Below, one piece after another: positions 1-64,000 of a DNA stretch of 64,000 bases; positions within the stretch are counted from its first letter, which is position 1, and each line of letters starts with the position of its first letter. A program made the translations under genes and the position numbers. A model generated the notes under the pieces. It saw only the letters and a list, made by a program, of their open reading frames with translations. It was not told the DNA's origin and did not search any database. The stretch comes from Flavobacteriaceae bacterium PS02337 (GTDB taxonomy: Bacteria > Bacteroidota > Bacteroidia > Flavobacteriales > Flavobacteriaceae), in contig JASCOE010000012.1 in the NCBI GenBank assembly GCA_029959285.1, positions 62,001-126,000 of the forward strand, written 5' to 3'.

Positions 1-409
1 TGTAATTCAGACTTATAATCCAAATCATAATACAATTCAGCAAGTTACAAACCATAATTATATAGGTATGTATAAAGAGCAATTGTATGACAGACAGATT
101 TACAAATATCCGCCTTATTTCAGGATTATCAAGCTGACTTTAAAGCATAAAGATTATGATAAATTGAAAGAAGGATCAATGTGGTTGTATCAGGTTTTGA
201 GTCAAAATCTTGGAATGCCAGTTTTAGGGCCAGAAGAACCAGCGATTAGCAGAATACGAAATGAATATATAAGGACTATATTAATTAAGATTCCGCAAAA
301 CCTGCATTTAGGAAACACAAAAAAAACTATTCAGAAAATGTTGAATAGTTTTGAGGCTGTTGCTCAATATAGAGCTATAAAAGTTGTCGTTAATGTAGAC
401 TTCTATTAA
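1..409 (+). CDS. priA: Primosomal protein N' (PriA helicase), C-terminal end only
   Basis: The reading frame is open from base 2, so the gene begins outside the window and only about the last 135 residues are seen. The segment around YDRQIYKYPPYFRIIKL and the LGPEEPAISRIRNEYIRTILIKI stretch (given here only as start and end landmarks: LGPEEPA, IRTILIKI) matches the C-terminal domain of PriA, the 3'-5' DNA helicase that restarts stalled replication forks. The ATG at 68 is internal, not a start. The stop codon overlaps the stop of the convergent LytTR regulator gene by four bases. The helicase core cannot be judged from what is present. Confidence 0.85.
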   Translation, partial: VIQTYNPNHNTIQQVTNHNYIGMYKEQLYDRQIYKYPPYFRIIKLTLKHKDYDKLKEGSMWLYQVLSQNLGMPVLGPEEPAISRIRNEYIRTILIKIPQNLHLGNTKKTIQKMLNSFEAVAQYRAIKVVVNVDFY

Positions 410-1104
410 GAAGGAGTAGAAAGCGCTTTTACTAGATCTTCTTTTTTGTTTCTGCTTAATGGAATTTTGGTAATACCGATTTCAGCAAATTTGCTGTTAA
501 AACGTTCTACCTTATCTATATTAATAATGTATGATTTATGTACACGAATAAATTTGTCTTTTGATAAATCATTTTCAAAAGATTTCATTGTAGAAAGTAC
601 AAGATTGCTATCGTCTTCAGTAACTACTCTAACGTAATCTCCAAACGCTTCAATCCATTTAATTTTTGAAGTGAAGATTTTAAGTTTTTTAAGATTACTT
701 TTAATGAAGATATGCTCGCCTTCTTCTTCTTTGATATCTTTTTTAAGAAGATGCATATCAATCGCTCTTTTTACAGACGCGTTGAAACGATCAACAGCAA
801 TAGGTTTTTGCAGATAATCTGTAGCATCATAATCAAAAGCTTTTAAAGCATATTCAGCTTTAGAAGTAATAAATATAATCTGAGGTTTAGATTTTAGTCC
901 GTCCAGGAAATCAAAACCATTGATAACTGGCATTTCAATATCAAGAAATATTAAATCGATATTGTTTAAAGAAATACAGCTTTTTGCTTCAATTGCATTA
1001 GAAAAGTCTCCGATTAAATGCAATCCAGGATGGTTATTTACCAATTTGGCAATAATTGTCCTCTGTATAGAACTATCATCTACAACGACACAGTTTAGTT
1101 TCAT
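406..1104 (-). CDS. LytTR-family response regulator
   Basis: This 232-residue protein has an N-terminal receiver domain (about residues 1-120) with the acidic pair VVDD at 7-10, the phospho-acceptor aspartate at about D55 in LIFLDIEMP, and the conserved lysine in YLQKP. A C-terminal LytTR DNA-binding domain follows (about 135-230), recognisable by IKWIEAFGDYVRV and FIRVHKSYIIN. The architecture predicts a transcription regulator controlled by a histidine kinase. No kinase gene lies beside it, so its partner is elsewhere. It is convergent with priA and divergent from the ribosomal operon. Its targets cannot be told from the sequence. Confidence 0.9.
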   Translation of the reverse strand: MKLNCVVVDDSSIQRTIIAKLVNNHPGLHLIGDFSNAIEAKSCISLNNIDLIFLDIEMPVINGFDFLDGLKSKPQIIFITSKAEYALKAFDYDATDYLQKPIAVDRFNASVKRAIDMHLLKKDIKEEEGEHIFIKSNLKKLKIFTSKIKWIEAFGDYVRVVTEDDSNLVLSTMKSFENDLSKDKFIRVHKSYIINIDKVERFNSKFAEIGITKIPLSRNKKEDLVKALSTPS

Positions 1105-1217
1105 AACTTTAAATTTAGAATAAATTCAGGATAGCAATAGTAAAAGTAATGGTTTTTTTGGAAAAATAACTAAAGTCGACGTATATTTTTTGCATTATGA
1201 CGAATAAAGGAAAAAAT

Positions 1218-1250
1218 TTGTTGTTTATTTAAAATTAATCATTACTTTTG
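1218..1250 (+). promoter_or_regulatory. Promoter of rpsF-rpsR-rplI
   Basis: TTGTTG at 1218-1223 and TACTTTTG at 1243-1250, with 19 bases between the second TTG and the -7 element, fit the flavobacterial consensus TTG-N17-23-TANNTTTG. Transcription should start about five bases downstream, giving a leader of about 27 nt before rpsF. The same TACTTTTGCACC core recurs before the arginine cluster. Confidence 0.75.
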
Positions 1251-1281
1251 CACCCAATTTTAACAAATAAATATTGTATTT

Positions 1282-1623
1282 ATGAATCATTATGAAACTG
1301 TTTTCATTTTAAATCCCGTTTTGTCTGAAGTTCAGGTGAAGGAAACAGTAACGAAATTTGAAGAATTTCTTACTAGTAGAGGAGCTGAAATGGTATCGAA
1401 AGAGGATTGGGGTCTGAAAAAAATGGCTTACGAAATCCAAAACAAAAAAAGTGGTTTTTACCATTTATTCGAATTCAAAGTAGCTGGAGAAGTTCTAATT
1501 GCTTTTGAAACTGAATTTAGACGTGACGAAAGAGTTATGCGTTTCTTAACTGTAAGTTTAGATAAACATGCTATTTCATGGGCGGAGAGAAGAAGAGCTA
1601 AATTAAAATCTACTAAAGCGTAA
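1282..1623 (+). CDS. rpsF: 30S ribosomal protein S6
   Basis: The 113-residue product begins [16 protein letters not shown], the typical S6 opening, and contains the S6 core [10 protein letters not shown] and [14 protein letters not shown]6 binds the central domain of 16S rRNA together with S18, whose gene follows after five bases. Length and order (rpsF-rpsR-rplI) are standard for Bacteroidota, where ssb is often absent from this cluster as here. It sits 32 bases downstream of a consensus promoter and is the first gene of the operon. Confidence 0.97.
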
Positions 1624-1628
1624 TTATT

Positions 1629-1925
1629 ATGTCTACAATTGAGCAATCTGCAAAAGGAAAAAAAGACGGAGATATCAGATATTTAACGCCTTTAAACATT
1701 GAAACTAACAAAACTAAAAAGTATTGCCGTTTCAAAAAATCAGGAATCAAATACATCGATTACAAAGATGCTGATTTCTTATTGAAATTCGTAAATGAGC
1801 AAGGAAAAATTCTTCCTCGTCGTTTAACTGGAACTTCATTAAAATACCAAAGAAAAGTTTCTGTAGCTGTAAAAAGAGCTCGTCACTTAGCTTTAATGCC
1901 ATACGTGGCCGATTTATTAAAATAG
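1629..1925 (+). CDS. rpsR: 30S ribosomal protein S18
   Basis: The 98-residue protein contains the S18 signature: [17 protein letters not shown], the [12 protein letters not shown] segment and the closing basic stretch [13 protein letters not shown]18 forms a heterodimer with S6 on 16S rRNA. The gene lies five bases after rpsF and 68 bases before rplI, in one operon. The roughly 25 N-terminal residues before the conserved core are lysine-rich and variable, as is common in this phylum. Confidence 0.97.
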
Positions 1926-1993
1926 TATAAAAAAATCTAGTCGCTGGTTTCTGTTTAATCAGAACCTAACTTCTAAAATATAAGGACAACAAC

Positions 1994-2434
1994 ATGGAAA
2001 TTATTTTAAAACAAGACGTACAAAACTTAGGATTTAAAGATGATGTAGTATCTGTAAAACCTGGTTACGGACGTAACTTCTTGATTCCTCAAGGTTTTGC
2101 TAGTTTAGCAACTCCTTCTGCTAAAAAAGTTTTAGCTGAAAATTTAAAACAAAGAGCTCACAAAGAAGCTAAAGTTGTTGCTGATGCAAAAGCAACTGCT
2201 GAAACTTTAAAAGCTCTTGAAATTAAAATTAGTGCTAAAGCTGGTGGAGAAAAACTTTTTGGTTCTGTTACTAATATCGATATTGCTGAGGCATTAGAGA
2301 AATCAGGTAACGCTATCGATAGAAAATTCATCACAAGCGGAATCGTTAAACGTACAGGAAAATACAACGCAAGCATCCGTTTACACAGAGATGTAATTGT
2401 TGAATTACCATACGAAATTGTTGCTGAAAAGTAA
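1994..2434 (+). CDS. rplI: 50S ribosomal protein L9
   Basis: The 146-residue product starts MEIILKQDVQNLGFKDDVV and includes VKPGYGRNFLIPQGFA, the N-terminal RNA-binding domain of L9. A helical linker (about 45-75) joins it to the C-terminal domain with KLFGSVTNIDIAEAL. L9 bridges the L1 stalk region of 23S rRNA and reaches towards neighbouring ribosomes. It is the last gene of the S6-S18-L9 operon and is followed by a clear hairpin terminator. Confidence 0.97.
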   Translation: MEIILKQDVQNLGFKDDVVSVKPGYGRNFLIPQGFASLATPSAKKVLAENLKQRAHKEAKVVADAKATAETLKALEIKISAKAGGEKLFGSVTNIDIAEALEKSGNAIDRKFITSGIVKRTGKYNASIRLHRDVIVELPYEIVAEK

Positions 2435-2453
2435 TAGTTCGAAATTCTATACT

Positions 2454-2480
2454 AAAATCCCGATGCAAATCGGGATTTTT
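2454..2480 (+). terminator. Rho-independent terminator of the rplI operon
   Basis: AAATCCCGAT at 2455-2464 and ATCGGGATTT at 2469-2478 pair perfectly around a GCAA loop and are followed by more T residues. It sits 20 bases after the rplI stop. Confidence 0.9.
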
Positions 2481-2504
2481 TTGTTTAATACAAGACCAAT
2501 ATTA

Positions 2505-2577
2505 ATAATTAGACTTATGGTTGAAGGTTTATGGCATATTGCTTAAAGCCAACAGCGTAAAGCATAAAGCCTAAAAA
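2505..2577. repeat. Short word-like repeat in a spacer
   Basis: The spacer between the rplI terminator and the next gene holds degenerate copies of a short word (TTAAAGCC, GTAAAGCATAAAGCC). It resembles other simple, sentence-like repeats in spacers of this window. No function is visible. Confidence 0.35.
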
Positions 2578-2580
2578 AAA

Positions 2581-3054
2581 ATGAAATACGCAAGATTAAC
2601 AAAAGAACAGTTTGACGAATTACATGCTGAATTTGCAAGCTTTTTAGCTACCCAGACAATTGATAAAAAAGAATGGGACGAACTTAAAATCAACAAACCA
2701 GAAGTTGCAGAACAGGAATTAGATGTTTTCTCTGATCTTATTTGGGAAGGTGTGTTGTCTAGAGCAGAGTATTTAGAGCATTTTTCTAAAAATCATATCT
2801 TTTTATTTCATTGTTTTGATACTTACATTCAATCTATCGTTTTGAAATCTCTTTCTCCTGAAACTGATTTTTTGACAAAAGATGGACTGCAATGGTTAAG
2901 TGATAATATGTTTACAGAAAACATTGAAATGAAAGTTGGAAAAAAAGTTTTTACTGAAGAACGTAATATTTCCATTTTTGAATTGATTAAACAAGGTGCG
3001 TTTTTAAGTGATGGACAACTATTTAATCAAATTAATACGATTATCGAGTCATAA
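2581..3054 (+). CDS. Uncharacterised conserved protein, DUF6495-like
   Basis: The 157-residue soluble protein has no signal peptide or membrane segment. It is acidic, with aromatic-rich helices such as EYLEHFSKNHIFLFHCFDTY. I recognise it as a protein found downstream of rplI in Flavobacteriaceae and usually listed only as a domain of unknown function (DUF6495, from memory). No catalytic motif is apparent. It has its own terminator immediately downstream and is separated from rplI by another one, so it is probably transcribed alone. Confidence 0.7.
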   Translation: MKYARLTKEQFDELHAEFASFLATQTIDKKEWDELKINKPEVAEQELDVFSDLIWEGVLSRAEYLEHFSKNHIFLFHCFDTYIQSIVLKSLSPETDFLTKDGLQWLSDNMFTENIEMKVGKKVFTEERNISIFELIKQGAFLSDGQLFNQINTIIES

Positions 3055-3075
3055 TTTAGTTAAATGCATTTTGAA

Positions 3076-3115
3076 AAAGGCAAACAATTGATTGTTAATT
3101 GTTTGCCTTTTTTTT
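3076..3115 (+). terminator. Strong hairpin terminator
   Basis: AAAGGCAAACAATT (3076-3089) pairs with AATTGTTTGCCTTT (3097-3110) around a seven-base loop and runs into a T tract. It ends the transcript of the preceding uncharacterised gene. Confidence 0.9.
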
Positions 3116-4257
3116 GTTTTTTTAACTTTTGTTTAAACTTTTATTCTTTTTTGAGTAGGTATTTCTACGTGTTTACTTTCGATTTTTTAATCTTTCAACA
3201 AAAAAACTCCGAATATTCACTTCGTCGATATTTTGGTATTAATTACGGATAATTTATAGTTTACTTTTTTTAAAAATGTAAGATTTTACTTTTATTTTTA
3301 ATATTTAACATTTTTTTCTTCATTTTTTGTTTAAGAAAGTTATAGCGGTACAATTTTGTTAAAGCAGTTGATTTTTCTGATGTTTTTGAATGATGAGAAA
3401 CGTAAGTATTACTGGTTTGAATGAAATTATAAGAATTTTATGCTTGTTTTGTGTTTTTGTTTTATTTAATTTTAGAATACAAAAGTTAAACAAAGTTTTT
3501 GGCTTTAGTAATCATAAAGATTTAAATGGAAATGAATATTTTTTTTGACATTAATATTGATATTTCATTTGATGTTTTTAAGATTTAAAAAAATCTAATA
3601 ATAACTTAATAAGTGTGTCTATGGAGTTGACAATTACTTTCTTTATCAAATTTACTTTAGTTGTTTGTTTTGTTCTTTCTCTAAACTATCTTTTAGAATT
3701 AGTTTATCGTAAAGACAAATTAGATTTTTCTTCACTTTTACAACTTATATTAAATTTTACATTTTTTAAGTTTCTATTTTTTTTATTGCCTTTTTGGTTT
3801 AACAAAAAGGGAAAATTTTGCAGTACATAAAAACTTTTGATCAATATTAGTTTTAAGCTTAATCAAACTTAAAATTGTGAAGAAAGCTTAATCAACTTTC
3901 TTTAAAAATATTCAATCAAAACGATATAAAGAGAATTACCCCATTCTACTTTAACTAAAGTTTTCATTATGAAAATTAGACCTGCAACAAATCACTCCTC
4001 TGGAAAAAATGACTACAATCATTTTTTCTCACAAAAAAAAGAATGCTTTTTATTTCAGAGAGATAAAAACTGTTCTTCGGTATATTTTGATATACCAAAT
4101 TCAACATAATTTTTTTACGAAACTCAATTTAAATACTTGTTATTAAGTTTTTAGGTTTTGTTTTAACTGTTTGATTTATAATTGATTGTTTAATTGCGTA
4201 GGTGCTTGCACTTATTGCGAGAGGTGTTTTATTGTCCATTTTCTAATCTTCCAAATT
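3116..4257. other. AT-rich 1.1-kb spacer upstream of the giant surface-protein gene
   Basis: This stretch has no recognisable gene. Two short frames exist on the plus strand. One at 3621-3830 (69 codons) is very rich in Phe, Leu and Ile and could encode two membrane helices, but its composition is what AT-rich noncoding DNA would give. The other at 3969-4109 encodes a 46-residue peptide of mixed composition beginning MKIRPATNHSSGKNDYNHFF. Neither has a known family. A small hairpin (CTTGCA/TGCGAG, about 4205-4221) lies shortly before the giant gene. The region probably holds the promoter and a long leader. Confidence 0.5.
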
Positions 4258-7200
4258 ATGAAAAAAAATTTTACTTTTTGTAATCTCAAGCACCAAATGA
4301 GATTATTAGGACTTTTAACTTTATTTCTAATATGCGGTAATGCATTTTCACAAACTGTTTGTAGACCTACGTCTGAAACAAATAGTCAAGGTGGATTATT
4401 GTGTATTGGATTAAATGTTGATAGTCCTGCCAACGCTTATGATAGTGCGGGCCTAACAACTTTCGCTACGCTGACGAACGCTGTCGGTGTTGGCTGTTTT
4501 GTTGAAGAAACACTAAATCTAGGTCAAACGGCGAGGGCTGGAGATCAAATTGCCATTTATTTTGGTACTGGTAACGGTCTGCTTGATGTAGGTTTATTGT
4601 CTAATGCTTCTATTCAAGCAAAAAACAATGGAACGAATGTGGGTTCAAATGTGGCTTTAAATAGTCCGCTTTTGAACCTAAACCTGTTGACAGGTAATAC
4701 TGTAGCAGTGGCTAAATACACTTTAACTGGTGATGCTAATCAAATTCAAATTCAAGTAGGAGGACTTGTAAGTCTTTTAGTAAGCTTGAGAATTTATGAT
4801 GTTCGTTTAGAATATGCACAGCCAACGATAACAGGTGGTTTAACACAAACTGTCTGTGCAGGATCTGCTACGACACTTACTACGACACCTGCGGCAGGAA
4901 CCACTTTAGCTTGGTATAGTTCTGCTTCGTCTACAACTGCATTAGCAACAGGAAACTCTTTTACAACTCCTGTTCTAAATGCTACAACAACTTATTATGT
5001 TGGAATTTCACGTATTGGAAGTTGCGAAGGCAATGTTCGTGTGCCTGTTGTTTTAAATGTTTCCAATCCAGTTGCACCAGCAGTTAGTAATATTGGCACA
5101 ACAGTTTGTTCAAGTGGAGCAACTCAGCAAACAACTTTGTCACTCGTAAATGCTATTCCAGGAACAACTTATTCTTGGTATTCTGTTGCAACGGGCGGAA
5201 CAGCTTTAGCCACAGGAACAACATATTCGCCAACGGTTCCTTTAGGCACTACTTCTTTTTATGTTGAAGGTGCTATAGGAACTTGTATTAGTCCGACTCG
5301 TGCTCAGGTAAATGTTGTTTCGACAGCAGTTCCAGCTACTCCAACAGTTCTAACACAAAGTGTTACGATTCAATCTGGACAAAATGCTACTCTAAGCGCT
5401 TCAACTTCTGAAGTGGGAGCTCAATTAAATTGGTATGAAACAGTTACAGGAGGAACTGCAGTAGCTACAAATACCTCAAATTTTACTACACCAATTTTGA
5501 CTGCTACAAAAACATATTCCGTAGAGGCGCAAAGTCCAAATGGAAATTGCGTTAGTGCGATAAGAGTTCCTATCGTGGTTACAGTTCAGGCGGCATCTTT
5601 AGTAGGATGTCTAGAAGCAGGAAGCCAGCAGATAGTTCAAAATGGTTTATGTTTATTGTGTAGTTCTGCAAATCCAAATAACGCAGTTGATGGAAATCCA
5701 GCAACAGCTACACGATTAACAGTTCCTATTGGTTTGATAAATGGATATGTTCAGCAAACATTACAATTTAATAATCCAGGAAAAGCCGGAGACATTGTTG
5801 ATGTTGAAATGGAATTACCTGGAGGTTTGGCTGATGTTTCTTTATTAGGATCTGTTAGTTTAGCAACTTATAATGGAGCAACTTACAACAATGATAGAGT
5901 TTCGATAAATAATAATTCTTTAGTTACTTTACAATTGTTAAGCGGTAACCGCTTTAGAGCTAGTGTTACGGCTGGTGCTAATTTTGATCGTGTAGAAATT
6001 CGATTGGGAGGTTTAGCAACTTTATTAACGACTGTAGATATTTACCAAGCGACATATAGATTTAAAGCGCCTGCTATTTCTGGTAATGCTACAATATGTA
6101 GCGGACAAGCAGCTTCTTTGACTGCTGCACTTGCAGTTGGTGAAACTATAAATTGGTATAGCGCAACGACTGGAGGAACTTCATTAGCTTCTACTGCTTC
6201 ATTTACAACACCTGCATTAAGCATTCCGACAACTTATTATGTTCAAGTTACAAGAAATGGTTGTGTAAATAGCGAAAGAAATCCAGTTCAAATATCGATT
6301 ACAACTCCTATACAACCTATAGTTACTGCATCACCAACAACAATTTGTAGCGGACAATCGACTACATTAACGGTTCAAGCTCCAGTTGCAGGAACTATTT
6401 ATAATTGGTATGATGCTGCAACAGGAGGTAATTTAGTATTTACAGGTACTTCATTTACAACTCCTACATTGACAGTTAATACTAACTATTATGTAGAAGC
6501 TGCTATTGGAACTTGTACTTCATTAACACGTACTCCTGTAAATCTGATAGTTACTCCAGTACCAGCTACACCAACATTTGCAGCATCAAATGTAATTATT
6601 CAATCTGGTCAAACAGTAACATTATCAGTTCAGAACCCAGTTGCTGGAGTTAGATACAATTGGTTTGATGTGCCTACGGGAGGAACTTCAGTTGCTTTAA
6701 ATGCAACATCATTTACGCCTACACCAGCATTAACTGCAAACAAAACATATTATGTTGAAGCCGTAAATATTGCAACTGACTGTGCTAATCCAGTAAGAGG
6801 AGTAATCACTGTAACGGTAATTGCAAATGCAAGTACTTGTTTGCAGGCTGGAACGCAGGTAACATCTTATGAGGCAACTCCACCACTTTCATTATGTGTG
6901 GGATGTACTGTATTAAATCCAAATAATTCGGTTGATGGTGACTTTAATACGTATGCACAGTTCACAGTCCCAGTTGGTTTAGGAGGTTATATTCAGCAAG
7001 ATTTAACTTTTGCTAATCCTGGACAAGCGGGTGATATTATTGATGTAGAGTTAGAAATTCCGGGGGGTGTCTTGGATGTGACAGCTTTATCATATATAAG
7101 TTTAGCAACTTATAATGGAGGCACTTTTAATAATGACAGAATTTCAATAAATAATAATTTATTAAATATTCAATTATTATCAGGGAATAGATTTAAAGCT

Positions 7201-10200
7201 AGTTTTGTTGCAGTTGCTCCGTTTAACCGACTTGAAGTTAGATATAATGCCGGAGTTTCAGCTTTAACAAGTTTATATCTTTATCAGGCTTCTTATAGAT
7301 ATCCAAATGCAACAATAACAGGAGCAACGTCACCGATTTGTGTTGGAGGAACTGCTACATTATCGGCATCTTCTACAGGAACAGAAACTTATACTTGGTA
7401 TAATGCGGCAGTAGGAGGAAGCATAGTAGCTGTAAGTCCAACAGCTCCTTTAACAACTTCAACTACATATTATTTACAAGGAACAAGAAATGGAACTTGT
7501 GAGAATAGTATTCGTCAGGCAGTTACTGTAAATGTGTTGCCAATTCCAACAGCGGCAGATATTGTAATTCCGACACCAGTTGAAGCAAGTTGTGCAGGTA
7601 GTGTTGTTTTAAACCCGTCAACTGCAATTGCAGGAGCACAATTTAGATATTACACAGATCAGAATAAAACAACAGAAATTGTAAACGGAACTACAATTGG
7701 AACCGTAACATTTACTAAAGATGCTGTAACAGGAGCACTTACTATAAATGGTTTGAATGCGACAGGGACTCCTTACAATTATTTTATAGCAGCTTCAAAT
7801 GGTGGAACTTGTGAAAATGTGAATGGAACTTTAAAACAAGTGACCGTTAATTTCCCTTCAACTACTGTTTTAACTGTAAATGCTAATCCGGCACCAGGTT
7901 GTGGTAGTTTTAATTTAGGAAATGCAATTACAAATTTTGATTCTACAGGAAATACTACTTATACTTTTTATAATCCTTCAAATACTGTAATTACCGCAGA
8001 TGCAGCGGGTAATATCACAATAGGAGGAGTTTATTCAATAGAAGCTCAACGTACAGGAGATACTTGTCCAGCGGTAAGACAATCTGTAACAGTTGTTATT
8101 AATGCTTTGCCGAGTTTGGTAGTCACAAATCCTCAAGAGTCAGTAAATGTTGGAACAAATGTTACTTTAACTGCAACTTCTACAGGAACAATTACTTGGT
8201 TTGATCCGCAAGGAAATGCTTTAGCGGGACCACCTTTTTCAACTGGAGTATTAAATACACCGGGAGTTTATACTTATACTGCTGTTGCTAGCGATGGAAT
8301 TTGCAGCAGAACAGCAACAAAAGTGATAAATGTAATTGATTTGAGTAATTGTCAGTCATTGGCAGAACGCGTTTATGCTACTGCTCAAACTTCAGGTAAT
8401 AATATCACAGGAACCGTTACTAATGGAGCGAATGCTGTTGATGGAAATCCGCAAACATTCTCAACAATAACTACAGGATTAGGACTTTTAGGTATCGGTA
8501 CAACTTGGCAGAATTTAACTTGGCCAGCAAACATTGTTAAAGGTACGCCAGTAACGGTTAAGTTAGGTTCTGAATACAGTTTATTGGCAGTTGGTCAGAA
8601 TTTATCAGTAATTGGAACTAAAAATGGTGTTGCTATTGGAGCTATGCAGTCTGTTTCCGGAACATTATTAAACTTAGTTTCAGGAGATAATACTTATGAA
8701 TTTACTTTCGTTCCTTCAGATGCATCAGGTCCACAGGATTATGATGGAATCCGTATTCAGTCTGCTTCACTTTTAAGTGTGGCCCAAAACACGAAAGTAT
8801 TTGATGCTCATTATAACAGACAAGTTACGGCAGTAGCTTGTACACCTGGAGATATTCAAGATATTTTTTATGGAACAACAGATTTAGGTCTTCCAGTTGG
8901 AGCTGTAACAGCTGCGGTTGGAGTAAGCGATGCGTGGAATATTGCTGATAATGATGTAACAACTTTTGCTACAATGTATAGTGGAGTTGGTGCTTTAGCT
9001 GCAGCTGATTTAACTGTTCAATTTAAAACACCTTCTGTAGTAAGTGATACTTTAAGAATTGTAATTTCTAAACCAGGAGCGCTTTTAGATGTAAACTTAC
9101 TTACAGGATTTTCAATTCAGCGTTATTTAGGGAATGTTGCTGTTGGAGCTCCGATTCAAAATACAAGTACTTTGCTAAGTTTAAGATTATTACCAGGAAA
9201 TTCTATAGCAATGGTATTGGTTTCATCTCCTACAGAAATTTACGATAGAGTTAGAATTCGTTTAGGTGGTGTTGCTGGTGTGTTAGATTTCTTAAGAGTT
9301 CACACTGTAGAAAGAACAGCAAATACTACTGTTATTGGAGCAGATCCTCAAAATAAAATAACAGTTTGCCCAGGAAGTACTATTACGCTTCAAATTCCTG
9401 AACAAGCTTGTTCTACTTATATTTGGTATGATGCAGAAACAGGTGGAAATTCTGTTGCAACAGGTATTTCTTATACAATACCAGCAAATTTACCAGCAGG
9501 AATTTATAAATATTACGTACAGCCAGTACGTTACGGCTGTGAAACTTTTGCTAGAGGAGAAGTTACTGTTGAAGTAAAAGCTTCAGCTCCAGTTAATGCT
9601 TTAACAGATATTACTTTGAATGGAGGAACATCAACATCTGTTTGTACAGCTTCTGGATCAGTAACTTTAGCAACAAGTTTGAGCGGAACGCCACTTTTAA
9701 CTAATCCAGTTTATTCTTGGTATAGTTTTAATGGAACTACAAGTGTATTAATTTCAGGAGAAACAACTTCACAATTAATAGTAAACGGATTAGCTCCGGG
9801 AACTTATACTTATTTTGTTGGAGTGACTTCAGATCAATTTTGTGAAACTGCAGCTGCAGATCGTAAACAAATTACATTTACAATTTTACCTCCTTCTACA
9901 GCAAATGATATTGTAGTTGATGATGTAACAGTTTGTCACGATTCGCCAGGAGTATTAACTCCAACTGCGCCAACATTAACAAGTCCAATCTTTACTTGGT
10001 ATTTGGATGCTAATAAAACGCAGCCAATTGCAAATGGAGCTGTTATCAACGGTGTTACTTACACAATAGATACAACTGGAAAATTAACAGCTGTTGGATT
10101 GACAGAAGCGATGAGTCCGATTAGATATTATGTCGCGGTTTCTAGCACAAATACTTGTGAGAATCTTGCAGGAACATTGCAAGACGCTGTAATACTTATT

Positions 10201-13200
10201 AATGATCCAAATACACCAACTACAACAGATACTACTCAAGATTTTTGTTTATCTAGCGCACCAACAATTGCTAGCATTCAAGTAAATGAGACAAATGTTG
10301 TTTGGTATAATGTTTCAACAGGAGGAACAGCTTTAGCTAGTACAACTCCTTTAATAACTGGAACTTATTATGCGGCAGCAACAGATACAGTTATAGGTTG
10401 CGAAAGCAGCACTAGATTAGCGGTTGCAGTAACAGTAACAGATCCAGGTACACCAAGTACGACAGACCTTACACAAGATTTTTGTGTAGTAAATGCGCCA
10501 ACATTTGCCAGTATTCAAACAAACGAAACAAATGTAGTTTGGTATACTGCTGCGACAGGAGGAACGGCAATTCCAGCAACTACTCCTTTAACAAGCGGTA
10601 TTTATTATGCAGCTTTAGTAAATGCGACAACAACTTGTGAAAGTACAACGAGATTAGCAATTACAGTTAGTGTAACAGATCCTGCGACACCTACAACTAC
10701 AGATACTACTCAGGATTTCTGTTTAGTAAATGCGCCAACATTTGCAAGTATTCAAACAAATGAAACAAATGTGGTTTGGTATAATGCATCGACTGGAGGA
10801 ACAGCAATTGCATCAACAACGCCTTTAACAACAGGTACATATTATGCAGCTTTGTTGGATGCAACTACAGGTTGTCAAAGTTCAGTTAGATTAGCTGTTG
10901 CAGTAACAGTGAATGATCCAGGAACTCCAACAACTACAGATATAACACAAGATTTCTGTTCTGCAAATATGCCAACATTTGCAAGTATTCAAACAAATGA
11001 AACAAATATTGTTTGGTATAATGCAGCGACAGGAGGAACAGCTATTGCGGCAACAACACCATTAACAAGTGGTACGTATTATGCAGCTTTAGTAGATGCT
11101 ACAACAACTTGTCAAAGTGCAGCTAGATTGGCAATTACAGTTACTGTAACAAATCCTGGAACACCAACTACAACAGATACTACTCAAGATTTCTGTTTAG
11201 TAAATGCGCCAACTTTTGCTAATATTCAAACAAATGAAACAAATGTTGTTTGGTATACTGCAGCAACAGGAGGAACGGCAATTCCAGCAACAACAGCATT
11301 AACAAGCGGCACGTATTATGGAGCTTTAACAGATGCAGCAACAGGTTGTCAAAGTGTGACAAGATTAGCGGTTACCATTACTGTAACAGATCCTGTAACA
11401 CCAACTACAACTTCTGCAACACAGACTTTCTGTTCGGGAACAAATCCAACAGTTGCTAATATTCAAGTGAATGAAAGTAATGTAGTTTGGTATACAACAG
11501 CAACAGGAGGAACTGTATTAGCAGCAAATGCAACTTTAACAACAAGAATCTATTATGGAGCTATAAAAGATCCAGTAACTTCTTGTGAAAGTAGTGTAAG
11601 ATTGCAAGTTGCAGTAACAGTTGGAAATACAATTAATCCAACAACCAATAATGCAGCTCAAACTTTCTGTTCAACGAATTCACCAACAATAGCAAATATT
11701 CAAGTTAACGAAAGTAATGTAACTTGGTATACTGCAGCAACAGGAGGAACAGCTCTTCCTGCGGGAACAGCTTTAGCTTCAGGAATTTATTATGGAAATA
11801 TTGTAGATGCCGCAACTGGATGTGAAAGCACAACTCGTTTACAGGTTACTGTAACAGTTGTTAATCCTAGTGGAACTCCAACAACAAATAATGCAACTCA
11901 AAATTTCTGTACGCTAAATACACCAACAGTTGCAAACATTCAAGTAAATGAAGCAAATGTAGTTTGGTACAGAACAGCAACAGGCGGAACTGCAATTCCA
12001 GCAACAACAGCTCTTACAAGTGGCACATATTATGGTGCAATTTCAAGTGCAGTTGGTTGTGAAAATCCAGCTAGATTAGCCGTTGTGGTAAATGTAAATG
12101 CGCCAAGTGTAGTTACAACGACAAATACATCGCAAAAGTTCTGTTTAAATGCAGCGCCAACAGTAGCTAGTATTTTAGTGAATGAAGCGAATGTAATTTT
12201 CTACACAACTGCAACTGGCGGAACACCGTTAGCAGCAAATACACCACTTACTGCAACAACTTATTATGCAGCGGCTTTGGCTAACACAACTAACGGATGT
12301 GATAACGGACCTAGATTAGCAATTACAGTTTCATTCGAAGATGATGCTGCGGTTCAAATTGCGACTACAGACGATACTCCATGTGTTTTCAAAGGAGTGA
12401 CTTATTCTATTGCAAACGGAAAATCAGGTTACTTATGGACAATTAATGGAGGAACAATAGTTTCTGGAGGAACAACTACAGATGGTTCAGTAACAGTATC
12501 TTGGTCAGATATTGGACCTGGAACAGTAACTGTGGCTTACATCAATAATTGTGATGAAAGAACAATTAAAACGCTAAATGTTAGTGTATCAAGTTGTTCA
12601 GATTTAACGATTACGAATACAGTTAATAATCCAACTCCAAATTTTGGTGAGCAAGTAACATTTACAGTAACTGTGAACAATGTTGGTGAAGGTGATTTCA
12701 TTAATACAGTCGTTAGTAATTTAATTCCTAGTGGTTTAGAATTAGTAAGTTCTTCTACTACAACAGGAGTTTATGATCCGACAACACAGCTTTGGACGAT
12801 ACCAAGATTAAATGCTGGTCAAAGTGTAGTACTTACAATTGTAGCAGAAGTGCTGCCAGGCGGTACATATACAAGTACAGCAACTGTTGAGACTTCAACT
12901 CCACAAGATGTTGATGCAACAAACAATTCAGCTTCAGTAACATTAGAACCAATTTGTTTAACGGTTTATAATGAGTTTACACCAAACAATGACGGTAAAA
13001 ATGATCTGTTCAGAATTGATTGTATCGAAACTCATCCAAACAACGAGTTGAAAGTATTTAACAGATACGGAGCATTAGTGTACAGTAAAGTACATTACGA
13101 AAATGACTGGGACGGAACTGCAAATGTATCCGGAGTTGTTAATAGAGGAGATATGTTGCCAACAGGTACTTATTTTTATGTGATAACCATTGGAGATGGA

Positions 13201-13236
13201 ACGGTTAAAAAAGGCTGGTTGTCTATTATGAGATAA
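4258..13236 (+). CDS. Giant secreted repeat protein with type IX (CHU_C) C-terminal signal
   Basis: From ATG 4258 the product has 2,992 residues. An upstream in-frame start at 4186 would place 24 residues before the signal peptide and is less likely. Residues 1-32 form a signal peptide ending NAFSQ. Five divergent beta-rich modules begin near residues 34, 451, 861, 1365 and 1528; some carry NPNNAVDGNPAT, which recalls discoidin-like domains. Between them are Ig-like domains of the CHU_C-associated type (core WYxxxTGGT ... TYYV). Nine near-identical 79-residue Ig-like repeats span about 1983-2694. A DUF11-like domain (about 2780-2890) and a gliding-motility-associated C-terminal domain (about 2898-2992, NEFTPNNDGKNDLF and WDGTAN) close the protein. 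Known family behaviour predicts T9SS export with help from the PorP/SprF protein encoded next. An adhesin role is inferred. Confidence 0.93.
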   Translation: MKKNFTFCNLKHQMRLLGLLTLFLICGNAFSQTVCRPTSETNSQGGLLCIGLNVDSPANAYDSAGLTTFATLTNAVGVGCFVEETLNLGQTARAGDQIAIYFGTGNGLLDVGLLSNASIQAKNNGTNVGSNVALNSPLLNLNLLTGNTVAVAKYTLTGDANQIQIQVGGLVSLLVSLRIYDVRLEYAQPTITGGLTQTVCAGSATTLTTTPAAGTTLAWYSSASSTTALATGNSFTTPVLNATTTYYVGISRIGSCEGNVRVPVVLNVSNPVAPAVSNIGTTVCSSGATQQTTLSLVNAIPGTTYSWYSVATGGTALATGTTYSPTVPLGTTSFYVEGAIGTCISPTRAQVNVVSTAVPATPTVLTQSVTIQSGQNATLSASTSEVGAQLNWYETVTGGTAVATNTSNFTTPILTATKTYSVEAQSPNGNCVSAIRVPIVVTVQAASLVGCLEAGSQQIVQNGLCLLCSSANPNNAVDGNPATATRLTVPIGLINGYVQQTLQFNNPGKAGDIVDVEMELPGGLADVSLLGSVSLATYNGATYNNDRVSINNNSLVTLQLLSGNRFRASVTAGANFDRVEIRLGGLATLLTTVDIYQATYRFKAPAISGNATICSGQAASLTAALAVGETINWYSATTGGTSLASTASFTTPALSIPTTYYVQVTRNGCVNSERNPVQISITTPIQPIVTASPTTICSGQSTTLTVQAPVAGTIYNWYDAATGGNLVFTGTSFTTPTLTVNTNYYVEAAIGTCTSLTRTPVNLIVTPVPATPTFAASNVIIQSGQTVTLSVQNPVAGVRYNWFDVPTGGTSVALNATSFTPTPALTANKTYYVEAVNIATDCANPVRGVITVTVIANASTCLQAGTQVTSYEATPPLSLCVGCTVLNPNNSVDGDFNTYAQFTVPVGLGGYIQQDLTFANPGQAGDIIDVELEIPGGVLDVTALSYISLATYNGGTFNNDRISINNNLLNIQLLSGNRFKASFVAVAPFNRLEVRYNAGVSALTSLYLYQASYRYPNATITGATSPICVGGTATLSASSTGTETYTWYNAAVGGSIVAVSPTAPLTTSTTYYLQGTRNGTCENSIRQAVTVNVLPIPTAADIVIPTPVEASCAGSVVLNPSTAIAGAQFRYYTDQNKTTEIVNGTTIGTVTFTKDAVTGALTINGLNATGTPYNYFIAASNGGTCENVNGTLKQVTVNFPSTTVLTVNANPAPGCGSFNLGNAITNFDSTGNTTYTFYNPSNTVITADAAGNITIGGVYSIEAQRTGDTCPAVRQSVTVVINALPSLVVTNPQESVNVGTNVTLTATSTGTITWFDPQGNALAGPPFSTGVLNTPGVYTYTAVASDGICSRTATKVINVIDLSNCQSLAERVYATAQTSGNNITGTVTNGANAVDGNPQTFSTITTGLGLLGIGTTWQNLTWPANIVKGTPVTVKLGSEYSLLAVGQNLSVIGTKNGVAIGAMQSVSGTLLNLVSGDNTYEFTFVPSDASGPQDYDGIRIQSASLLSVAQNTKVFDAHYNRQVTAVACTPGDIQDIFYGTTDLGLPVGAVTAAVGVSDAWNIADNDVTTFATMYSGVGALAAADLTVQFKTPSVVSDTLRIVISKPGALLDVNLLTGFSIQRYLGNVAVGAPIQNTSTLLSLRLLPGNSIAMVLVSSPTEIYDRVRIRLGGVAGVLDFLRVHTVERTANTTVIGADPQNKITVCPGSTITLQIPEQACSTYIWYDAETGGNSVATGISYTIPANLPAGIYKYYVQPVRYGCETFARGEVTVEVKASAPVNALTDITLNGGTSTSVCTASGSVTLATSLSGTPLLTNPVYSWYSFNGTTSVLISGETTSQLIVNGLAPGTYTYFVGVTSDQFCETAAADRKQITFTILPPSTANDIVVDDVTVCHDSPGVLTPTAPTLTSPIFTWYLDANKTQPIANGAVINGVTYTIDTTGKLTAVGLTEAMSPIRYYVAVSSTNTCENLAGTLQDAVILINDPNTPTTTDTTQDFCLSSAPTIASIQVNETNVVWYNVSTGGTALASTTPLITGTYYAAATDTVIGCESSTRLAVAVTVTDPGTPSTTDLTQDFCVVNAPTFASIQTNETNVVWYTAATGGTAIPATTPLTSGIYYAALVNATTTCESTTRLAITVSVTDPATPTTTDTTQDFCLVNAPTFASIQTNETNVVWYNASTGGTAIASTTPLTTGTYYAALLDATTGCQSSVRLAVAVTVNDPGTPTTTDITQDFCSANMPTFASIQTNETNIVWYNAATGGTAIAATTPLTSGTYYAALVDATTTCQSAARLAITVTVTNPGTPTTTDTTQDFCLVNAPTFANIQTNETNVVWYTAATGGTAIPATTALTSGTYYGALTDAATGCQSVTRLAVTITVTDPVTPTTTSATQTFCSGTNPTVANIQVNESNVVWYTTATGGTVLAANATLTTRIYYGAIKDPVTSCESSVRLQVAVTVGNTINPTTNNAAQTFCSTNSPTIANIQVNESNVTWYTAATGGTALPAGTALASGIYYGNIVDAATGCESTTRLQVTVTVVNPSGTPTTNNATQNFCTLNTPTVANIQVNEANVVWYRTATGGTAIPATTALTSGTYYGAISSAVGCENPARLAVVVNVNAPSVVTTTNTSQKFCLNAAPTVASILVNEANVIFYTTATGGTPLAANTPLTATTYYAAALANTTNGCDNGPRLAITVSFEDDAAVQIATTDDTPCVFKGVTYSIANGKSGYLWTINGGTIVSGGTTTDGSVTVSWSDIGPGTVTVAYINNCDERTIKTLNVSVSSCSDLTITNTVNNPTPNFGEQVTFTVTVNNVGEGDFINTVVSNLIPSGLELVSSSTTTGVYDPTTQLWTIPRLNAGQSVVLTIVAEVLPGGTYTSTATVETSTPQDVDATNNSASVTLEPICLTVYNEFTPNNDGKNDLFRIDCIETHPNNELKVFNRYGALVYSKVHYENDWDGTANVSGVVNRGDMLPTGTYFYVITIGDGTVKKGWLSIMR
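10204..12339 (+). repeat. Nine tandem 237-bp coding repeats in the giant gene
   Basis: Units start at 10204, 10441, 10678, 10915, 11152, 11389, 11626, 11863 and 12100. The first eight are exactly 237 bp (79 codons) and the last is 240 bp. Each encodes an Ig-like unit with the order TTDTTQDFC, NETNVVWY, ATGGTAI, TYYAAL, GCxS, RLAVxVTV. Units 1-5 are most alike; 6-9 diverge, for example NNAAQTFC instead of TDTTQDFC. Confidence 0.95.
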
Positions 13237-13280
13237 GCCACTTCTATTAATCAAATTAATTAAACTAAATAAGTATCGTT

Positions 13281-14213
13281 ATGAAACTATATATAAAATC
13301 ATTAGAAACGTATTTCATTTTAATATGTTCTTTTATCACGGTTTGTGCCAATGCGCAACAAGAGCCTCAATATACTCAGTATATGTATAATACAATGTCA
13401 GTAAATCCAGCTTATGCTGGGTCTACTGGCGCTACTGAAGCAGCACTTTTATATCGTTCACAATGGGTCGGAATTTCTGGCGCACCACAAACGCAATCAT
13501 TCTCAATTCATTCTCCACTTAGAAATGAAAAAGTTGGTTTAGGTTTGAGTATTGTTAATGATAAAATTGGTCCTTCTGATGAACTATATTTCGATGGAAA
13601 CTTCTCTTATTCAATACCTTTAGGTTACGAAAAAAGACTTGCTTTTGGTTTAAAAGCTGGAGCAAGAATGCTAAACATCGATTGGTCTAAGGGAAGGTAT
13701 TATGATAATGATGATGTTTTATTAAACCAAAACATCAACAATCAAATAAAATTAGCAGTCGGAGCGGGGATCTACTATTACACAGACAAATGGTATGTAG
13801 GACTTTCTATTCCAAGTTTTATTCAGAACACATATTATGACGATGTTCAAGAATCTATAGATTATGATCGTTTGCATTATTATTTAATGGGAGGTTATGT
13901 TTTTGATTTAAATCCAAATTTAAAATTCAAACCCGCATTTTTAGTAAAAGCAGTAAGCGGAGCACCAATTACCGCAGATGTGTCAGCAAATTTTATGATT
14001 CAAGAAAAGTTTGTTATAGGAGGATCGTATCGAACAGATGATTCTGTTAGTATATTGGCAGGTTTTCAAGTTGCACCAAGTTTTTTTATTGGATATTCAT
14101 TTGATTACACTGTAAGCCAATTGAACAAATATAACGATGGTACACACGAAATTATCTTGCGTTATCAATTTGTACAAAAACAAAGCAAAATTAAATCTCC
14201 TCGATTCTTCTAA
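13281..14213 (+). CDS. PorP/SprF-family type IX secretion outer membrane protein
   Basis: The 310-residue protein has a signal peptide ending VCANAQQ and then the family opening PQYTQYMYNTMSVNPAYAG, followed by beta-barrel-like alternating strands to an aromatic C-terminus (SPRFF). PorP/SprF proteins are outer-membrane components; SprF in Flavobacterium johnsoniae is needed for export of the adhesin SprB encoded next to it. Here the gene is 44 bases after the giant CHU_C protein and 11 bases before an OmpA-family gene, so it is most likely the dedicated export or anchoring partner of that protein. It may be one of several paralogues in the genome. Confidence 0.92.
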   Translation: MKLYIKSLETYFILICSFITVCANAQQEPQYTQYMYNTMSVNPAYAGSTGATEAALLYRSQWVGISGAPQTQSFSIHSPLRNEKVGLGLSIVNDKIGPSDELYFDGNFSYSIPLGYEKRLAFGLKAGARMLNIDWSKGRYYDNDDVLLNQNINNQIKLAVGAGIYYYTDKWYVGLSIPSFIQNTYYDDVQESIDYDRLHYYLMGGYVFDLNPNLKFKPAFLVKAVSGAPITADVSANFMIQEKFVIGGSYRTDDSVSILAGFQVAPSFFIGYSFDYTVSQLNKYNDGTHEIILRYQFVQKQSKIKSPRFF

Positions 14214-14224
14214 AAATAAAACTT

Positions 14225-16162
14225 ATGAGAAAACTATATATCCTATGTTTAATTTTGAGCGTTACGTTTAGTTTCGCTCAAAAAACAAATTTGAAGAAAG
14301 CCGATGCTTTGTTTAGAAATTATGCCTACTTAGATGCTTCTAAAGCTTATGAGGAAATTCTACAAAACATCAAAGATCCTTCGACTCAGACTTTGAAAAA
14401 TGCAGGCGATTCATACTATTTCATTTCTGATTCTAGAAATGCACTCAAATGGTATCGAAAACTGTACGAAGCGCAAGGAAATAACTTAACTGATATTTAC
14501 TATCTGCGCTATATTCAGTCTATGAAAGCAGTTATGGATTATGATGAAGCAGATAAAATCACAAAAGAATATCTGAATAAAAAAGGAGACAAAGCGGAAA
14601 TCAACAGATATGTTGCCCAAAAGAAATATATGGACAGTGTCGCAAAAGCAAAGCCGCTTTACACCATTAAAAATTTAGATATCAATACAACGAAATCAGA
14701 TTTTGGTGCTACTTTTTTCAAAGATAATATTGTATTTACATCGGCTCGTGATACTACAAACTTTACTGAAAAATTGTATGTTTGGAACAATCAGCCGTTT
14801 CTAAACCTGTATTATGCAGAAAGAAATCCGGCAGATGGAAGTCTGTTTAACGAAACAGTTTTTCTTCCAAACGTAATGACGAAATATCATGAAGCAACAG
14901 CAAGTTTTGATGCTCAGGGAAAAACGATTTATTATTCGACCAATATTGTAAAGAAAAACAAATTGGTTGTTGATGAAGCAAAAATCAATAATTTCCAGAT
15001 TATTAAAGGAGCAATTGTAAATAATAAATTAGAAAATCCGCAGAAAGTATTTTTTGATAGTGACGAATATTCTGTTGGACATCCTGCATTAAGCGAAGAC
15101 GGACAATGGTTATTCTTTGCATCAGATATGCCAGGCGGTTACGGAGAAACTGATTTATATGTGGTGAAAATCGCAGGCGACGGAACGATGAGTTCTCCAG
15201 CTAATTTAGGACCAAGCATTAATACAATTGGTAACGAAGTATTTCCATTTTTTCAGAACGGAATGCTGTATTTCTCTTCAGATGGACATTATGGTTATGG
15301 AGATTTAGATGTTTACGAAAGTAAATTTCTATCCGACGGGAATTTTTCGACACCAAGAAATCTTGGAGCGCCTGTAAACAGTAATAAAGACGATTTTTCT
15401 TTTATTATTGACAGAACAAATGCTTACGGTTATTTGTCTTCTAACAGAGCCGGAGGAAAAGGCGACGATGATATTTATTCGTTCGTAAAAGGAAAACCAG
15501 TTTGTAATCAGAGTATTTCTGGAATGGCATTCGATCATAAAACTAAAAAACCATTATCAGATGTAACCATTATGGCTTATAATTCCTTTAGTGAAGTTTT
15601 GGGAGAAACCACAACAAACTTCGACGGGAAATACGCTATAGAGGTTCCTTGTAATAAAGTAGTTAAAATGATTGCTGCGAAGCCAAATTACAGCAGTGAC
15701 GACAAAACCGTAGAAACAACTAAAGAAAACGGTGGCGAAATCAAAGATGTAAACTTCGAATTAAGTAACTATGATGATTTAGTTGTGAAGAAAAAAGGAG
15801 TAGAAAAAGTAGACGTAAATCCGATTTATTTTGACTACGACAAATTTGATATTACACCAAAAGCTATAGAAGAATTGTCTAAAGTAGTTTTCATTATGCA
15901 GAAATTTCCAAAAATCATTATTAAAATTGAATCGCATACAGATTCACGCGGAAAAGACGCATACAACTTAAAACTTTCAGACAATCGAGCAAAATCAACA
16001 AGAGATTATATCCTTTCGCAAGGTATAGATGCTTCTCGAATTGAAAGCGCAATCGGTTATGGCGAGTCTCGCCTAATTAATAAATGTAAAAATGGTGTAA
16101 AATGTACAGAAGAGGAGCACGTTCTAAATAGACGTTCCGATTTTATCATTATTCAAAAATAG
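14225..16162 (+). CDS. PorE-like OmpA-family protein with TPR and WD40-like propeller
   Basis: The 645-residue protein starts with a signal peptide (ending TFSFAQ). It then has TPR-like helices (about 20-130), a PD40/WD40-like beta-propeller (about 150-425, with repeats such as SEDGQWLFFASDMPGGYGETDLY), a carboxypeptidase-regulatory-like beta domain (about 430-515), and a C-terminal OmpA domain (about 535-645). The OmpA domain has YFDYDKFDITPKA, the peptidoglycan-contact motif HTDSRG and an arginine in DNRAKSTRDY. The same domain order is known for PorE of Porphyromonas gingivalis, a periplasmic T9SS protein that binds peptidoglycan. It ends the three-gene surface module and is followed by a terminator. 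Confidence 0.9.
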   Translation: MRKLYILCLILSVTFSFAQKTNLKKADALFRNYAYLDASKAYEEILQNIKDPSTQTLKNAGDSYYFISDSRNALKWYRKLYEAQGNNLTDIYYLRYIQSMKAVMDYDEADKITKEYLNKKGDKAEINRYVAQKKYMDSVAKAKPLYTIKNLDINTTKSDFGATFFKDNIVFTSARDTTNFTEKLYVWNNQPFLNLYYAERNPADGSLFNETVFLPNVMTKYHEATASFDAQGKTIYYSTNIVKKNKLVVDEAKINNFQIIKGAIVNNKLENPQKVFFDSDEYSVGHPALSEDGQWLFFASDMPGGYGETDLYVVKIAGDGTMSSPANLGPSINTIGNEVFPFFQNGMLYFSSDGHYGYGDLDVYESKFLSDGNFSTPRNLGAPVNSNKDDFSFIIDRTNAYGYLSSNRAGGKGDDDIYSFVKGKPVCNQSISGMAFDHKTKKPLSDVTIMAYNSFSEVLGETTTNFDGKYAIEVPCNKVVKMIAAKPNYSSDDKTVETTKENGGEIKDVNFELSNYDDLVVKKKGVEKVDVNPIYFDYDKFDITPKAIEELSKVVFIMQKFPKIIIKIESHTDSRGKDAYNLKLSDNRAKSTRDYILSQGIDASRIESAIGYGESRLINKCKNGVKCTEEEHVLNRRSDFIIIQK

Positions 16163-16260
16163 TTTTATGCTTTAATTATTTTATCATTAAAATATAAAAC
16201 GCTCAAAACCATTTGGAAGTTGGTTTTATTAATTCTTTTTTAAGAATAATGGACAAGGAG

Positions 16261-16302
16261 AAAATCAGACTGCATGAATTTGCAGTCTGATTTTTGATTT
16301 TT
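16261..16302 (+). terminator. Terminator of the surface-protein operon
   Basis: AAATCAGACTGCA (16262-16274) pairs with TGCAGTCTGATTT (16281-16293) around a six-base loop, followed by a T-rich tail. It lies about 100 bases after the OmpA-family gene. Confidence 0.9.
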
Positions 16303-16375
16303 TAAAACTTTCATTTTTTATGCTTTCTAACAAAAATAAATTCTAATTTTGAGATAAAGTTTTTTACCATTATAA

Positions 16376-19059
<2,684 letters not shown>

Positions 19060-19073
<14 letters not shown>

Positions 19074-19971
19074 ATGCACTTTGATTGGTATGCGCTTTAT
19101 CTTTATCAAAATAGAAGTCAATACGGCCTAAATTAATTCCGTAACAACCTACTTGATTTACCAAAACATCTTTTCCTGCTTTGTTTTTTACAATAGTTGG
19201 CTTGTCTAAGAAAGTGTGCGTGTGACCTCCAATAATCAAATCGATATCTTGCGTTTGTGCAGCAAATTTTAGATCAGATATTTTTGTTGCATCGTCTTTA
19301 TAGTTGTATCCAATATGCGAAAGACAGATTACTAAATCACATTTTTGTTCGTGTTTTAGAAGCTTCGTCATATCTTGAGCAACTTCAACAGGATCATTAT
19401 AAACGGTTTCCAGATACATTTTTTTATCAACTAAACCAGCCAATTCAATTCCAACACCAAAAACACCAACTTTAATTCCGTTTTTATTGAAGATTTTGTA
19501 TGGTTTTACATGACCATCCATAACCGTATTTTTGAAATCGTAGTTAGAGTTTATAAAATCAAAACTTGCATGAGGAAGCTGAGCATATAATCCGTCTAGA
19601 CCGTTATCAAAATCATGATTTCCAATCGTAGAAGCATCATACTTCATCATACTCATTAATTTAAATTCCAATTCACCTCCATAATAATTAAAATAAGGAG
19701 TTCCTTGAAAAATATCTCCCGCATCTAACAAAAGTAAATTCGGGTTTTCTTTACGAATCGTTTCAATTAATGCCGCACGACGAGAAACTCCTCCTTTATT
19801 AGGATTACGCGGATCATCAGCAGGAAATGGATCGATATGACTGTGCACATCGTTAGTATGTAAAATTGTTAAATGCTTAATATCGTTCGTTTCAAAACTG
19901 CTCAAAGACAATCCTAAACTTAATAGGGCAGTACTTGCTGCTGTTTTTTCGATAAACTCTCTTCTTTTCAT
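19060..19971 (-). CDS. 5'-nucleotidase/UshA-type metallophosphatase, catalytic domain only
   Basis: The 303-residue protein carries all metallophosphoesterase blocks of the 5'-nucleotidase family: LHTNDVHSH, DAGDIFQGTP, GNHDFDNG, SHIGYNYKDD and GGHTHTFLDKP, which supply the dimetal ligands. The N-terminus MKRREFIEKTAASTALLSLG resembles a twin-arginine (Tat) signal, so the enzyme is probably periplasmic. The C-terminal substrate-binding domain of UshA is absent from this protein and is encoded by the gene immediately upstream on the same strand. Likely substrates are nucleotides or related phosphate esters. Confidence 0.88.
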
Positions 19972-20013
19972 TTTATATTTTTTTTGCAGGAATGCTTACT
20001 TTTTTGATACTTT

Positions 20014-20793
20014 TTATTCTTCTGTAATTCGGATATTTTTCGGAGCCAGAACCGTGTCTACTTCCTTAAAATAATCAATCAGCACATTTCTAAGTTTATA
20101 GTTTAGATCAAATTTCTGAGTGCTTTTAGCAAAGAAAGTCATGCTGTCGCCACCATTTGCCAAATAATCATTTGTAGCAACATAATAGGTTTTGTTTAAA
20201 TCAAGCGGTTTTCCTTGAACCTGAATGTCTTTAGCAGTATTTTGTTTTGTAATAGTAAAAGTCATTCCAGACAAAGGCTGAGGTTTTCTTTCCTTTATTA
20301 TATAAGCCGCAATATCTTGAATCTGTTCTCCTTTTAAAGCCAAAACAACCAAATTGTTTTCAAAAGGCATAATTTCAAATGCCGTTCTTGTTGTTACATT
20401 TCCTTTAGGAAGTATAGCACGAATTCCACCATGATTTAAAAGACATACATCAATATCTTTCTTTTCACGTTGTTTAAAAACAATATTTCCTCTTTGTAAA
20501 CAAACATCGGCTAACAAACTGCCAATACTAGTTTGCCATTTCCCATCACTTTTATCAAGTGTTTGCGGGCAAAAAGCCAAAACGTTATCTAAATCCTGAT
20601 TGATGTGATCGCGATAAGGTTTTATAAAGTTTTCAATTTCTGGGGTTTCTGCAGCTTTTTCAGTAACTGGAAGCTGTTTTCCTTCGATTTTAGTTAAATT
20701 GTAGTTTTTCGGACTACAAGACACTATGAAAAAAAGTGTTAAGAATATAACAAAAAGTTTTAAAAATCCGTTATACTTTTTTAGTTTTACCAT
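20014..20793 (-). CDS. 5'-nucleotidase C-terminal-domain lipoprotein
   Basis: The 259-residue protein has a lipoprotein signal (FFIVSCSPK, lipid cysteine near residue 26) and then only the 5_nucleotid_C domain. The domain is recognised by NHGGIRAILPKGNVT, the ALKGEQI segment and YYVATNDYLANGGDSM. In fused enzymes of the UshA family this domain binds the nucleobase. Here it is a separate membrane-anchored protein, 42 bases upstream of the catalytic-domain gene and probably in one transcript. The two proteins are likely to assemble into one enzyme. Confidence 0.88.
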   Translation of the reverse strand: MVKLKKYNGFLKLFVIFLTLFFIVSCSPKNYNLTKIEGKQLPVTEKAAETPEIENFIKPYRDHINQDLDNVLAFCPQTLDKSDGKWQTSIGSLLADVCLQRGNIVFKQREKKDIDVCLLNHGGIRAILPKGNVTTRTAFEIMPFENNLVVLALKGEQIQDIAAYIIKERKPQPLSGMTFTITKQNTAKDIQVQGKPLDLNKTYYVATNDYLANGGDSMTFFAKSTQKFDLNYKLRNVLIDYFKEVDTVLAPKNIRITEE

Positions 20794-20840
20794 TTTAAAT
20801 GCAACTTAAATAATTAATTTTGTAATCTGGTAAAAGTACT

Positions 20841-21353
20841 ATGTTTTTGAATTATATAAAGGAGTTTTTTGTAAAAAAAACATTAAATAATAACTTGAGT
20901 AATCAAAATAACAAAGTCTTTCCCAAAAACGTTCAAACAATTGGTTTATTGATAGATGAAAGCAATTTTTCGAATTCTGAAGCTCTGATAAAGGAATTAA
21001 CGATTAACGGAATTGCTTCAGAAAACATAAAAGTTGTTGCATACAAAGGAAAATTCAAGGAAAAAGAAACGTATTTTCTGCCTACTTTTGGTAAAAAACA
21101 TATCAACTGGAAAGGAGAAATAACACAAGATTTTTTAAATGAATTTGTAAATTCAGAGTTTGATCTTTTGCTAAATTATTATAATGTCGAGAATGTCATT
21201 TTAATGTTGATTACTAGCAAATCAAAAGCAAGATTTAAAGTCGGATTTTCTAGTGTAGACAATAACTTAAACCGTTTGATGATTAGTACGGAATTAGAGA
21301 ACTATAAACTATTCGTTTCAGAACTGTTTAGGTATTTAAAAAATATAAAATAA
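20841..21353 (+). CDS. Uncharacterised protein, DUF6913-like
   Basis: The 170-residue protein lacks a signal peptide and membrane helices. It contains a Rossmann-like alternation (NVQTIGLLIDESNF; FDLLLNYYNVENVILMLI) and ends in a conserved-looking FVSELFRYLKNIK. I recognise it as a small protein that precedes dapA in Flavobacteriaceae and is listed as a domain of unknown function (DUF6913, from memory). It is divergent from the nucleotidase lipoprotein and 14 bases upstream of dapA, so the two are likely co-transcribed. A TAATTTTG element lies at 20815-20822, without a clear -33 partner. Confidence 0.65.
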   Translation: MFLNYIKEFFVKKTLNNNLSNQNNKVFPKNVQTIGLLIDESNFSNSEALIKELTINGIASENIKVVAYKGKFKEKETYFLPTFGKKHINWKGEITQDFLNEFVNSEFDLLLNYYNVENVILMLITSKSKARFKVGFSSVDNNLNRLMISTELENYKLFVSELFRYLKNIK

Positions 21354-21367
21354 ATTATAATTAAAAT

Positions 21368-22249
21368 ATGCAATCATTAATAGGAACTGGTGTTGCTTTA
21401 GTAACTCCATTTAAAAAAGATTTTTCAGTTGACATTGAAGCGTTACACAGAATTGTAAACTTTTCTATAGATGGCGGAGTGGAGTATCTTGTTGTTATGG
21501 GTACAACTGCAGAAAATGCAACCTTAACATCAGAAGAGAAAGAATTGGTTATAAAGACTGTAATCGATGTAAATAAAGGAAGATTGCCTCTAGTTTTAGG
21601 AGTTGGAGGAAATAATACTATGCAGATTGTTGAAGAATTAAAAACAAGAGATTTTTCTGCTTTTGAAGCAATTTTATCTGTTTCTCCATATTATAATAAA
21701 CCTACGCAAGAAGGAATTTATCAGCATTTTAAAGCAATTGCTGAGGCTTCTCCGATTCCGGTAATTTTATATAATGTACCAGGAAGAACATCTAGCAATA
21801 TGCTTCCTTCTACAGTAATTCGTTTAGCTAATGATTTTGATAATGTTGTAGCGATAAAAGAAGCAGCTGGAGATATGGCGCAGGCAATGCAGATTATTAA
21901 AAATGCTCCAAAAGATTTTCTAGTAATTTCTGGAGATGATATGTTGGCTTTACCAATCGTTTTAGCGGGTGGAGCAGGAGTAATTTCTGTAATTGGACAA
22001 GGTTTTCCTAAAGAATTTTCAGAAATGATTCGTTTAGGATTGAATAAAAAAGCGGCAGATGCATTCAAAACGCATTATTTTTTATCAGACAGTATTGATA
22101 TGATTTTTGAGCAGGGAAATCCAGCAGGAATCAAACAAATCTTCCAAGCCCTTGGAATTGCTGACAATACCGTTCGTCTTCCATTAGTTTCTGTAGATGA
22201 ATCTCTAGCAGAAAGACTAAATGACTTCGTAAAAAACAGCATTAAATAA
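21368..22249 (+). CDS. dapA: 4-hydroxy-tetrahydrodipicolinate synthase
   Basis: The 293-residue protein condenses pyruvate with aspartate semialdehyde in lysine and diaminopimelate synthesis. It has the family TIM-barrel blocks: [23 protein letters not shown] with the catalytic threonine region, [14 protein letters not shown], the tyrosine at about Y135 in ILYNVPGR, and the Schiff-base lysine at about K164 in VAIKEAAGD. Length and start are standard. It follows the DUF6913-like gene by 14 bases, and a weak hairpin (TTAGTAT/ATACTAA, 22261-22280) lies just downstream. Confidence 0.97.
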
Positions 22250-22289
22250 TTGTTAAAGTGTTAGTATTTTAAGATACTAAAAAATTATT

Positions 22290-22319
22290 TTGCAGTAGCT
22301 AAATTAATAACTAAATTTG
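22290..22319 (+). promoter_or_regulatory. Promoter of the bamD-rpoZ-coaBC operon
   Basis: TTG at 22290-22292 and TAAATTTG at 22312-22319 with a 19-base spacer match the flavobacterial consensus exactly. The start of transcription should fall near 22324, inside or just before a small hairpin. Confidence 0.7.
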
Positions 22320-22320
22320 C

Positions 22321-22336
22321 CACCGATTCTTCGGTG
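22321..22336 (+). promoter_or_regulatory. 5'-end hairpin of the bamD transcript
   Basis: CACCGA-TTCT-TCGGTG forms a perfect six-base-pair stem beginning at about the predicted transcription start. It may stabilise the mRNA 5' end. It is not followed directly by a T tract, so it is not a terminator. Confidence 0.45.
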
Positions 22337-22384
22337 TTATTTTGCTTTGTCATAATTGTCTGAAAATCGTAATATAAATAGAAA

Positions 22385-23179
22385 ATGAAAAAAATAGTAT
22401 CGCTATTAATTGTTGTAATTCTTTTTTGTTCTTGTAGTGAGTATCAAAAAGCTTTGAAAAATGAAGATGTTGCAGCAAAATTTGAGGTAGCAACAAAAAT
22501 GTATGATGCTGGTAAATATTCAAAAGCGATTCGTCTTTTCGAGCAATTATCAACATCTTATAGAGGAAAACCTCAGGCAGAAAAGCTATTTTATATGTTT
22601 TCGCAGTCTTATTACAAAACAAGACAATATTATCTAGCTGGATATCAGTTTGAAGCTTTTGTTTCAGGTTATCCAAGAAGTGAAAAAGTACAAGAAGCTG
22701 CATTTTTAGGAGCGTATAGCTACTCAAAATTAGCGCCAGTTTATAGCTTAGATCAAGCAGACACTGTAAAAGCATTAGAAAAATTACAAGCTTTTATCGA
22801 TAATTATCCAAATTCAGAATATATAGCTCAAGCAAATGAGACTGTACAATTGTTGAATGGTAAATTGGAGAAAAAAGCATACGAAAATGCTAAAGGGTAC
22901 AATACCATTTCAGATTATAAATCAGCATTGGTTGCTTTTGATAATTTTATCGCTGATTTTCCTGGAACACCATTTAAAGAAGATGCGTTGTTTTACAAAT
23001 ACGATTCAGCATATCAATTGGCAATAAATAGTGTACCTTCTAAAATGGAAGAGCGTTTAAATGTTGCTAAAGTAGCTTACAATAACTTAGTTAAGTTTAA
23101 AAGCGATACAAAATACAAGGTTAAAGCAGACGAAATGAATGCTAGAGTTGAAACAGATTTAAAAAAATATACTAAATAA
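22385..23179 (+). CDS. bamD: Outer membrane assembly lipoprotein BamD
   Basis: The 264-residue protein begins with a lipoprotein signal (VILFCSCSEYQKAL; lipid cysteine near residue 18). It continues as TPR helices typical of BamD/YfiO: YDAGKYSKAIRLFEQL, YYLAGYQFEAFVSGYPRSEK and FIADFPGTPFKEDALFYKY. BamD is the essential lipoprotein partner of BamA in beta-barrel insertion at the outer membrane. The gene heads an operon with the RNA polymerase omega subunit (8-base gap) and coaBC (9-base gap), downstream of a consensus promoter. Confidence 0.94.
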   Translation: MKKIVSLLIVVILFCSCSEYQKALKNEDVAAKFEVATKMYDAGKYSKAIRLFEQLSTSYRGKPQAEKLFYMFSQSYYKTRQYYLAGYQFEAFVSGYPRSEKVQEAAFLGAYSYSKLAPVYSLDQADTVKALEKLQAFIDNYPNSEYIAQANETVQLLNGKLEKKAYENAKGYNTISDYKSALVAFDNFIADFPGTPFKEDALFYKYDSAYQLAINSVPSKMEERLNVAKVAYNNLVKFKSDTKYKVKADEMNARVETDLKKYTK

Positions 23180-23187
23180 ATAAAGTC

Positions 23188-23505
23188 ATGGATTTAAAAA
23201 AGACGAATGCTCCTGTTAATACAATAACTTACAATAAAACAGTTATTGAAGAGCCAACAGGAAATGTGTATGAGGCAATTACCATTATGGCTAAAAGAGC
23301 AAATCAAATTAATTCTGAAATTAAAAAAGAATTGACTGAAAAATTAGAAGAGTTTGCTACTTACAATGATAGTCTAGAGGAAGTTTTTGAAAATAAAGAA
23401 CAAATTGAAGTTTCTAAATTTTACGAAAAATTACCAAAACCACACGCTTTAGCTGTTCAAGAATGGTTAGACGGAAAAACTTACCACAGAGGTTCAAACA
23501 AATAA
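23188..23505 (+). CDS. rpoZ: DNA-directed RNA polymerase omega subunit
   Basis: The 105-residue protein contains the omega core GNVYEAITIMAKRANQIN, corresponding to the helix that latches around the beta' C-terminus, and a long acidic helical tail ending DGKTYHRGSNK, as seen in Bacteroidota omega proteins. It lies between bamD and coaBC with gaps of 8 and 9 bases, an arrangement widely seen in this phylum, and is surely co-transcribed with them. Confidence 0.9.
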   Translation: MDLKKTNAPVNTITYNKTVIEEPTGNVYEAITIMAKRANQINSEIKKELTEKLEEFATYNDSLEEVFENKEQIEVSKFYEKLPKPHALAVQEWLDGKTYHRGSNK

Positions 23506-23514
23506 TATAGTACA

Positions 23515-24729
23515 ATGTCAGTTTTAAACGGGAAGAAAATTTTACTGGGTGTTTCCGGTGGAATTGCAGCCTATAAAACAGCTACTTTAGTACGACTTTT
23601 TATAAAAGCAGGTGCAAATGTCCAAGTGATAATGACACCTGCTTCTAAGGATTTTGTAACCCCACTTACATTATCTACCTTATCTAAAAATCCAGTACAT
23701 TCGAGTTTCTTTAATCAAGATGATGAAGGAGAAGTTTGGAACAATCACGTTGAATTAGGTCTTTGGGCCGATTTGATGCTGGTTGCGCCTGCTACTGCCA
23801 ATACTTTGTCTAAAATGGCTACAGGAAACTGCGATAATCTTCTAATTGCGGCCTATTTATCTGCTAAATGTCCTGTCTATTTTGCACCTGCAATGGACTT
23901 GGATATGTATAAACATCCTTCAACTTTATCGAGTTTTGCAGCTCTTAAACAGTTTGGGAATACTATGATTCCTGCTGAAAATGGAGAATTGGCAAGCGGT
24001 CTTTCGGGTGAAGGAAGAATGGCAGAACCAGAAAATATCGTTGCTTTTTTAGAAGCTGATTTGGAAAGTAAATTGCCTTTAAAAGGGAAAAAAATATTAG
24101 TTACTGCTGGTCCGACATACGAAGCAATAGATCCTGTACGTTTTATAGGAAATCATTCTTCTGGAAAAATGGGGTTTGATATTGCAAATGAAGCGGCTAG
24201 TTTGGGTGCAGAAGTTTTTTTAATTGCTGGTCCAACACATTATAAGGCTAAAAATGCTTTGGTAAAAGTGGTAGATGTAGTTTCGGCTCAAGAAATGTAC
24301 GATGCTTGTCATTTGTATTTTAATGAAGTCGATGCCGCGATTGCAGCTGCAGCTGTAGCAGATTACAGGCCAAAATTTGTTGCAGATCAAAAGATTAAGA
24401 AAAATGAAGCTGAATTTTCGATTGAACTTGAAAAGACGAAAGATATATTGTCTTCATTAGGTGCAATCAAAAAAAATCAGTTCTTAATCGGATTTGCATT
24501 AGAAACTGAAAATGAAATTGAAAATGCTAAGTTGAAAATTCAGAAAAAAAACTTAGATTTGATTGTTTTAAATTCCTTACAAGATAAGGGTGCCGGTTTT
24601 AAAAAAGAAACGAATAAAGTAACCTTTATCGATAAAAATTTTGAAATTGAACCAATGGAATTAAAATCAAAAGAATCTGTAGCGGTTGATATTTTGAATA
24701 AAGTTATTGTACATTTTTCAAAATCATAA
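23515..24729 (+). CDS. coaBC: Bifunctional phosphopantothenoylcysteine decarboxylase/phosphopantothenate-cysteine ligase
   Basis: The 404-residue protein carries the two coenzyme A synthesis steps after pantothenate kinase. The N-terminal CoaC flavoprotein domain (about 1-185) has GVSGGIAAYKTATLVR, the catalytic histidine segment NNHVELGLWADLMLVAPATA, and ASGLSGEGRMAEPE. The C-terminal CoaB domain (about 190-404) begins GKKILVTAGPTYEAIDPVR and includes NHSSGKMGFDIA and the AAAVADYRP segment. Length is normal. It lies 9 bases after the omega subunit gene, and its end is 69 bases before the porD-like gene. Confidence 0.97.
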   Translation: MSVLNGKKILLGVSGGIAAYKTATLVRLFIKAGANVQVIMTPASKDFVTPLTLSTLSKNPVHSSFFNQDDEGEVWNNHVELGLWADLMLVAPATANTLSKMATGNCDNLLIAAYLSAKCPVYFAPAMDLDMYKHPSTLSSFAALKQFGNTMIPAENGELASGLSGEGRMAEPENIVAFLEADLESKLPLKGKKILVTAGPTYEAIDPVRFIGNHSSGKMGFDIANEAASLGAEVFLIAGPTHYKAKNALVKVVDVVSAQEMYDACHLYFNEVDAAIAAAAVADYRPKFVADQKIKKNEAEFSIELEKTKDILSSLGAIKKNQFLIGFALETENEIENAKLKIQKKNLDLIVLNSLQDKGAGFKKETNKVTFIDKNFEIEPMELKSKESVAVDILNKVIVHFSKS

Positions 24730-24798
24730 ATTTAAAATATACGCCGAAAACATTTATCCTTGGTGATTTGTGTTTATAAAATTAAATATTAGATGATT

Positions 24799-25683
24799 AT
24801 GAATAAGATAGTTACGCTATTGGTGTTTTTATGCTTTGGTTTTGTACAGGGGCAACAGCTAAATTGTACAGTAACTATTAATACAGAGCGACTTACGAAT
24901 CCTAATAATCAGGTTTTTAAGACGCTTCAAACTTCTCTTTCAGAATTTGTAAATAAAACAGATTGGACAGGATCGAATTTAAAGCAAAATGAAAGAATTA
25001 ATTGTTCGATGTATATTACTTTATCGTCAAATAATTCAGATCAGTTTACAGGAACAATTCAGGTTCAATCTTCTAGATTAATATATAATTCTACCTATTC
25101 ATCTCCGATTCTAAATTACAACGACAAAGATTTTAATTTCAGATACACAGAATATGAGCCGTTATTGTTCAATCCGAGTACGTACGATTCAAATTTAGTT
25201 TCTGTTGTATCTTTCTATTGTTATATGATTTTAGGTATGGATGCAGATAGCTTTCAAATGGGAGCTGGAAATCCGTATTTTCAAACAGCGCAAAATATTG
25301 CAAGTGTAGCACAGCAAGGCGGATTTAAAGGTTGGAGCCAAGCAGACGGAATTCAGAATCGTTATTTTTTAATCAACGATATGATTGCGCCGACTTACAG
25401 CGATTTACGCCAAACGATGTACGCTTATCATACTGGTTTAGATGCGATGACATTAGATTTAAAAGCTTCAAAAGAAAAAATTAAATCTTCGTTGTTGCTA
25501 ATTGGAAAATTAAATTCGGTTAAGCCAAATGCTTTTATAACCCGAGTTTTTTTTGATGCAAAATCAGATGAAATTGTTTCTATTTTCTCGGGCGGTCCAA
25601 ACATAACAGTTACCGACTTAACAGATGTTCTAAATAAAGTTTCGCCATTAAATTCTACAAAATGGTCACAGATTAAGTATTAA
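24799..25683 (+). CDS. porD: DUF4835 protein, PorD-like type IX secretion component
   Basis: From ATG 24799 the product has 294 residues; an alternative ATG lies six bases earlier. A signal peptide (ending GFVQGQQ) precedes a domain with LNCTVTINTERL, the WTGSNLKQNERINC segment and the long conserved central part GMDADSFQMGAGNPYF. This matches DUF4835 proteins, which I recall being annotated as PorD and linked with T9SS gene sets. The position between coaBC and recN is typical of Flavobacteriia. The exact molecular role is not known to me. Confidence 0.72.
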   Translation: MNKIVTLLVFLCFGFVQGQQLNCTVTINTERLTNPNNQVFKTLQTSLSEFVNKTDWTGSNLKQNERINCSMYITLSSNNSDQFTGTIQVQSSRLIYNSTYSSPILNYNDKDFNFRYTEYEPLLFNPSTYDSNLVSVVSFYCYMILGMDADSFQMGAGNPYFQTAQNIASVAQQGGFKGWSQADGIQNRYFLINDMIAPTYSDLRQTMYAYHTGLDAMTLDLKASKEKIKSSLLLIGKLNSVKPNAFITRVFFDAKSDEIVSIFSGGPNITVTDLTDVLNKVSPLNSTKWSQIKY

Positions 25684-25735
25684 TTCTGTATTCGTTAAAA
25701 AACTTCACTAACTTTTATTTTTATAAAATTGCCCT

Positions 25736-27388
25736 ATGATTACTTCACTGTCAATTAAAAATTATGCTCTTATCGAAAAACTTGCTATAGATTTTTCTAA
25801 AGGTTTTTCTATAATTACAGGTGAGACAGGTGCAGGAAAATCAATTATTTTAGGCGCAATTGGTCTTGTTTTAGGAAAAAGAGCAGATTTAACTTCGTTA
25901 AAAAATAAAGAAGAAAAATGTGTTATTGAAGCGCAATTTGAAATTTCAAAATATAATTTAAAAGAATTCTTTGAGGCGAATGATTTGGATTATGAAGACG
26001 ATACGATTATTAGACGTGAAATTCTTCCTTCTGGAAAATCTCGCGCTTTTATAAATGATAGTCCAGTAAATCTTCAGGAATTGCAAGATTTGAGTTTGTA
26101 TTTAATTGATATTCATTCGCAACAGCAAACTCAGGAATTATCAGATGAAAGTGTTCAATTTAAAATTATTGATGCTATTGCAAATAATGCAGATGTAATT
26201 GCAGAATATCAAAAATTGCTTAAATCTTATAAATCAGATAAATCTAAATGGAATGCTTTGATTAAAAAGCAAAGTGATTCAGGAAAAGAACAAGAATACA
26301 ATACCTTTTTATTAAATGAATTGGTTACCGCGCAGCTAAAATCTGGCGAACAAGAAGAGCTAGAATCAGATTATGAGAAGTTGAATAATGTCGAAATAAT
26401 CAAAGAATCTTTAGATAAATCTTTAGCTATTGCAAATGAAGAGCAATTTGGTGTTTTTCATAATTTGAATGAAATTAAAAATGCACTGCAAAAGATAGCT
26501 TCTTTTTCACCTGAATTTCAAAATTTATTCGAAAGAGTAACAAGTTTGACAATTGAATTTGATGATGTTTCTAAAGAAATAGCAAACTCTTCAGAAAAAT
26601 TATTAAATGATCCAGCTCAATTAGAATTAGTGAATCAGAAATTACAGCTGATTTATAATTTGCAGAAAAAACATGCAGTAAGTTCTGTTGACGATTTACT
26701 TCAGATTCAGGCAGATTTAGGAAATTCTTTGTTAGAATTGGATAATATGGATGAAGAAATAGCTTCTTTATCTAAAATTATAGAACAAAAAACAATAGAG
26801 CTTGATGGTTTTGCAACACAGATTCATCAAAATAGAATCAATGCGATTCCGAAATTATCAGAACAATTAATTTCGATTTTACAAACTTTAGGAATGCCTA
26901 ATACGCGTTTTAAAATGGAACTTCTTCCGTCTGAAACGTATTTCCAAAATGGAAAAGATGAATTGCAATTTCTGTTCTCAGCAAACAAAGGAACTGATTT
27001 TGGTTTATTAAAAAAAGTGGCTTCTGGAGGAGAAATGTCTCGTATTATGCTAGCTGTTAAAGCAATTTTAGCCAAATATTCTAAACTTCCAACATTAATA
27101 TTTGATGAAATTGACACAGGAGTTTCGGGAGAAATTGCTATTAGAATGGGAGAGATTATGAAAGAAATGAGTAAAACCATGCAGATATTTGCCATTACGC
27201 ATTTACCGCAGATTGCAGCAAAAGGAGATTCGCATTTTAAAGTTTCAAAATCTACAATCGGCGACGATACGCTTTCAGAATTAAAACTTTTATCGCAAGA
27301 AGCTCGAATTTTAGAAATTGCACAAATGTTATCTGGCGCAAATGTTTCAGATTCTGCTTTGAACCACGCAAAACAATTATTGAATTAA
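25736..27388 (+). CDS. recN: DNA repair protein RecN
   Basis: The 550-residue SMC-like ATPase has a Walker A motif GETGAGKSIILGA near residue 30, the RecN-typical IHSQQQTQEL region, and two long coiled-coil segments (about 150-360). The C-terminal half has the ABC signature VASGGEMSRIMLA, the Walker B LIFDEIDTGVSG, and the switch histidine in AITHLPQIAAKG. RecN acts early in double-strand break repair. It is followed after 9 bases by a TPR gene. Confidence 0.97.
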   Translation: MITSLSIKNYALIEKLAIDFSKGFSIITGETGAGKSIILGAIGLVLGKRADLTSLKNKEEKCVIEAQFEISKYNLKEFFEANDLDYEDDTIIRREILPSGKSRAFINDSPVNLQELQDLSLYLIDIHSQQQTQELSDESVQFKIIDAIANNADVIAEYQKLLKSYKSDKSKWNALIKKQSDSGKEQEYNTFLLNELVTAQLKSGEQEELESDYEKLNNVEIIKESLDKSLAIANEEQFGVFHNLNEIKNALQKIASFSPEFQNLFERVTSLTIEFDDVSKEIANSSEKLLNDPAQLELVNQKLQLIYNLQKKHAVSSVDDLLQIQADLGNSLLELDNMDEEIASLSKIIEQKTIELDGFATQIHQNRINAIPKLSEQLISILQTLGMPNTRFKMELLPSETYFQNGKDELQFLFSANKGTDFGLLKKVASGGEMSRIMLAVKAILAKYSKLPTLIFDEIDTGVSGEIAIRMGEIMKEMSKTMQIFAITHLPQIAAKGDSHFKVSKSTIGDDTLSELKLLSQEARILEIAQMLSGANVSDSALNHAKQLLN

Positions 27389-27397
27389 AATACCACA

Positions 27398-27919
27398 ATG
27401 GAAAGTTTAAGTTTTTACGAAAATCAATTTATAAAAGCAGATTCTTTAATCTCTGAAGGAAATTCGGCAGATGCGAAAGAATTGCTAGAAGATATTTTGT
27501 CTCAATATCCTGATTTTGGAAAAGCCCATAATCATTTGGGATGGATTTACTATAATAAATTAAGTGATTACGAAAAAGGAGTTTATCATTACAAATTGGC
27601 AATGAAATTTGATCCTAAATATCCTGCGCCGTATTTGAATTATACTTATTTATTGATAGATCTTGGTCGATATGCTGAAGCAAAAGAACATATCAATTTT
27701 ACTTTAGCTAATTTAGAAAATGCAGATAACTCTTCTTATAACAGTGAATTAGGAAGAATGGCAGAATATGAAGGTCTGTATGCCACTGCTTATTCTTATT
27801 ATAAAGAGGCAAACAAAAATGCTTTAAATCCAAATTTTATTGACAATATGAATGCCAATATGAAAAGGGTTAAGGATAAAATGTCTATTTTTGAAAAATT
27901 AAAACTGAAATTGAAATAA
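27398..27919 (+). CDS. Tetratricopeptide-repeat protein
   Basis: The 173-residue soluble protein is built from about three TPR units, for example NSADAKELLEDILSQYPDFG, GVYHYKLAMKFDPKYPAPY and LGRYAEAKEHINF. It has no signal peptide. It is 9 bases downstream of recN and 21 bases upstream of fabV, so it likely shares a transcript. TPR folds mediate protein contacts; the partner is unknown and a link with RecN would be only positional. Confidence 0.8.
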   Translation: MESLSFYENQFIKADSLISEGNSADAKELLEDILSQYPDFGKAHNHLGWIYYNKLSDYEKGVYHYKLAMKFDPKYPAPYLNYTYLLIDLGRYAEAKEHINFTLANLENADNSSYNSELGRMAEYEGLYATAYSYYKEANKNALNPNFIDNMNANMKRVKDKMSIFEKLKLKLK

Positions 27920-27940
27920 TACAAAAAAAATAATTACAAG

Positions 27941-29131
27941 ATGATTATAGAACCTAGAATGAGAGGATTTATTTGTTTGACTGCCCACCCAAATGGAGCT
28001 GAACAAAATGTAAAAAATCAAATTGAATACGTAAAATCAAAAGGAGAGATTGCTGGAGCTAAAAAAGTTTTAGTAATTGGTGCTTCTACTGGTTTTGGTT
28101 TGGCTTCAAGAATTACTAGTGCTTTTGGTTCTGGTGCAGCAACTATTGGAGTATTTTTTGAAAAACCACCAGTTGAGGGGAAAACAGCTTCTCCAGGATG
28201 GTATAATTCTGCAGCATTTGAAAAAGAAGCTCATAAAGCTGGTTTATATGCAAAAAGCATCAACGGAGATGCATTTTCAAACGAAATAAAAAGAGAAACT
28301 CTAGATTTAATAAAAGCCGATTTAGGTCAAGTAGATTTAATTATCTATAGTTTAGCTTCTCCTGTGCGTACAAATCCAAATACAGGAGTTACGCATCGTT
28401 CAGTTTTAAAACCAATCGGACAAACGTTTACAAATAAAACTGTTGATTTTCATACTGGAAAAGTTTCAGAAGTTTCAATCGCTCCTGCAAACGAAGAAGA
28501 TATCGAAAATACTGTTGCAGTTATGGGAGGTGAAGACTGGGCTATGTGGATTGATGCTTTAAAAGCTGAAAATTTATTAGCTGACGGAGCTACAACTGTT
28601 GCTTATTCTTATATCGGACCATCATTGACAGAAGCAGTTTACCGTAAAGGAACTATCGGTCGTGCAAAAGATGATTTAGAAGCTACAGCATTTACTATTG
28701 GTGATTCTCTAAAAAATATTGGAGGAAGAGCTTTTGTTTCTGTAAATAAAGCTTTGGTTACACAGGCGAGTTCTGCAATTCCGGTAATTCCATTATATAT
28801 TTCTCTTTTGTATAAAATTATGAAAGAAGAAGGTATTCATGAAGGTTGTATCGAGCAGATTCAGCGTTTATTTCAAGATAGATTATTTAACGGTTCTGAG
28901 GTTCCTGTAGACGAAAAAGGAAGAATTAGAATTGATGATTGGGAAATGCGTGACGATGTTCAAGAAAAAGTGGCTAAACTTTGGTTAGAAGCAACTACAG
29001 AAACATTGCCAGAAATTGGTGATCTAGCAGGTTACAGAAATGATTTCTTAAATTTATTCGGATTTGAATTTGCTGGTGTAGATTACAATGCAGATGCAAA
29101 TGAAGTTGTTGAAATAGAAAGTATCAAATAA
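27941..29131 (+). CDS. fabV: Trans-2-enoyl-CoA/ACP reductase (FabV/TER type)
   Basis: The 396-residue protein begins MIIEPRMRGFICLTAHPNG and has the NAD-binding segment KVLVIGASTGFGLASR. The active site YSYIGPSLTEAVYRKGTIG contains the TER/FabV tyrosine-X8-lysine spacing within AVY...K, and AKDDLEATA follows. The family reduces enoyl thioesters, either as the last step of fatty acid elongation (a triclosan-tolerant FabI alternative) or as crotonyl-CoA reductase. Which substrate is used cannot be told here. A terminator follows 25 bases after the stop. Confidence 0.95.
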   Translation: MIIEPRMRGFICLTAHPNGAEQNVKNQIEYVKSKGEIAGAKKVLVIGASTGFGLASRITSAFGSGAATIGVFFEKPPVEGKTASPGWYNSAAFEKEAHKAGLYAKSINGDAFSNEIKRETLDLIKADLGQVDLIIYSLASPVRTNPNTGVTHRSVLKPIGQTFTNKTVDFHTGKVSEVSIAPANEEDIENTVAVMGGEDWAMWIDALKAENLLADGATTVAYSYIGPSLTEAVYRKGTIGRAKDDLEATAFTIGDSLKNIGGRAFVSVNKALVTQASSAIPVIPLYISLLYKIMKEEGIHEGCIEQIQRLFQDRLFNGSEVPVDEKGRIRIDDWEMRDDVQEKVAKLWLEATTETLPEIGDLAGYRNDFLNLFGFEFAGVDYNADANEVVEIESIK

Positions 29132-29156
29132 TATATTTTACTACTTGTAAAACAAG

Positions 29157-29187
29157 AAACCATCAATCAAAAATTGATGGTTTTTTT
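29157..29187 (+). terminator. Terminator after fabV
   Basis: AAACCATCAAT (29157-29167) pairs with ATTGATGGTTT (29173-29183) around a five-base loop, followed by Ts. Because it includes an ATG at 29174, that codon is unlikely to start the next gene. Confidence 0.88.
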
Positions 29188-29257
29188 GTTAATATACCCT
29201 ATCTTTGTTAAAATTTTTGAACTAAAAAATATACCTTTTAATACCGCGCAGTCTGCT

Positions 29258-30256
29258 ATGATTTTTTCTTTAATTATACCCGTGTATAATCGCCCAGATG
29301 AAGTTGATGAGCTTTTGGAAAGTCTCTCAAAATCTGATTATAATGAAGCTTTTGAAATTGTTCTTGTCGAAGATGGATCTTCAGTTCCATGTAGAGATGT
29401 GGTGATGAATTATCAAGGAAAATTAAATATTTCATATTATTTTAAGGAAAACTCTGGACCTGGCGATTCGAGAAATTTCGGAATGCAGCGAGCACGAGGA
29501 GATTATTTTATCATTTTTGATTCAGATTGTATTATTCCTTCGCAATATTTAACAGAAGTTCGCAAAGAATTAGATGCGAAATATGTAGATTGTTTTGGTG
29601 GTCCAGATAAAGCTTTAGATAGTTTTTCAAATATTCAAAAGGCAATCAATTTTGCAATGACTTCTTTTTTGACGACAGGAGGAATTAGAGGCGGTTCTGA
29701 AAAGATAAATAAGTTTCAGCCACGTAGTTTTAATATGGGAATTTCTAAAAAAGCTTTTGAAGCTTCAAAAGGTTTTGGAAACATACATCCGGGTGAAGAT
29801 CCAGATTTATCAATACGTTTATGGAACTTAGGATTTGAAACTAGACTGTTTAAAGAGGCATATGTGTATCATAAAAGAAGAATTGACTGGGAAAAATTCT
29901 CTGTTCAAGTCAATAAATTTGGTATCGCACGACCGATTTTAAATAGTTGGTATCCAGAACATAACAAGCTAACTTTTTTCTTTCCGACCCTATTTATCTT
30001 AGGTTTATTATTAGCTTTTTTATTGTTAATTTTCAATATTGATGTTTTATTACAATTATATTTCGTATATTTCGTTATAATTTTTCTTACAGCAAGTATT
30101 CAAAATAAAAGTATCAAAATTGGGTATTTGTCTGTAATAGCAGTTTGGAAACAATTTTTTGGTTACGGAATTGGATTTTTAAAATCCTATATAAAAGTAA
30201 TTTTATTAAAGAAAAAACCACAAGAGGCATTTCCACGTATGTTTTTTAAGTTATAG
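29258..30256 (+). CDS. Family 2 glycosyltransferase with C-terminal membrane helices
   Basis: I place the start at ATG 29258 (332 residues), because the frame upstream runs through a terminator and the GT-A fold begins at once with MIFSLIIPVYNRPDEVDEL. The nucleotide-sugar site has VLVEDGSS and the metal-binding FDSDC (DxD-like), and GEDPDLSIRLWNLG carries the ED motif of processive or inverting GT2 enzymes. Two or three membrane helices occupy about residues 240-300. It probably adds a sugar to a lipid-linked or envelope glycan. It is 2 bases before coaE. The acceptor is unknown. Confidence 0.88.
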   Translation: MIFSLIIPVYNRPDEVDELLESLSKSDYNEAFEIVLVEDGSSVPCRDVVMNYQGKLNISYYFKENSGPGDSRNFGMQRARGDYFIIFDSDCIIPSQYLTEVRKELDAKYVDCFGGPDKALDSFSNIQKAINFAMTSFLTTGGIRGGSEKINKFQPRSFNMGISKKAFEASKGFGNIHPGEDPDLSIRLWNLGFETRLFKEAYVYHKRRIDWEKFSVQVNKFGIARPILNSWYPEHNKLTFFFPTLFILGLLLAFLLLIFNIDVLLQLYFVYFVIIFLTASIQNKSIKIGYLSVIAVWKQFFGYGIGFLKSYIKVILLKKKPQEAFPRMFFKL

Positions 30257-30258
30257 GA

Positions 30259-30855
30259 ATGACAAAAGTTATCGGTCTTACAGGAGGAATTGGCAGTGGT
30301 AAAACTACTATTGCAAACTATTTTAACGAAATGGGAGTTCCTGTTTATATTGCCGATGACGGTGCCAAAAGAATAATGCAGTCAGATAATATACTAAAAG
30401 AAGTAAAATCTGTTTTTGGCCAAGATATTTTTGACGGAGAAGTTTTAAATAGAGCAAAATTAGCTCAAATAGTTTTTAATGATAAAGAGCAATTAGCAAG
30501 ATTAAACGCAATTGTACATCCAGGAGTTAAAAGAGATTTTGAATTATGGATGCAGGACTATAAAAATTATGATTATGTAATTTATGAAGCTGCTATATTA
30601 TTTGAAAGCGGTCGTTATAAAGAATGCGATGTAATCATAACAGTTACAGCTCCTGAGGAAACAAGAATTGAGCGAGTTATTGTAAGAGATAAAACTACTA
30701 GAGAACAAGTTTTAAGCAGAATGAAAATGCAGTGGGATGACGAAAAACGAATTTCTAAGAGCAATTTCGTGATTAATAACGATAATCTTAAAAATGCTAA
30801 GGAAGAAGTTGTTAAAATTCTTAAAATTTTAAAGATAAAACAAAATCAGTCTTAA
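30259..30855 (+). CDS. coaE: Dephospho-CoA kinase
   Basis: The 198-residue P-loop kinase performs the last step of coenzyme A synthesis. It has the Walker A motif GLTGGIGSGKTTIANYF, the substrate segment PVYIADDGAKRIM, the lid IYEAAILFESGRYKECDVII and the RVIVRDKTTREQVLSRM region. Length is normal. It begins two bases after the glycosyltransferase stop. The upstream pathway genes coaBC lie 6 kb away in the same orientation. Confidence 0.96.
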   Translation: MTKVIGLTGGIGSGKTTIANYFNEMGVPVYIADDGAKRIMQSDNILKEVKSVFGQDIFDGEVLNRAKLAQIVFNDKEQLARLNAIVHPGVKRDFELWMQDYKNYDYVIYEAAILFESGRYKECDVIITVTAPEETRIERVIVRDKTTREQVLSRMKMQWDDEKRISKSNFVINNDNLKNAKEEVVKILKILKIKQNQS

Positions 30856-30914
30856 ATGTTAATATTTGGTTAATGTATTATTTAGTATATTGTTAAAATA
30901 TTAATTTTGTTTCG

Positions 30915-32501
30915 ATGAATAAATTATTTTTTAGAATACTTGTATTGCTGATGAGCTTGTCCTTAATAGGGATAATTCTGGTGCAAGTATTTTGGTTTAA
31001 CTCTTCGTTCAAAAATAATGAAGAACAATTTAAATACCACGTTACTCAAGTAATTGGAAATGTTGCAGACAAACTGGAACAACAAGAAGAGTACAGTTTC
31101 TACGACAAATACAACCGTATAAAAGACAGTACGGGTAAAATTCCAAAAAAAGAAGATTTACTAGAAGTACTGTATGTACAAAGAAATCCAAAAACGAACA
31201 AAACAATTGTTTATTCGAGCACTCTGACATCAGAGGATTACGATATCAATGGATCTGTTTTTAATAAAAAATTCAGTAGTGAGCGTTTTAAAAATTTCAG
31301 TGCAAGAAGAGTAACAGAGGTTTACAATAACAACAACGGTATTGATAATAATAATTTAGGTCAAAGTATAATTCCTGATTTTAGAAGTGAAAAATCGGGA
31401 AGTTTAGATATTTTAAATAAAGTTCAGCAACAGATTCAATATAAAGATATAGCTTCTTTAACTCCAATTGAAGGGAGAATAACAAAAGATAAGCTTTATA
31501 AATTATTGAAAAAAGAACTGGAAGAACATGAAGTTAAAACCAAATTTGAGTTTGGTATATACAGTAGTGGTGTTCAGACAAAAATAAAATCTGACGGGTT
31601 TCGTTACGACAAAGATGCGACTTATAATATTCCGGTTTATACTGATAACGAAGGAAATAGTAAATATGAATTGTCAGTTACGTTTCCTCATAAAAAGAAA
31701 TTTTTATTATCAGAATTATTAAGTATTACTATTTTATCGATAGTCTTTACATTAATTATCATCGTTGCTTATACGAGTGCATTAAATCAGTTATTGCGTC
31801 AAAAACATATTTCTGAAATCAAAACAGATTTTATTAATAATATGACGCATGAGTTTAAAACTCCAATTGCAACTATAAACTTAGCGTTAGACGCTATTAG
31901 AAGTCCTAAAGTTATTGAAGATAAAGAAAAGGTTTATCGCTATCTTCAGATGATTAGGGACGAAAATAAAAGAATGCATGCCCAAGTTGAAAATGTATTA
32001 CGTATTTCTAAACTTGAAAAAAGAGAACTTGATATTTCAAAAGAGCCAACAGTAGTTACTGATATAATTGACGACGCAATAGAGCACGTAAATTTAATAT
32101 TAGAAGATAGGCAAGGATCGGTTGAAAGACATTATAATGCAGCCAGAACAACGGTTTTGATTAATGAAGTTCACTTTACAAACGTATTGGTTAATATTTT
32201 AGAAAATGCTATTAAATATTCTCCAGATATACCAAAAATCGAAGTCTTTACAGAAAACGTAAAAGATATGATTTTGATTAAAGTGCGAGATCATGGTTTG
32301 GGAATGAGTAAGATAGCTCAGAAACGAGTTTTTGAGAAATTTTACAGAGAACACACAGGTGATTTGCATAATGTAAAAGGTCACGGTTTAGGTTTGGCCT
32401 ATGTAAAAAGAATTGTAGAAGACCATAACGGTCAAGTATATGTAGAAAGCGAAAAAGGAAAAGGTAGCACCTTTATAATAAAAATACCATTAATAAATTA
32501 A
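30915..32501 (+). CDS. Membrane sensor histidine kinase
   Basis: The 528-residue kinase has two membrane helices (about 7-28 and 265-292) around a periplasmic sensor region of about 235 residues rich in Lys, Asn and Tyr. The cytoplasmic part has the HisKA motif NNMTHEFKTPIAT with the phospho-histidine at about H312, then the ATPase domain with NILENAIKYSP (N box), RDHGLGMS (G1), FEKFYRE and GHGLGLAYVKRI (G2). There is no HAMP domain visible. It is three bases upstream of its regulator gene. The layout recalls the Bacteroidota RprX/RprY pair; the signal is unknown. Confidence 0.95.
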   Translation: MNKLFFRILVLLMSLSLIGIILVQVFWFNSSFKNNEEQFKYHVTQVIGNVADKLEQQEEYSFYDKYNRIKDSTGKIPKKEDLLEVLYVQRNPKTNKTIVYSSTLTSEDYDINGSVFNKKFSSERFKNFSARRVTEVYNNNNGIDNNNLGQSIIPDFRSEKSGSLDILNKVQQQIQYKDIASLTPIEGRITKDKLYKLLKKELEEHEVKTKFEFGIYSSGVQTKIKSDGFRYDKDATYNIPVYTDNEGNSKYELSVTFPHKKKFLLSELLSITILSIVFTLIIIVAYTSALNQLLRQKHISEIKTDFINNMTHEFKTPIATINLALDAIRSPKVIEDKEKVYRYLQMIRDENKRMHAQVENVLRISKLEKRELDISKEPTVVTDIIDDAIEHVNLILEDRQGSVERHYNAARTTVLINEVHFTNVLVNILENAIKYSPDIPKIEVFTENVKDMILIKVRDHGLGMSKIAQKRVFEKFYREHTGDLHNVKGHGLGLAYVKRIVEDHNGQVYVESEKGKGSTFIIKIPLIN

Positions 32502-32504
32502 AAT

Positions 32505-33221
32505 ATGGAAAATACTAACAAAAGAATACTTTTAGTAGAAGATGACCTAAATTTTGGGGCGGTTCTTAAAGATTATCTAATGTTAAATGACTTTGAAGTT
32601 ACTTTAGCTAAAAACGGTATGGAAGGTTTCGAAAAATTTAAGAAGGACGTATACGATTTATGTATTCTTGATGTCATGATGCCTTATAAAGATGGCTATA
32701 CTTTGGCTAAAGAAATTAGAGAAAAGAACAGTGAAGTGCCAATTATCTTTTTAACAGCAAAATCGATGAAAGAAGATGTGTTAAAAGGTTATAAAGCTGG
32801 TGCCGATGATTATTTAAATAAACCTTTTGATTCAGAAGTTCTTTTAATGAAAATTAAAGCAATCATTCAAAGAAAATCTGCTGATACAAAAGCCGAACAA
32901 GTACAATTTGAGTTTAACATCGGAAAATTCCATTTAAATTCTAAACTTAGATTCTTGACTTTCCAAGATGAAGAGCCGATTAAATTGTCTCCAAAAGAAA
33001 ACGAATTGCTTAAAATGTTAATTCTTCATGAAAATGATTTAATGCCAAGAGAGTTAGCTTTGACTAAAATTTGGAGAGATGATAACTACTTTACTTCAAG
33101 AAGTATGGACGTTTACATCGCTAAATTGAGAAAATACCTGAAGTCTGATGAAGATGTTGAAATTTTAAACATTCACGGAGAAGGATTCAGATTAGTTGTA
33201 AAAAGCAAAGTTTCTGAATAA
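32505..33221 (+). CDS. OmpR-family response regulator
   Basis: The 238-residue protein has a receiver domain with LLVEDDLNFG, the phospho-acceptor at about D56 in CILDVMMPYKDG, and the lysine of DYLNKPFD. A C-terminal winged helix (about 135-235) has LSPKENELLKMLI and RSMDVYIAKLRKYL. It lies three bases after the histidine kinase gene and is its obvious partner. It resembles RprY of Bacteroides. A terminator follows 25 bases downstream. Confidence 0.96.
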   Translation: MENTNKRILLVEDDLNFGAVLKDYLMLNDFEVTLAKNGMEGFEKFKKDVYDLCILDVMMPYKDGYTLAKEIREKNSEVPIIFLTAKSMKEDVLKGYKAGADDYLNKPFDSEVLLMKIKAIIQRKSADTKAEQVQFEFNIGKFHLNSKLRFLTFQDEEPIKLSPKENELLKMLILHENDLMPRELALTKIWRDDNYFTSRSMDVYIAKLRKYLKSDEDVEILNIHGEGFRLVVKSKVSE

Positions 33222-33246
33222 TATAGAATTCACCTAAATACAATAT

Positions 33247-33276
33247 AAAAGCTCTGAGAAATCAGGGCTTTTTTTA
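33247..33276 (+). terminator. Terminator of the two-component operon
   Basis: AAAAGCTCTGA (33247-33257), loop GAAA, TCAGGGCTTTT (33262-33272) and a T tract form a GNRA-capped hairpin with one G-U pair. Confidence 0.88.
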
Positions 33277-33475
33277 TTTTTATAATAATTTATTTTCATC
33301 ACAATTAATATGGTTTTAATCTACTGATTTTCATGAATTTAGAATTATTTTTGTTGTGTTTTTTTTACTCAATATTTTATTCTGAAGAATTTTCTTTAAA
33401 ATAAATTTGGAAATTCAAAAAACAATTCTGAATATTTGCAGACGAAAAAATAATAACCCTTTAATACGAAGAAAA

Positions 33476-33559
33476 ATGTTTGTATTTACATCGACATCAC
33501 AAAGCTTCACACCAAACGGATTTGGTGCAGCAGTTCTTCGTGGCTTATTTCAATCTTAG
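33476..33559 (+). CDS. Possible 27-residue peptide, or small RNA, in its own transcription unit
   Basis: A 27-codon frame begins MFVFTSTSQSFTPNGFGA and ends RGLFQS. It lies between two terminators, with a strong hairpin terminator 21 bases after its stop. A near-consensus promoter lies upstream (TTG 33407-33409, 21-base spacer, AATATTTG 33431-33438). Inside the frame is a perfect stem CACCAAA-CGGA-TTTGGTG (about 33513-33530), so the unit could equally be a structured small RNA. The peptide is not one I recognise. The spacer from 33277 to 33400 shows nothing else. Confidence 0.4.
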   Translation: MFVFTSTSQSFTPNGFGAAVLRGLFQS

Positions 33560-33580
33560 AAATACATTTTTAGATATATA

Positions 33581-33616
33581 AAAAAGCCCGAGGACATTTA
33601 GTTTCGGGCTTTTTTT
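33581..33616 (+). terminator. Terminator of the small unit before rtcB
   Basis: AAAAAGCCCGA (33581-33591) pairs with TCGGGCTTTTT (33604-33614) and continues into Ts. No larger gene ends here, which implies a short transcript of its own. Confidence 0.88.
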
Positions 33617-33658
33617 ATTCTAGACACTTCAAATTTTTCCGAAAAAAGATTTAAACAA

Positions 33659-33676
33659 TTTATCCGAACGGATAAA
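33659..33676. promoter_or_regulatory. Perfect palindrome before the rtcB-prfH operon, operator-like
   Basis: TTTATCCGAACGGATAAA is an 8-bp perfect inverted repeat with a two-base centre, 51 bases before the rtcB start. It abuts a near-consensus -7 element (AAAATTTG, 33676-33683). A weaker relative, TTTTTCCGAAAAA, lies at about 33635-33647. A regulator bound here would cover the promoter. No regulator gene is adjacent. Confidence 0.5.
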
Positions 33677-33727
33677 AAATTTGCGCACTACTATTTCATT
33701 TTAAACTTATGAGTTTAGAATATTTTA

Positions 33728-35149
33728 ATGCGCTCAAATGAAATTATTAAAAAATTTATGGGAAATAAATTATCTGGAAAAGACCTGATTAAATTAGGTT
33801 TTCCAAAAAACAATTCAATAAACATAGCCTTAGGGCAAATAAACAGATATAGAAAAAGAGAAAAAAAGGAATCTATTTTAACAGAGGCAAAAGATGTTCT
33901 TTTAAATCCTGAAAAATATGAAGGCAACGGCACTTGGGGAAAAGTTGCCGAAGGTTTAATCAAACCAGTTCAGGTGAGAATTCATCAGTTAAAAACGACA
34001 AGAGCTCCTTTTACAATTTTTGGTGAAAATGCAATTGACGAACAGGCAAAATATCAATTGTATGATTCTTTGAAACTGCCGATTTCTGTAGCTGGTGCTT
34101 TAATGCCAGATGCACATTCGGGTTACGGATTGCCAATTGGCGGAGTCTTAGCAACAGATAATGCGGTAATTCCATATGGAGTTGGAGTTGATATTGGATG
34201 TCGAATGAGCCTTTCGATTTTTGACTTGCCAGCTTCTCATTTCAAAGGAAAAGAACATCAGTTAGAGGCAATTTTAAAAGATAATACAAAATTTGGAATG
34301 TATGAAACTCATACTTCAAGAGTTGATCATGAAGTATTTTATAAAAGTGAATTTCAAGATATTCCATTGTTGAAGAATCTTTTGCCAAAAGCCTACAAGC
34401 AATTAGGAACTTCAGGCGGAGGAAACCATTTTGTAGAATTTGGAATCGCTAAAATTGATAATCCTGAAAATGAATGGAAGCTAGAAAAAGGAGAATATTT
34501 TGCTGTTCTTTCGCATAGTGGTTCTCGTGGTTTGGGAGCAAATATTGCTAAACATTACACATATTTGGCAACCAAACAATGTCCGTTGCCGAAAAATGTA
34601 CAGCATTTAGCTTGGCTTGATTTGAATACGCATGACGGTCAAGAATATTGGCTGGCAATGAATTTAGCTGGAGAATATGCAAAAGCATGTCACGATGATA
34701 TTCACAGGCGAATTGCCAAAGCGATAGGAAAAAGAGTAGTGGTTACGATAGAAAATCATCACAATTTTGCATGGAAAGAAATCGTAAACGGTCAGGAATC
34801 TATTGTGCATAGAAAAGGAGCAACGCCTGCTGCAGAAGGTCAATTGGGAATTATTCCAGGATCGATGACAGCGCCAGGTTTTATTGTGAAAGGAAAAGGA
34901 AATGTAGCGAGTTTAAATTCGGCATCTCATGGTGCGGGACGCTTGTTTTCGAGAGCAAAATGTAAAAGCAGTTTTACGCAAAGTCAGATTAACAAAGAAT
35001 TGAAGAAACATAATGTGACTTTGATTGGCGGTAATATTGATGAAGCTCCAATGGCGTATAAAGACATTGAAAAGGTAATGGCAAATCAAACGGATCTTGT
35101 CGAAGTTTTAGGAACTTTTACGCCGAAGATTGTTAGAATGGACCGTTAA
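33728..35149 (+). CDS. rtcB: RtcB-family RNA ligase (RtcB2-like, paired with prfH)
   Basis: The 473-residue protein keeps all RtcB metal and catalytic blocks: GVDIGCRMS (Asp and Cys ligands), [34 protein letters not shown] and [12 protein letters not shown] with the histidine that takes GMP. RtcB joins 2',3'-cyclic phosphate or 3'-phosphate RNA ends to 5'-OH ends using GTP. About 65 N-terminal residues (a basic, helical segment with [11 protein letters not shown]) precede the usual start of the fold and are absent from the short E. coli enzyme. The next gene, 14 bases on, is prfH, which marks this as the RtcB2-type repair ligase, thought to mend broken tRNA or rRNA. Confidence 0.93.
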
Positions 35150-35163
35150 AAAAGGAATTTATA

Positions 35164-35853
35164 ATGGAAAGAATAATTCAAATAACAGCGGGTCGCGGAC
35201 CTGCTGAATGCACTTGGGTTGTTGCTCAAGTGCTAAAAAAAGTGTTGGAAGAAGCTCAAGAACAGCAATTAGATGTTGTACTGCTTCAACGAGAAGTTGG
35301 AGAAGAAAACGGAACGGTTGAAACAGCTTCAATATCGATAAAAGGAAAAAATGTTGACCAATTTGTAAAATCATGGATTGGAACAATTCAATGGATTGGG
35401 CAAAGTCAGTTTCGAAAAATGCATAAACGTAAAAACTGGTTTATTGGAATTTTTGAAATCGAACAAAACAAAAATATTTCGTTTTCTGAAAATGATATTC
35501 AATATCAGGCAATGCGCAGTTCTGGAGCGGGAGGACAACACGTTAACAAAGTGAGTTCGGCGATTCGTGCGACACATATTCCAACGGGAATTGCTGTTGT
35601 TTCTATGGATAGTCGTTCGCAGCATCAAAACAAAAAACTGGCAACAGAGAGATTAATTAAAAAACTAGAAGACGAGAAATTACTTCAACTTAAAAATCAC
35701 GTTGGGAAACAATGGGAAAATCAGCTGAATGTTGAGAGAGGAAATCCTGTTAGAGTTTTTACAGGAAGTGATTTTAAAAAGAACAAAGTAGAGAAAAATT
35801 ACAAAGGAACTCGTCAGAAATTAAAAAACGATTTACGAAATGAAAACAATTGA
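35164..35853 (+). CDS. prfH: Peptide chain release factor homologue PrfH
   Basis: The 229-residue protein carries the release-factor catalytic block [20 protein letters not shown] with the GGQ motif, and a PrfH-type N-terminal part ([20 protein letters not shown]) in place of the full domains of RF1/RF2. Established knowledge ties PrfH to RtcB homologues in two-gene modules, where it releases peptides from ribosomes that cannot decode, notably those cut in 16S rRNA, so that the ligase can repair them. Here prfH is 14 bases after rtcB and overlaps the following TPR gene by 14 bases. Confidence 0.93.
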
Positions 35854-36373
35854 TAAATACCTTTTTCAAGCTTTGGATAGTTATCCTTATTCGCTTGAAG
35901 AAACTATAGAATCTTTAGATTATGCTTTTTCATATGATGCAAAAAATACAATGGTTTTGTGTTTGTACGGAAGAATTCAGGCAGAACAATTAATGAATTA
36001 CGAAGAAGCAAAACTGTATTTTCAAGAAGCGTTAGCCATTAATATTCATGCACTTGAAGTTTATCCACATTATTTACAGACTTTGATTTTAAATGAAGAT
36101 TATGAAGAAGCTTTAAAATTAATTGATTTTGCATTGACTATTAAAGGAATTAATAAAGCTGAAATTTTTGTAAAGAAAGCAATTCTTTTAGAAGTTCAAC
36201 ATCAATTTAAAGAAGCTTTAAAACAAATTAAGCAGGCAAAACTTAATTCAATTCAGCATGATTATGACTCAGGAATTAGTGAAGTAGAAAAACGAATTAA
36301 AGATAAAGTAGATTTGTTGGAAAAGAAGAAACCTAAAGAAAAGAAGAAAAAATCTAAAAAGAAATCGAAGTAA
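35840..36373 (+). CDS. TPR protein with lysine-rich tail, third gene of the rtcB-prfH operon
   Basis: The 177-residue protein consists of TPR-like helices (for example [20 protein letters not shown] and [16 protein letters not shown]) followed by a strongly basic tail of about 24 residues, more than half of them lysine. It starts 14 bases inside prfH, which suggests translational coupling. The tail would suit RNA or ribosome binding, which is inference. A terminator follows within 12 bases, so the operon is rtcB-prfH-TPR. I know no established role for the TPR member. Confidence 0.8.
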
Positions 36374-36383
36374 TTTTAAAATA

Positions 36384-36417
36384 AAAAAAGCGATGCAATT
36401 TGCATCGCTTTTTTTAT
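36384..36417 (+). terminator. Terminator of the rtcB-prfH-TPR operon
   Basis: AAAAAAGCGATGCAA and TTGCATCGCTTTTTT form a long, nearly uninterrupted palindrome with an A tract on one side and a T tract on the other, so it could act in both directions. Confidence 0.9.
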
Positions 36418-36445
36418 TTTAAAGTGATAAATACACAAAATTTGT

Positions 36446-36539
36446 CATTTCGACGAAGGAGAAATCTTGGCAAGTAACTCTATAAAGGTTGGACTCTCGA
36501 TGCGGAGCTACTCGTGGAGATTTCTCCTTCGTCGAAATG
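36446..36539. repeat. 94-bp element with perfect 22-bp terminal inverted repeats
   Basis: The arms at 36446-36467 (starting CATTTCGACGAAGGAG) and 36518-36539 (ending CTCCTTCGTCGAAATG) are exact reverse complements. The 50-bp centre holds CTCGATGCGGAGCTACTCG. It lies between convergent genes. Similar CATTTCGACGAAGGAGAAAT elements are, to my knowledge, common in Flavobacterium spacers. It looks like a non-coding REP- or MITE-type element; no flanking target duplication is obvious. Confidence 0.8.
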
Positions 36540-36570
36540 AAAAGATTGTGGAAATAGATAGAAGAGGAAT

Positions 36571-37317
36571 TTACTTCCAATGCAATTCTAAAGCAAAGCA
36601 ATTTTTATCTCCTTTGGTAATACTAAATGTTGTAGCAGATTGATCGTCATTATCACTTTCGTGAATGATAACTTGATCTTTTAGTGAAAGCTCTTTTAAG
36701 AAATTCATTTCGAAGCTTTTAACTTCTTGTTTGATAATTCTTTTTGCGTCGACATGATCCAAACACCATTCTAAATATTTTACATTATTAGCATGGTTTA
36801 CAATATCTAAATCGGACAAATAAACTGTTTTTTCAAAAACAGATTCTTTTTCAGGATTGATATTTATTCGTGAAAAACCTTCGGCGGTTGCTCTGTTTTC
36901 AGGGAATAATTCGAAGTGTTCGTAAGGCAATGCCAAAGCTTCTGGACGGCGTGCTTTTGTATTAAAAACTGCCCAGTATGTTTCGCTTCCAACAATTTTT
37001 TCTCCATTTACATACATTTCGAGTGCACGAACCGAACGAGAGTTTTCTAAACTATTTATCCAAGTTTTTACGGTAACAATATCTTGCCATTTTGGTAAAG
37101 CATTTATTTCTACACGCATTCTGCTTAAAACCCAAGCTTGGTCAAATTCCTGCATGTCTGTAAAACTGATTCCACCCACTTCAGAATGTGCCGCAGCCGT
37201 AAGTTGCAAAAGATTGCATAAATCGGTATATTTTAAGTAACCGTTTGGTGTGCACTGTGTAAAATTAATTTCCCAGTCTTTACTTAAAACCGATGTGAAA
37301 TTTGGAGATATTGGCAT
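36571..37317 (-). CDS. Acyl-ACP thioesterase, FatA-like
   Basis: The 248-residue protein is a double hotdog-fold thioesterase. The first hotdog (about 10-130) contains YLKYTDLCNLLQLTAAAH and WVLSRMRVEI. The second (about 150-248) contains the active-site region LDIVNHANNVKYLEWCLD with the Asn-His pair of the plant FatA/FatB family. It releases fatty acids from acyl carrier protein at the end of synthesis. It is soluble and has normal length. It is separated from miaA upstream by 80 bases containing a short GATTTTAGATTTT-type repeat. Confidence 0.9.
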   Translation of the reverse strand: MPISPNFTSVLSKDWEINFTQCTPNGYLKYTDLCNLLQLTAAAHSEVGGISFTDMQEFDQAWVLSRMRVEINALPKWQDIVTVKTWINSLENSRSVRALEMYVNGEKIVGSETYWAVFNTKARRPEALALPYEHFELFPENRATAEGFSRININPEKESVFEKTVYLSDLDIVNHANNVKYLEWCLDHVDAKRIIKQEVKSFEMNFLKELSLKDQVIIHESDNDDQSATTFSITKGDKNCFALELHWK

Positions 37318-37322
37318 TTTGT

Positions 37323-37358
37323 AATTTTAGATTGTTGATTTTAGATTTTAGATTTTTC
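37323..37358. repeat. ATTTTAGATT word repeat
   Basis: The spacer between miaA and the thioesterase gene holds tandem, slightly varied copies of the word GATTTTAGATT. The same words recur in the spacer at 59089-59140. Confidence 0.55.
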
Positions 37359-37397
37359 CTTGAGGAAAATAGAATAAAGATGAAAGAGGAAAGATTT

Positions 37398-38318
37398 TTA
37401 CTTTATAAGATTCTCTATATAACTTATAATCTCTTTTCTATCTGTCGCGAAATCAAACCATTTTGTGTTTTCATTTCGTTTGAACCACGTTAACTGTCTT
37501 TTAGAAAACCTTCTTGTGTTTTTTTTAATTTCTTCAATTGCAAAAGGCAAAGTGAATTCTCCATCAAAATAACTAAATAATTCTCTATAACCGACTGTTT
37601 GAAGCGCATTTAACGCTTTATTAGGATACAGCATTTTTGCTTCTTCAAGCAAACCTTCGTTCATCATAATATCAACACGCTGATTGATTCGGCTATAAAT
37701 CATTTCTCTATCGGCATCTAAACCAATTAAAATAGGTGTGAAGTTTCTATTGTTTTTCTTCTGATTTAAAAATGAAGAATAAGGTTTTTGTGCGCCAATA
37801 CAAACTTCTACAAAACGCATCATTCGCTGCGGGTTTTGTAATGTTTGCGGATTTTCGATTGTTATTTTTTGATAATAATCTGGATCAAGATTTTTTAATT
37901 GTTCTTGAAGATATTCTATTCCTAGTTTTTCGTAGTTTGAATTTACTTCAGCGCGAACTTCTGAATTTATTTCTGGAAATTCGTCGAAACCTTTCAAAAT
38001 TGCTTCAACATATAAACCAGAGCCGCCTATTAAAATTGCAAAATCATTATTTTGATATAATTCTTCGAGTTTCAAAAGTGCTTCTTTTTCGTAATCGCCA
38101 ACGGTATAATTTTCGAAAATAGATTTGTTTTGAATGAAATGATGTTTCGCCGAATTGAGTTCTTCTTGACTAGGAACGGCTGTTCCAATTGTCATTTCTT
38201 TGAAAAACTGACGGCTGTCGCAAGAAACGATTTCGCATTTAAAATGTTGTGCCAAAGCAATACTCAAGGCTGTTTTGCCTATAGCTGTTGGTCCGACAAT
38301 GGTTATTAGGTGTTTCAT
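37398..38318 (-). CDS. miaA: tRNA dimethylallyltransferase
   Basis: The 306-residue enzyme transfers a dimethylallyl group to A37 of tRNAs that read UNN codons. It has the P-loop IVGPTAIGKTALSIALA, the SCDSRQFFKEMTIGTA segment (DSRQ), the IGGSGLYVEAILKGF motif, and the C-terminal part with LQTVGYRELFSYF and RRFSKRQLTWFKRN. Length and start are standard. It lies upstream of the acyl-ACP thioesterase gene in the same direction. Confidence 0.97.
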   Translation of the reverse strand: MKHLITIVGPTAIGKTALSIALAQHFKCEIVSCDSRQFFKEMTIGTAVPSQEELNSAKHHFIQNKSIFENYTVGDYEKEALLKLEELYQNNDFAILIGGSGLYVEAILKGFDEFPEINSEVRAEVNSNYEKLGIEYLQEQLKNLDPDYYQKITIENPQTLQNPQRMMRFVEVCIGAQKPYSSFLNQKKNNRNFTPILIGLDADREMIYSRINQRVDIMMNEGLLEEAKMLYPNKALNALQTVGYRELFSYFDGEFTLPFAIEEIKKNTRRFSKRQLTWFKRNENTKWFDFATDRKEIISYIENLIK

Positions 38319-38324
38319 ATTTTT

Positions 38325-38460
38325 TAGCCCAGATGGAAATGGAAACCCCGGACTTATATTTGTTCGTTTTTTTTGGAATAAAAGAGCGACCTAAGAAGCT
38401 CCTTTTATGACTTAAAAAAACAACAAAGATAAGGAGGAGTTGGAATGTAAAGCTGGATTA
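38325..38460. repeat. Spacer with an imperfect inverted repeat
   Basis: ATAAAAGAGC (38378-38387) and GCTCCTTTTAT (38398-38408) pair imperfectly. The preceding GCCCAGATGGAAATGG phrase resembles fragments scattered in Flavobacterium spacers, from memory. It looks like a decayed interspersed repeat. Confidence 0.35.
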
Positions 38461-38470
38461 GCTTCTAAAA

Positions 38471-39310
38471 TTAATTATTTGGCAATTGGGTTCCGCATTC
38501 GTAACAATATTTGGCGTTATCAAAGTGAACTTGAGACTGGCATTTTCGACATGTTTTTTTACTATTTACAGAACTATTTCTCAGACTGCTTTTAGCAAAT
38601 TCGGCTGTTACAATTCCAGTTGGAACGGCAATAATTCCGTAACCTAAAATCATTACTAATGCCGCAATAAATTGTCCGAGAGGAGTTTGTGGAGAAATGT
38701 CGCCATAACCAACTGTTGTTAAGGTAACTATTGTCCAATAAATTGCCATTGGAATACTTGTAAAACCTGATTCTTTTCCTTCGACCAAATACATTATCGA
38801 GCCAATGATGATGGTGCTGATTAAAACGAAATATATGAAAACCATAATTTTTTCTTTACTCGCTTCTATGGCTTCTTTTAATTGTGCAGATTGATGAGAA
38901 ATTTGCGGAATATGCAGAATTTTAAACAAACGGAAGAAACGTAATGCTCGCACAATCGATAAAATACTTGCGCCAGGGAAAAATATGGATAAATACATTG
39001 GTAATACGGCTAATAAATCGATGATTCCGTAAAAACTGAAAATGTATTTGATTGGTTTTTGAATGGATATGATTCTTAAAATATATTCTATTGTAAAAAA
39101 TCCTGTAATAATCCATTCGCAAATTAGCAATTGATCGTGATACTTTGAGCTGATTCCCTGAACGGTATCGAGCATTATCAGTAAAACGCTCAACAAAATT
39201 AAACCTAATAGAACCAAATCGAACATTCGTCCTAGAATGGTGTTTGTGCCATAAAGGATGATTTTGACTTTTTCTCTAAAGATTTCGTATTGTGATTTTT
39301 TATTTTTCAT
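38471..39310 (-). CDS. Voltage-gated-type potassium channel with C-terminal zinc ribbon
   Basis: The 279-residue protein has six membrane segments. These include an S4-like helix with spaced arginines (SIVRALRFFRLFKILHI) and a pore loop with the potassium filter TTVGYGD. After the last helix a short linker leads to a C-terminal zinc ribbon, CRKC ... CYEC. It should form a tetrameric potassium channel in the inner membrane. The ribbon is an unusual addition and may sense metal or redox state, or hold a partner; that is inference. The neighbouring exonuclease gene is 30 bases upstream on the same strand. Confidence 0.92.
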   Translation of the reverse strand: MKNKKSQYEIFREKVKIILYGTNTILGRMFDLVLLGLILLSVLLIMLDTVQGISSKYHDQLLICEWIITGFFTIEYILRIISIQKPIKYIFSFYGIIDLLAVLPMYLSIFFPGASILSIVRALRFFRLFKILHIPQISHQSAQLKEAIEASKEKIMVFIYFVLISTIIIGSIMYLVEGKESGFTSIPMAIYWTIVTLTTVGYGDISPQTPLGQFIAALVMILGYGIIAVPTGIVTAEFAKSSLRNSSVNSKKTCRKCQSQVHFDNAKYCYECGTQLPNN

Positions 39311-39340
39311 ATCTACGAAGATAATGAGAGTTTTATATTG

Positions 39341-40702
39341 TTAAAAATGAAGGATTTTTAGCGACTTGCTTTTACGCATGTAATTCTGAATAATGTTTTT
39401 TACATCGCGGTTATGCTCCATCGGAATCAAAATATTTTTAAGAATATCAATATTCGTAATTTGATAGTTTAAATCGTAATAGGCATAACCTTTATACACA
39501 CCGTTTTCTATCAAAATAGCGCTTCGTTCGTTTATATTTCTACCTCGGTCAATTAAAATCATGCTTTTATTTTCGAAACTATTTTCTGAAATAAACTGCT
39601 GCACTCTTAAATTATACACTTCAGGCGTAATTTCGCCAATGCATGCGCCGTCGCACTCTTTTATTTTATATTGAAAACATTCTTTTTTGGTTTGATATAA
39701 ACCGGTCAATTTTTGACACAAATGATATTTTGCTGTGAATTTGAAAAGCGCATTTTTACCTTCTTGCAAAGAAGCAAAAGAGGTAATTTCTTTTTTACGT
39801 CCGTCTGCTTTTTCAAGTTTTAAATGGATATATCCGTTTGCATCTTTTTCTGAATACAAAGCAAAAGGAAAGAAAGATTTTTTCTGAGATCGATTGTATC
39901 TCGGACGATTTACTTTTACTTCTTGACTTTCTTTTAAAAGCGCAATTAATTCGCTTCCAGTTTCATCGTATGTAATTGTAAAAACTTCGGCTTGAATTCT
40001 TTTACTTTTGGTTGTAATTCCAGTAAAATGCTGGTTGATTCTTTTTTTGATATTTTGGCTTTTGCCGATGTAAATTAAAGTGCCAGCTTCATTATAAATA
40101 TAATAAACACCAGTTTTGGTTGGCATTTGGTTTACGAGATCTAAAAATTTTGGAGCAATTCCTTTTTCGATTTCTAATTTTATAAAATCTTTTACAATCG
40201 TTTTTTCTACATCTTTTTCCAAAAGCATTTTGAATAGCTTCGTGGTTGCCATTGCGTCTCCGCTGGCGCGATGTCTGTCTGCCATCGGAATTCCGAGTGC
40301 GCGAACGAGTTTTCCTAAACTATAAGATGGTTGCTCTGGAATTAATTTTTTAGCTAATTCTACTGTACAAAGTGTTTGAGCTTCGAAATCATAACCTAAA
40401 CGTCTAAATTCTGTACGAAGAATTCTGTAGTCAAAAGACGCATTATGAGCTACAATGACACAATCTGAAGTGATTTCTATGATTCGCTTGGCAACTTCGT
40501 AGAACTTAGGAGCAGACTGTAACATAGCGTTATTGATTCCAGTAAGTTTTACAACAAACGGCTGAATCGGAATTTCGGGATTAACAAGGCTTATGAATTG
40601 GTCGATTACGTCATGTCCATCAAATTTATAGATGGCGATTTCGGTAATTCCCTCTTCATTAAATTGTCCTCCAGTGGTTTCTATGTCTAGTATTGCGTAC
40701 AT
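39341..40702 (-). CDS. DnaQ-like 3'-5' exonuclease fused to a GIY-YIG nuclease (Cho/UvrC-like)
   Basis: I start at the ATG ending at 40702 (453 residues), because the exonuclease fold begins at once with MYAILDIETTGGQ; eight extra residues upstream would come from a low-complexity spacer. The N-terminal domain (about 1-175) has the DEDDh motifs DIETTG, AHNASFDYRILR and HRASGDAMAT. The second domain (about 195-285) is GIY-YIG, with TGVYYIYNEAGTLIYIGKS and the arginine in IKKRINQH, like the UvrC N-terminus. The rest resembles the UvrC-like C-terminal part of the family. A DNA repair role is likely. Confidence 0.9.
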   Translation of the reverse strand: MYAILDIETTGGQFNEEGITEIAIYKFDGHDVIDQFISLVNPEIPIQPFVVKLTGINNAMLQSAPKFYEVAKRIIEITSDCVIVAHNASFDYRILRTEFRRLGYDFEAQTLCTVELAKKLIPEQPSYSLGKLVRALGIPMADRHRASGDAMATTKLFKMLLEKDVEKTIVKDFIKLEIEKGIAPKFLDLVNQMPTKTGVYYIYNEAGTLIYIGKSQNIKKRINQHFTGITTKSKRIQAEVFTITYDETGSELIALLKESQEVKVNRPRYNRSQKKSFFPFALYSEKDANGYIHLKLEKADGRKKEITSFASLQEGKNALFKFTAKYHLCQKLTGLYQTKKECFQYKIKECDGACIGEITPEVYNLRVQQFISENSFENKSMILIDRGRNINERSAILIENGVYKGYAYYDLNYQITNIDILKNILIPMEHNRDVKNIIQNYMRKSKSLKILHF

Positions 40703-40860
40703 ATTCAATGTCAATGTCAATTTCAAAAATCAATTTCAATATTAATTCAATATCAAAAATAAAAATCAATATAAAAATCAATTCTTAAAAATTGAAATTT
40801 GTTATTGGTATTACTATTGATTTTGCAATTGCAATTGTTATTGTAATTGTCATTGAAAGG
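40703..40860. repeat. Low-complexity CAAT/ATTG spacer
   Basis: This stretch is made of drifting copies of CAATGT, TCAATTTCAAAA and AATTGCAATTGTTATTG. The left part is CAA-rich and the right part is TTG-rich, so the two halves are roughly complementary and could fold into a long AT-rich hairpin. No gene is present. Confidence 0.7.
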
Positions 40861-41208
40861 TTATCTCTTATTTATTATCATTTTTGATGATATTGCGATA
40901 AGCTGTTCTACTTCAATTAAAAGTTTATTTCTTTTTTCGCTCTCACCTTCTTTAATATAATCTAAAATTTTTAAAGAGTTTCTAGATTCTTTTAACTCTT
41001 TTACAACTAATGAAACTTTAAAAATAAAATCTTTATCGGTTATTGTACCTTGTGCTTCTCCAAAATTTAAAGATGCACTTCCAGATGATCTGATTAATTG
41101 ATTTTTATAATATTCATTTTCAAATAGCCTTTCTAATTGTCTTGTGAAAAAGATACATTCTCCTGCAAAACGAACTAATCGATCTTCAAAATTGAATATT
41201 TTTTCCAT
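40861..41208 (-). CDS. Four-helix bundle protein (23S rRNA intervening-sequence family)
   Basis: The 115-residue protein has the family pattern: FEDRLVRFAGECIFFTRQL, the SSGSASLNFGEAQG turn and LVVKELKESRNSLKIL. Such proteins form a left-handed four-helix bundle, often pentameric. They were first noticed inside 23S rRNA intervening sequences of spirochaetes, but in Bacteroidota they are common as free-standing genes. The function is not established. The gene is bounded on both sides by CAAT/TTGCAATTG-type low-complexity spacers, which suggests it can arrive as a small cassette. Confidence 0.85.
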   Translation of the reverse strand: MEKIFNFEDRLVRFAGECIFFTRQLERLFENEYYKNQLIRSSGSASLNFGEAQGTITDKDFIFKVSLVVKELKESRNSLKILDYIKEGESEKRNKLLIEVEQLIAISSKMIINKR

Positions 41209-41269
41209 TTAAATTTTCCCACTTTGTAAATTGATATTGATTTTTGTAATTGCAATTGATATTTGAAAA

Positions 41270-41923
41270 TTATCGTCCGCCAAAAATGCTGCTTCCAATT
41301 CTTACCATTGTGCTTCCGCATTCAATCGCTAATTGATAATCTCCAGACATTCCCATTGAAATTGTTTTTAAATCAACAATTTGGAGTTTTTGAACGGAAT
41401 CAAAAATCGATTTTAAATGAGTAAATTCTTTTTTAATTTGGGTTTGGTTTTCGGTAAAAGTTGCCATTCCCATTAAACCCAAGATACGAATATTTTTCAA
41501 CTCTTTGAACTCAACAGAAGTTAAAAGTTCGTTTAATTCATTTTCGTCTAAACCAAATTTAGATTCTTCTTCGGCAATGTAAATTTGCAGCAGACAATCT
41601 ATAATTCTATCATTTTTTAAAGCTTGTTTATCAATTTCTTGCAATAATTTCAAACTGTCAACACCGTGAATCAAAGTGACATATGGTGCCATAAATTTGA
41701 CTTTATTCGACTGAACATGACCAATCATATGCCATTGAATATCTTTTGGCATTTCTTCCCATTTTTCAGTCATTTCCTGAATTTTGTTTTCTCCAAAAAT
41801 GCGTTGTCCGGCTTCATAAGCCTGCATCAAGTCTGAAACAGGTTTAGTTTTGGATACAGCAACAAGAGTTACGTGTTCAGGTAAAGTTGATTTTATTGTA
41901 TTTAAATTCGATGCTATTGACAT
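41270..41923 (-). CDS. YggS/PLPBP-family pyridoxal-phosphate homeostasis protein
   Basis: The 217-residue protein is a single alanine-racemase-type TIM barrel. It has LVAVSKTKPVSDLMQAYE with the PLP lysine, FGENKIQEM, WHMIGHVQSNKVK, LGLMGMATF and ISMGMSGDYQLAIECGSTMVRIGSSIFG, given here only by its parts. Family members bind PLP and keep B6 vitamers and amino acid pools balanced, without a clear enzymatic activity. The gene overlaps the upstream membrane-protein gene by 10 bases. Confidence 0.93.
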   Translation of the reverse strand: MSIASNLNTIKSTLPEHVTLVAVSKTKPVSDLMQAYEAGQRIFGENKIQEMTEKWEEMPKDIQWHMIGHVQSNKVKFMAPYVTLIHGVDSLKLLQEIDKQALKNDRIIDCLLQIYIAEEESKFGLDENELNELLTSVEFKELKNIRILGLMGMATFTENQTQIKKEFTHLKSIFDSVQKLQIVDLKTISMGMSGDYQLAIECGSTMVRIGSSIFGGR

Positions 41924-42444
41924 TTTTCTATTTTTTCTTGGATTCTCATTATATCTAACTTTTCGTCAATTATAATTTTTTCTCCTTTGTATGTTTTAAA
42001 TTCATTAAATATTTTGAGAATTTGTTCGTCTGAAAATGTTTGAAATGAATTTATAATGTAACTGTTTTTTCCGTTTTTTAATTTTATATAAAAAGTTGTA
42101 CTGCACAATCCTCCTCGAGTAGACTTGCATTTTACTTCAATTTTTGTTCCTTTTATTGGAATTGATTTTTCCCATTTTGTATTGAAATCTTCACCTTCTA
42201 ATATTATCTTGTTTTCATCTATGGTAACTAAATTGATAATACTTTTGAATGAATTTACAGCTAATATAATGCATAAAATCAAAAGAGTAAATTCAATAAA
42301 ATATGCATAATATTTTAGATTTTTGTCTTCAAAAAATCGAGAAATTACAAATGAATAAATTACAAATACAAATAAAGAAGCAAAAGGTTTTTCGCTAAAA
42401 ATTCGAGATTTTAAATTTTTATATTCTCCTTCAAATGTAATCAT
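41914..42444 (-). CDS. Uncharacterised membrane protein
   Basis: The 176-residue protein has two likely membrane helices near the N-terminus (about 22-40 and 48-70), then a soluble region rich in beta strands (about 75-150, with IKGTKIEVKCKSTRGGLC) and a charged helical tail. I do not recognise the family; the layout is like bacterial PH-type membrane proteins, but no clear motif supports that. The 3' end overlaps the YggS-family gene by 10 bases, so the two may be translated together. Confidence 0.6.
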   Translation of the reverse strand: MITFEGEYKNLKSRIFSEKPFASLFVFVIYSFVISRFFEDKNLKYYAYFIEFTLLILCIILAVNSFKSIINLVTIDENKIILEGEDFNTKWEKSIPIKGTKIEVKCKSTRGGLCSTTFYIKLKNGKNSYIINSFQTFSDEQILKIFNEFKTYKGEKIIIDEKLDIMRIQEKIEKCQ

Positions 42445-42490
42445 AACTTAGATGAAAAGTAACCTCGCTTTACTTTGAAAAAAAACAATA

Positions 42491-43378
42491 TTAAATAAAC
42501 TGCTTCGAGATTTTCTCTGCTTTTTTGCTTTCGCTATAATCGTAAAAACCTTCACCAGATTTAACACCCAATTTTCCAGCTCTAACCATATTTACTAAAA
42601 GTGGGCAAGGAGCATATTTAGGATTTTTGAATCCGTCGTACATTACATTAAGAATTGCAAGACAAACATCAAGACCAATAAAATCAGCCAATTGGAGCGG
42701 TCCCATTGGGTGTCCCATTCCTAATTTCATAACCGTGTCAATTTCGTAAACGCCAGCCACTTTATTGTATAACGTTTCAATTGCTTCGTTTAGCATTGGC
42801 ATTAAAATTCTGTTTGCTACAAAACCAGGATAATCGTTTACTTCAACAGGAACTTTACCTAATTTCTCAGATAAATTCATGATGATTTTAGTTACTTCAT
42901 CACTTGTATTATATCCGCGAATGATTTCAACCAATTTCATAATCGGCACCGGATTCATAAAGTGCATTCCGATGACACGTTCAGGATGTGCCACAACAGC
43001 TCCGATTTGTGTAATTGAAATTGAAGATGTATTGGTTGCTAAAATAGTATTATGAGAACAAGCTTCGTTTAATTGTTTAAAGATGTTTAGTTTTAATTCA
43101 ACATTTTCAGTTGCAGCTTCAACAACTAAATCTGCGCCAACAACACCATCTTTAATATCTGTATAAGTAATAATATTTGTGATTGTTTTGGCAACATCTT
43201 CCTGTGTAATAGTTCCTTTCGCAAGCATACGATCTAGATTTGCTGCGATAGTTGCCATTCCTTTATCTAATGATTTTTCAGAAACGTCAATTAATTTTAC
43301 AGTAAATCCGCTTTGCGCAAAAGTATGCGCAATTCCGTTACCCATTGTTCCTGCTCCAATAACAGCTACTATTTTCAT
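42491..43378 (-). CDS. 3-hydroxybutyryl-CoA dehydrogenase
   Basis: The 295-residue protein has the NAD-binding motif VIGAGTMGNGIAHTFA at the N-terminus, the catalytic block NTSSISITQIGA and MHFMNPVPIMKLVEII with the active-site histidine. The C-terminal dimerisation domain has YPGFVANRILMPMLNEAI and LGMGHPMGPLQLADFIGLD. It oxidises 3-hydroxyacyl-CoA or reduces acetoacetyl-CoA, most likely the short-chain (hbd) type by length. The stop is followed by 46 bases before the unknown membrane-protein gene. Confidence 0.93.
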   Translation of the reverse strand: MKIVAVIGAGTMGNGIAHTFAQSGFTVKLIDVSEKSLDKGMATIAANLDRMLAKGTITQEDVAKTITNIITYTDIKDGVVGADLVVEAATENVELKLNIFKQLNEACSHNTILATNTSSISITQIGAVVAHPERVIGMHFMNPVPIMKLVEIIRGYNTSDEVTKIIMNLSEKLGKVPVEVNDYPGFVANRILMPMLNEAIETLYNKVAGVYEIDTVMKLGMGHPMGPLQLADFIGLDVCLAILNVMYDGFKNPKYAPCPLLVNMVRAGKLGVKSGEGFYDYSESKKAEKISKQFI

Positions 43379-43405
43379 TTTACTTTTGATATTATATTTT
43401 ACGAT

Positions 43406-43447
43406 TTAGCCACGAATTCACAGCTTTATCGTGAATTTCGTGGCTAA
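43406..43447. terminator. GCCACGAATTCAC hairpin, terminator-like spacer repeat
   Basis: TTAGCCACGAATTCAC (43406-43421) pairs with GTGAATTTCGTGGCTAA (43431-43447) with one bulge. Related sequences occur near 61980-62109 and 63304-63412, so it belongs to a spacer repeat family and may also end transcription of the Gfo/Idh gene. Confidence 0.6.
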
Positions 43448-43469
43448 TTTATTTTTAAAATTCTTTGAT

Positions 43470-44435
43470 TTATTTATCGAAACATTCAATAATTTGATAC
43501 GCTACACGCAAAGCATCTGTTGCTTGCTCTAATGTTACAACTGGAGTAGTATCTGTATTGATTGCATTAGCAAACGATTCTAATTCGTCTAAGATAGCGT
43601 TATTTTGCTCTACATCAGGATTTGTAAAATAGATTTGTTTTTTTACACCTTCTGCATTTTGAAGAATCATATCAAAATCTCCAGGAACTTCTGGTGCGTC
43701 TTTCATACGAACTACTTCGCATTTTTTCTCTAAAAAATCTACAGAAATGTAAGCGTCTTTTTGAAAGAAACGTGATTTACGCATGTTTTTTAATGAAATT
43801 CTACTTGCAGTTAAATTGGCAACACAGCCATTTTCAAATTCAATTCTGGCGTTGGCAATATCTGGAGTATCACTAATTACAGATACACCACTTGCGTGAA
43901 TGTCTTTTACTTTTGAATTAACAACACTTAGAATCGCATCAATATCATGAATCATCAAATCTAAAACTACAGGAACGTCTGTTCCGCGCGGATTAAATTC
44001 GGCCAAACGATGTGTTTCAATAAACATCGGATTTTCGATCATGTTTTTGGTTGCGATAAATGCTGGGTTAAAACGCTCAACATGTCCAACTTGCCCTTTT
44101 ACATTGTATTCCTTGGCTAAAGCAATAATTTCTTCGGCTTCTTCTACAGTATTGGCAATTGGTTTTTCAATAAAGATATGTTTTCCAGATTTAATCGCCA
44201 CTTTTGCACACTTAGCATGAGAAAGGGTCGGAGTAACAATATCAATCACGTCGACAGCGTGAATAAGTTTTGCTATTGTGTTGAAGTTTTTATAGCCAAA
44301 TTCTTTTGAAATTCTTTCGGCATTTTCTTGATTTTCGTCGTAAAATCCAACTAATTCGTATTTGTCAGATTGTTGTAATAAGCGTAAATGTATTTTACCA
44401 AGATGACCAGCACCTAAAACTCCTACTTTTAACAT
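43470..44435 (-). CDS. Gfo/Idh/MocA-family oxidoreductase
   Basis: The 321-residue protein has an N-terminal Rossmann domain with VGVLGAGHLGKIHLRLLQQ and IDIVTPTLSHAKCAKVAI, and the family motif IFIEKPIANTVEEAEEI with the catalytic lysine of EKP. The larger beta domain contains GHVERFNPAF and LDLMIHDIDAILSVV. Enzymes of this group oxidise or reduce sugars and related substrates with NAD(P). The substrate cannot be assigned. The gene is followed by a hairpin that also acts as a spacer repeat. Confidence 0.88.
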   Translation of the reverse strand: MLKVGVLGAGHLGKIHLRLLQQSDKYELVGFYDENQENAERISKEFGYKNFNTIAKLIHAVDVIDIVTPTLSHAKCAKVAIKSGKHIFIEKPIANTVEEAEEIIALAKEYNVKGQVGHVERFNPAFIATKNMIENPMFIETHRLAEFNPRGTDVPVVLDLMIHDIDAILSVVNSKVKDIHASGVSVISDTPDIANARIEFENGCVANLTASRISLKNMRKSRFFQKDAYISVDFLEKKCEVVRMKDAPEVPGDFDMILQNAEGVKKQIYFTNPDVEQNNAILDELESFANAINTDTTPVVTLEQATDALRVAYQIIECFDK

Positions 44436-44493
44436 GAGAATGTATTTTAAACAAAAATATAATTTATTTGTTTAACGTGAAAATGAATTTAGC

Positions 44494-44546
44494 TAATTGT
44501 GAGTTGTGAGTTGCAAATTGTAGATTATGAGTTGTGACTTTGGATT
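44494..44546. repeat. Word-like spacer repeat (GAGTTGTGAGTTG)
   Basis: Varied copies of TGTGAGTTG, TTGCAAATTGTAG and ATGAGTTGTGA follow one another in this spacer. It is one of several such families in the window. Confidence 0.5.
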
Positions 44547-44596
44547 TTTAAATTTTTACTTTCAGCTTTATTAATTTATTATTTAAAAATCAATAT

Positions 44597-44625
44597 TTGA
44601 AATCCTGTTTTGTTTCTTATTTTTG
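44597..44625 (+). promoter_or_regulatory. Promoter of pcm
   Basis: TTG at 44597-44599 and TATTTTTG at 44618-44625 with an 18-base spacer match the flavobacterial consensus. Transcription would begin near 44630, about 17 bases before the TTG start codon of pcm. Confidence 0.65.
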
Positions 44626-44646
44626 CCAAAATAAAACCCACCCATT

Positions 44647-45288
44647 TTGAAAGACACTGCCAAACATCAAGGACTTCGTAATCAATTAGTAACAACTTTA
44701 GAACAAAAAGGAATTACTGATAGAGCAGTTCTAGAAGCGATAAAAAAAATCCCAAGACACCTTTTTTTGAATTCAAGTTTTGAAGATTTCGCTTATCAAG
44801 ACAAAGCTTTTCCTATTGGCGCTGGGCAAACCATTTCTCAGCCTTATACGGTGGCTTTTCAATCACAATTGCTTGAAATTAAGAAAGATCATAAAGTTTT
44901 AGAAATTGGTACAGGTTCTGGTTATCAAACTGCTGTTTTGTTTATGTTGGGAGCGAAAGTGTATACTGTAGAAAGACAAAATGAGTTATTTAAAACAACA
45001 TCAAATTTATTTCCGAAATTAAACATTCGCCCAAAACACGTTTCTTTTGGAGATGGATATAAAGGATTGCCAAATTTTGCGCCATTTGATAGTATTATAG
45101 TTACTGCAGGTGCGCCATTCATTCCGCAACCTTTAATGGCGCAATTGAAAATAGGAGGAAGATTGGTTATTCCGCTTGGAGAAGATGTTCAAATTATGAC
45201 TTTATTAATCAGAAAAAATGAAACTCAATTTGAAAAACATGAGTTTGGAGAATTTAGATTTGTTCCTTTGTTAGAAGATAAAAATTAA
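44647..45288 (+). CDS. pcm: Protein-L-isoaspartate O-methyltransferase
   Basis: The 213-residue enzyme methylates isoaspartyl residues with S-adenosylmethionine to start their repair. It has ALEAIKKIPRHLF-type N-terminal helices (AVLEAIKKIPRHLFL), the PIGAGQTISQPYTVAF substrate motif, SAM motif LEIGTGSGYQTAVL and the IIVTAGAPFIPQPL segment. The only start that keeps the N-terminal helix is a TTG at 44647, since no in-frame ATG lies nearby, and it sits a suitable distance after a consensus promoter. A shared terminator separates it from the convergent Fic gene. Confidence 0.94.
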   Translation: MKDTAKHQGLRNQLVTTLEQKGITDRAVLEAIKKIPRHLFLNSSFEDFAYQDKAFPIGAGQTISQPYTVAFQSQLLEIKKDHKVLEIGTGSGYQTAVLFMLGAKVYTVERQNELFKTTSNLFPKLNIRPKHVSFGDGYKGLPNFAPFDSIIVTAGAPFIPQPLMAQLKIGGRLVIPLGEDVQIMTLLIRKNETQFEKHEFGEFRFVPLLEDKN

Positions 45289-45290
45289 TG

Positions 45291-45317
45291 AAAAGCCCAG
45301 TTTAAGCTGGGCTTTTT
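45291..45317. terminator. Shared bidirectional terminator between pcm and the Fic gene
   Basis: AAAAGCCCAG (45291-45300) pairs with CTGGGCTTTT (45307-45316) around TTTAAG, with T residues downstream and A residues upstream, so it serves both convergent genes. Confidence 0.88.
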
Positions 45318-46325
45318 TTATTTTCTTACTAATTGTATTGCCCGTGTTAAATTTTCCTTTTCAATTTTAAGAATATAATTAATAAAAATAGATTTGTCAT
45401 TTTGGATTTTATATTCTTCTAAAATAGAAAAATAATCATTGATACTAGTTTTGTCTGTTTCAGATGATGTAAAGATGTAATTATTCTGAATTAAAATCCA
45501 ATTCATTATTATGTAGGCTATTTGAAGATTTCCATTTTCAAAAGGATTAATATCAATAATTCTTAGATGTATTTCAGATGCTAAAATTAATGGATGAAGA
45601 TTATTTTTATGTGTTTCATACCAATTAATTAGCAAATTCATTTCGCGTAAAATCAACGGATCATTTTTGTATTTTCCAGTGTTTTCAATTTTAATTCCTT
45701 TAAAAATCAAATTATGAATTGAAAGAAGTTCTTTTTCGCTTAAAGCAATTTTCTTTTGGGCTAAATCTTTTATGTAATTTAATGTTTCATGAAAATTAAT
45801 TGCTTCGAGATGTTCTTCCATGCTTTTTTCTGAAATCGTAATTCCGTCATTAATAACAGATTTAGTTTCTTCTAATGTTAAAGAATTACCATTTAAGAGA
45901 ATACTATTGAAAATAAATTCCAATTCTAATGTTTTAGAAATTTGACGCAATTCAAAATGATTAAAAGATTGGAGTTGGTTTTTTAAAATTTCTATTTCGT
46001 CTAAAATAATTTGATTAGAAGATAATATCGCTGAGTCGATTTCTTTTTTATTTTTTTGAATTTCTTGTTCAACAAGTAATAAAGCTTTCAACGCAAACTC
46101 ATCATCACCAATTTCATAAAGAATTTTTTCTTTAAGCCAAGCAACCATCAAAGTTTCATAATCAATTTCTAAAAGTTGAGCCAATTTTGTTACTTGATCT
46201 TTGGTTGGTTTTCTTGTTCCAGATTCAAATTTGCTAATCAAAGCTTGATCAATTCCTGCAAGTTGTGCCAATTCACGGGTTTTTAAACCTTTTTGTTCTC
46301 TGGCATTTTTTAGAAGCGATTTCAT
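45318..46325 (-). CDS. XRE-type regulator fused to a Fic domain with degenerate active site
   Basis: From the ATG ending at 46325 the protein has 335 residues; an upstream start would run through the promoter and palindrome. Residues about 3-60 form an XRE helix-turn-helix (ELAQLAGIDQALISKFESGT). A helical linker leads to a Fic domain (about 130-320). The Fic catalytic motif, normally HPFxDGNGR, reads NPFENGNLQ near residues 260-268: the histidine, the acidic residue and the final Gly-Arg are lost. The inhibitory-helix motif reads NSILLNGN where (S/T)xxxEGN is expected. The protein is probably a non-AMPylating transcription regulator; loss of activity is inferred. A palindrome overlaps its promoter. 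Confidence 0.85.
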   Translation of the reverse strand: MKSLLKNAREQKGLKTRELAQLAGIDQALISKFESGTRKPTKDQVTKLAQLLEIDYETLMVAWLKEKILYEIGDDEFALKALLLVEQEIQKNKKEIDSAILSSNQIILDEIEILKNQLQSFNHFELRQISKTLELEFIFNSILLNGNSLTLEETKSVINDGITISEKSMEEHLEAINFHETLNYIKDLAQKKIALSEKELLSIHNLIFKGIKIENTGKYKNDPLILREMNLLINWYETHKNNLHPLILASEIHLRIIDINPFENGNLQIAYIIMNWILIQNNYIFTSSETDKTSINDYFSILEEYKIQNDKSIFINYILKIEKENLTRAIQLVRK

Positions 46326-46341
46326 TATGAATAATTTAATC

Positions 46342-46358
46342 TTGACAAATTTAGTCAA
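46342..46358. promoter_or_regulatory. Palindrome overlapping the -7 element of the XRE-Fic gene
   Basis: TTGACAAATTTAGTCAA is a 17-base dyad (TTGAC/GTCAA arms). On the minus strand it contains TAAATTTG (46353-46346), a perfect -7 element, about 20 bases before the start codon. The encoded XRE domain may bind here and repress its own gene. A -33 TTG lies at a 25-base spacing, longer than usual. Confidence 0.5.
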
Positions 46359-46370
46359 TTTTATTTATGT

Positions 46371-46403
46371 AAAAAAAGCAACTTTTATCTAGTTGCTTTT
46401 TTG
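46371..46403 (-). terminator. Terminator of the lipoprotein gene
   Basis: AAAAAGCAACT (46373-46383) pairs with AGTTGCTTTTT (46391-46401). It follows the stop of the minus-strand lipoprotein gene at 46407 and lies before the XRE-Fic promoter. Confidence 0.85.
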
Positions 46404-46406
46404 ATT

Positions 46407-47045
46407 TTATTTTGAAGGTAAAGAGCCGTCTTTTCTCATTTCCTTGACTACTGCTAACATAATTGCATCTACAGTTTGTCCTAAATCTGTAACATTTCGC
46501 GATTCTGTAGTTCCGGTCCAAATCAATTTATTTTGTTTTAATGAAAAAACATTGGTTTCAACCATATATAAAGTCGATTCTTGGTAATATCCTGGGTCGT
46601 AAAAACTTGGAGAATACATTCCGTACCAATTACCAAAACCATAACCGTACATTCCGGTATACATTCCGTCAAATCCGCCGTAATACATTCCTGTGTAAGT
46701 TCCTGGAACGTAAGTTGTTTCTTTTTCTTTACTGACTAAACGCATACTTACAACTCCGTCAAAATTCTCATCTTGAAGAACTTTCAATTTTTGTTCTTTT
46801 GTTAGTTGACTTGCAGCACCTAAATATTGATATGAAGTTTTAAATACGGGATTGCTCGCCGCAATTCTATTTTCGGCAATTCGCCTCGAAGCTTCGTCTT
46901 TGACTAAAGCAACAACCAAAACTTTTTTAAATTCTTCCTGTGCAACAGTTATATTTGGATCTCTCCAGCTGTTTACAATAGACGTATTACTGCCGCATCC
47001 TAAAAACGTAAAACCGGCAATCAGCAAAATAAAGTACTTTTTCAT
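46407..47045 (-). CDS. Lipoprotein with Gly/Tyr/Met-rich segment
   Basis: The 212-residue protein has a lipoprotein signal (FTFLGCGSN, lipid cysteine near 17). The first part (NSWRDPNI, KVLVVALVKDEASRRIAE) resembles DUF4136-type lipoproteins. A segment of about 45 residues (about 115-160) is dominated by Gly, Tyr and Met (such as GMYYGGFDGMYTGMYGYGFG), and then the fold continues with TNVFSLKQNKLIWTGTTES. The repeated aromatic patch is odd and may be surface-exposed or flexible. It is probably anchored in the outer membrane; function unknown. Confidence 0.75.
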   Translation of the reverse strand: MKKYFILLIAGFTFLGCGSNTSIVNSWRDPNITVAQEEFKKVLVVALVKDEASRRIAENRIAASNPVFKTSYQYLGAASQLTKEQKLKVLQDENFDGVVSMRLVSKEKETTYVPGTYTGMYYGGFDGMYTGMYGYGFGNWYGMYSPSFYDPGYYQESTLYMVETNVFSLKQNKLIWTGTTESRNVTDLGQTVDAIMLAVVKEMRKDGSLPSK

Positions 47046-47117
47046 ATTTTACAGTTAAATTGGTTATAAGTAAAAATAACTATAATATGCTAATAAATAA
47101 GTGTTTATGTGATAAAT

Positions 47118-47148
47118 AAAAAAAGCTTACTAGTTGTAAGCTTTTTTT
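47118..47148 (-). terminator. Terminator overlapping the smpB stop codon
   Basis: AAAAAAAGCTTAC (47118-47130) pairs with GTAAGCTTTTTTT (47136-47148) around TAGTT. Read on the minus strand it ends smpB; the stop codon lies in the loop and arm. Confidence 0.85.
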
Positions 47149-47585
47149 ATACGATCTAAATCACGTTTTGTGTCTTGTTCTTTTAAAGATTCACGTTTGT
47201 CATAGTTTTTCTTTCCTTTACAAAGTCCAATTTGTAGTTTAGCCAAACCTTTTTCGTTTGTGAATAATTTTAAAGGCACAATAGTAAGTCCTTTTGCTTG
47301 AACACTTTTATGAAGTGTTTTTAATTCTTTTTTATTCAGAAGTAATTTTCTTTCGCTTCTTGATTTATGATTGAATTGATTTCCAAACGAATATTCTTCA
47401 ATATAAGTATTGATGGCAAAAAGTTCCATGCCGCTAAATTCGCAGAAACTCTCCGTAATATTTGCTTTTCCTAAACGTATAGATTTGATTTCGGTACCCG
47501 TCAAAACGACTCCAGCCGTATAAGTATCGATTACTTCATAATCAAATCGCGCTCTTTTATTTAATATATTGACTGATTTTAACAT
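47130..47585 (-). CDS. smpB: SsrA-binding protein SmpB
   Basis: From the ATG ending at 47585 the protein has 151 residues, the normal SmpB length; 14 further upstream residues are atypical. It has NKRARFDYEVIDTYTAGVVL, GTEIKSIRLGKANI, the FNHKSRSERKLLL block and the basic tail GKKNYDKRESLKEQDTKRDL. SmpB carries tmRNA to stalled ribosomes in trans-translation. The tmRNA gene itself was not found in this window. A terminator hairpin overlaps the stop codon. Confidence 0.95.
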   Translation of the reverse strand: MLKSVNILNKRARFDYEVIDTYTAGVVLTGTEIKSIRLGKANITESFCEFSGMELFAINTYIEEYSFGNQFNHKSRSERKLLLNKKELKTLHKSVQAKGLTIVPLKLFTNEKGLAKLQIGLCKGKKNYDKRESLKEQDTKRDLDRIKKAYN

Positions 47586-47727
47586 AAGTGCAAATGTAAG
47601 ACAAAATTGAAAAACTTTATAATGCACAAGATAATTAAAGTTTTTTTTTAATCTATGATTTTAATCATCTGGGACAAAAATGCTTCCTTTTAAGTTTGTT
47701 CTATAATTTTCAAAAAACAAATTTATA

Positions 47728-48366
47728 ATGAAAAAAATTGTAACACTAGTAAGTGTTGTATTGATGGGTTTCGCCGCTAAAGCCCAAGATTCAACTCAAG
47801 GATTAAAAGGAACGTGGTTTGTAACTTCTCAGTTTGGTTACCAGCAAACGAAAACAGCAGACGTTAAAAGTACAAATTTATCTGTGCTGCCAATTATTGG
47901 TACATTTGTAACGCCATCTGTGGCAGTTGGAGCAGCAGTTGGATACATTAATGTAAAAGCAGATTCTGATAAAGGAACAGCTGCAAAAACCGATTTAATT
48001 GTTGCGCAACCTTTAGTGAGAAAGTATTGGAATGTTGCTGGTTCACTTTATTTTTTCGGACAATTAGCAGTGCCAATTATTTCAGGAAAAGAAAAAGAAA
48101 CCGAATTAAAAGTTACTCAAGTTGGTGTGTCAATGTCTGGAGGATTTGATTATTTCGTGACTAAAAATTTCTCTGTAGAGTTTTCTTATGACTTGGCAAA
48201 CTTTACATCAACAACGCTTGATCCAAAAACTGGAGAAAAAACGACTGTCACTAATTTCGGTTTGGCTCACGTAGCAAATGTTGATCCGTTTTACAATACC
48301 GCATTAGGCGGAAGTAATCCAAATTTAACCTCTCCAATTTCCGTTGGATTTAAATTCTTATTCTAA
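47728..48366 (+). CDS. Outer membrane beta-barrel protein
   Basis: The 212-residue protein has a signal peptide ending AAKAQDS and then alternating strands typical of a small eight-stranded barrel. It includes GTWFVTSQFGYQQ, TPSVAVGAAVGYINVK and the C-terminal strand SVGFKFLF ending in Phe, the usual outer membrane insertion signal. It probably sits in the outer membrane as a small porin-like or adhesive barrel. No enzymatic motif is seen. It is transcribed alone, with a strong terminator 54 bases after its stop. Confidence 0.85.
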   Translation: MKKIVTLVSVVLMGFAAKAQDSTQGLKGTWFVTSQFGYQQTKTADVKSTNLSVLPIIGTFVTPSVAVGAAVGYINVKADSDKGTAAKTDLIVAQPLVRKYWNVAGSLYFFGQLAVPIISGKEKETELKVTQVGVSMSGGFDYFVTKNFSVEFSYDLANFTSTTLDPKTGEKTTVTNFGLAHVANVDPFYNTALGGSNPNLTSPISVGFKFLF

Positions 48367-48420
48367 TTTATTCTTTATTTGATTATCGTAAAATTCAATT
48401 TAGTAATTTTACAAAAAAAG

Positions 48421-48455
48421 AAAGACCGTACTTTTTTATAGTACGGTCTTTTTGA
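48421..48455 (+). terminator. Terminator after the outer membrane barrel gene
   Basis: AAAGACCGTACT (48421-48432) pairs with AGTACGGTCTTT (48440-48451) around a T-rich loop, followed by Ts. Confidence 0.9.
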
Positions 48456-48475
48456 TATAATTTAAAAAGTATAAA

Positions 48476-48700
48476 ATGGAAAATAAATCTAAAGATCCTT
48501 TACACGGAATTACACTTCAAAAAATTGTCGAAACGTTAGTCGATCATTATGGTTTTGATACTTTAGGAGAATTGATTCCAGTAAAGTGTTTTATTTCAAA
48601 TCCGAGTGTTAAATCAAGTCTTTCCTTTTTACGTAAAACAGATTGGGCTCGTAAAAAAGTTGAAAATCTTTATATTAAAACACTTCCAAAATTGAGTTGA
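48476..48700 (+). CDS. VF530 family (DUF2132) protein
   Basis: The 74-residue protein contains [20 protein letters not shown] and [23 protein letters not shown], the hallmark of the small VF530 family. A structure from the family shows a helical fold with proposed DNA-binding potential, but the function is not established. It starts shortly after a terminator and its stop is two bases from the convergent barrel-protein gene. Confidence 0.88.
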
Positions 48701-48702
48701 TT

Positions 48703-49257
48703 TTATAATTTATATGAAATCATAACGCCTCCGCGATAAGGAAGCCATTCTCCACTTTTATTCCAATGAACCGCTTTTTCGTATCTGCCTGGAGTTCCGT
48801 CGTTATAGTAACCATGATAAAACCCTTGATGCCATCCTCCACCAACAAAAAAATCAAGTAAAAATTTATCATTTAGTTTTAGATTGTAACCTACAGTTGC
48901 TCCAAGTCTGTAACCGAAGCCATGTTCGTACATGTTACTATCCCAATAATTCCATTTTTGTAGATCATACTTATCTGCACCAATGTGAGCACCAGCATAA
49001 AAACCGTTGTATTTTTCTTTAAAATGATAACGAATTTCTGGAGTAAATGTAACAAATTTCATTGGGTGGTGTCCATTAAAAGACTCCCAGAAAGAAGCCA
49101 TTACATCTACACTAAAAGTTGTTTTTTCTCCAATACTAGTTTCAATTCCTACGTTTGGAACAGCAAGTAAAGCAGTTGCTCCATTAAATTTTACAAAAGT
49201 CTGACTTTGTAATTGCATACAAAATAAAAGAACAATTAGGGCAGGTATTTTTTTCAT
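48703..49257 (-). CDS. DUF3575-like outer membrane protein
   Basis: From the ATG ending at 49257 the product has 184 residues with a signal peptide (MKKIPALIVLLFCMQLQSQ); 21 residues upstream are unlike a signal and are excluded. The mature part is a barrel-like protein: FVKFNGATALLAVPNVGIE, TPEIRYHFKEKYNGFYAGAH, GYRLGATVGYNLKL and a terminal strand GVMISYKL. This fits DUF3575 outer membrane proteins of Bacteroidota. The function is unknown. Confidence 0.8.
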   Translation of the reverse strand: MKKIPALIVLLFCMQLQSQTFVKFNGATALLAVPNVGIETSIGEKTTFSVDVMASFWESFNGHHPMKFVTFTPEIRYHFKEKYNGFYAGAHIGADKYDLQKWNYWDSNMYEHGFGYRLGATVGYNLKLNDKFLLDFFVGGGWHQGFYHGYYNDGTPGRYEKAVHWNKSGEWLPYRGGVMISYKL

Positions 49258-49369
49258 AAAGTTGTTTTCAGATTCAAAAAGAGCTTTTTTTAGCTGATTT
49301 CGAGCGCAAATATAACGCATAATCGTAGAGAACTATTGTATAACTACTCGTTTTAACAAGAATAAAATC

Positions 49370-49918
49370 TTACTTTTCTAATAATGAATAAATTGCCTTA
49401 TCTAGAAATTTTCCTTCATAAAATTCAGATTCTTTAAAATGCGCTTCTTTTGTAAATCCGCATTTTTGAAGCACTTTCTCCGAAGCGTAATTTTCTGGAG
49501 CAATTACGGCTTCAATAGAATGTAGCTTTAAATCTTCGAAACCATATTTTATAAGTCTTGTTACAGCTTCTGGAACATAACCTTTTCCATGAAATTGAGG
49601 TAAAGTCATATAGCCAATTTCGGCGCGATAATTCTCGGGCTGTAATCTGTAAAAACCAATAATACCTATTAATTTAGGATCGTCTTTAAGTCTAATTGCC
49701 CAATTAATTCCTTCATTAGTTTCGATTTTATCCAAAATCATTTTGATGTGTGCCAATGCTTCATCGTTGTTTTTTACTAATGGTCTTGGGATATATTTCA
49801 TCGTTTCAGGATTCGAACGTAATTCAAAAACTTCATTCACGTCTTTATCTGTAAGTAAATCTAAGATTAAACGCTCTGTTTCGACAATTGGAAAAGGAGA
49901 AAAATTAAATTCTAACAT
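49370..49918 (-). CDS. RimJ/RimL-type GNAT acetyltransferase
   Basis: The 182-residue protein has the ETERLILDLLTDKDVNEVFE opening of ribosomal-protein-type acetyltransferases, the acetyl-CoA site IGYMTLPQFHGKGYVPEA and the closing VIAPENYASEKVLQKCGF. It likely acetylates an N-terminus or small amine. The acceptor cannot be inferred. It lies 11 bases after the aldose epimerase-like gene in the same direction and is probably co-transcribed with it. Confidence 0.9.
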   Translation of the reverse strand: MLEFNFSPFPIVETERLILDLLTDKDVNEVFELRSNPETMKYIPRPLVKNNDEALAHIKMILDKIETNEGINWAIRLKDDPKLIGIIGFYRLQPENYRAEIGYMTLPQFHGKGYVPEAVTRLIKYGFEDLKLHSIEAVIAPENYASEKVLQKCGFTKEAHFKESEFYEGKFLDKAIYSLLEK

Positions 49919-49929
49919 CTTAAATATAT

Positions 49930-50781
49930 TTAAAGTATAGTGATTGAGAATTTCGCTGAAAAACTATTGTTTTCTTCTAAAGTTAAAATTCCTTCTTTTT
50001 CATATAAATTTCCAGAATTTTCATCAGTATCAGAATAACCAAGCCAAGGTTCTATGCAAACAAAAGGAGCATTTTCTTTCGTCCATAAACCTAAACTCGG
50101 AAAATCTTCAAAATCAACTTTCACATAAGGTTTTGAGTTTTCAAGGATAGTCAAAGAATTAGATTCTAATGTTTTAAAAATCAAAGCATCATTTTTGAAA
50201 AGCTCATAATTTAAAGGAACAATTTTATCTTTTGATTCTAAAATTTTTGTTTTAGAAGAAATTAAATCATTTTCAAGAAGATAGTATTTTAAGTTTTCTT
50301 CTTTTTCGAACTCAAAAGCATAATCTTCAAAATTATTTGGTAATGCAATCGCTGGATGAGCGCCAATTGAAAAAGGCATTTTTTCTGTTCCTTTATTGAT
50401 TACTTTATATTCTAGTTGTAAAGAACTTTCGTTTAAAGTATAAATTAGCTGCAATTCAAATTGAAAAGGATATTTTTTTAAGGTTTCTTCCGAAGATTGT
50501 AAAGAGAAAACAGCTTTGTTTTCAGTCTTTTCAATCAATTCAAATTCCATTTCGCGAGCAAAACCATGACGCGGTAAATTGTATTCTTTATCATTGATTC
50601 TGTATGTATTATTTTTTAAAGTACCTACAATTGGAAAAAGAACGGGAGAATGTTTACCCCAAAAATCTGGATTTCCTTCCCAAATATATTCTTTGCCTTG
50701 ATTGTCCTTTATCGAAAATAATTCAGCTCCAAGATGATTTATCGAAGCTTTTAATGTTGAATTTGAGATTGTTGTAGTCAA
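49930..50781 (-). CDS. Aldose 1-epimerase family protein
   Basis: The 283-residue protein has the galactose mutarotase-like fold: LGAELFSIKDNQGKEYIW, PRHGFARE with the conserved histidine, FSIGAHPAIALP with the second histidine, and the end CIEPWLGYSDT with the catalytic glutamate. Members interconvert anomers of hexoses or hexose-6-phosphates. The substrate is not defined here. The start codon is 161 bases from the divergent M1 peptidase promoter region. Confidence 0.92.
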   Translation of the reverse strand: MTTTISNSTLKASINHLGAELFSIKDNQGKEYIWEGNPDFWGKHSPVLFPIVGTLKNNTYRINDKEYNLPRHGFAREMEFELIEKTENKAVFSLQSSEETLKKYPFQFELQLIYTLNESSLQLEYKVINKGTEKMPFSIGAHPAIALPNNFEDYAFEFEKEENLKYYLLENDLISSKTKILESKDKIVPLNYELFKNDALIFKTLESNSLTILENSKPYVKVDFEDFPSLGLWTKENAPFVCIEPWLGYSDTDENSGNLYEKEGILTLEENNSFSAKFSITIL

Positions 50782-50966
50782 AATATGATGTGTAAAATGA
50801 ATGTTTTTTATATTGATGTAAATATATTTTATAAAAATTACTTTTTTAAGAAAATAGCTTAAATTATTTTATTGATAAAATTTTGCTAAAATTGAATTTA
50901 TGTTTTGAAATTTCTCTGTAAATAGCTTTTTTTTTCATTAATTTGCTACATAAACAGCTAAAAAAT

Positions 50967-53237
50967 ATGAAAAAGCAATGTGCAAAAGCCATTTTAACCG
51001 CGGCTTTATTTTTTGGGATTTCTTCAAGTTGGGCGCAGCAAACTCCGTCAGCGACAGCAACAAATCCAGTAAACAACTACAATTATCATGATGCCTTCGG
51101 TCCACATTTTTACACAAAAAATGGAACTTCAACTCGTACAGCAAGCGGTCAGCCGGGTGTTGAGTACTGGCAAAATAGAGCCGATTATCAAATTACGGCT
51201 AAGTTAAATGCAACTACAAATGAAATTGTAGGTACAGACGAAATCACGTATACTAATAATAGTCCAGATAAATTAGGTTTTCTTTGGTTGAATTTAGATC
51301 AGAATTTATTTAAAGAAGATTCTAGAGGAAATGCTGTTGTGCCATTGACAGGAAGCCGTAACGGAGCTCAAGGCCAGGTTTTTGACGGTGGAAATAAAAT
51401 TAAATCAGTAAAAGTAATTGCTGGAGGAAAAAGCAAAACAGAAGTTGAAGCAAAATATATTATTACAGATACTAGAATGCAGATTTTTCTTCCTCAAGAA
51501 TTAGCTGCAAAAGGAGGTTCTGTAAAAGTAAAAATCGAATTTTCTTTCATTGCACCATTTGAAGGATCTGACAGAATGGGAGTTTTAGAAACTAAAAACG
51601 GAAAAATCTTCACTATTGCACAATGGTATCCACGTATGTGTGTATATGATGACGTAAGAGGTTGGAATACGCCTCCTTATTTAGGTGCTTCTGAGTTTTA
51701 TTTGGAATATGGAGATTTTGATGTAAAATTGACAGTTCCAGGAAATCAATTTGTGGTAGCTTCTGGTGAATTAATAAATGGACAAGAAGTATTTTCTGCA
51801 GATCATTTCAAAAAATATAAAGACGCTTTAAACAGTGATAAAACCGTAACAATTCGTTCGGCAGAAGAAGTAAATGCAACTGCTACAGCAAATGCAAACA
51901 CAGAAAAAACATGGCATTATAAAATTAAAAATGCACGTGATTTTTCTTGGGCATCTTCTGCGGCTTTTGTCTTAGATGGTGCTAAAATTAATCTTCCAAG
52001 CGGAAAAAAATCTTTAGCATTATCTGCTTATCCTGTTGAAAGTGCAGGGCAGGGCGCTTACGGACGTTCTACTGAATACGTAAAAGCTTGTATAGAACAT
52101 TATTCTAAACAATGGTTTGAATATCCTTATCCAGCAGCTACAAACGTAGCAGGAAATGAAGGCGGAATGGAATATCCGGGAATAGTTTTCTGTAGTTGGG
52201 AATCTAAAGGACAAGACCTTTGGGGAGTTACAGATCATGAATTTGGGCATATTTGGTTTCCTATGATTGTAGGTTCTAACGAAAGATTGTTCGGATGGAT
52301 GGATGAAGGTTTTAATACATTTATCAATTCATTAAGCACAGCTGCATTTAATAATGGAGAATACAAAGACAGACCAACAGATTTGCATGAAGAAGCGGAA
52401 TCTTTTACACGTCCTGATTTGGAAACTATTATGAGTTCTCCTGATAATATGAAGGAAGCAAATATTGGAATGTTATGCTATTTTAAACCAAGTGCAGGTC
52501 TTGTGCTTTTAAGAGAGCAAGTTTTAGGAAAAGAGCGTTTTGATATCGCTTTTAGAACTTATATTGAGCGTTGGGCTTACAAACATCCACAGCCAGATGA
52601 TTTTTTTAGAAGTATGGAAAATGTTGCTGGCGAAGATTTAAGTTGGTTTTGGAGAAGTTGGTACGTAAACAACTGGCGTTTTGATCAAGGAATTAATTCT
52701 ATCAAATATGTGAAAAATGATCCTGCAAAAGGAGCTGTAATTACTGTAGAAAATTTCGATAAAATGCCAATGCCAATTGTTTTAGACGTAAAAGCAAAAA
52801 GCGGAAAAGTAACAAGAGTTAATTTGCCAGTAGAAATTTGGCAGAAAAATAATTCTTGGTCTTTCAAACACAATTCTACAGAAGAAATCGAAAGTATTAC
52901 TTTAGATCCTGATCATGCTTTTCCTGATAATAATGAGTCAAATAATGTTTGGACAGCAGCAAAAGGTAAAATTGAAAAAGATATTATTTTAGATGCATAT
53001 TTAGGTAAATATGCTACAGCAAAATCTCCTTTAACTATCGAATTAACAGAAAAAAATAGCGCTTTAACTGCTGAACTTCCAAATTATCCGAAGTTTACAT
53101 TAGAGCCAGTTGCTGGTGAAAAAGATACATTTGAATCTAGAAGAGCTGGATTAAAATTTAAATTTAATGAAGCTAAAACTGGTTTCGATATGACAATTTT
53201 AGGAAACGGACAAGTAATGCAGTTTACTAAGAAATAA
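50967..53237 (+). CDS. Secreted M1-family metallopeptidase
   Basis: From ATG 50967 the protein has 756 residues with a signal peptide ending SSSWAQQ; the TTG eight codons earlier would put charged residues before it. The zinc site is HEFGH at about 424-428 with the third ligand in WMDEGF (about E447), the exact HEXXH-X18-E spacing of gluzincins. GGMEYPG supplies the M1 substrate motif (normally GXMEN). The N-terminal part resembles the M1 beta-saddle; the C-terminal 200 residues have LDVKAKSGK-type beta segments. It is likely a periplasmic or secreted aminopeptidase. It is followed by a strong terminator. Confidence 0.93.
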
Positions 53238-53260
53238 AATAATAGAAATATAATCTGTTT

Positions 53261-53300
53261 AAAACCCGATAATTAGAAATAATTATCGGGTTTTGTTTTT
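53261..53300 (+). terminator. Terminator of the M1 peptidase gene
   Basis: AAAACCCGATAATT (53261-53274) pairs with AATTATCGGGTTTT (53281-53294) around AGAAAT. It isolates the upstream gene from the arginine-cluster promoter 50 bases on. Confidence 0.92.
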
Positions 53301-53350
53301 TATTGTATTAACAAAACGCAAAAAAAATGTTAGAATTTTATTTTTTTGTT

Positions 53351-53378
53351 TTGAAAATAAAAAAAAGATGTACTTTTG
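53351..53378 (+). promoter_or_regulatory. Strong promoter before the arginine cluster
   Basis: TTG at 53351-53353, a 17-base spacer and TACTTTTG at 53371-53378 match the flavobacterial consensus. The start of transcription should be near 53382-53385, at the first base of a structured leader and some 320 bases before the first large gene. Confidence 0.75.
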
Positions 53379-53383
53379 CACCG

Positions 53384-53470
53384 ATGAATAAAATAAGTTT
53401 ACATATAACTTCTTTGTCACGGACAAACTCACCGATTACTTCTCCCGAAGTACGGACACTAGCTCTATAG
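53384..53470 (+). CDS. Possible 28-residue leader peptide inside the structured leader
   Basis: A frame begins MNKISLHITSLSRTNSPI and ends RTLAL. Its ATG is at or next to the predicted transcript start, so translation would be nearly leaderless. Both arginine codons are CGG, which is rare in this AT-rich DNA. A ribosome-mediated arginine attenuator is conceivable, but there is no run of arginine codons. The RNA interpretation is stronger. Confidence 0.2.
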   Translation: MNKISLHITSLSRTNSPITSPEVRTLAL

Positions 53471-53505
53471 TGTTCACTGAGTTTTATAGCCGTATATTTA
53501 TTCAT
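53384..53505 (+). ncRNA. Structured leader RNA candidate upstream of the arginine cluster
   Basis: The segment starts at the predicted transcript start and its ends pair: ATGAATAAA (53384-53392) with TTTATTCAT (53497-53505). Inside are three hairpins: TTTGTC-ACG-GACAAA (53413-53427), ACTTC-TCCC-GAAGT (53438-53451) and GGACACTA-GCTCTA-TAGTGTTC (53454-53475, one G-U). AAACTCA (53425-53431) can instead pair with TGAGTTT (53478-53484), which would break the first hairpin, so two mutually exclusive forms are possible. The motif ACGGAC occurs twice. This is what a cis-regulatory RNA, attenuator or small RNA would look like. I do not recognise the class; Flavo-1 RNA is one named family to compare. 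Folding was done by eye. Confidence 0.6.
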
Positions 53506-53706
53506 ACCCATTTTTCATTTTGAAATCACATAATTTGTCCATTGGACAAACATATCCTAAAAGTATTTATTATTTTGTAAATTTTCTTGATCAAGCTTTT
53601 GATTTTGAGAATGTTACTTGTTTTGTGCTTAATTTTATTGGATTCAATTCTGGATTTCAAACTAAACAATATGCTTTAATTTTTAACTCTAACTTCAATT
53701 ATTGAA
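53506..53706 (+). promoter_or_regulatory. AT-rich leader with TTTGTCC/GGACAAA hairpin before the GNAT gene
   Basis: The rest of the leader is AT-rich. It holds one perfect hairpin, TTTGTCC-ATT-GGACAAA (53534-53550), whose arms resemble the first hairpin of the structured leader and could exchange partners with it. A 61-codon frame at 53520-53705 has AT-rich, aromatic composition and is not supported as a gene. Confidence 0.4.
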
Positions 53707-54354
53707 ATGAAGATCTCTATTGTTGTTACCCAGGAAGAACACTTCAAATTCGCACAAGAAATCTGCGATACGATAGAATCATCTGCCTTATTAAGAGGTA
53801 CGGGGATTGCTAAAAGAACTCCTGAGTACATTCAGAAAAAAATGGCAAACGGTGATGCAATGATTGCTTTGGCTGATGGAAAGTTTGCTGGTTTTTGTTA
53901 CATAGAAAGCTGGCAGCACGGAAAATTTGTTGCTCATTCTGGATTAATTGTTCATCCAGATTATAGAAGTCATGGTTTGGCAAAAAAGATAAAATCAAAA
54001 GTTTTTGATTATTCGTTGAAAAGATTTCCAGATGCTAAAATATTCGGAATCACAACTGGTTTAGCTGTTATGAAAATTAACTCTGAATTAGGCTATAAAC
54101 CAGTTCCTTTCTCAGAATTGACAACCGATCCTAGCTTCTGGGCTGGCTGTAAAACCTGTACTAATTTTGAAATTCTGCAAAGTAAACAAAATAAAATGTG
54201 TCTTTGTACCGGCATGTTATACGATCCAAAGGAAAAACAAAAAACACCGCCAAGACATCCTTTTAACGAGGCTGTTTTAAGCAGACTAAAAAAAATTAAA
54301 CAGGCTTTATTCTTAAACAAAATATTGTCATTTATTTTTTTATTTAAAATTTAA
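53707..54354 (+). CDS. GNAT acetyltransferase, candidate N-acylglutamate synthase of the arginine cluster
   Basis: The 215-residue protein is a GNAT fold: AGFCYIESWQHGKFVAHSGL, the acetyl-CoA loop HPDYRSHGLAKKIKSKV, and ITTGLAVMKINSELGYKPV. The C-terminal part is unusual and cysteine-rich (WAGCKTCTNFEIL, then MCLCTGM), followed by a basic tail of about 35 residues. It is the first gene after the leader and is 55 bases upstream of argG. No argA or argJ is present in the cluster, so this protein is the best candidate for the first step, acylating glutamate. That assignment is inferred from context. Confidence 0.78.
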   Translation: MKISIVVTQEEHFKFAQEICDTIESSALLRGTGIAKRTPEYIQKKMANGDAMIALADGKFAGFCYIESWQHGKFVAHSGLIVHPDYRSHGLAKKIKSKVFDYSLKRFPDAKIFGITTGLAVMKINSELGYKPVPFSELTTDPSFWAGCKTCTNFEILQSKQNKMCLCTGMLYDPKEKQKTPPRHPFNEAVLSRLKKIKQALFLNKILSFIFLFKI

Positions 54355-54409
54355 TCAAAAAGAAATCTCAAACTGCTAAATACGAAAGTATTAGCCAAAA
54401 TTATAAAAA

Positions 54410-55603
54410 ATGAAAAAAGTAGTATTAGCTTATAGCGGAGGATTAGATACCTCGTATTGTTTGAAATATTTAAAAAATGAAAAAGGATACGAAGTTCACA
54501 CTGTTCTTGTAGACACAGGAGGATTTTCTGCTGAAGAATTAACAGCTATTGAAAAAAGAGCTTATGAGTTAGGAAGTGCACAACACGCCAACTTAACAAT
54601 TTTAGATAAATATTACGATAAAGCTATAAAATACCTGATTTTTGGTAATGTATTAAAAAATAATACTTATCCGTTATCAGTAAGTGCAGAGCGTGTTTTT
54701 CAAGCAATTGAAGCTATAAAATATGCTAAAAAAGTAGGAGCAACTGCAATCGCTCACGGAAGTACTGGTGCAGGAAACGATCAAATCCGTTTCGATTTGA
54801 TTTTCCAAACGATTGCTCCGGAAATAGAAATCATTACACCAATTAGAGATTTAAAACTTTCAAGACAAGAAGAAGTTGATTATTTAGCTCAAAACGGAGT
54901 TCACTATTCTTGGGAAAAAGCACAATATTCTATTAATAAAGGACTTTGGGGAACAAGTGTTGGAGGAAAAGAAACTCTGACTTCAAGTCAGCCATTGCCA
55001 AGTGAAGCGTATCCTTCACAATTACAAAAAGAAGGTGAAGAAAAAGTAACGCTTCATTTTGAACAAGGAGAATTAGTTGGTTTAAACGGAAAAACGGATA
55101 AACCTTCTAATAATATCGTTGCTCTTGAAAAACTGGCAAGTGCTTACGCAATTGGTAGAGATATTCACGTTGGAGATACGATTATCGGAATTAAAGGTAG
55201 AGTTGGTTTCGAAGCTGCAGCGCCATTAATTATCATCAAAGCACACCATTTATTAGAGAAACATACGCTAGGAAAATGGCAGCAATACTGGAAAGAACAA
55301 TTAGGAAATTGGTACGGAATGTTATTTCACGAAGGTCAGTTCTTAGATCCAGTTATGAGAAATATTGAAACTTTCTTGCAAGACACTCAAAAAACAGTAA
55401 ACGGAACGGTAACAGTTTCATTAAAACCATACCATTTCTCACTTGACGGAATCGAATCTGAAAATGATTTAATGAACACAGGTTTTGGTCAATACGGAGA
55501 AATGAACAATGCATGGACATCTGAAGATGCAAAAGGATTTATCAAAATTCTTGGAAATGCACAAAACATATTTTCATCTGTAAATCAATTAGATCATGAT
55601 TAA
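54410..55603 (+). CDS. argG: Argininosuccinate synthase
   Basis: The 397-residue enzyme joins citrulline and aspartate using ATP. It has the PP-loop VVLAYSGGLDTSYCLKYL at the N-terminus, IAHGSTGAGNDQIRFD in the middle, and the SINKGLWGTSVGG segment of the substrate site. Length is normal. The 3' end overlaps argC by eight bases, so the two are translationally coupled. Confidence 0.97.
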   Translation: MKKVVLAYSGGLDTSYCLKYLKNEKGYEVHTVLVDTGGFSAEELTAIEKRAYELGSAQHANLTILDKYYDKAIKYLIFGNVLKNNTYPLSVSAERVFQAIEAIKYAKKVGATAIAHGSTGAGNDQIRFDLIFQTIAPEIEIITPIRDLKLSRQEEVDYLAQNGVHYSWEKAQYSINKGLWGTSVGGKETLTSSQPLPSEAYPSQLQKEGEEKVTLHFEQGELVGLNGKTDKPSNNIVALEKLASAYAIGRDIHVGDTIIGIKGRVGFEAAAPLIIIKAHHLLEKHTLGKWQQYWKEQLGNWYGMLFHEGQFLDPVMRNIETFLQDTQKTVNGTVTVSLKPYHFSLDGIESENDLMNTGFGQYGEMNNAWTSEDAKGFIKILGNAQNIFSSVNQLDHD

Positions 55604-56573
55604 TGTCGGAATTATTGGTGGTTCTGGCTACACAGCTGGAGAACTCATCAGAATTTTAATGTATCACCCAAAAGTAAACATCGATTTTGTTTACAGTACA
55701 ACAAACGCTGGAAAACCGCTTTCTGTGGCGCACCAAGATTTGATGGGCGATATCGAAATGAATTTCACAGCTGAAATCAACCCAAATGTCAATGTTGTTT
55801 TCTTGTGTTTAGGTCACGGAAAATCGATTTCATTTTTGAAAGAAAATCAGTTTGCAAGCCACACTAAAATCATCGATTTAGGAAATGATTTCAGATTGAA
55901 TAAAGATGCTCATTTCGAAGGAAAAGATTTCATCTACGGATTGCCTGAAATAAATAAAGCCGAAATCAAAAAAGCAAATTATATTGCAAATCCTGGTTGT
56001 TTTGCAACTGCTATTCAATTGGCTTTATTGCCTTTAGCTAAACATAATTTATTGAATAACGATGTTCATATTAATGCAACAACCGGAAGTACAGGAGCAG
56101 GAGTAAGTCTTTCAGAAACTTCTCATTTCAGCTGGAGAAACAATAATATGTCGCATTATAAAGCTTTCGAACACCAGCATTTAGGAGAAATTGGAGAAAG
56201 TTTAGTTCAATTGCAAGACGATTTTGACAGCGAATTGCTTTTTATTCCGAATAGAGGCGATTTTCCAAGAGGAATTTTTGCAACCTTATATACGTTATGC
56301 GATGATAGTTTGGAACAATTGGTAGCTAAATATGAAGAGTTCTATAAAGACGAACCTTTCGTAACCGTTACCACAACAAACATCAACATGAAACAAGTGG
56401 TGCAAACGAATAAATGTATTATTAGTTTATTGAAAAAAGGAAACCGGGTTCTCATAACATCAATTATAGATAACTTAACCAAAGGTGCTTCAGGACAAGC
56501 GATTCAAAATATGAATTTAATGTTCGGTTTAGAAGAAACCACAGGTTTACATTTGAAACCAAGCGGATTTTAG
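55596..56573 (+). CDS. argC: N-acetyl-gamma-glutamyl-phosphate reductase
   Basis: The 325-residue enzyme reduces the acylated glutamyl phosphate to the semialdehyde. It has the NADP motif GIIGGSGYTAGELIRIL, the catalytic cysteine at about C135 in ANPGCFATAIQLA, and RGDFPRGIFATLYT. The start lies inside the last codons of argG. Either N-acetyl or N-succinyl substrates are possible in this phylum, depending on the first and sixth steps. Confidence 0.96.
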   Translation: MINVGIIGGSGYTAGELIRILMYHPKVNIDFVYSTTNAGKPLSVAHQDLMGDIEMNFTAEINPNVNVVFLCLGHGKSISFLKENQFASHTKIIDLGNDFRLNKDAHFEGKDFIYGLPEINKAEIKKANYIANPGCFATAIQLALLPLAKHNLLNNDVHINATTGSTGAGVSLSETSHFSWRNNNMSHYKAFEHQHLGEIGESLVQLQDDFDSELLFIPNRGDFPRGIFATLYTLCDDSLEQLVAKYEEFYKDEPFVTVTTTNINMKQVVQTNKCIISLLKKGNRVLITSIIDNLTKGASGQAIQNMNLMFGLEETTGLHLKPSGF

Positions 56574-56587
56574 ATTGTTGGTTAACC

Positions 56588-56635
56588 GTTTAATCGTTAA
56601 TTCGGTTAATCGATTAAACAAATCAACGATTAAAC
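56588..56635. repeat. GTTTAATCG-type imperfect palindrome in the argC-argD spacer
   Basis: The left arm GTTTAATCGTTAATT (56588-56602) pairs with AATCAACGATTAAAC (56621-56635) with one mismatch. The first 29 bases (56588-56616) recur exactly at 60024-60052, after proB. Confidence 0.8.
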
Positions 56636-56652
56636 AATTAAACAAAACAAAA

Positions 56653-57792
56653 ATGAACTTATTCAACGTTTACCCATTATACAACATAACTCCAGTAAAA
56701 GCAATTGATTGTACCATTATTGACGACAAAGGAGTAGAATATTTAGATTTATACAGCGGACATGGTGTGATTTCTATTGGACACACACAGCCGGATTATG
56801 TAGCAAAATTGAAAAATCAATTAGATAATTTAGGTTTTTATTCGAATGCCATTCAGAATCCTTTGCAAGTGGAGTTAGCTCAGAAATTAGGAAAACTTTC
56901 TGGTCTTGAAGATTACGAATTGTTTTTATGCAGTTCTGGTGCCGAAGCCAATGAAAATGCTTTAAAATTAGCTTCTTTCCATAACGGAAAATCAAGAGTT
57001 GTAGCTTTTGATAATTCTTTCCACGGAAGAACTTCTGCAGCCGTTGCTGTTACAGATAATAAGAAAATTGTTGCACCATTAAACGCACAGCAAGAAGTTA
57101 CTTTTTTACCTTTAAACCAAATCGAATTGGTTGAAGCTGAATTAGCTAAAGGCGATGTTACAGCAGTTATAATTGAAGGAATTCAAGGAGTTGGCGGTTT
57201 AGATCAAGGAACAACTGAATTTTTTCAGGCTTTAGAAAAAGCATGTAAAAAACACGATGTGGTTTTGATTTTAGATGAAGTTCAGTCAGGATACGGAAGA
57301 AGCGGAAAATTCTTCGCCTTCCAACACCACGGAATCAACGCTGATATTATTTCAGTTGCGAAAGGAATGGGGAACGGATTCCCAGTTGGAGCGATTTTGA
57401 TTTCTCCAAAATTCGAAGCAAGTTTCGGATTATTAGGAACTACTTTCGGCGGAAGCCATTTGTCTTGTGCTGCTGGAATTGCAGTTTTAGATGTAATTGA
57501 AAAACTGGATTTACAGAAAAATGTAAACGAAGTTTATGCATATTTCTTAGAGAAAATCAAAGAAGTTGAAGGCATCAAACAAGTAAAAGGAAAAGGATTA
57601 ATGCTTGGAGTTGAATTTGATTTTGATGTTGCAGCTCTAAGAAAGAAATTAATCATCGAAAAACACATTTTTACAGGAAGTGCAAACAATAAAAATCTAT
57701 TAAGAATTTTACCGCCTTTAACTGTGAAAAAAGCAGATATCGATACTTTCGTAAAAGCTTTAAAAGAAAGTTTAGAAGAATTAAAAAACTAA
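56653..57792 (+). CDS. argD: Acetylornithine aminotransferase (class III PLP enzyme)
   Basis: I start at ATG 56653 (379 residues): the 26 codons upstream come from the palindromic repeat and are not protein-like. It has SSGAEANENALKLA, NSFHGRTSAAVAVT, LDEVQSGYGRSGKFFAF and the PLP lysine at about K237 in SVAKGMGNGFPVGA. It converts acyl-glutamate semialdehyde to acyl-ornithine; ornithine aminotransferase is a related possibility, but the arginine context favours ArgD. Confidence 0.93.
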   Translation: MNLFNVYPLYNITPVKAIDCTIIDDKGVEYLDLYSGHGVISIGHTQPDYVAKLKNQLDNLGFYSNAIQNPLQVELAQKLGKLSGLEDYELFLCSSGAEANENALKLASFHNGKSRVVAFDNSFHGRTSAAVAVTDNKKIVAPLNAQQEVTFLPLNQIELVEAELAKGDVTAVIIEGIQGVGGLDQGTTEFFQALEKACKKHDVVLILDEVQSGYGRSGKFFAFQHHGINADIISVAKGMGNGFPVGAILISPKFEASFGLLGTTFGGSHLSCAAGIAVLDVIEKLDLQKNVNEVYAYFLEKIKEVEGIKQVKGKGLMLGVEFDFDVAALRKKLIIEKHIFTGSANNKNLLRILPPLTVKKADIDTFVKALKESLEELKN

Positions 57793-57805
57793 TTCTCATC
57801 AAATA

Positions 57806-57838
57806 AAACCCGACAAGTTTTTAAAAGCTGTCGGGTTT
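57806..57838 (+). terminator. Hairpin between argD and proA, possible terminator or processing site
   Basis: AAACCCGACA (57806-57815) pairs with TGTCGGGTTT (57829-57838). The bases after it are AGAACTCACA rather than a T tract, so read-through into proA is likely. Confidence 0.6.
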
Positions 57839-57894
57839 AGAACTCACAATTTGAGTTTTAAAGCAACCAAAAAACAACCAACTCACTTGAAATT

Positions 57895-59088
57895 ATGAAA
57901 CCATTATCAATTGAAAAACGCAATCTCGTTTTGCGGTCTATGGCAAATCTGGTCGAGCAGGAGCGGAGTCAGATTATCTTGACCAATCAGGAAGATCTTG
58001 CCGATTACGACGGCTCTGATTTAGCAATGGAAGAACGCTTAAAAGTAGATGATAAAAAAGTCGACGAAATGATTTTATCATTAAACCAATTGACTTCTCA
58101 GGAAGATCCTGTCGGCGTTGAGCGTTTTCATTTTACTCATGATAATGGAATAAAAGTCATCAATAAAACAGCCGCTTTCGGAACGGTTTTAATTATTTAC
58201 GAATCTCGCCCAGATGTTACAATTGAAGCGGGTGGAATCGCTTTTAAATCTGGAAATAAGATTTTATTAAAAGGAGGAAAAGAGTCTTTAAAATCAAATT
58301 TGAAAATCGTAAGTCTTTGGCATAAAGCTTTAGAAGAAAATGGAGTTTCAAAAAACTGGGTTGAATATCTGAATTACAATAGAACAGAAACTCAGGCTTT
58401 TTTAGAAAAACCAACTCAAAAAGTCGATTTAATAGTTCCAAGAGGCGGAGAAAAATTAATTGAGTTTGTAAAAGCGCACGCAACATGTCCAGTAATTGTA
58501 AGCGGACGAGGAAATAATTTTGTTTACGTTCATGAAGATGCTGATACAGATTTAGCTTTAAAAGTAATTTTAAATGCCAAAACAGCGAAAATATCGGCTT
58601 GTAATGCTTTAGATAAAGTTTTGATAAGCTCTAAGCTTCCAAATTTCGAAGGTTTTACAGCAATGTTAATTGAAGCTTTAGTTGAATCAAAAGTAGAAGT
58701 GATTGTCGATAAATCTTTAGTAAATTTTGAAAATACTAAAACACTTCAAAACGAAGATATTTGGTACGAAGAATTTCTAGATTATAAAATCGTAATCGGA
58801 ACTATTGATTCTCAAGATCACGCTATTGATATGATTAATAAGTATTGTGGAGGACATTCTGCAGCAATTATTACCAGAGATAATGAAGTTGCACAGCAGT
58901 TTATGGAATCGATAGATGCCGCAGCAGTTTACCAAAATGCATCAACCAGATTTACAGACGGAGGACAATTTGGTTTAGGTGGAGAATTAGCGATAAGTAC
59001 GGATAAATTACATCAAAGAGGACCAATTGGCCTTCAACATTTGGTAACCAATAAATGGTACGTGTACGGAGAAGGACAGATACGATAA
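57895..59088 (+). CDS. proA: Glutamate-5-semialdehyde dehydrogenase
   Basis: The 397-residue protein reduces glutamyl phosphate in proline synthesis. It has VLIIYESRPDVTIEAGGIAF, LKGGKESLKSN, and the catalytic cysteine at about C236 in KISACNALDKV. It ends with FTDGGQFGLGGELAIST and HQRGPIGLQHLVT. It lies with proB inside the arginine cluster. Glutamate is the common precursor, so joint control is plausible. Confidence 0.95.
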   Translation: MKPLSIEKRNLVLRSMANLVEQERSQIILTNQEDLADYDGSDLAMEERLKVDDKKVDEMILSLNQLTSQEDPVGVERFHFTHDNGIKVINKTAAFGTVLIIYESRPDVTIEAGGIAFKSGNKILLKGGKESLKSNLKIVSLWHKALEENGVSKNWVEYLNYNRTETQAFLEKPTQKVDLIVPRGGEKLIEFVKAHATCPVIVSGRGNNFVYVHEDADTDLALKVILNAKTAKISACNALDKVLISSKLPNFEGFTAMLIEALVESKVEVIVDKSLVNFENTKTLQNEDIWYEEFLDYKIVIGTIDSQDHAIDMINKYCGGHSAAIITRDNEVAQQFMESIDAAAVYQNASTRFTDGGQFGLGGELAISTDKLHQRGPIGLQHLVTNKWYVYGEGQIR

Positions 59089-59259
59089 TTTTAGATTTCA
59101 GATTTTAGATTGATGATTAACGATTTTTGATTTAAGATTATTTGAATTTGGAATTTATTTATTGGAATTTAATTATAGATAAAGCTTTGTGAACTTAGCG
59201 TTTTGTAAACACAAACAACATAAAAAAACCTTGCGCCCTTTGCGGTTAAAAAACAAGAC
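59089..59259. repeat. proA-proB spacer made of word-like repeats
   Basis: The left part has GATTTTAGATT and GATTTCAGATTTTAG words, shared with the spacer at 37323. The right part has TTTGTGAACTTAGCG, TTTTGTAAACAC and CCTTGCGCCCTTTGCGG words. No gene or terminator is seen. Confidence 0.5.
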
Positions 59260-60021
59260 ATGGCAAAAAAAAGGATTTTATTAAAAATAGGAAGTAACAC
59301 TTTAACCAAAGAAACCAATCATATTTCTCGGGGAAAGATTGAAGATCTCGGAATACAGATTGCAGCTTTAAACGATGAATATGAGTTTATCATCGTGAGT
59401 TCAGGAGCAATTGCGGCAGCAAAGCAATTTGTAAAACTGGATAATCAAGATAAAGATGTTTTTGTAAAACAGGCATTAGCTTCAATCGGACAGCCTCATT
59501 TAATGCGGATTTACAATGAAAATTTCAAAGATTTAGGGCTAAATACCTCGCAGTGTTTGCTTTCTTATTCTGATTTCGAAAAAGAGCAGACCAAAAAGAA
59601 TATTGTAAATACAATTAATGTCTTAGTTAAAAACAATTACATTCCGATTATCAATGAAAATGATACCGTTGCTACAGATGAAATTCGGTTTGGAGATAAT
59701 GATAAATTAGCGGCTTTAACAGCGGTTCTTTTAAATGTTGATATTCTGATAATTGCAACCAATACAAACGGAATTTATACAAAAGATTCCATTCACGATG
59801 AAAATCCGGAAACGATAAAATTGGTAAATGATTTAAAATCGCTCGAAAAAGAAATCGGCGAATCAAAATCATCACACGGAACAGGAGGAATGCAATCCAA
59901 AATAGAAGCAGTCGCAATTTCAAAAGCAGCCAATATAGAAACCTGGATTGTCAATGGATTGAATGATAATTTTATTTTAAAGGCGTTGAAGGAAGAGATT
60001 CCGTTTACGAAAATCGTTTAA
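59260..60021 (+). CDS. proB: Glutamate 5-kinase (no PUA domain)
   Basis: The 253-residue amino acid kinase phosphorylates glutamate for proline synthesis. It has RILLKIGSNTLTKE, FIIVSSGAIAAA, INENDTVATDEI and FGDNDKLAALTAVLL, and ends with HGTGGMQSKIEAV. The PUA domain that follows the kinase in E. coli ProB is absent, a short form seen in other bacteria. The gene is followed by the repeated GTTTAATCG sequence. Confidence 0.95.
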   Translation: MAKKRILLKIGSNTLTKETNHISRGKIEDLGIQIAALNDEYEFIIVSSGAIAAAKQFVKLDNQDKDVFVKQALASIGQPHLMRIYNENFKDLGLNTSQCLLSYSDFEKEQTKKNIVNTINVLVKNNYIPIINENDTVATDEIRFGDNDKLAALTAVLLNVDILIIATNTNGIYTKDSIHDENPETIKLVNDLKSLEKEIGESKSSHGTGGMQSKIEAVAISKAANIETWIVNGLNDNFILKALKEEIPFTKIV

Positions 60022-60023
60022 CT

Positions 60024-60144
60024 GTTTAATCGTTAATTCGGTTAATCGATTAGAAAATGAACATAAAAAAGCAAAAGGATAAAGTTAGATTTGTTTAAGC
60101 AGCAAAACAATTAAACAAATCAACGATTAACCGATTAAACAAAA
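60024..60144. repeat. Second GTTTAATCG-type repeat, proB-argF' spacer
   Basis: Bases 60024-60052 are identical to 56588-56616. A related reverse-complement segment (AATCAACGATTAACCG, about 60118-60133) lies 70 bases on, giving an overall inverted arrangement. Confidence 0.75.
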
Positions 60145-60149
60145 AAACA

Positions 60150-61103
60150 ATGAACTATATTTCAATAAAAGACATCAACTCATTATCAAAATGGGTAAAA
60201 CAAGCGATAAAAATCAAAAAGAATCCGCTTAAAAATCAAAGTTTAGGAAAGAATAAAACTTTGGGAATGTTATTCTTCAATCCAAGTTTAAGAACGCGTT
60301 TGAGTACTCAAAAAGCGGCTATAAACTTAGGAATGAACGTGATGGTAATGAATTTTACTAACGAAGGATGGACGTTAGAATTCGAAGACGGAGCGGTAAT
60401 GAATTCTGGTGCTTCAGAACATATTAAAGAAGCGGCAGAAGTAGTTTCTCAATATTGTGATATTATCGCAATTCGTGCTTTTGCAGGTTTAGAAAACAAA
60501 GAAAAAGATTATCAAGAAACTGTAATTTCAGGGTTTTTGAAATACGCTACAGTGCCAATAGTAAATATGGAAAGTGCTATTCGTCATCCGTTGCAGTCAT
60601 TAGCAGATGCGATTACAATGGAAGAATTCAAGCCTAGACATAAAGAAAAACCAAAAGTGGTTCTTTCTTGGGCTCCACATCCAAAAGCGTTGCCACAGGC
60701 AGTTGCTAATTCATTCGTAGAAATGATGCAAATGCAAAAAGATATGGATTTTGTAATCACGCATCCAGAAGGTTATGAATTAAGTCCAGAAATCACAAAA
60801 GACTGTAAAGTCGAATACAATCAAGATAAAGCTTTTGAAAATGCCGATTTCGTTTACGTTAAAAACTGGAGTAATTTCAACGATTACGGAAAAGTAACTA
60901 ACAGCGATTCAAATTGGACTGTTACAGCAGAGAAAATGGCTTTAACCAATAATGGAAAGTTCATGCACTGTCTTCCAGTTCGTCGTAACGTAATTGTAAG
61001 TGATGAAGTTTTAGACGGAGAAAATTCAATCGTAATCGAACAAGCGAATAACAGAACGTATTCAGCACAATTAGTTTTACAAAAAATTCTTAAAAAAATA
61101 TAG
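60150..61103 (+). CDS. argF': N-acylornithine carbamoyltransferase (ArgF' type)
   Basis: The 317-residue transcarbamylase has the carbamoyl-phosphate site FFNPSLRTRLST, HPLQSLADA and the HCLPVRRN motif. In the Bacteroidota pathway the substrate is N-succinyl- or N-acetylornithine rather than ornithine. The residue that I recall as the succinyl/acetyl switch (Pro90 in Bacteroides fragilis, Glu92 in Xanthomonas) aligns with about S89 here, in VMNSGASEH. The acyl group used is therefore uncertain. It lies between proB and argB. Confidence 0.92.
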   Translation: MNYISIKDINSLSKWVKQAIKIKKNPLKNQSLGKNKTLGMLFFNPSLRTRLSTQKAAINLGMNVMVMNFTNEGWTLEFEDGAVMNSGASEHIKEAAEVVSQYCDIIAIRAFAGLENKEKDYQETVISGFLKYATVPIVNMESAIRHPLQSLADAITMEEFKPRHKEKPKVVLSWAPHPKALPQAVANSFVEMMQMQKDMDFVITHPEGYELSPEITKDCKVEYNQDKAFENADFVYVKNWSNFNDYGKVTNSDSNWTVTAEKMALTNNGKFMHCLPVRRNVIVSDEVLDGENSIVIEQANNRTYSAQLVLQKILKKI

Positions 61104-61107
61104 TTTT

Positions 61108-61196
61108 TTGAGGTGCTAAGGTTCTAAGTTTCTAAGATGCTAAGAAACGATGAGCAAAAGCCTTAGTCCCTTAATACCTTAGCAACTTAGAACCTC
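61108..61196. repeat. CTTAG/CTAAG-word repeat reaching the argB start
   Basis: GAGGTGCTAAGGTTCTAAGT (from 61110) and CCTTAGCAACTTAGAACCTC (61175-61194) are mostly reverse complements. Copies of TTCTAAG and CTTAG words fill the spacer right up to the argB ATG, leaving no room for a ribosome binding site. Confidence 0.75.
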
Positions 61197-61973
61197 ATGA
61201 AGAAAGTTACCGTAATCAAAATAGGTGGAAACATCATCGACAATCCAGCAGAATTAGAACAATTTTTAACCGATTTTTCTAAAATTGAAGGCTATAAAGT
61301 TTTAGTTCACGGTGGTGGAAAATCGGCTACCAAAATGGCTCAGAGTATTGGTTTAGTTCCACAAATGATTGACGGACGCCGAATTACAGATGCTCCTATG
61401 CTTGATGTTGTGGTTATGATTTACGCCGGACAAATCAACAAACATGTTGTAGCACAATTGCAGGCAAAAGACAATAATGCGATTGGTTTTTCGGGAGCTG
61501 ATGGAAATTTGATTCAGTCCACAAAAAGAAATCACCCAACAATAGATTACGGATTTGTAGGCGATGTAAAGCAAGTTAATACCAAATTACTGGCAACTTT
61601 ACTAGAAGCTAGAGTTGTTCCTGTTTTTTGCGCCATTACGCACGATAAAAACGGACAACTATTAAACACAAATGCAGATACAATTGCAAGCGAATTATCA
61701 ATTGCATTATCTGAAGTTTTTGATGTTACGCTGACTTACTGTTTTGAAAAACAAGGCGTTTTACTAGATTCAGAAGATGATTCATCTGTAATAACAGAAA
61801 TCAACGAAACATTATACAATAAACTAAAAGAGGAAAAAGTAATCCATTCCGGAATGATTCCAAAATTGGATAATTGCTTCAATAGTTTATCAAGAGGCGT
61901 TCAGAAAATCAAAATTGGGCATCACAGAATGCTTCAAAATGCAGATATTCCGCATACAACGATTACATTATAA
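61197..61973 (+). CDS. argB: Acetylglutamate kinase
   Basis: The 258-residue kinase phosphorylates N-acylglutamate. It has KIGGNIIDNPAELEQFL, the glycine-rich VHGGGKSATKMAQ, VVPVFCAITHDKNGQLLNTN, given here only by its ends (VVPVFCAI, LLNTN), and ends with HSGMIPKLDNCFNSL. Length is on the short side but all motifs are intact. The start follows the spacer repeat immediately. Confidence 0.95.
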   Translation: MKKVTVIKIGGNIIDNPAELEQFLTDFSKIEGYKVLVHGGGKSATKMAQSIGLVPQMIDGRRITDAPMLDVVVMIYAGQINKHVVAQLQAKDNNAIGFSGADGNLIQSTKRNHPTIDYGFVGDVKQVNTKLLATLLEARVVPVFCAITHDKNGQLLNTNADTIASELSIALSEVFDVTLTYCFEKQGVLLDSEDDSSVITEINETLYNKLKEEKVIHSGMIPKLDNCFNSLSRGVQKIKIGHHRMLQNADIPHTTITL

Positions 61974-61979
61974 AAAATG

Positions 61980-62216
61980 TTGCCACGAATTGACACTAAT
62001 TTTTGCTGTTAAAAGAGAAAATAATTTTAGATCTACACTAAAAAGTTAATTTTGATTTTAAATCTTTTATAAAAAAATAATGTTTGAAAATCCGTGTAAT
62101 TAGTGGCAAAAAAATAGAGCGCACAAGGTATTTTAAATAAATTTGCGCAAGTAAAAATGGTCAAAGGAAAGCTCAAAAACTTTGCTGCTTTGTCCCTTTG
62201 AGCCTTTGAACCTTAT
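61980..62216. repeat. argB-argE spacer with two palindromic repeat families
   Basis: TTGCCACGAATTGACAC (61980-61996) is related to the reverse complement of GTGTAATTAGTGGCAA (62094-62109), the same family as at 43406 and 63304. A second pair at about 62159-62216 uses GGTCAAAGGAAAGCTCAAA and TTTGAGCCTTTGAACC. No gene is seen. Confidence 0.6.
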
Positions 62217-62220
62217 TAAA

Positions 62221-63291
62221 ATGAAAAATATAGATACGCTTACCCAGGAAGCAATTAGTTTATTAAAAAGTCTAATCGAAACCCCTTCATTTTCAAGTGA
62301 AGAAGATCAAACGGCTCTTTTAATCGAAAATTGGTTCAATCAGAATGAAATTCCTTTCAAGAGAGAAAATAACAATGTGTGGGCTTTCAACAAATATTTC
62401 GACGAAAATAAACCAACACTTTTACTAAACTCACATCACGATACTGTACGTCCAAATCAGGCGTATACCAACGATCCGTTTAAAGCGATTGAAAAAGACG
62501 GTAAATTATTCGGTTTAGGAAGTAATGATGCAGGAGGCTGTTTGGTTTCGTTATTAGCAACTTTTGTACATTTTTACGAAAATCAAAACCTATCTCACAA
62601 TATTGTAATTGTGGCTTCCGCCGAAGAAGAAAGCAGTGGGAAAAACGGCTTAAACAGCGTTTTGAAAAGTTTACCAGAGTTAGATTGCGCGATTGTTGGA
62701 GAACCAACTTTAATGCAATTGGCTGTTGCTGAAAAAGGATTGTTAGTTCTTGACGTAAAAGTAAAAGGAACCGCAAGCCACGCCGCACACCAAAATGATG
62801 ATAATGCATTGTATAAATCAATTCCAGTAATGGAATGGTTTAAAAACTATAAATTCGACAAAATCTCAGACGTTTTAGGGCCAGTAAAAATGACCGTAAC
62901 GCAGATTAATGCAGGAAAACAGCATAATGTTGTTCCGTCTGAATGTGATTTAGTTGTTGACATTCGTGTGACAGATCGTTATACAAATGCTGAAATTCTC
63001 GAAGTGGTAAAAGCAAATATAAATGCCGAAGTTACACCAAGATCAATGCATTTAAACGCATCTTCTATTCCAATTGCACACGGTTTAGTTCAAGCGGGAA
63101 TCGCTTTAGGAAGAACAACGTATGGTTCGCCAACACTTTCAGATCAGTCCGTTTTAAGCTGTCAGTCTTTGAAACTTGGGCCAGGAGAAACATTACGCTC
63201 GCATTCAGCAGACGAATTTATTTTTGTAAATGAAATTGAAGAAGGAGTCGATTTGTATATCAAAATACTAACCGATTTCTTTAAATTATAA
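62221..63291 (+). CDS. argE: Acetylornithine deacetylase-like M20 peptidase
   Basis: From ATG 62221 the protein has 356 residues; 13 codons upstream come from a spacer repeat. It has the M20 metal sites LLLNSHHDTVRP, GLGSNDAGGCLVSLLA and the EEESSGKNG acid pair. The lid domain contains VKGTASHAAHQNDDNA. It removes the acyl group from acyl-citrulline or acyl-ornithine; in the ArgF' route acyl-citrulline is the expected substrate. Position between argB and argH supports the call. Confidence 0.92.
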   Translation: MKNIDTLTQEAISLLKSLIETPSFSSEEDQTALLIENWFNQNEIPFKRENNNVWAFNKYFDENKPTLLLNSHHDTVRPNQAYTNDPFKAIEKDGKLFGLGSNDAGGCLVSLLATFVHFYENQNLSHNIVIVASAEEESSGKNGLNSVLKSLPELDCAIVGEPTLMQLAVAEKGLLVLDVKVKGTASHAAHQNDDNALYKSIPVMEWFKNYKFDKISDVLGPVKMTVTQINAGKQHNVVPSECDLVVDIRVTDRYTNAEILEVVKANINAEVTPRSMHLNASSIPIAHGLVQAGIALGRTTYGSPTLSDQSVLSCQSLKLGPGETLRSHSADEFIFVNEIEEGVDLYIKILTDFFKL

Positions 63292-63303
63292 GAAAAGAAA
63301 AAC

Positions 63304-63412
63304 CGTCACGAATTCACGAATTAATTTTTTACTATCTAAATGATATTAATTCGAATTAATTCGAAAAAAATAATCGCAAAGATTATCAAAAATAATTCGT
63401 GAATTCGTGGCG
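63304..63412. repeat. Inverted repeat of the CCACGAATTCACGAATTA family
   Basis: CGTCACGAATTCACGAATTA (63304-63323) and TAATTCGTGAATTCGTGGCG (63393-63412) are reverse complements in 19 of 20 positions. The AT-rich core between them would form a long cruciform or terminator-like structure before argH. Confidence 0.8.
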
Positions 63413-63428
63413 AAAAAAAACATTACCT

Positions 63429-64000
63429 ATGAAACTTTGGGAAAAAGGAATACCAACAGATAAACAAATCGAACAATTCACAGTTGGAAACGACCGTGAA
63501 CTGGATTTGGTTTTAGCAAAATACGATGCTTTAGGTTCAATCGCTCATGCCAAAATGTTGGGACAAATTGGTTTGTTAACTCAGGAAGAAACAACTTCTT
63601 TAGTTGATGCATTAAACGAAATCATCGCTGATATCGTAGTGGGTAATTTCGAAATCGAAGATAGTTTTGAAGACGTACATTCTAAAATTGAGTATCTTTT
63701 AACAGCAAAACTAGGCAATGCAGGAAAGAAAATCCATACCGCACGCTCTCGAAACGATCAGGTCTTAGTAGACGTTCATTTGTATTTAAAAGACGAATTA
63801 AAATCGATAAAAGAACAGGTAAAAACTTTGTTTGACTTGTTAATGGAATCAGCAGAGAAACATCAAAACGTTTTATTACCAGGTTATACACATTTACAAA
63901 TCGCTATGCCATCGTCATTCGGAATGTGGTTTTCTGCTTACGCTGAAAGTTTAATTGATGATGTTACAATGTTAAATGCTGCTTCAAAAATTGTAGACCA
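63429..64000 (+). CDS. argH: Argininosuccinate lyase, N-terminal part (cut by window edge)
   Basis: About 190 residues are present from ATG 63429. They begin MKLWEKGIPTDKQIEQF and include EDVHSKIEYLL, TARSRNDQVLVDVHLYL, and the PGYTHLQIAMPSSFGMW block, the signature of the fumarase/aspartase superfamily lyase that makes arginine and fumarate. The gene continues beyond 64000. It is the last visible gene of the arginine cluster, following argE after 137 bases of repeat-rich spacer. Confidence 0.95.
   Translation, partial: MKLWEKGIPTDKQIEQFTVGNDRELDLVLAKYDALGSIAHAKMLGQIGLLTQEETTSLVDALNEIIADIVVGNFEIEDSFEDVHSKIEYLLTAKLGNAGKKIHTARSRNDQVLVDVHLYLKDELKSIKEQVKTLFDLLMESAEKHQNVLLPGYTHLQIAMPSSFGMWFSAYAESLIDDVTMLNAASKIVD

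What the first reader, a model, noticed from the sequence alone, without database searches (positions are those of the whole stretch)
53351..53706. Candidate cis-regulatory RNA in front of the arginine/proline cluster
A consensus promoter ends just before a 122-nt segment with complementary ends (ATGAATAAA/TTTATTCAT) enclosing three hairpins, and with an alternative pairing AAACTCA/TGAGTTT that is incompatible with the first hairpin. A further hairpin, TTTGTCC/GGACAAA, downstream shares its arms with that first one. The layout (promoter, closed multi-hairpin fold, switchable stem, then biosynthetic genes) is what a metabolite- or ribosome-controlled leader looks like. A 28-codon frame with two rare CGG arginine codons overlaps it, so translation attenuation is also possible. 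Class not recognised.
Basis: partly seen in the sequence, partly recalled or inferred. Interest (0 to 1): 0.78.

Follow-up and report, generated by a model that had tools for sequence, protein, structure and literature searches.

The report
Two-ORF arginine leader attenuator
The stretch in front of this bacterium's arginine genes encodes a tiny peptide with two very rare arginine codons inside a folded RNA, followed by a second, almost arginine-free frame, so the cell can probably sense arginine shortage by how its ribosomes move through it; it is a new variant of a known kind of control.

Summary
In detail: promoter, 122-nt closed fold (53384-53505; z = -4.1) and 28-codon frame with two CGG codons, in front of an arginine operon (GNAT, argG ... 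argH). Comparison turns the 'class not recognised' RNA into a ribosome-read arginine leader. ORF1 is present in 45/45 strong genus loci and, with ATG, in 77/80 named loci. Codon 13 is CGG in 99 of 100 distinct leaders (AGG in one), although CGG is 1.6% of Arg codons in the window's long ORFs and no tRNA-Arg(CCG) was found. A second frame, ORF2 (TTG 53520 to TGA 53705), not in the finding, is open in 40/44 and 74/76 loci, Arg-depleted (18 vs 74 expected), shows no clear amino-acid selection, and ends at the GNAT start. P1-P3 vary with compensation. Of 47 loci read in other Flavobacteriaceae genera, 42 carry Arg-run leaders at the same place, and three Flavobacterium loci are intermediates with CGG at codons 13 and 24 in two of them. 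Best reading: leader-peptide attenuation by arginine supply; the output step (ORF2 coupling, Rho or a weak terminator) is inferred. No riboswitch evidence; no Rfam match. New variant of a known kind.

The parts
53344..53378 (+). Bacteroidetes-type promoter: TTTTGTTTTG upstream element and TACTTTTG -7 box (53371-53378)
   Evidence: sequence; TAnnTTTG within 16 nt of the ORF1 ATG in 44 of 45 loci, 5 nt between box and ATG in 39, so the predicted transcript starts at or next to the AUG
53384..53470 (+). ORF1, leader peptide MNKISLHITSLSRTNSPITSPEVRTLAL-stop, predicted leaderless
   Evidence: 45/45 loci, 77/80 named loci with ATG; gaps inside ORF1 are 3 or 6 nt in 32 aligned leaders; modest coding signal
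53420..53422 (+). Arg codon 13, CGG
   Evidence: CGG in 44/45, AGG in 1; CGG in 77/77 named loci; 99 of 100 distinct leaders pooled
53453..53455 (+). Arg codon 24, CGG (its GG pairs at the base of P3)
   Evidence: 45/45; forced by the search pattern in the named set
53384..53392 (+). P0 5' arm ATGAATAAA, contains the ORF1 start codon
53497..53505 (+). P0 3' arm TTTATTCAT, 15-23 nt upstream of the ORF2 TTG
   Evidence: swap test negative in Flavobacterium; a helix in the same place is supported in 15 tandem leaders of other genera
53419..53431 (+). P1 5' arm ACGG..AAACTCA, overlaps codon 13
53478..53493 (+). P1 3' arm TGAGTTT.....CCGT
   Evidence: 7 of 7 modelled P1 pairs with double changes, 62% of cells paired; own vs swapped arm p = 0.0018 in 31 representatives; in the MFE of 31 of 45 loci
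53437..53452 (+). P2 hairpin around ACTTC-TCCC-GAAGT
   Evidence: 95.6% of cells paired, 2 of 6 pairs with double changes; swap test p = 7e-7
53454..53475 (+). P3 hairpin GGACACTA-loop-TAGTGTTC, contains the ORF1 stop codon
   Evidence: 91.9% of cells paired, 4 of 8 pairs with double changes; counted as terminator-like by a loose scan
53520..53705 (+). ORF2, 61 codons from TTG to TGA, ends 1 nt before the GNAT ATG; no Arg codon in this genome
   Evidence: open 40/44, 74/76; other frames open 1/44 each; Arg 18 observed vs 74 expected in 2436 codons; no clear amino-acid selection
53534..53550 (+). hairpin TTTGTCC-ATT-GGACAAA inside ORF2
   Evidence: sequence; exchange with ORF1 not supported
53707..54354 (+). 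GNAT acetyltransferase, first gene of the operon (candidate N-acetylglutamate synthase, inferred)
   Evidence: Pfam PF00583; no NCBIfam family
54410..63998 (+). argG, argC, argD, proA, proB, N-acetylornithine carbamoyltransferase, argB, ArgE/DapE-family deacylase, argH (cut by the window end)
   Evidence: NCBIfam; argC, proA, proB, the carbamoyltransferase and argB pass curated cut-offs, argG, argD, the deacylase and the cut argH are named by best hit below cut-off

Best explanation
It is a ribosome-mediated arginine attenuator with two tandem leader frames. Shown by comparison: a promoter places a 26-28-codon ORF (ORF1) almost at the 5' end. ORF1 carries conserved arginine codons at positions 13 and 24, almost always the rarest one (CGG). 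It overlaps a covarying fold (P1, P2, P3) that P0 closes over its own start codon. A second frame (ORF2) is kept open, nearly free of arginine, and ends at the first gene's start codon. Inferred: when charged tRNA-Arg is ample, ribosomes pass ORF1 quickly, the fold closes (P0 over the 5'-terminal AUG and close to the ORF2 start), ORF2 and the operon are poorly translated, and transcription may end early. When arginine is short, ribosomes pause at CGG13 or CGG24 and hold P1 or P3 open. A pause at codon 13 leaves room for a following ribosome on the AUG, which would keep P0 open. ORF2 is then translated, needing almost no arginine, and carries ribosomes to the GNAT start. Which output step is used (translational coupling, Rho, or a weak terminator) is not settled.
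For: ORF1 in 45/45 loci and, with ATG, 77/80 named loci. CGG is 7 of 449 Arg codons in 41 long window ORFs but 90 of 100 Arg codons in ORF1. Codon 13 is CGG in 44/45 and AGG in 1, and CGG in 77/77 named loci. The genome's 51 tRNA matches include only tRNA-Arg TCG, ACG and TCT. ORF2 is open in 40/44 where mononucleotide shuffles give 1.4% each, other frames 1/44 each, Arg 18 vs 74 expected; open in 74/76 and Arg 25 of 4208 codons in the named set. Fold: z = -4.1; covariation above all 500 shuffles and every slid control; P1 and P2 swap tests. Arg-run leaders upstream of the same gene in 42/47 loci of other genera, null 11%. L086 and L088 have CGG at codons 13, 21 and 24 of a first leader and a TTG-started second leader ending CGG-CCG-stop; L087 has three CGG in its first leader and ..RRRFRP-stop in the second. 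Six of nine loci of the GNAT paralogue have leaders with 2-3 CGG near the stop. The operon makes arginine.
Against: No transcript, ribosome or expression data. The amino-acid coding signal of ORF1 is modest (synonymous share 0.31 vs 0.23 and 0.19 in other frames). The GG of each CGG is invariant in the 32-leader RNA alignment, and the one exception at codon 13 is AGG, so RNA constraint could explain part of the CGG conservation. P0 fails the swap test in Flavobacterium; P1 is paired in 62% of cells on an alignment fitted to it and is in the MFE of only 31 of 45 loci. ORF2 has no AUG; it is broken in L035 and L053, stops 15 nt short in L043 and L051, and runs on into the gene in L046. One MAG (L183) has a frameshift in ORF1. 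The tRNA set of the draft is incomplete (no tRNA-Ile among the 51). The loci are related, so counts are not independent.
Confidence: 0.8

Rival explanations
1. A metabolite-binding riboswitch for arginine or ornithine: P1, P2 and P3 form a three-way-junction aptamer, and ORF1 is a by-product of the conserved RNA.
For: Stable fold; covarying P1-P3; invariant nucleotides such as GGA at columns 40-42; genus-wide conservation.
Against: Gaps inside ORF1 are multiples of 3 in 32 aligned leaders while the stop-to-ORF2 spacing varies in all three phases. CGG is 90 of 100 Arg codons. Other genera have differently built leaders that share Arg runs, not this fold. ORF2 openness and Arg depletion are unexplained. 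No Rfam match.
Confidence: 0.08
2. A nascent-peptide arrest sensor (overlaps with the best explanation): the ORF1 peptide itself binds arginine or ornithine in the ribosome (as TnaC or SpeFL do for their ligands, recalled), so peptide sequence matters more than Arg-tRNA charging.
For: Residues outside P1-P3 are conserved (HITS.SR). Relatives usually end in RRP-stop, with proline as last codon (stop after RRP in 36 of 42), like TnaC (recalled).
Against: The amino-acid coding signal is modest. The rarest codon is kept rather than Arg alone. Related leaders differ in sequence except for Arg.
Confidence: 0.12
3. The leader is real but the second frame is a small protein gene, and regulation acts on or through that protein.
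For: ORF2 is open in nearly all loci; mean BLOSUM62 of its codon changes is slightly above the next best frame (1.15 vs 1.07).
Against: Synonymous share 0.257, below another frame's 0.321; non-AUG start; length set by the GNAT start; the homologous second leaders of L086-L088 end in RP-stop instead.
Confidence: 0.05

Closest known systems
Salmonella speF leader orf34 (PMC6386406; abstract and passages seen)
   Same: Short ORF near the transcript start with rare Arg codons (AGG CGG at codons 12-13) whose translation sets the fold of a long leader; arginine supply controls the downstream genes; Rho involved.
   Different: Gene is ornithine decarboxylase, not arginine synthesis; one leader ORF, Shine-Dalgarno start; Arg codons consecutive; no Arg-poor second frame reaching the gene described in the passages seen. 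Sequence similarity to ORF34 was not searched.
Classical amino-acid leader-peptide attenuators (trp, his, leu, thr operons; recalled)
   Same: Leader peptide with codons of the end product upstream of its biosynthetic operon, overlapping RNA helices.
   Different: Two spaced rare codons instead of a run; no strong terminator with U-tract before the gene; two tandem frames; predicted leaderless start.
RRRP-stop arginine leaders of other Flavobacteriaceae (found here)
   Same: Same position before the same GNAT gene; Arg codons; often two tandem leaders, with a long-range helix closing the first in the 15 tested; linked through L086-L088.
   Different: Stop codon usually in the loop of a CCC-GUAA-GGG hairpin, followed by a covarying hairpin with TAGGTGAGTCC; Arg runs mostly CGT/CGC; the window's ORF2 lacks RRP-stop and runs to the gene.
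Leader-peptide attenuation noted in Flavobacterium psychrophilum (PMC9723704; passages seen)
   Same: Same genus; 'strong clues' for leader-peptide attenuation upstream of amino-acid biosynthesis operons.
   Different: The passages seen name no arginine leader; its supplementary table could not be opened here.
Flavo-1 RNA
   Same: Flavobacterial structured RNA.
   Different: No Rfam family matches at gathering score, and Flavo-1 is not among the 16 weak matches at E up to 10.

Membership tests
Ribosome-mediated leader-peptide attenuator | Short ORF between promoter and biosynthetic operon | tested here: met
   ORF1 conserved 45/45 and 77/80, promoter box 44/45, arginine operon; translation itself not measured
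Ribosome-mediated leader-peptide attenuator | Codons of the pathway's end product, conserved or enriched | tested here: met
   Two conserved Arg codons; 90 of 100 ORF1 Arg codons are CGG against 7 of 449 in long ORFs
Ribosome-mediated leader-peptide attenuator | Conserved RNA helices overlapping the ORF | tested here: met
   P1-P3:
Ribosome-mediated leader-peptide attenuator | Mutually exclusive helices (terminator and antiterminator) before the gene | tested here: inconclusive
   The exchange GGACAAA/TTTGTCC lacks support. A loose scan counts P3 with tail ACTGAGTTTT as terminator-like (0.1 such sites expected in shuffles), but the tail is weak. Not filed as a classical trp-type transcription attenuator
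Ribosome-mediated leader-peptide attenuator | Expression responds to the amino acid | not testable with these tools
   no expression data
speF orf34 / DUF2618 leader | DUF2618 peptide in front of an ornithine decarboxylase | tested here: not met
   The genes downstream are GNAT, argG and the arginine pathway; ORF1 lacks the HIRRT core quoted
Riboswitch (any Rfam class) | Match to a covariance model | tested here: not met
   0 matches in the window at gathering score; 16 matches at E up to 10 in 53200-53800, all below gathering score
Riboswitch (any Rfam class) | Ligand binding by RNA alone | not testable with these tools
   needs in-line probing

The most novel reading that the evidence does not exclude
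A new attenuator architecture: a leaderless first ORF reads arginine supply through two rare CGG codons decoded only by wobble, and a second frame, kept open and arginine-free but largely indifferent in amino-acid sequence, acts as a ribosome runway that delivers translation to the operon (and may shield it from Rho) only when the first ribosome has paused. It evolved from an ancestral pair of Arg-codon leader peptides by loss of the second leader's RP-stop.
Probability: 0.35. Interest if true: 0.75.

Novelty: new variant of a known kind. Interest (0 to 1): 0.6.

Why it matters
Amino-acid leader peptides are well described in proteobacteria and actinobacteria (recalled) but little in Bacteroidota, which lack Shine-Dalgarno initiation. 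This locus gives a genus-wide arginine leader, with a family-level relative, that can be tested in a genetically tractable strain. It also shows selection for an open, arginine-poor frame with no clear selection on its amino acids, a signature that could be used to find more translated runway frames.

Tried and rejected
Rfam search of the whole window and a permissive search of 53200-53800: nothing at gathering score, 16 weak matches at E up to 10, mostly on the upstream terminator. A covariance-model search of 299 family genomes found only two Flavobacterium, own genome included; only 11 candidates per genome were scored, so it is no evidence of absence. The switch GGACAAA (53421-53427) with TTTGTCC (53534-53540): rejected for lack of covariation. 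P1/P3 3' arms with ORF2: no support (p = 0.99). Pairing of the GNAT start with ORF1 or ORF2: no support (p = 0.89 and 0.66). Readthrough or frameshift from ORF1 into ORF2: rejected, the spacing varies in all three phases. A canonical terminator between ORF1 and GNAT: none convincing; P3 passes a loose scan. Small-protein function for ORF2: no clear amino-acid selection. RNAalifold alone recovered only 10 pairs on A1 and 5 on A3, because stem arms shift in the sequence alignment. Literature: eight searches, seen as listings (some capped), showed no paper on an arginine leader in Flavobacteria or Bacteroidota; only open-licence PMC full text was searched and no supplements could be opened.

Full report
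WHAT IS THERE. It folds far better than shuffles (53384-53506: -29.1 vs -16.5 +/- 3.1 kcal/mol, z = -4.10, 0 of 200). In the predicted fold P0 (ATGAATAAA/TTTATTCAT) closes a hairpin at 53395-53411 and P1 (ACGG..AAACTCA/TGAGTTT..CCGT), which in turn encloses P2 (ACTTC-TCCC-GAAGT) and P3 (GGACACTA/TAGTGTTC). ORF1 (53384-53470) is MNKISLHITSLSRTNSPITSPEVRTLAL with CGG at codons 13 and 24. Downstream lies an arginine operon with proA and proB in it (NCBIfam; argG, argD, the ArgE/DapE deacylase and the cut argH are named by best hits below the curated cut-offs). Its first gene is a GNAT protein with Pfam PF00583 but no NCBIfam family; that it is an N-acetylglutamate synthase is inference from context.

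CONSERVATION IN THE GENUS. A DNA search of 101 genomes of the genus, own included, listed matches in 84 at E <= 0.01, most of the weak ones short; 45 are strong (E <= 1e-8, one per genome, fetched). The GNAT gene follows in all 45 and ORF1 is present in all 45 with 26-28 codons. Of the 56 other genomes, 49 were searched for GNAT: 12 have a match, three of these (L086-L088) the closer orthologue (72-77% identity) and nine only a more distant one (54-59%). They are Flavobacterium, apart from one 'Flavobacteriaceae' MAG and one MAG labelled Klebsiella pneumoniae that I take for a misplaced Flavobacterium contig (79% GNAT identity). ORF1 with ATG was found in 77 of 80; the others are a GTG start (L214), a MAG with a shifted frame (L183) and a contig end (L247). 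A GNAT match is in 79 of 80; the exception (L171) is cut 293 nt after the motif begins.

ARGININE CODONS. In 41 window ORFs of 200 or more codons CGG is 7 of 449 Arg codons (1.6%). In ORF1 of the 45 loci it is 90 of 100; codon 13 is CGG in 44 and AGG in 1; codon 24 is CGG in 45. In the named set codon 13 is CGG in 77 of 77; codon 24 was part of the search pattern there. Pooled over 100 distinct leaders (from 122 loci, some of them the same genomes), codon 13 is CGG in 99 and AGG in 1. The own genome's 51 tRNA matches, all classified, hold tRNA-Arg with anticodons TCG, ACG and TCT only. CGG would then be read by wobble from the single TCG gene (decoding rule recalled). The assembly is a draft of 56 contigs and no tRNA-Ile appears among the 51, so a missing gene cannot be excluded. 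A caution: the GG of CGG is invariant at both places in the RNA alignment, so part of this conservation may be structural.

IS ORF1 TRANSLATED? Gaps inside ORF1 in the 32-sequence alignment are 3 or 6 nt, while gaps after the stop have many lengths. The synonymous share of single-base codon differences is 0.313 in frame against 0.230 and 0.187 in the other frames, mean BLOSUM62 1.27 vs -0.62 and 0.69 (31 representatives less L053). That is a coding signal, but a modest one. The TAnnTTTG box lies within 16 nt of the ATG in 44 of 45 loci and 5 nt before it in 39. PMC6847099 (passages seen) accepts promoters with 4-5 nt between box and start in F. johnsoniae, so the transcript should begin at or next to the AUG. 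Leaderless mRNAs are 5.5% in F. psychrophilum (PMC9723704, passages seen).

THE SECOND FRAME. From TTG 53520 a 61-codon frame runs to TGA 53705, one base before the GNAT ATG. It is open to within 15 nt of the gene in 40 of 44 loci, where mononucleotide shuffles give 1.4% each; the other frames are open in 1 of 44 each; Arg is 18 against 74 expected in 2436 codons. In the named set it is open in 74 of 76 scored, with 25 Arg in 4208 codons. It is broken in L035 and L053, stops 15 nt before the gene in L043 and L051, and reads on into the gene in L046; L052 was not scored because its TTG is followed by GAA. There is no clear sign that its amino acids matter: synonymous share 0.257 (other frames 0.321 and 0.177), mean BLOSUM62 1.15 (1.07 and -0.10), over 1277 pairs. 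Its phase relative to ORF1 varies. So it appears selected to be open and arginine-poor rather than for its product.

STRUCTURE. On 39 matches from 42 sources (34 of the 45 strong loci plus eight others) aligned to a covariance model, the whole structure exceeds all 500 shuffles on every measure and every slid control; P1 has double changes in 7 of 7 modelled pairs but only 62% of cells paired; P2 95.6%, P3 91.9%, P0 87.4%. Single-sequence folds contain four or more P1 pairs in 31 of 45 loci. P0 is thus conserved in sequence but its pairing is not proven in Flavobacterium.

RELATIVES. Of 199 genomes searched in the family, 130 have the GNAT gene, 128 of them in other genera; I read upstream regions of 47 of those 128. 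In 42 of 47 an upstream ORF has three or more Arg in six codons (null 11%), and in 42 of 47 the pattern CGN-CGN-CCN occurs. In the 42 aligned elements (A3) a stop codon follows at once in 36 (TAA 32, TAG 4), typically in a CCC-GUAA-GGG loop, and a second hairpin has covarying arms (28 distinct arm pairs, 41 of 42 with 5 or more pairs, mean length 6.1 own vs 4.1 swapped). Many loci have two tandem leaders. In 15 such loci that I picked, the first leader's 5' part pairs with the segment after its stop (-10.6 own, -8.7 swapped, -5.4 shuffled), a helix placed like P0. No Rfam match in ten of these loci. A strict pattern for this element hit 4 of 395 genomes of the class: 4 of the 8 from other genera of the family and 0 of 381 from outside it. 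L086-L088 link the two forms. L086 and L088 have CGG at codons 13, 21 and 24 of the first leader (L088 MKKTKLHSNLTSRKTLTLTSRSERSVS), and their TTG-started second frame ends CGG-CCG-TAA; L087 has CGG at codons 18, 22 and 25 and a second leader ending RRRFRP-stop. Six of nine loci of the GNAT paralogue in other Flavobacterium have leaders with two or three CGG near the stop, for example ..STSRSSRSRA. Arginine codons are thus the shared theme while sequence and fold diverge.

HOW IT WORKS. Best supported: arginine supply is read by ribosomes on ORF1. Inferred: codon 13 lies 36 nt from the AUG, about one ribosome footprint (recalled), so a ribosome paused there would let the next sit on the AUG and keep P0 open; a pause at codon 24 would open P2/P3. 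When ORF1 is read fast the fold can close over the 5'-terminal AUG and beside the ORF2 start. ORF2, nearly free of Arg, would be translated under starvation and bring ribosomes to GNAT. Salmonella orf34 (PMC6386406, abstract and passages seen) works by related logic with Arg codons at positions 12-13 and Rho. Here Rho, coupling and a weak terminator (P3 passes a loose scan; the 16 nt before ORF2 are 58% T against 42% in the rest) cannot be told apart.

NOVELTY. Leader-peptide attenuation is known, and 'strong clues' for it in F. psychrophilum amino-acid operons are in print (PMC9723704, passages seen). I found no paper on this leader in eight searches of open-licence full text. New here are the arginine leader, the open arginine-poor second frame and the family-level link: a new variant of a known kind. 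The rivals overlap with the best explanation, so the confidences need not add up to one.

Noticed in passing
L058-L085, L099-L117 (upstream of the GNAT gene): Leader element in other Flavobacteriaceae genera (42 of 47 loci read): Arg-run peptide with RRP, usually a stop in a CCC-GUAA-GGG hairpin loop, then a covarying hairpin with conserved TAGGTGAGTCC; no Rfam match in the ten loci scanned.
   Followed up: partly
L089-L092, L094, L095: Leaders of a GNAT paralogue in other Flavobacterium carry 2-3 CGG Arg codons near the stop (e.g. SRSSRSRA-stop), apparently another arginine-codon leader.
   Followed up: partly
L060, L067, L101, L104, L108, L109: In 6 of 42 aligned elements the codon after RRP is not a stop and the frame reads on, while the hairpin is kept, so the hairpin is conserved apart from the stop.
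   Followed up: no
L200: A contig labelled as a Klebsiella pneumoniae MAG carries the Flavobacterium-type leader and a GNAT gene (79% identity): probably a mis-binned contig.
   Followed up: no
L183: MAG whose ORF1 frame is shifted by an extra base; error or a real loss.
   Followed up: no
window 53260-53295: Intrinsic-terminator-like hairpin (16 pairs, T tail) after the preceding gene, so the leader probably starts its own transcript.
   Followed up: no
window 53707-54354: The first gene of the operon is a GNAT protein without an NCBIfam family; candidate for the N-acetylglutamate synthase step in these bacteria.
   Followed up: no
own genome G000: Only three tRNA-Arg genes found (TCG, ACG, TCT) among 51 tRNA matches; none dedicated to CGG; no tRNA-Ile either, so the draft set is incomplete.
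   Followed up: yes
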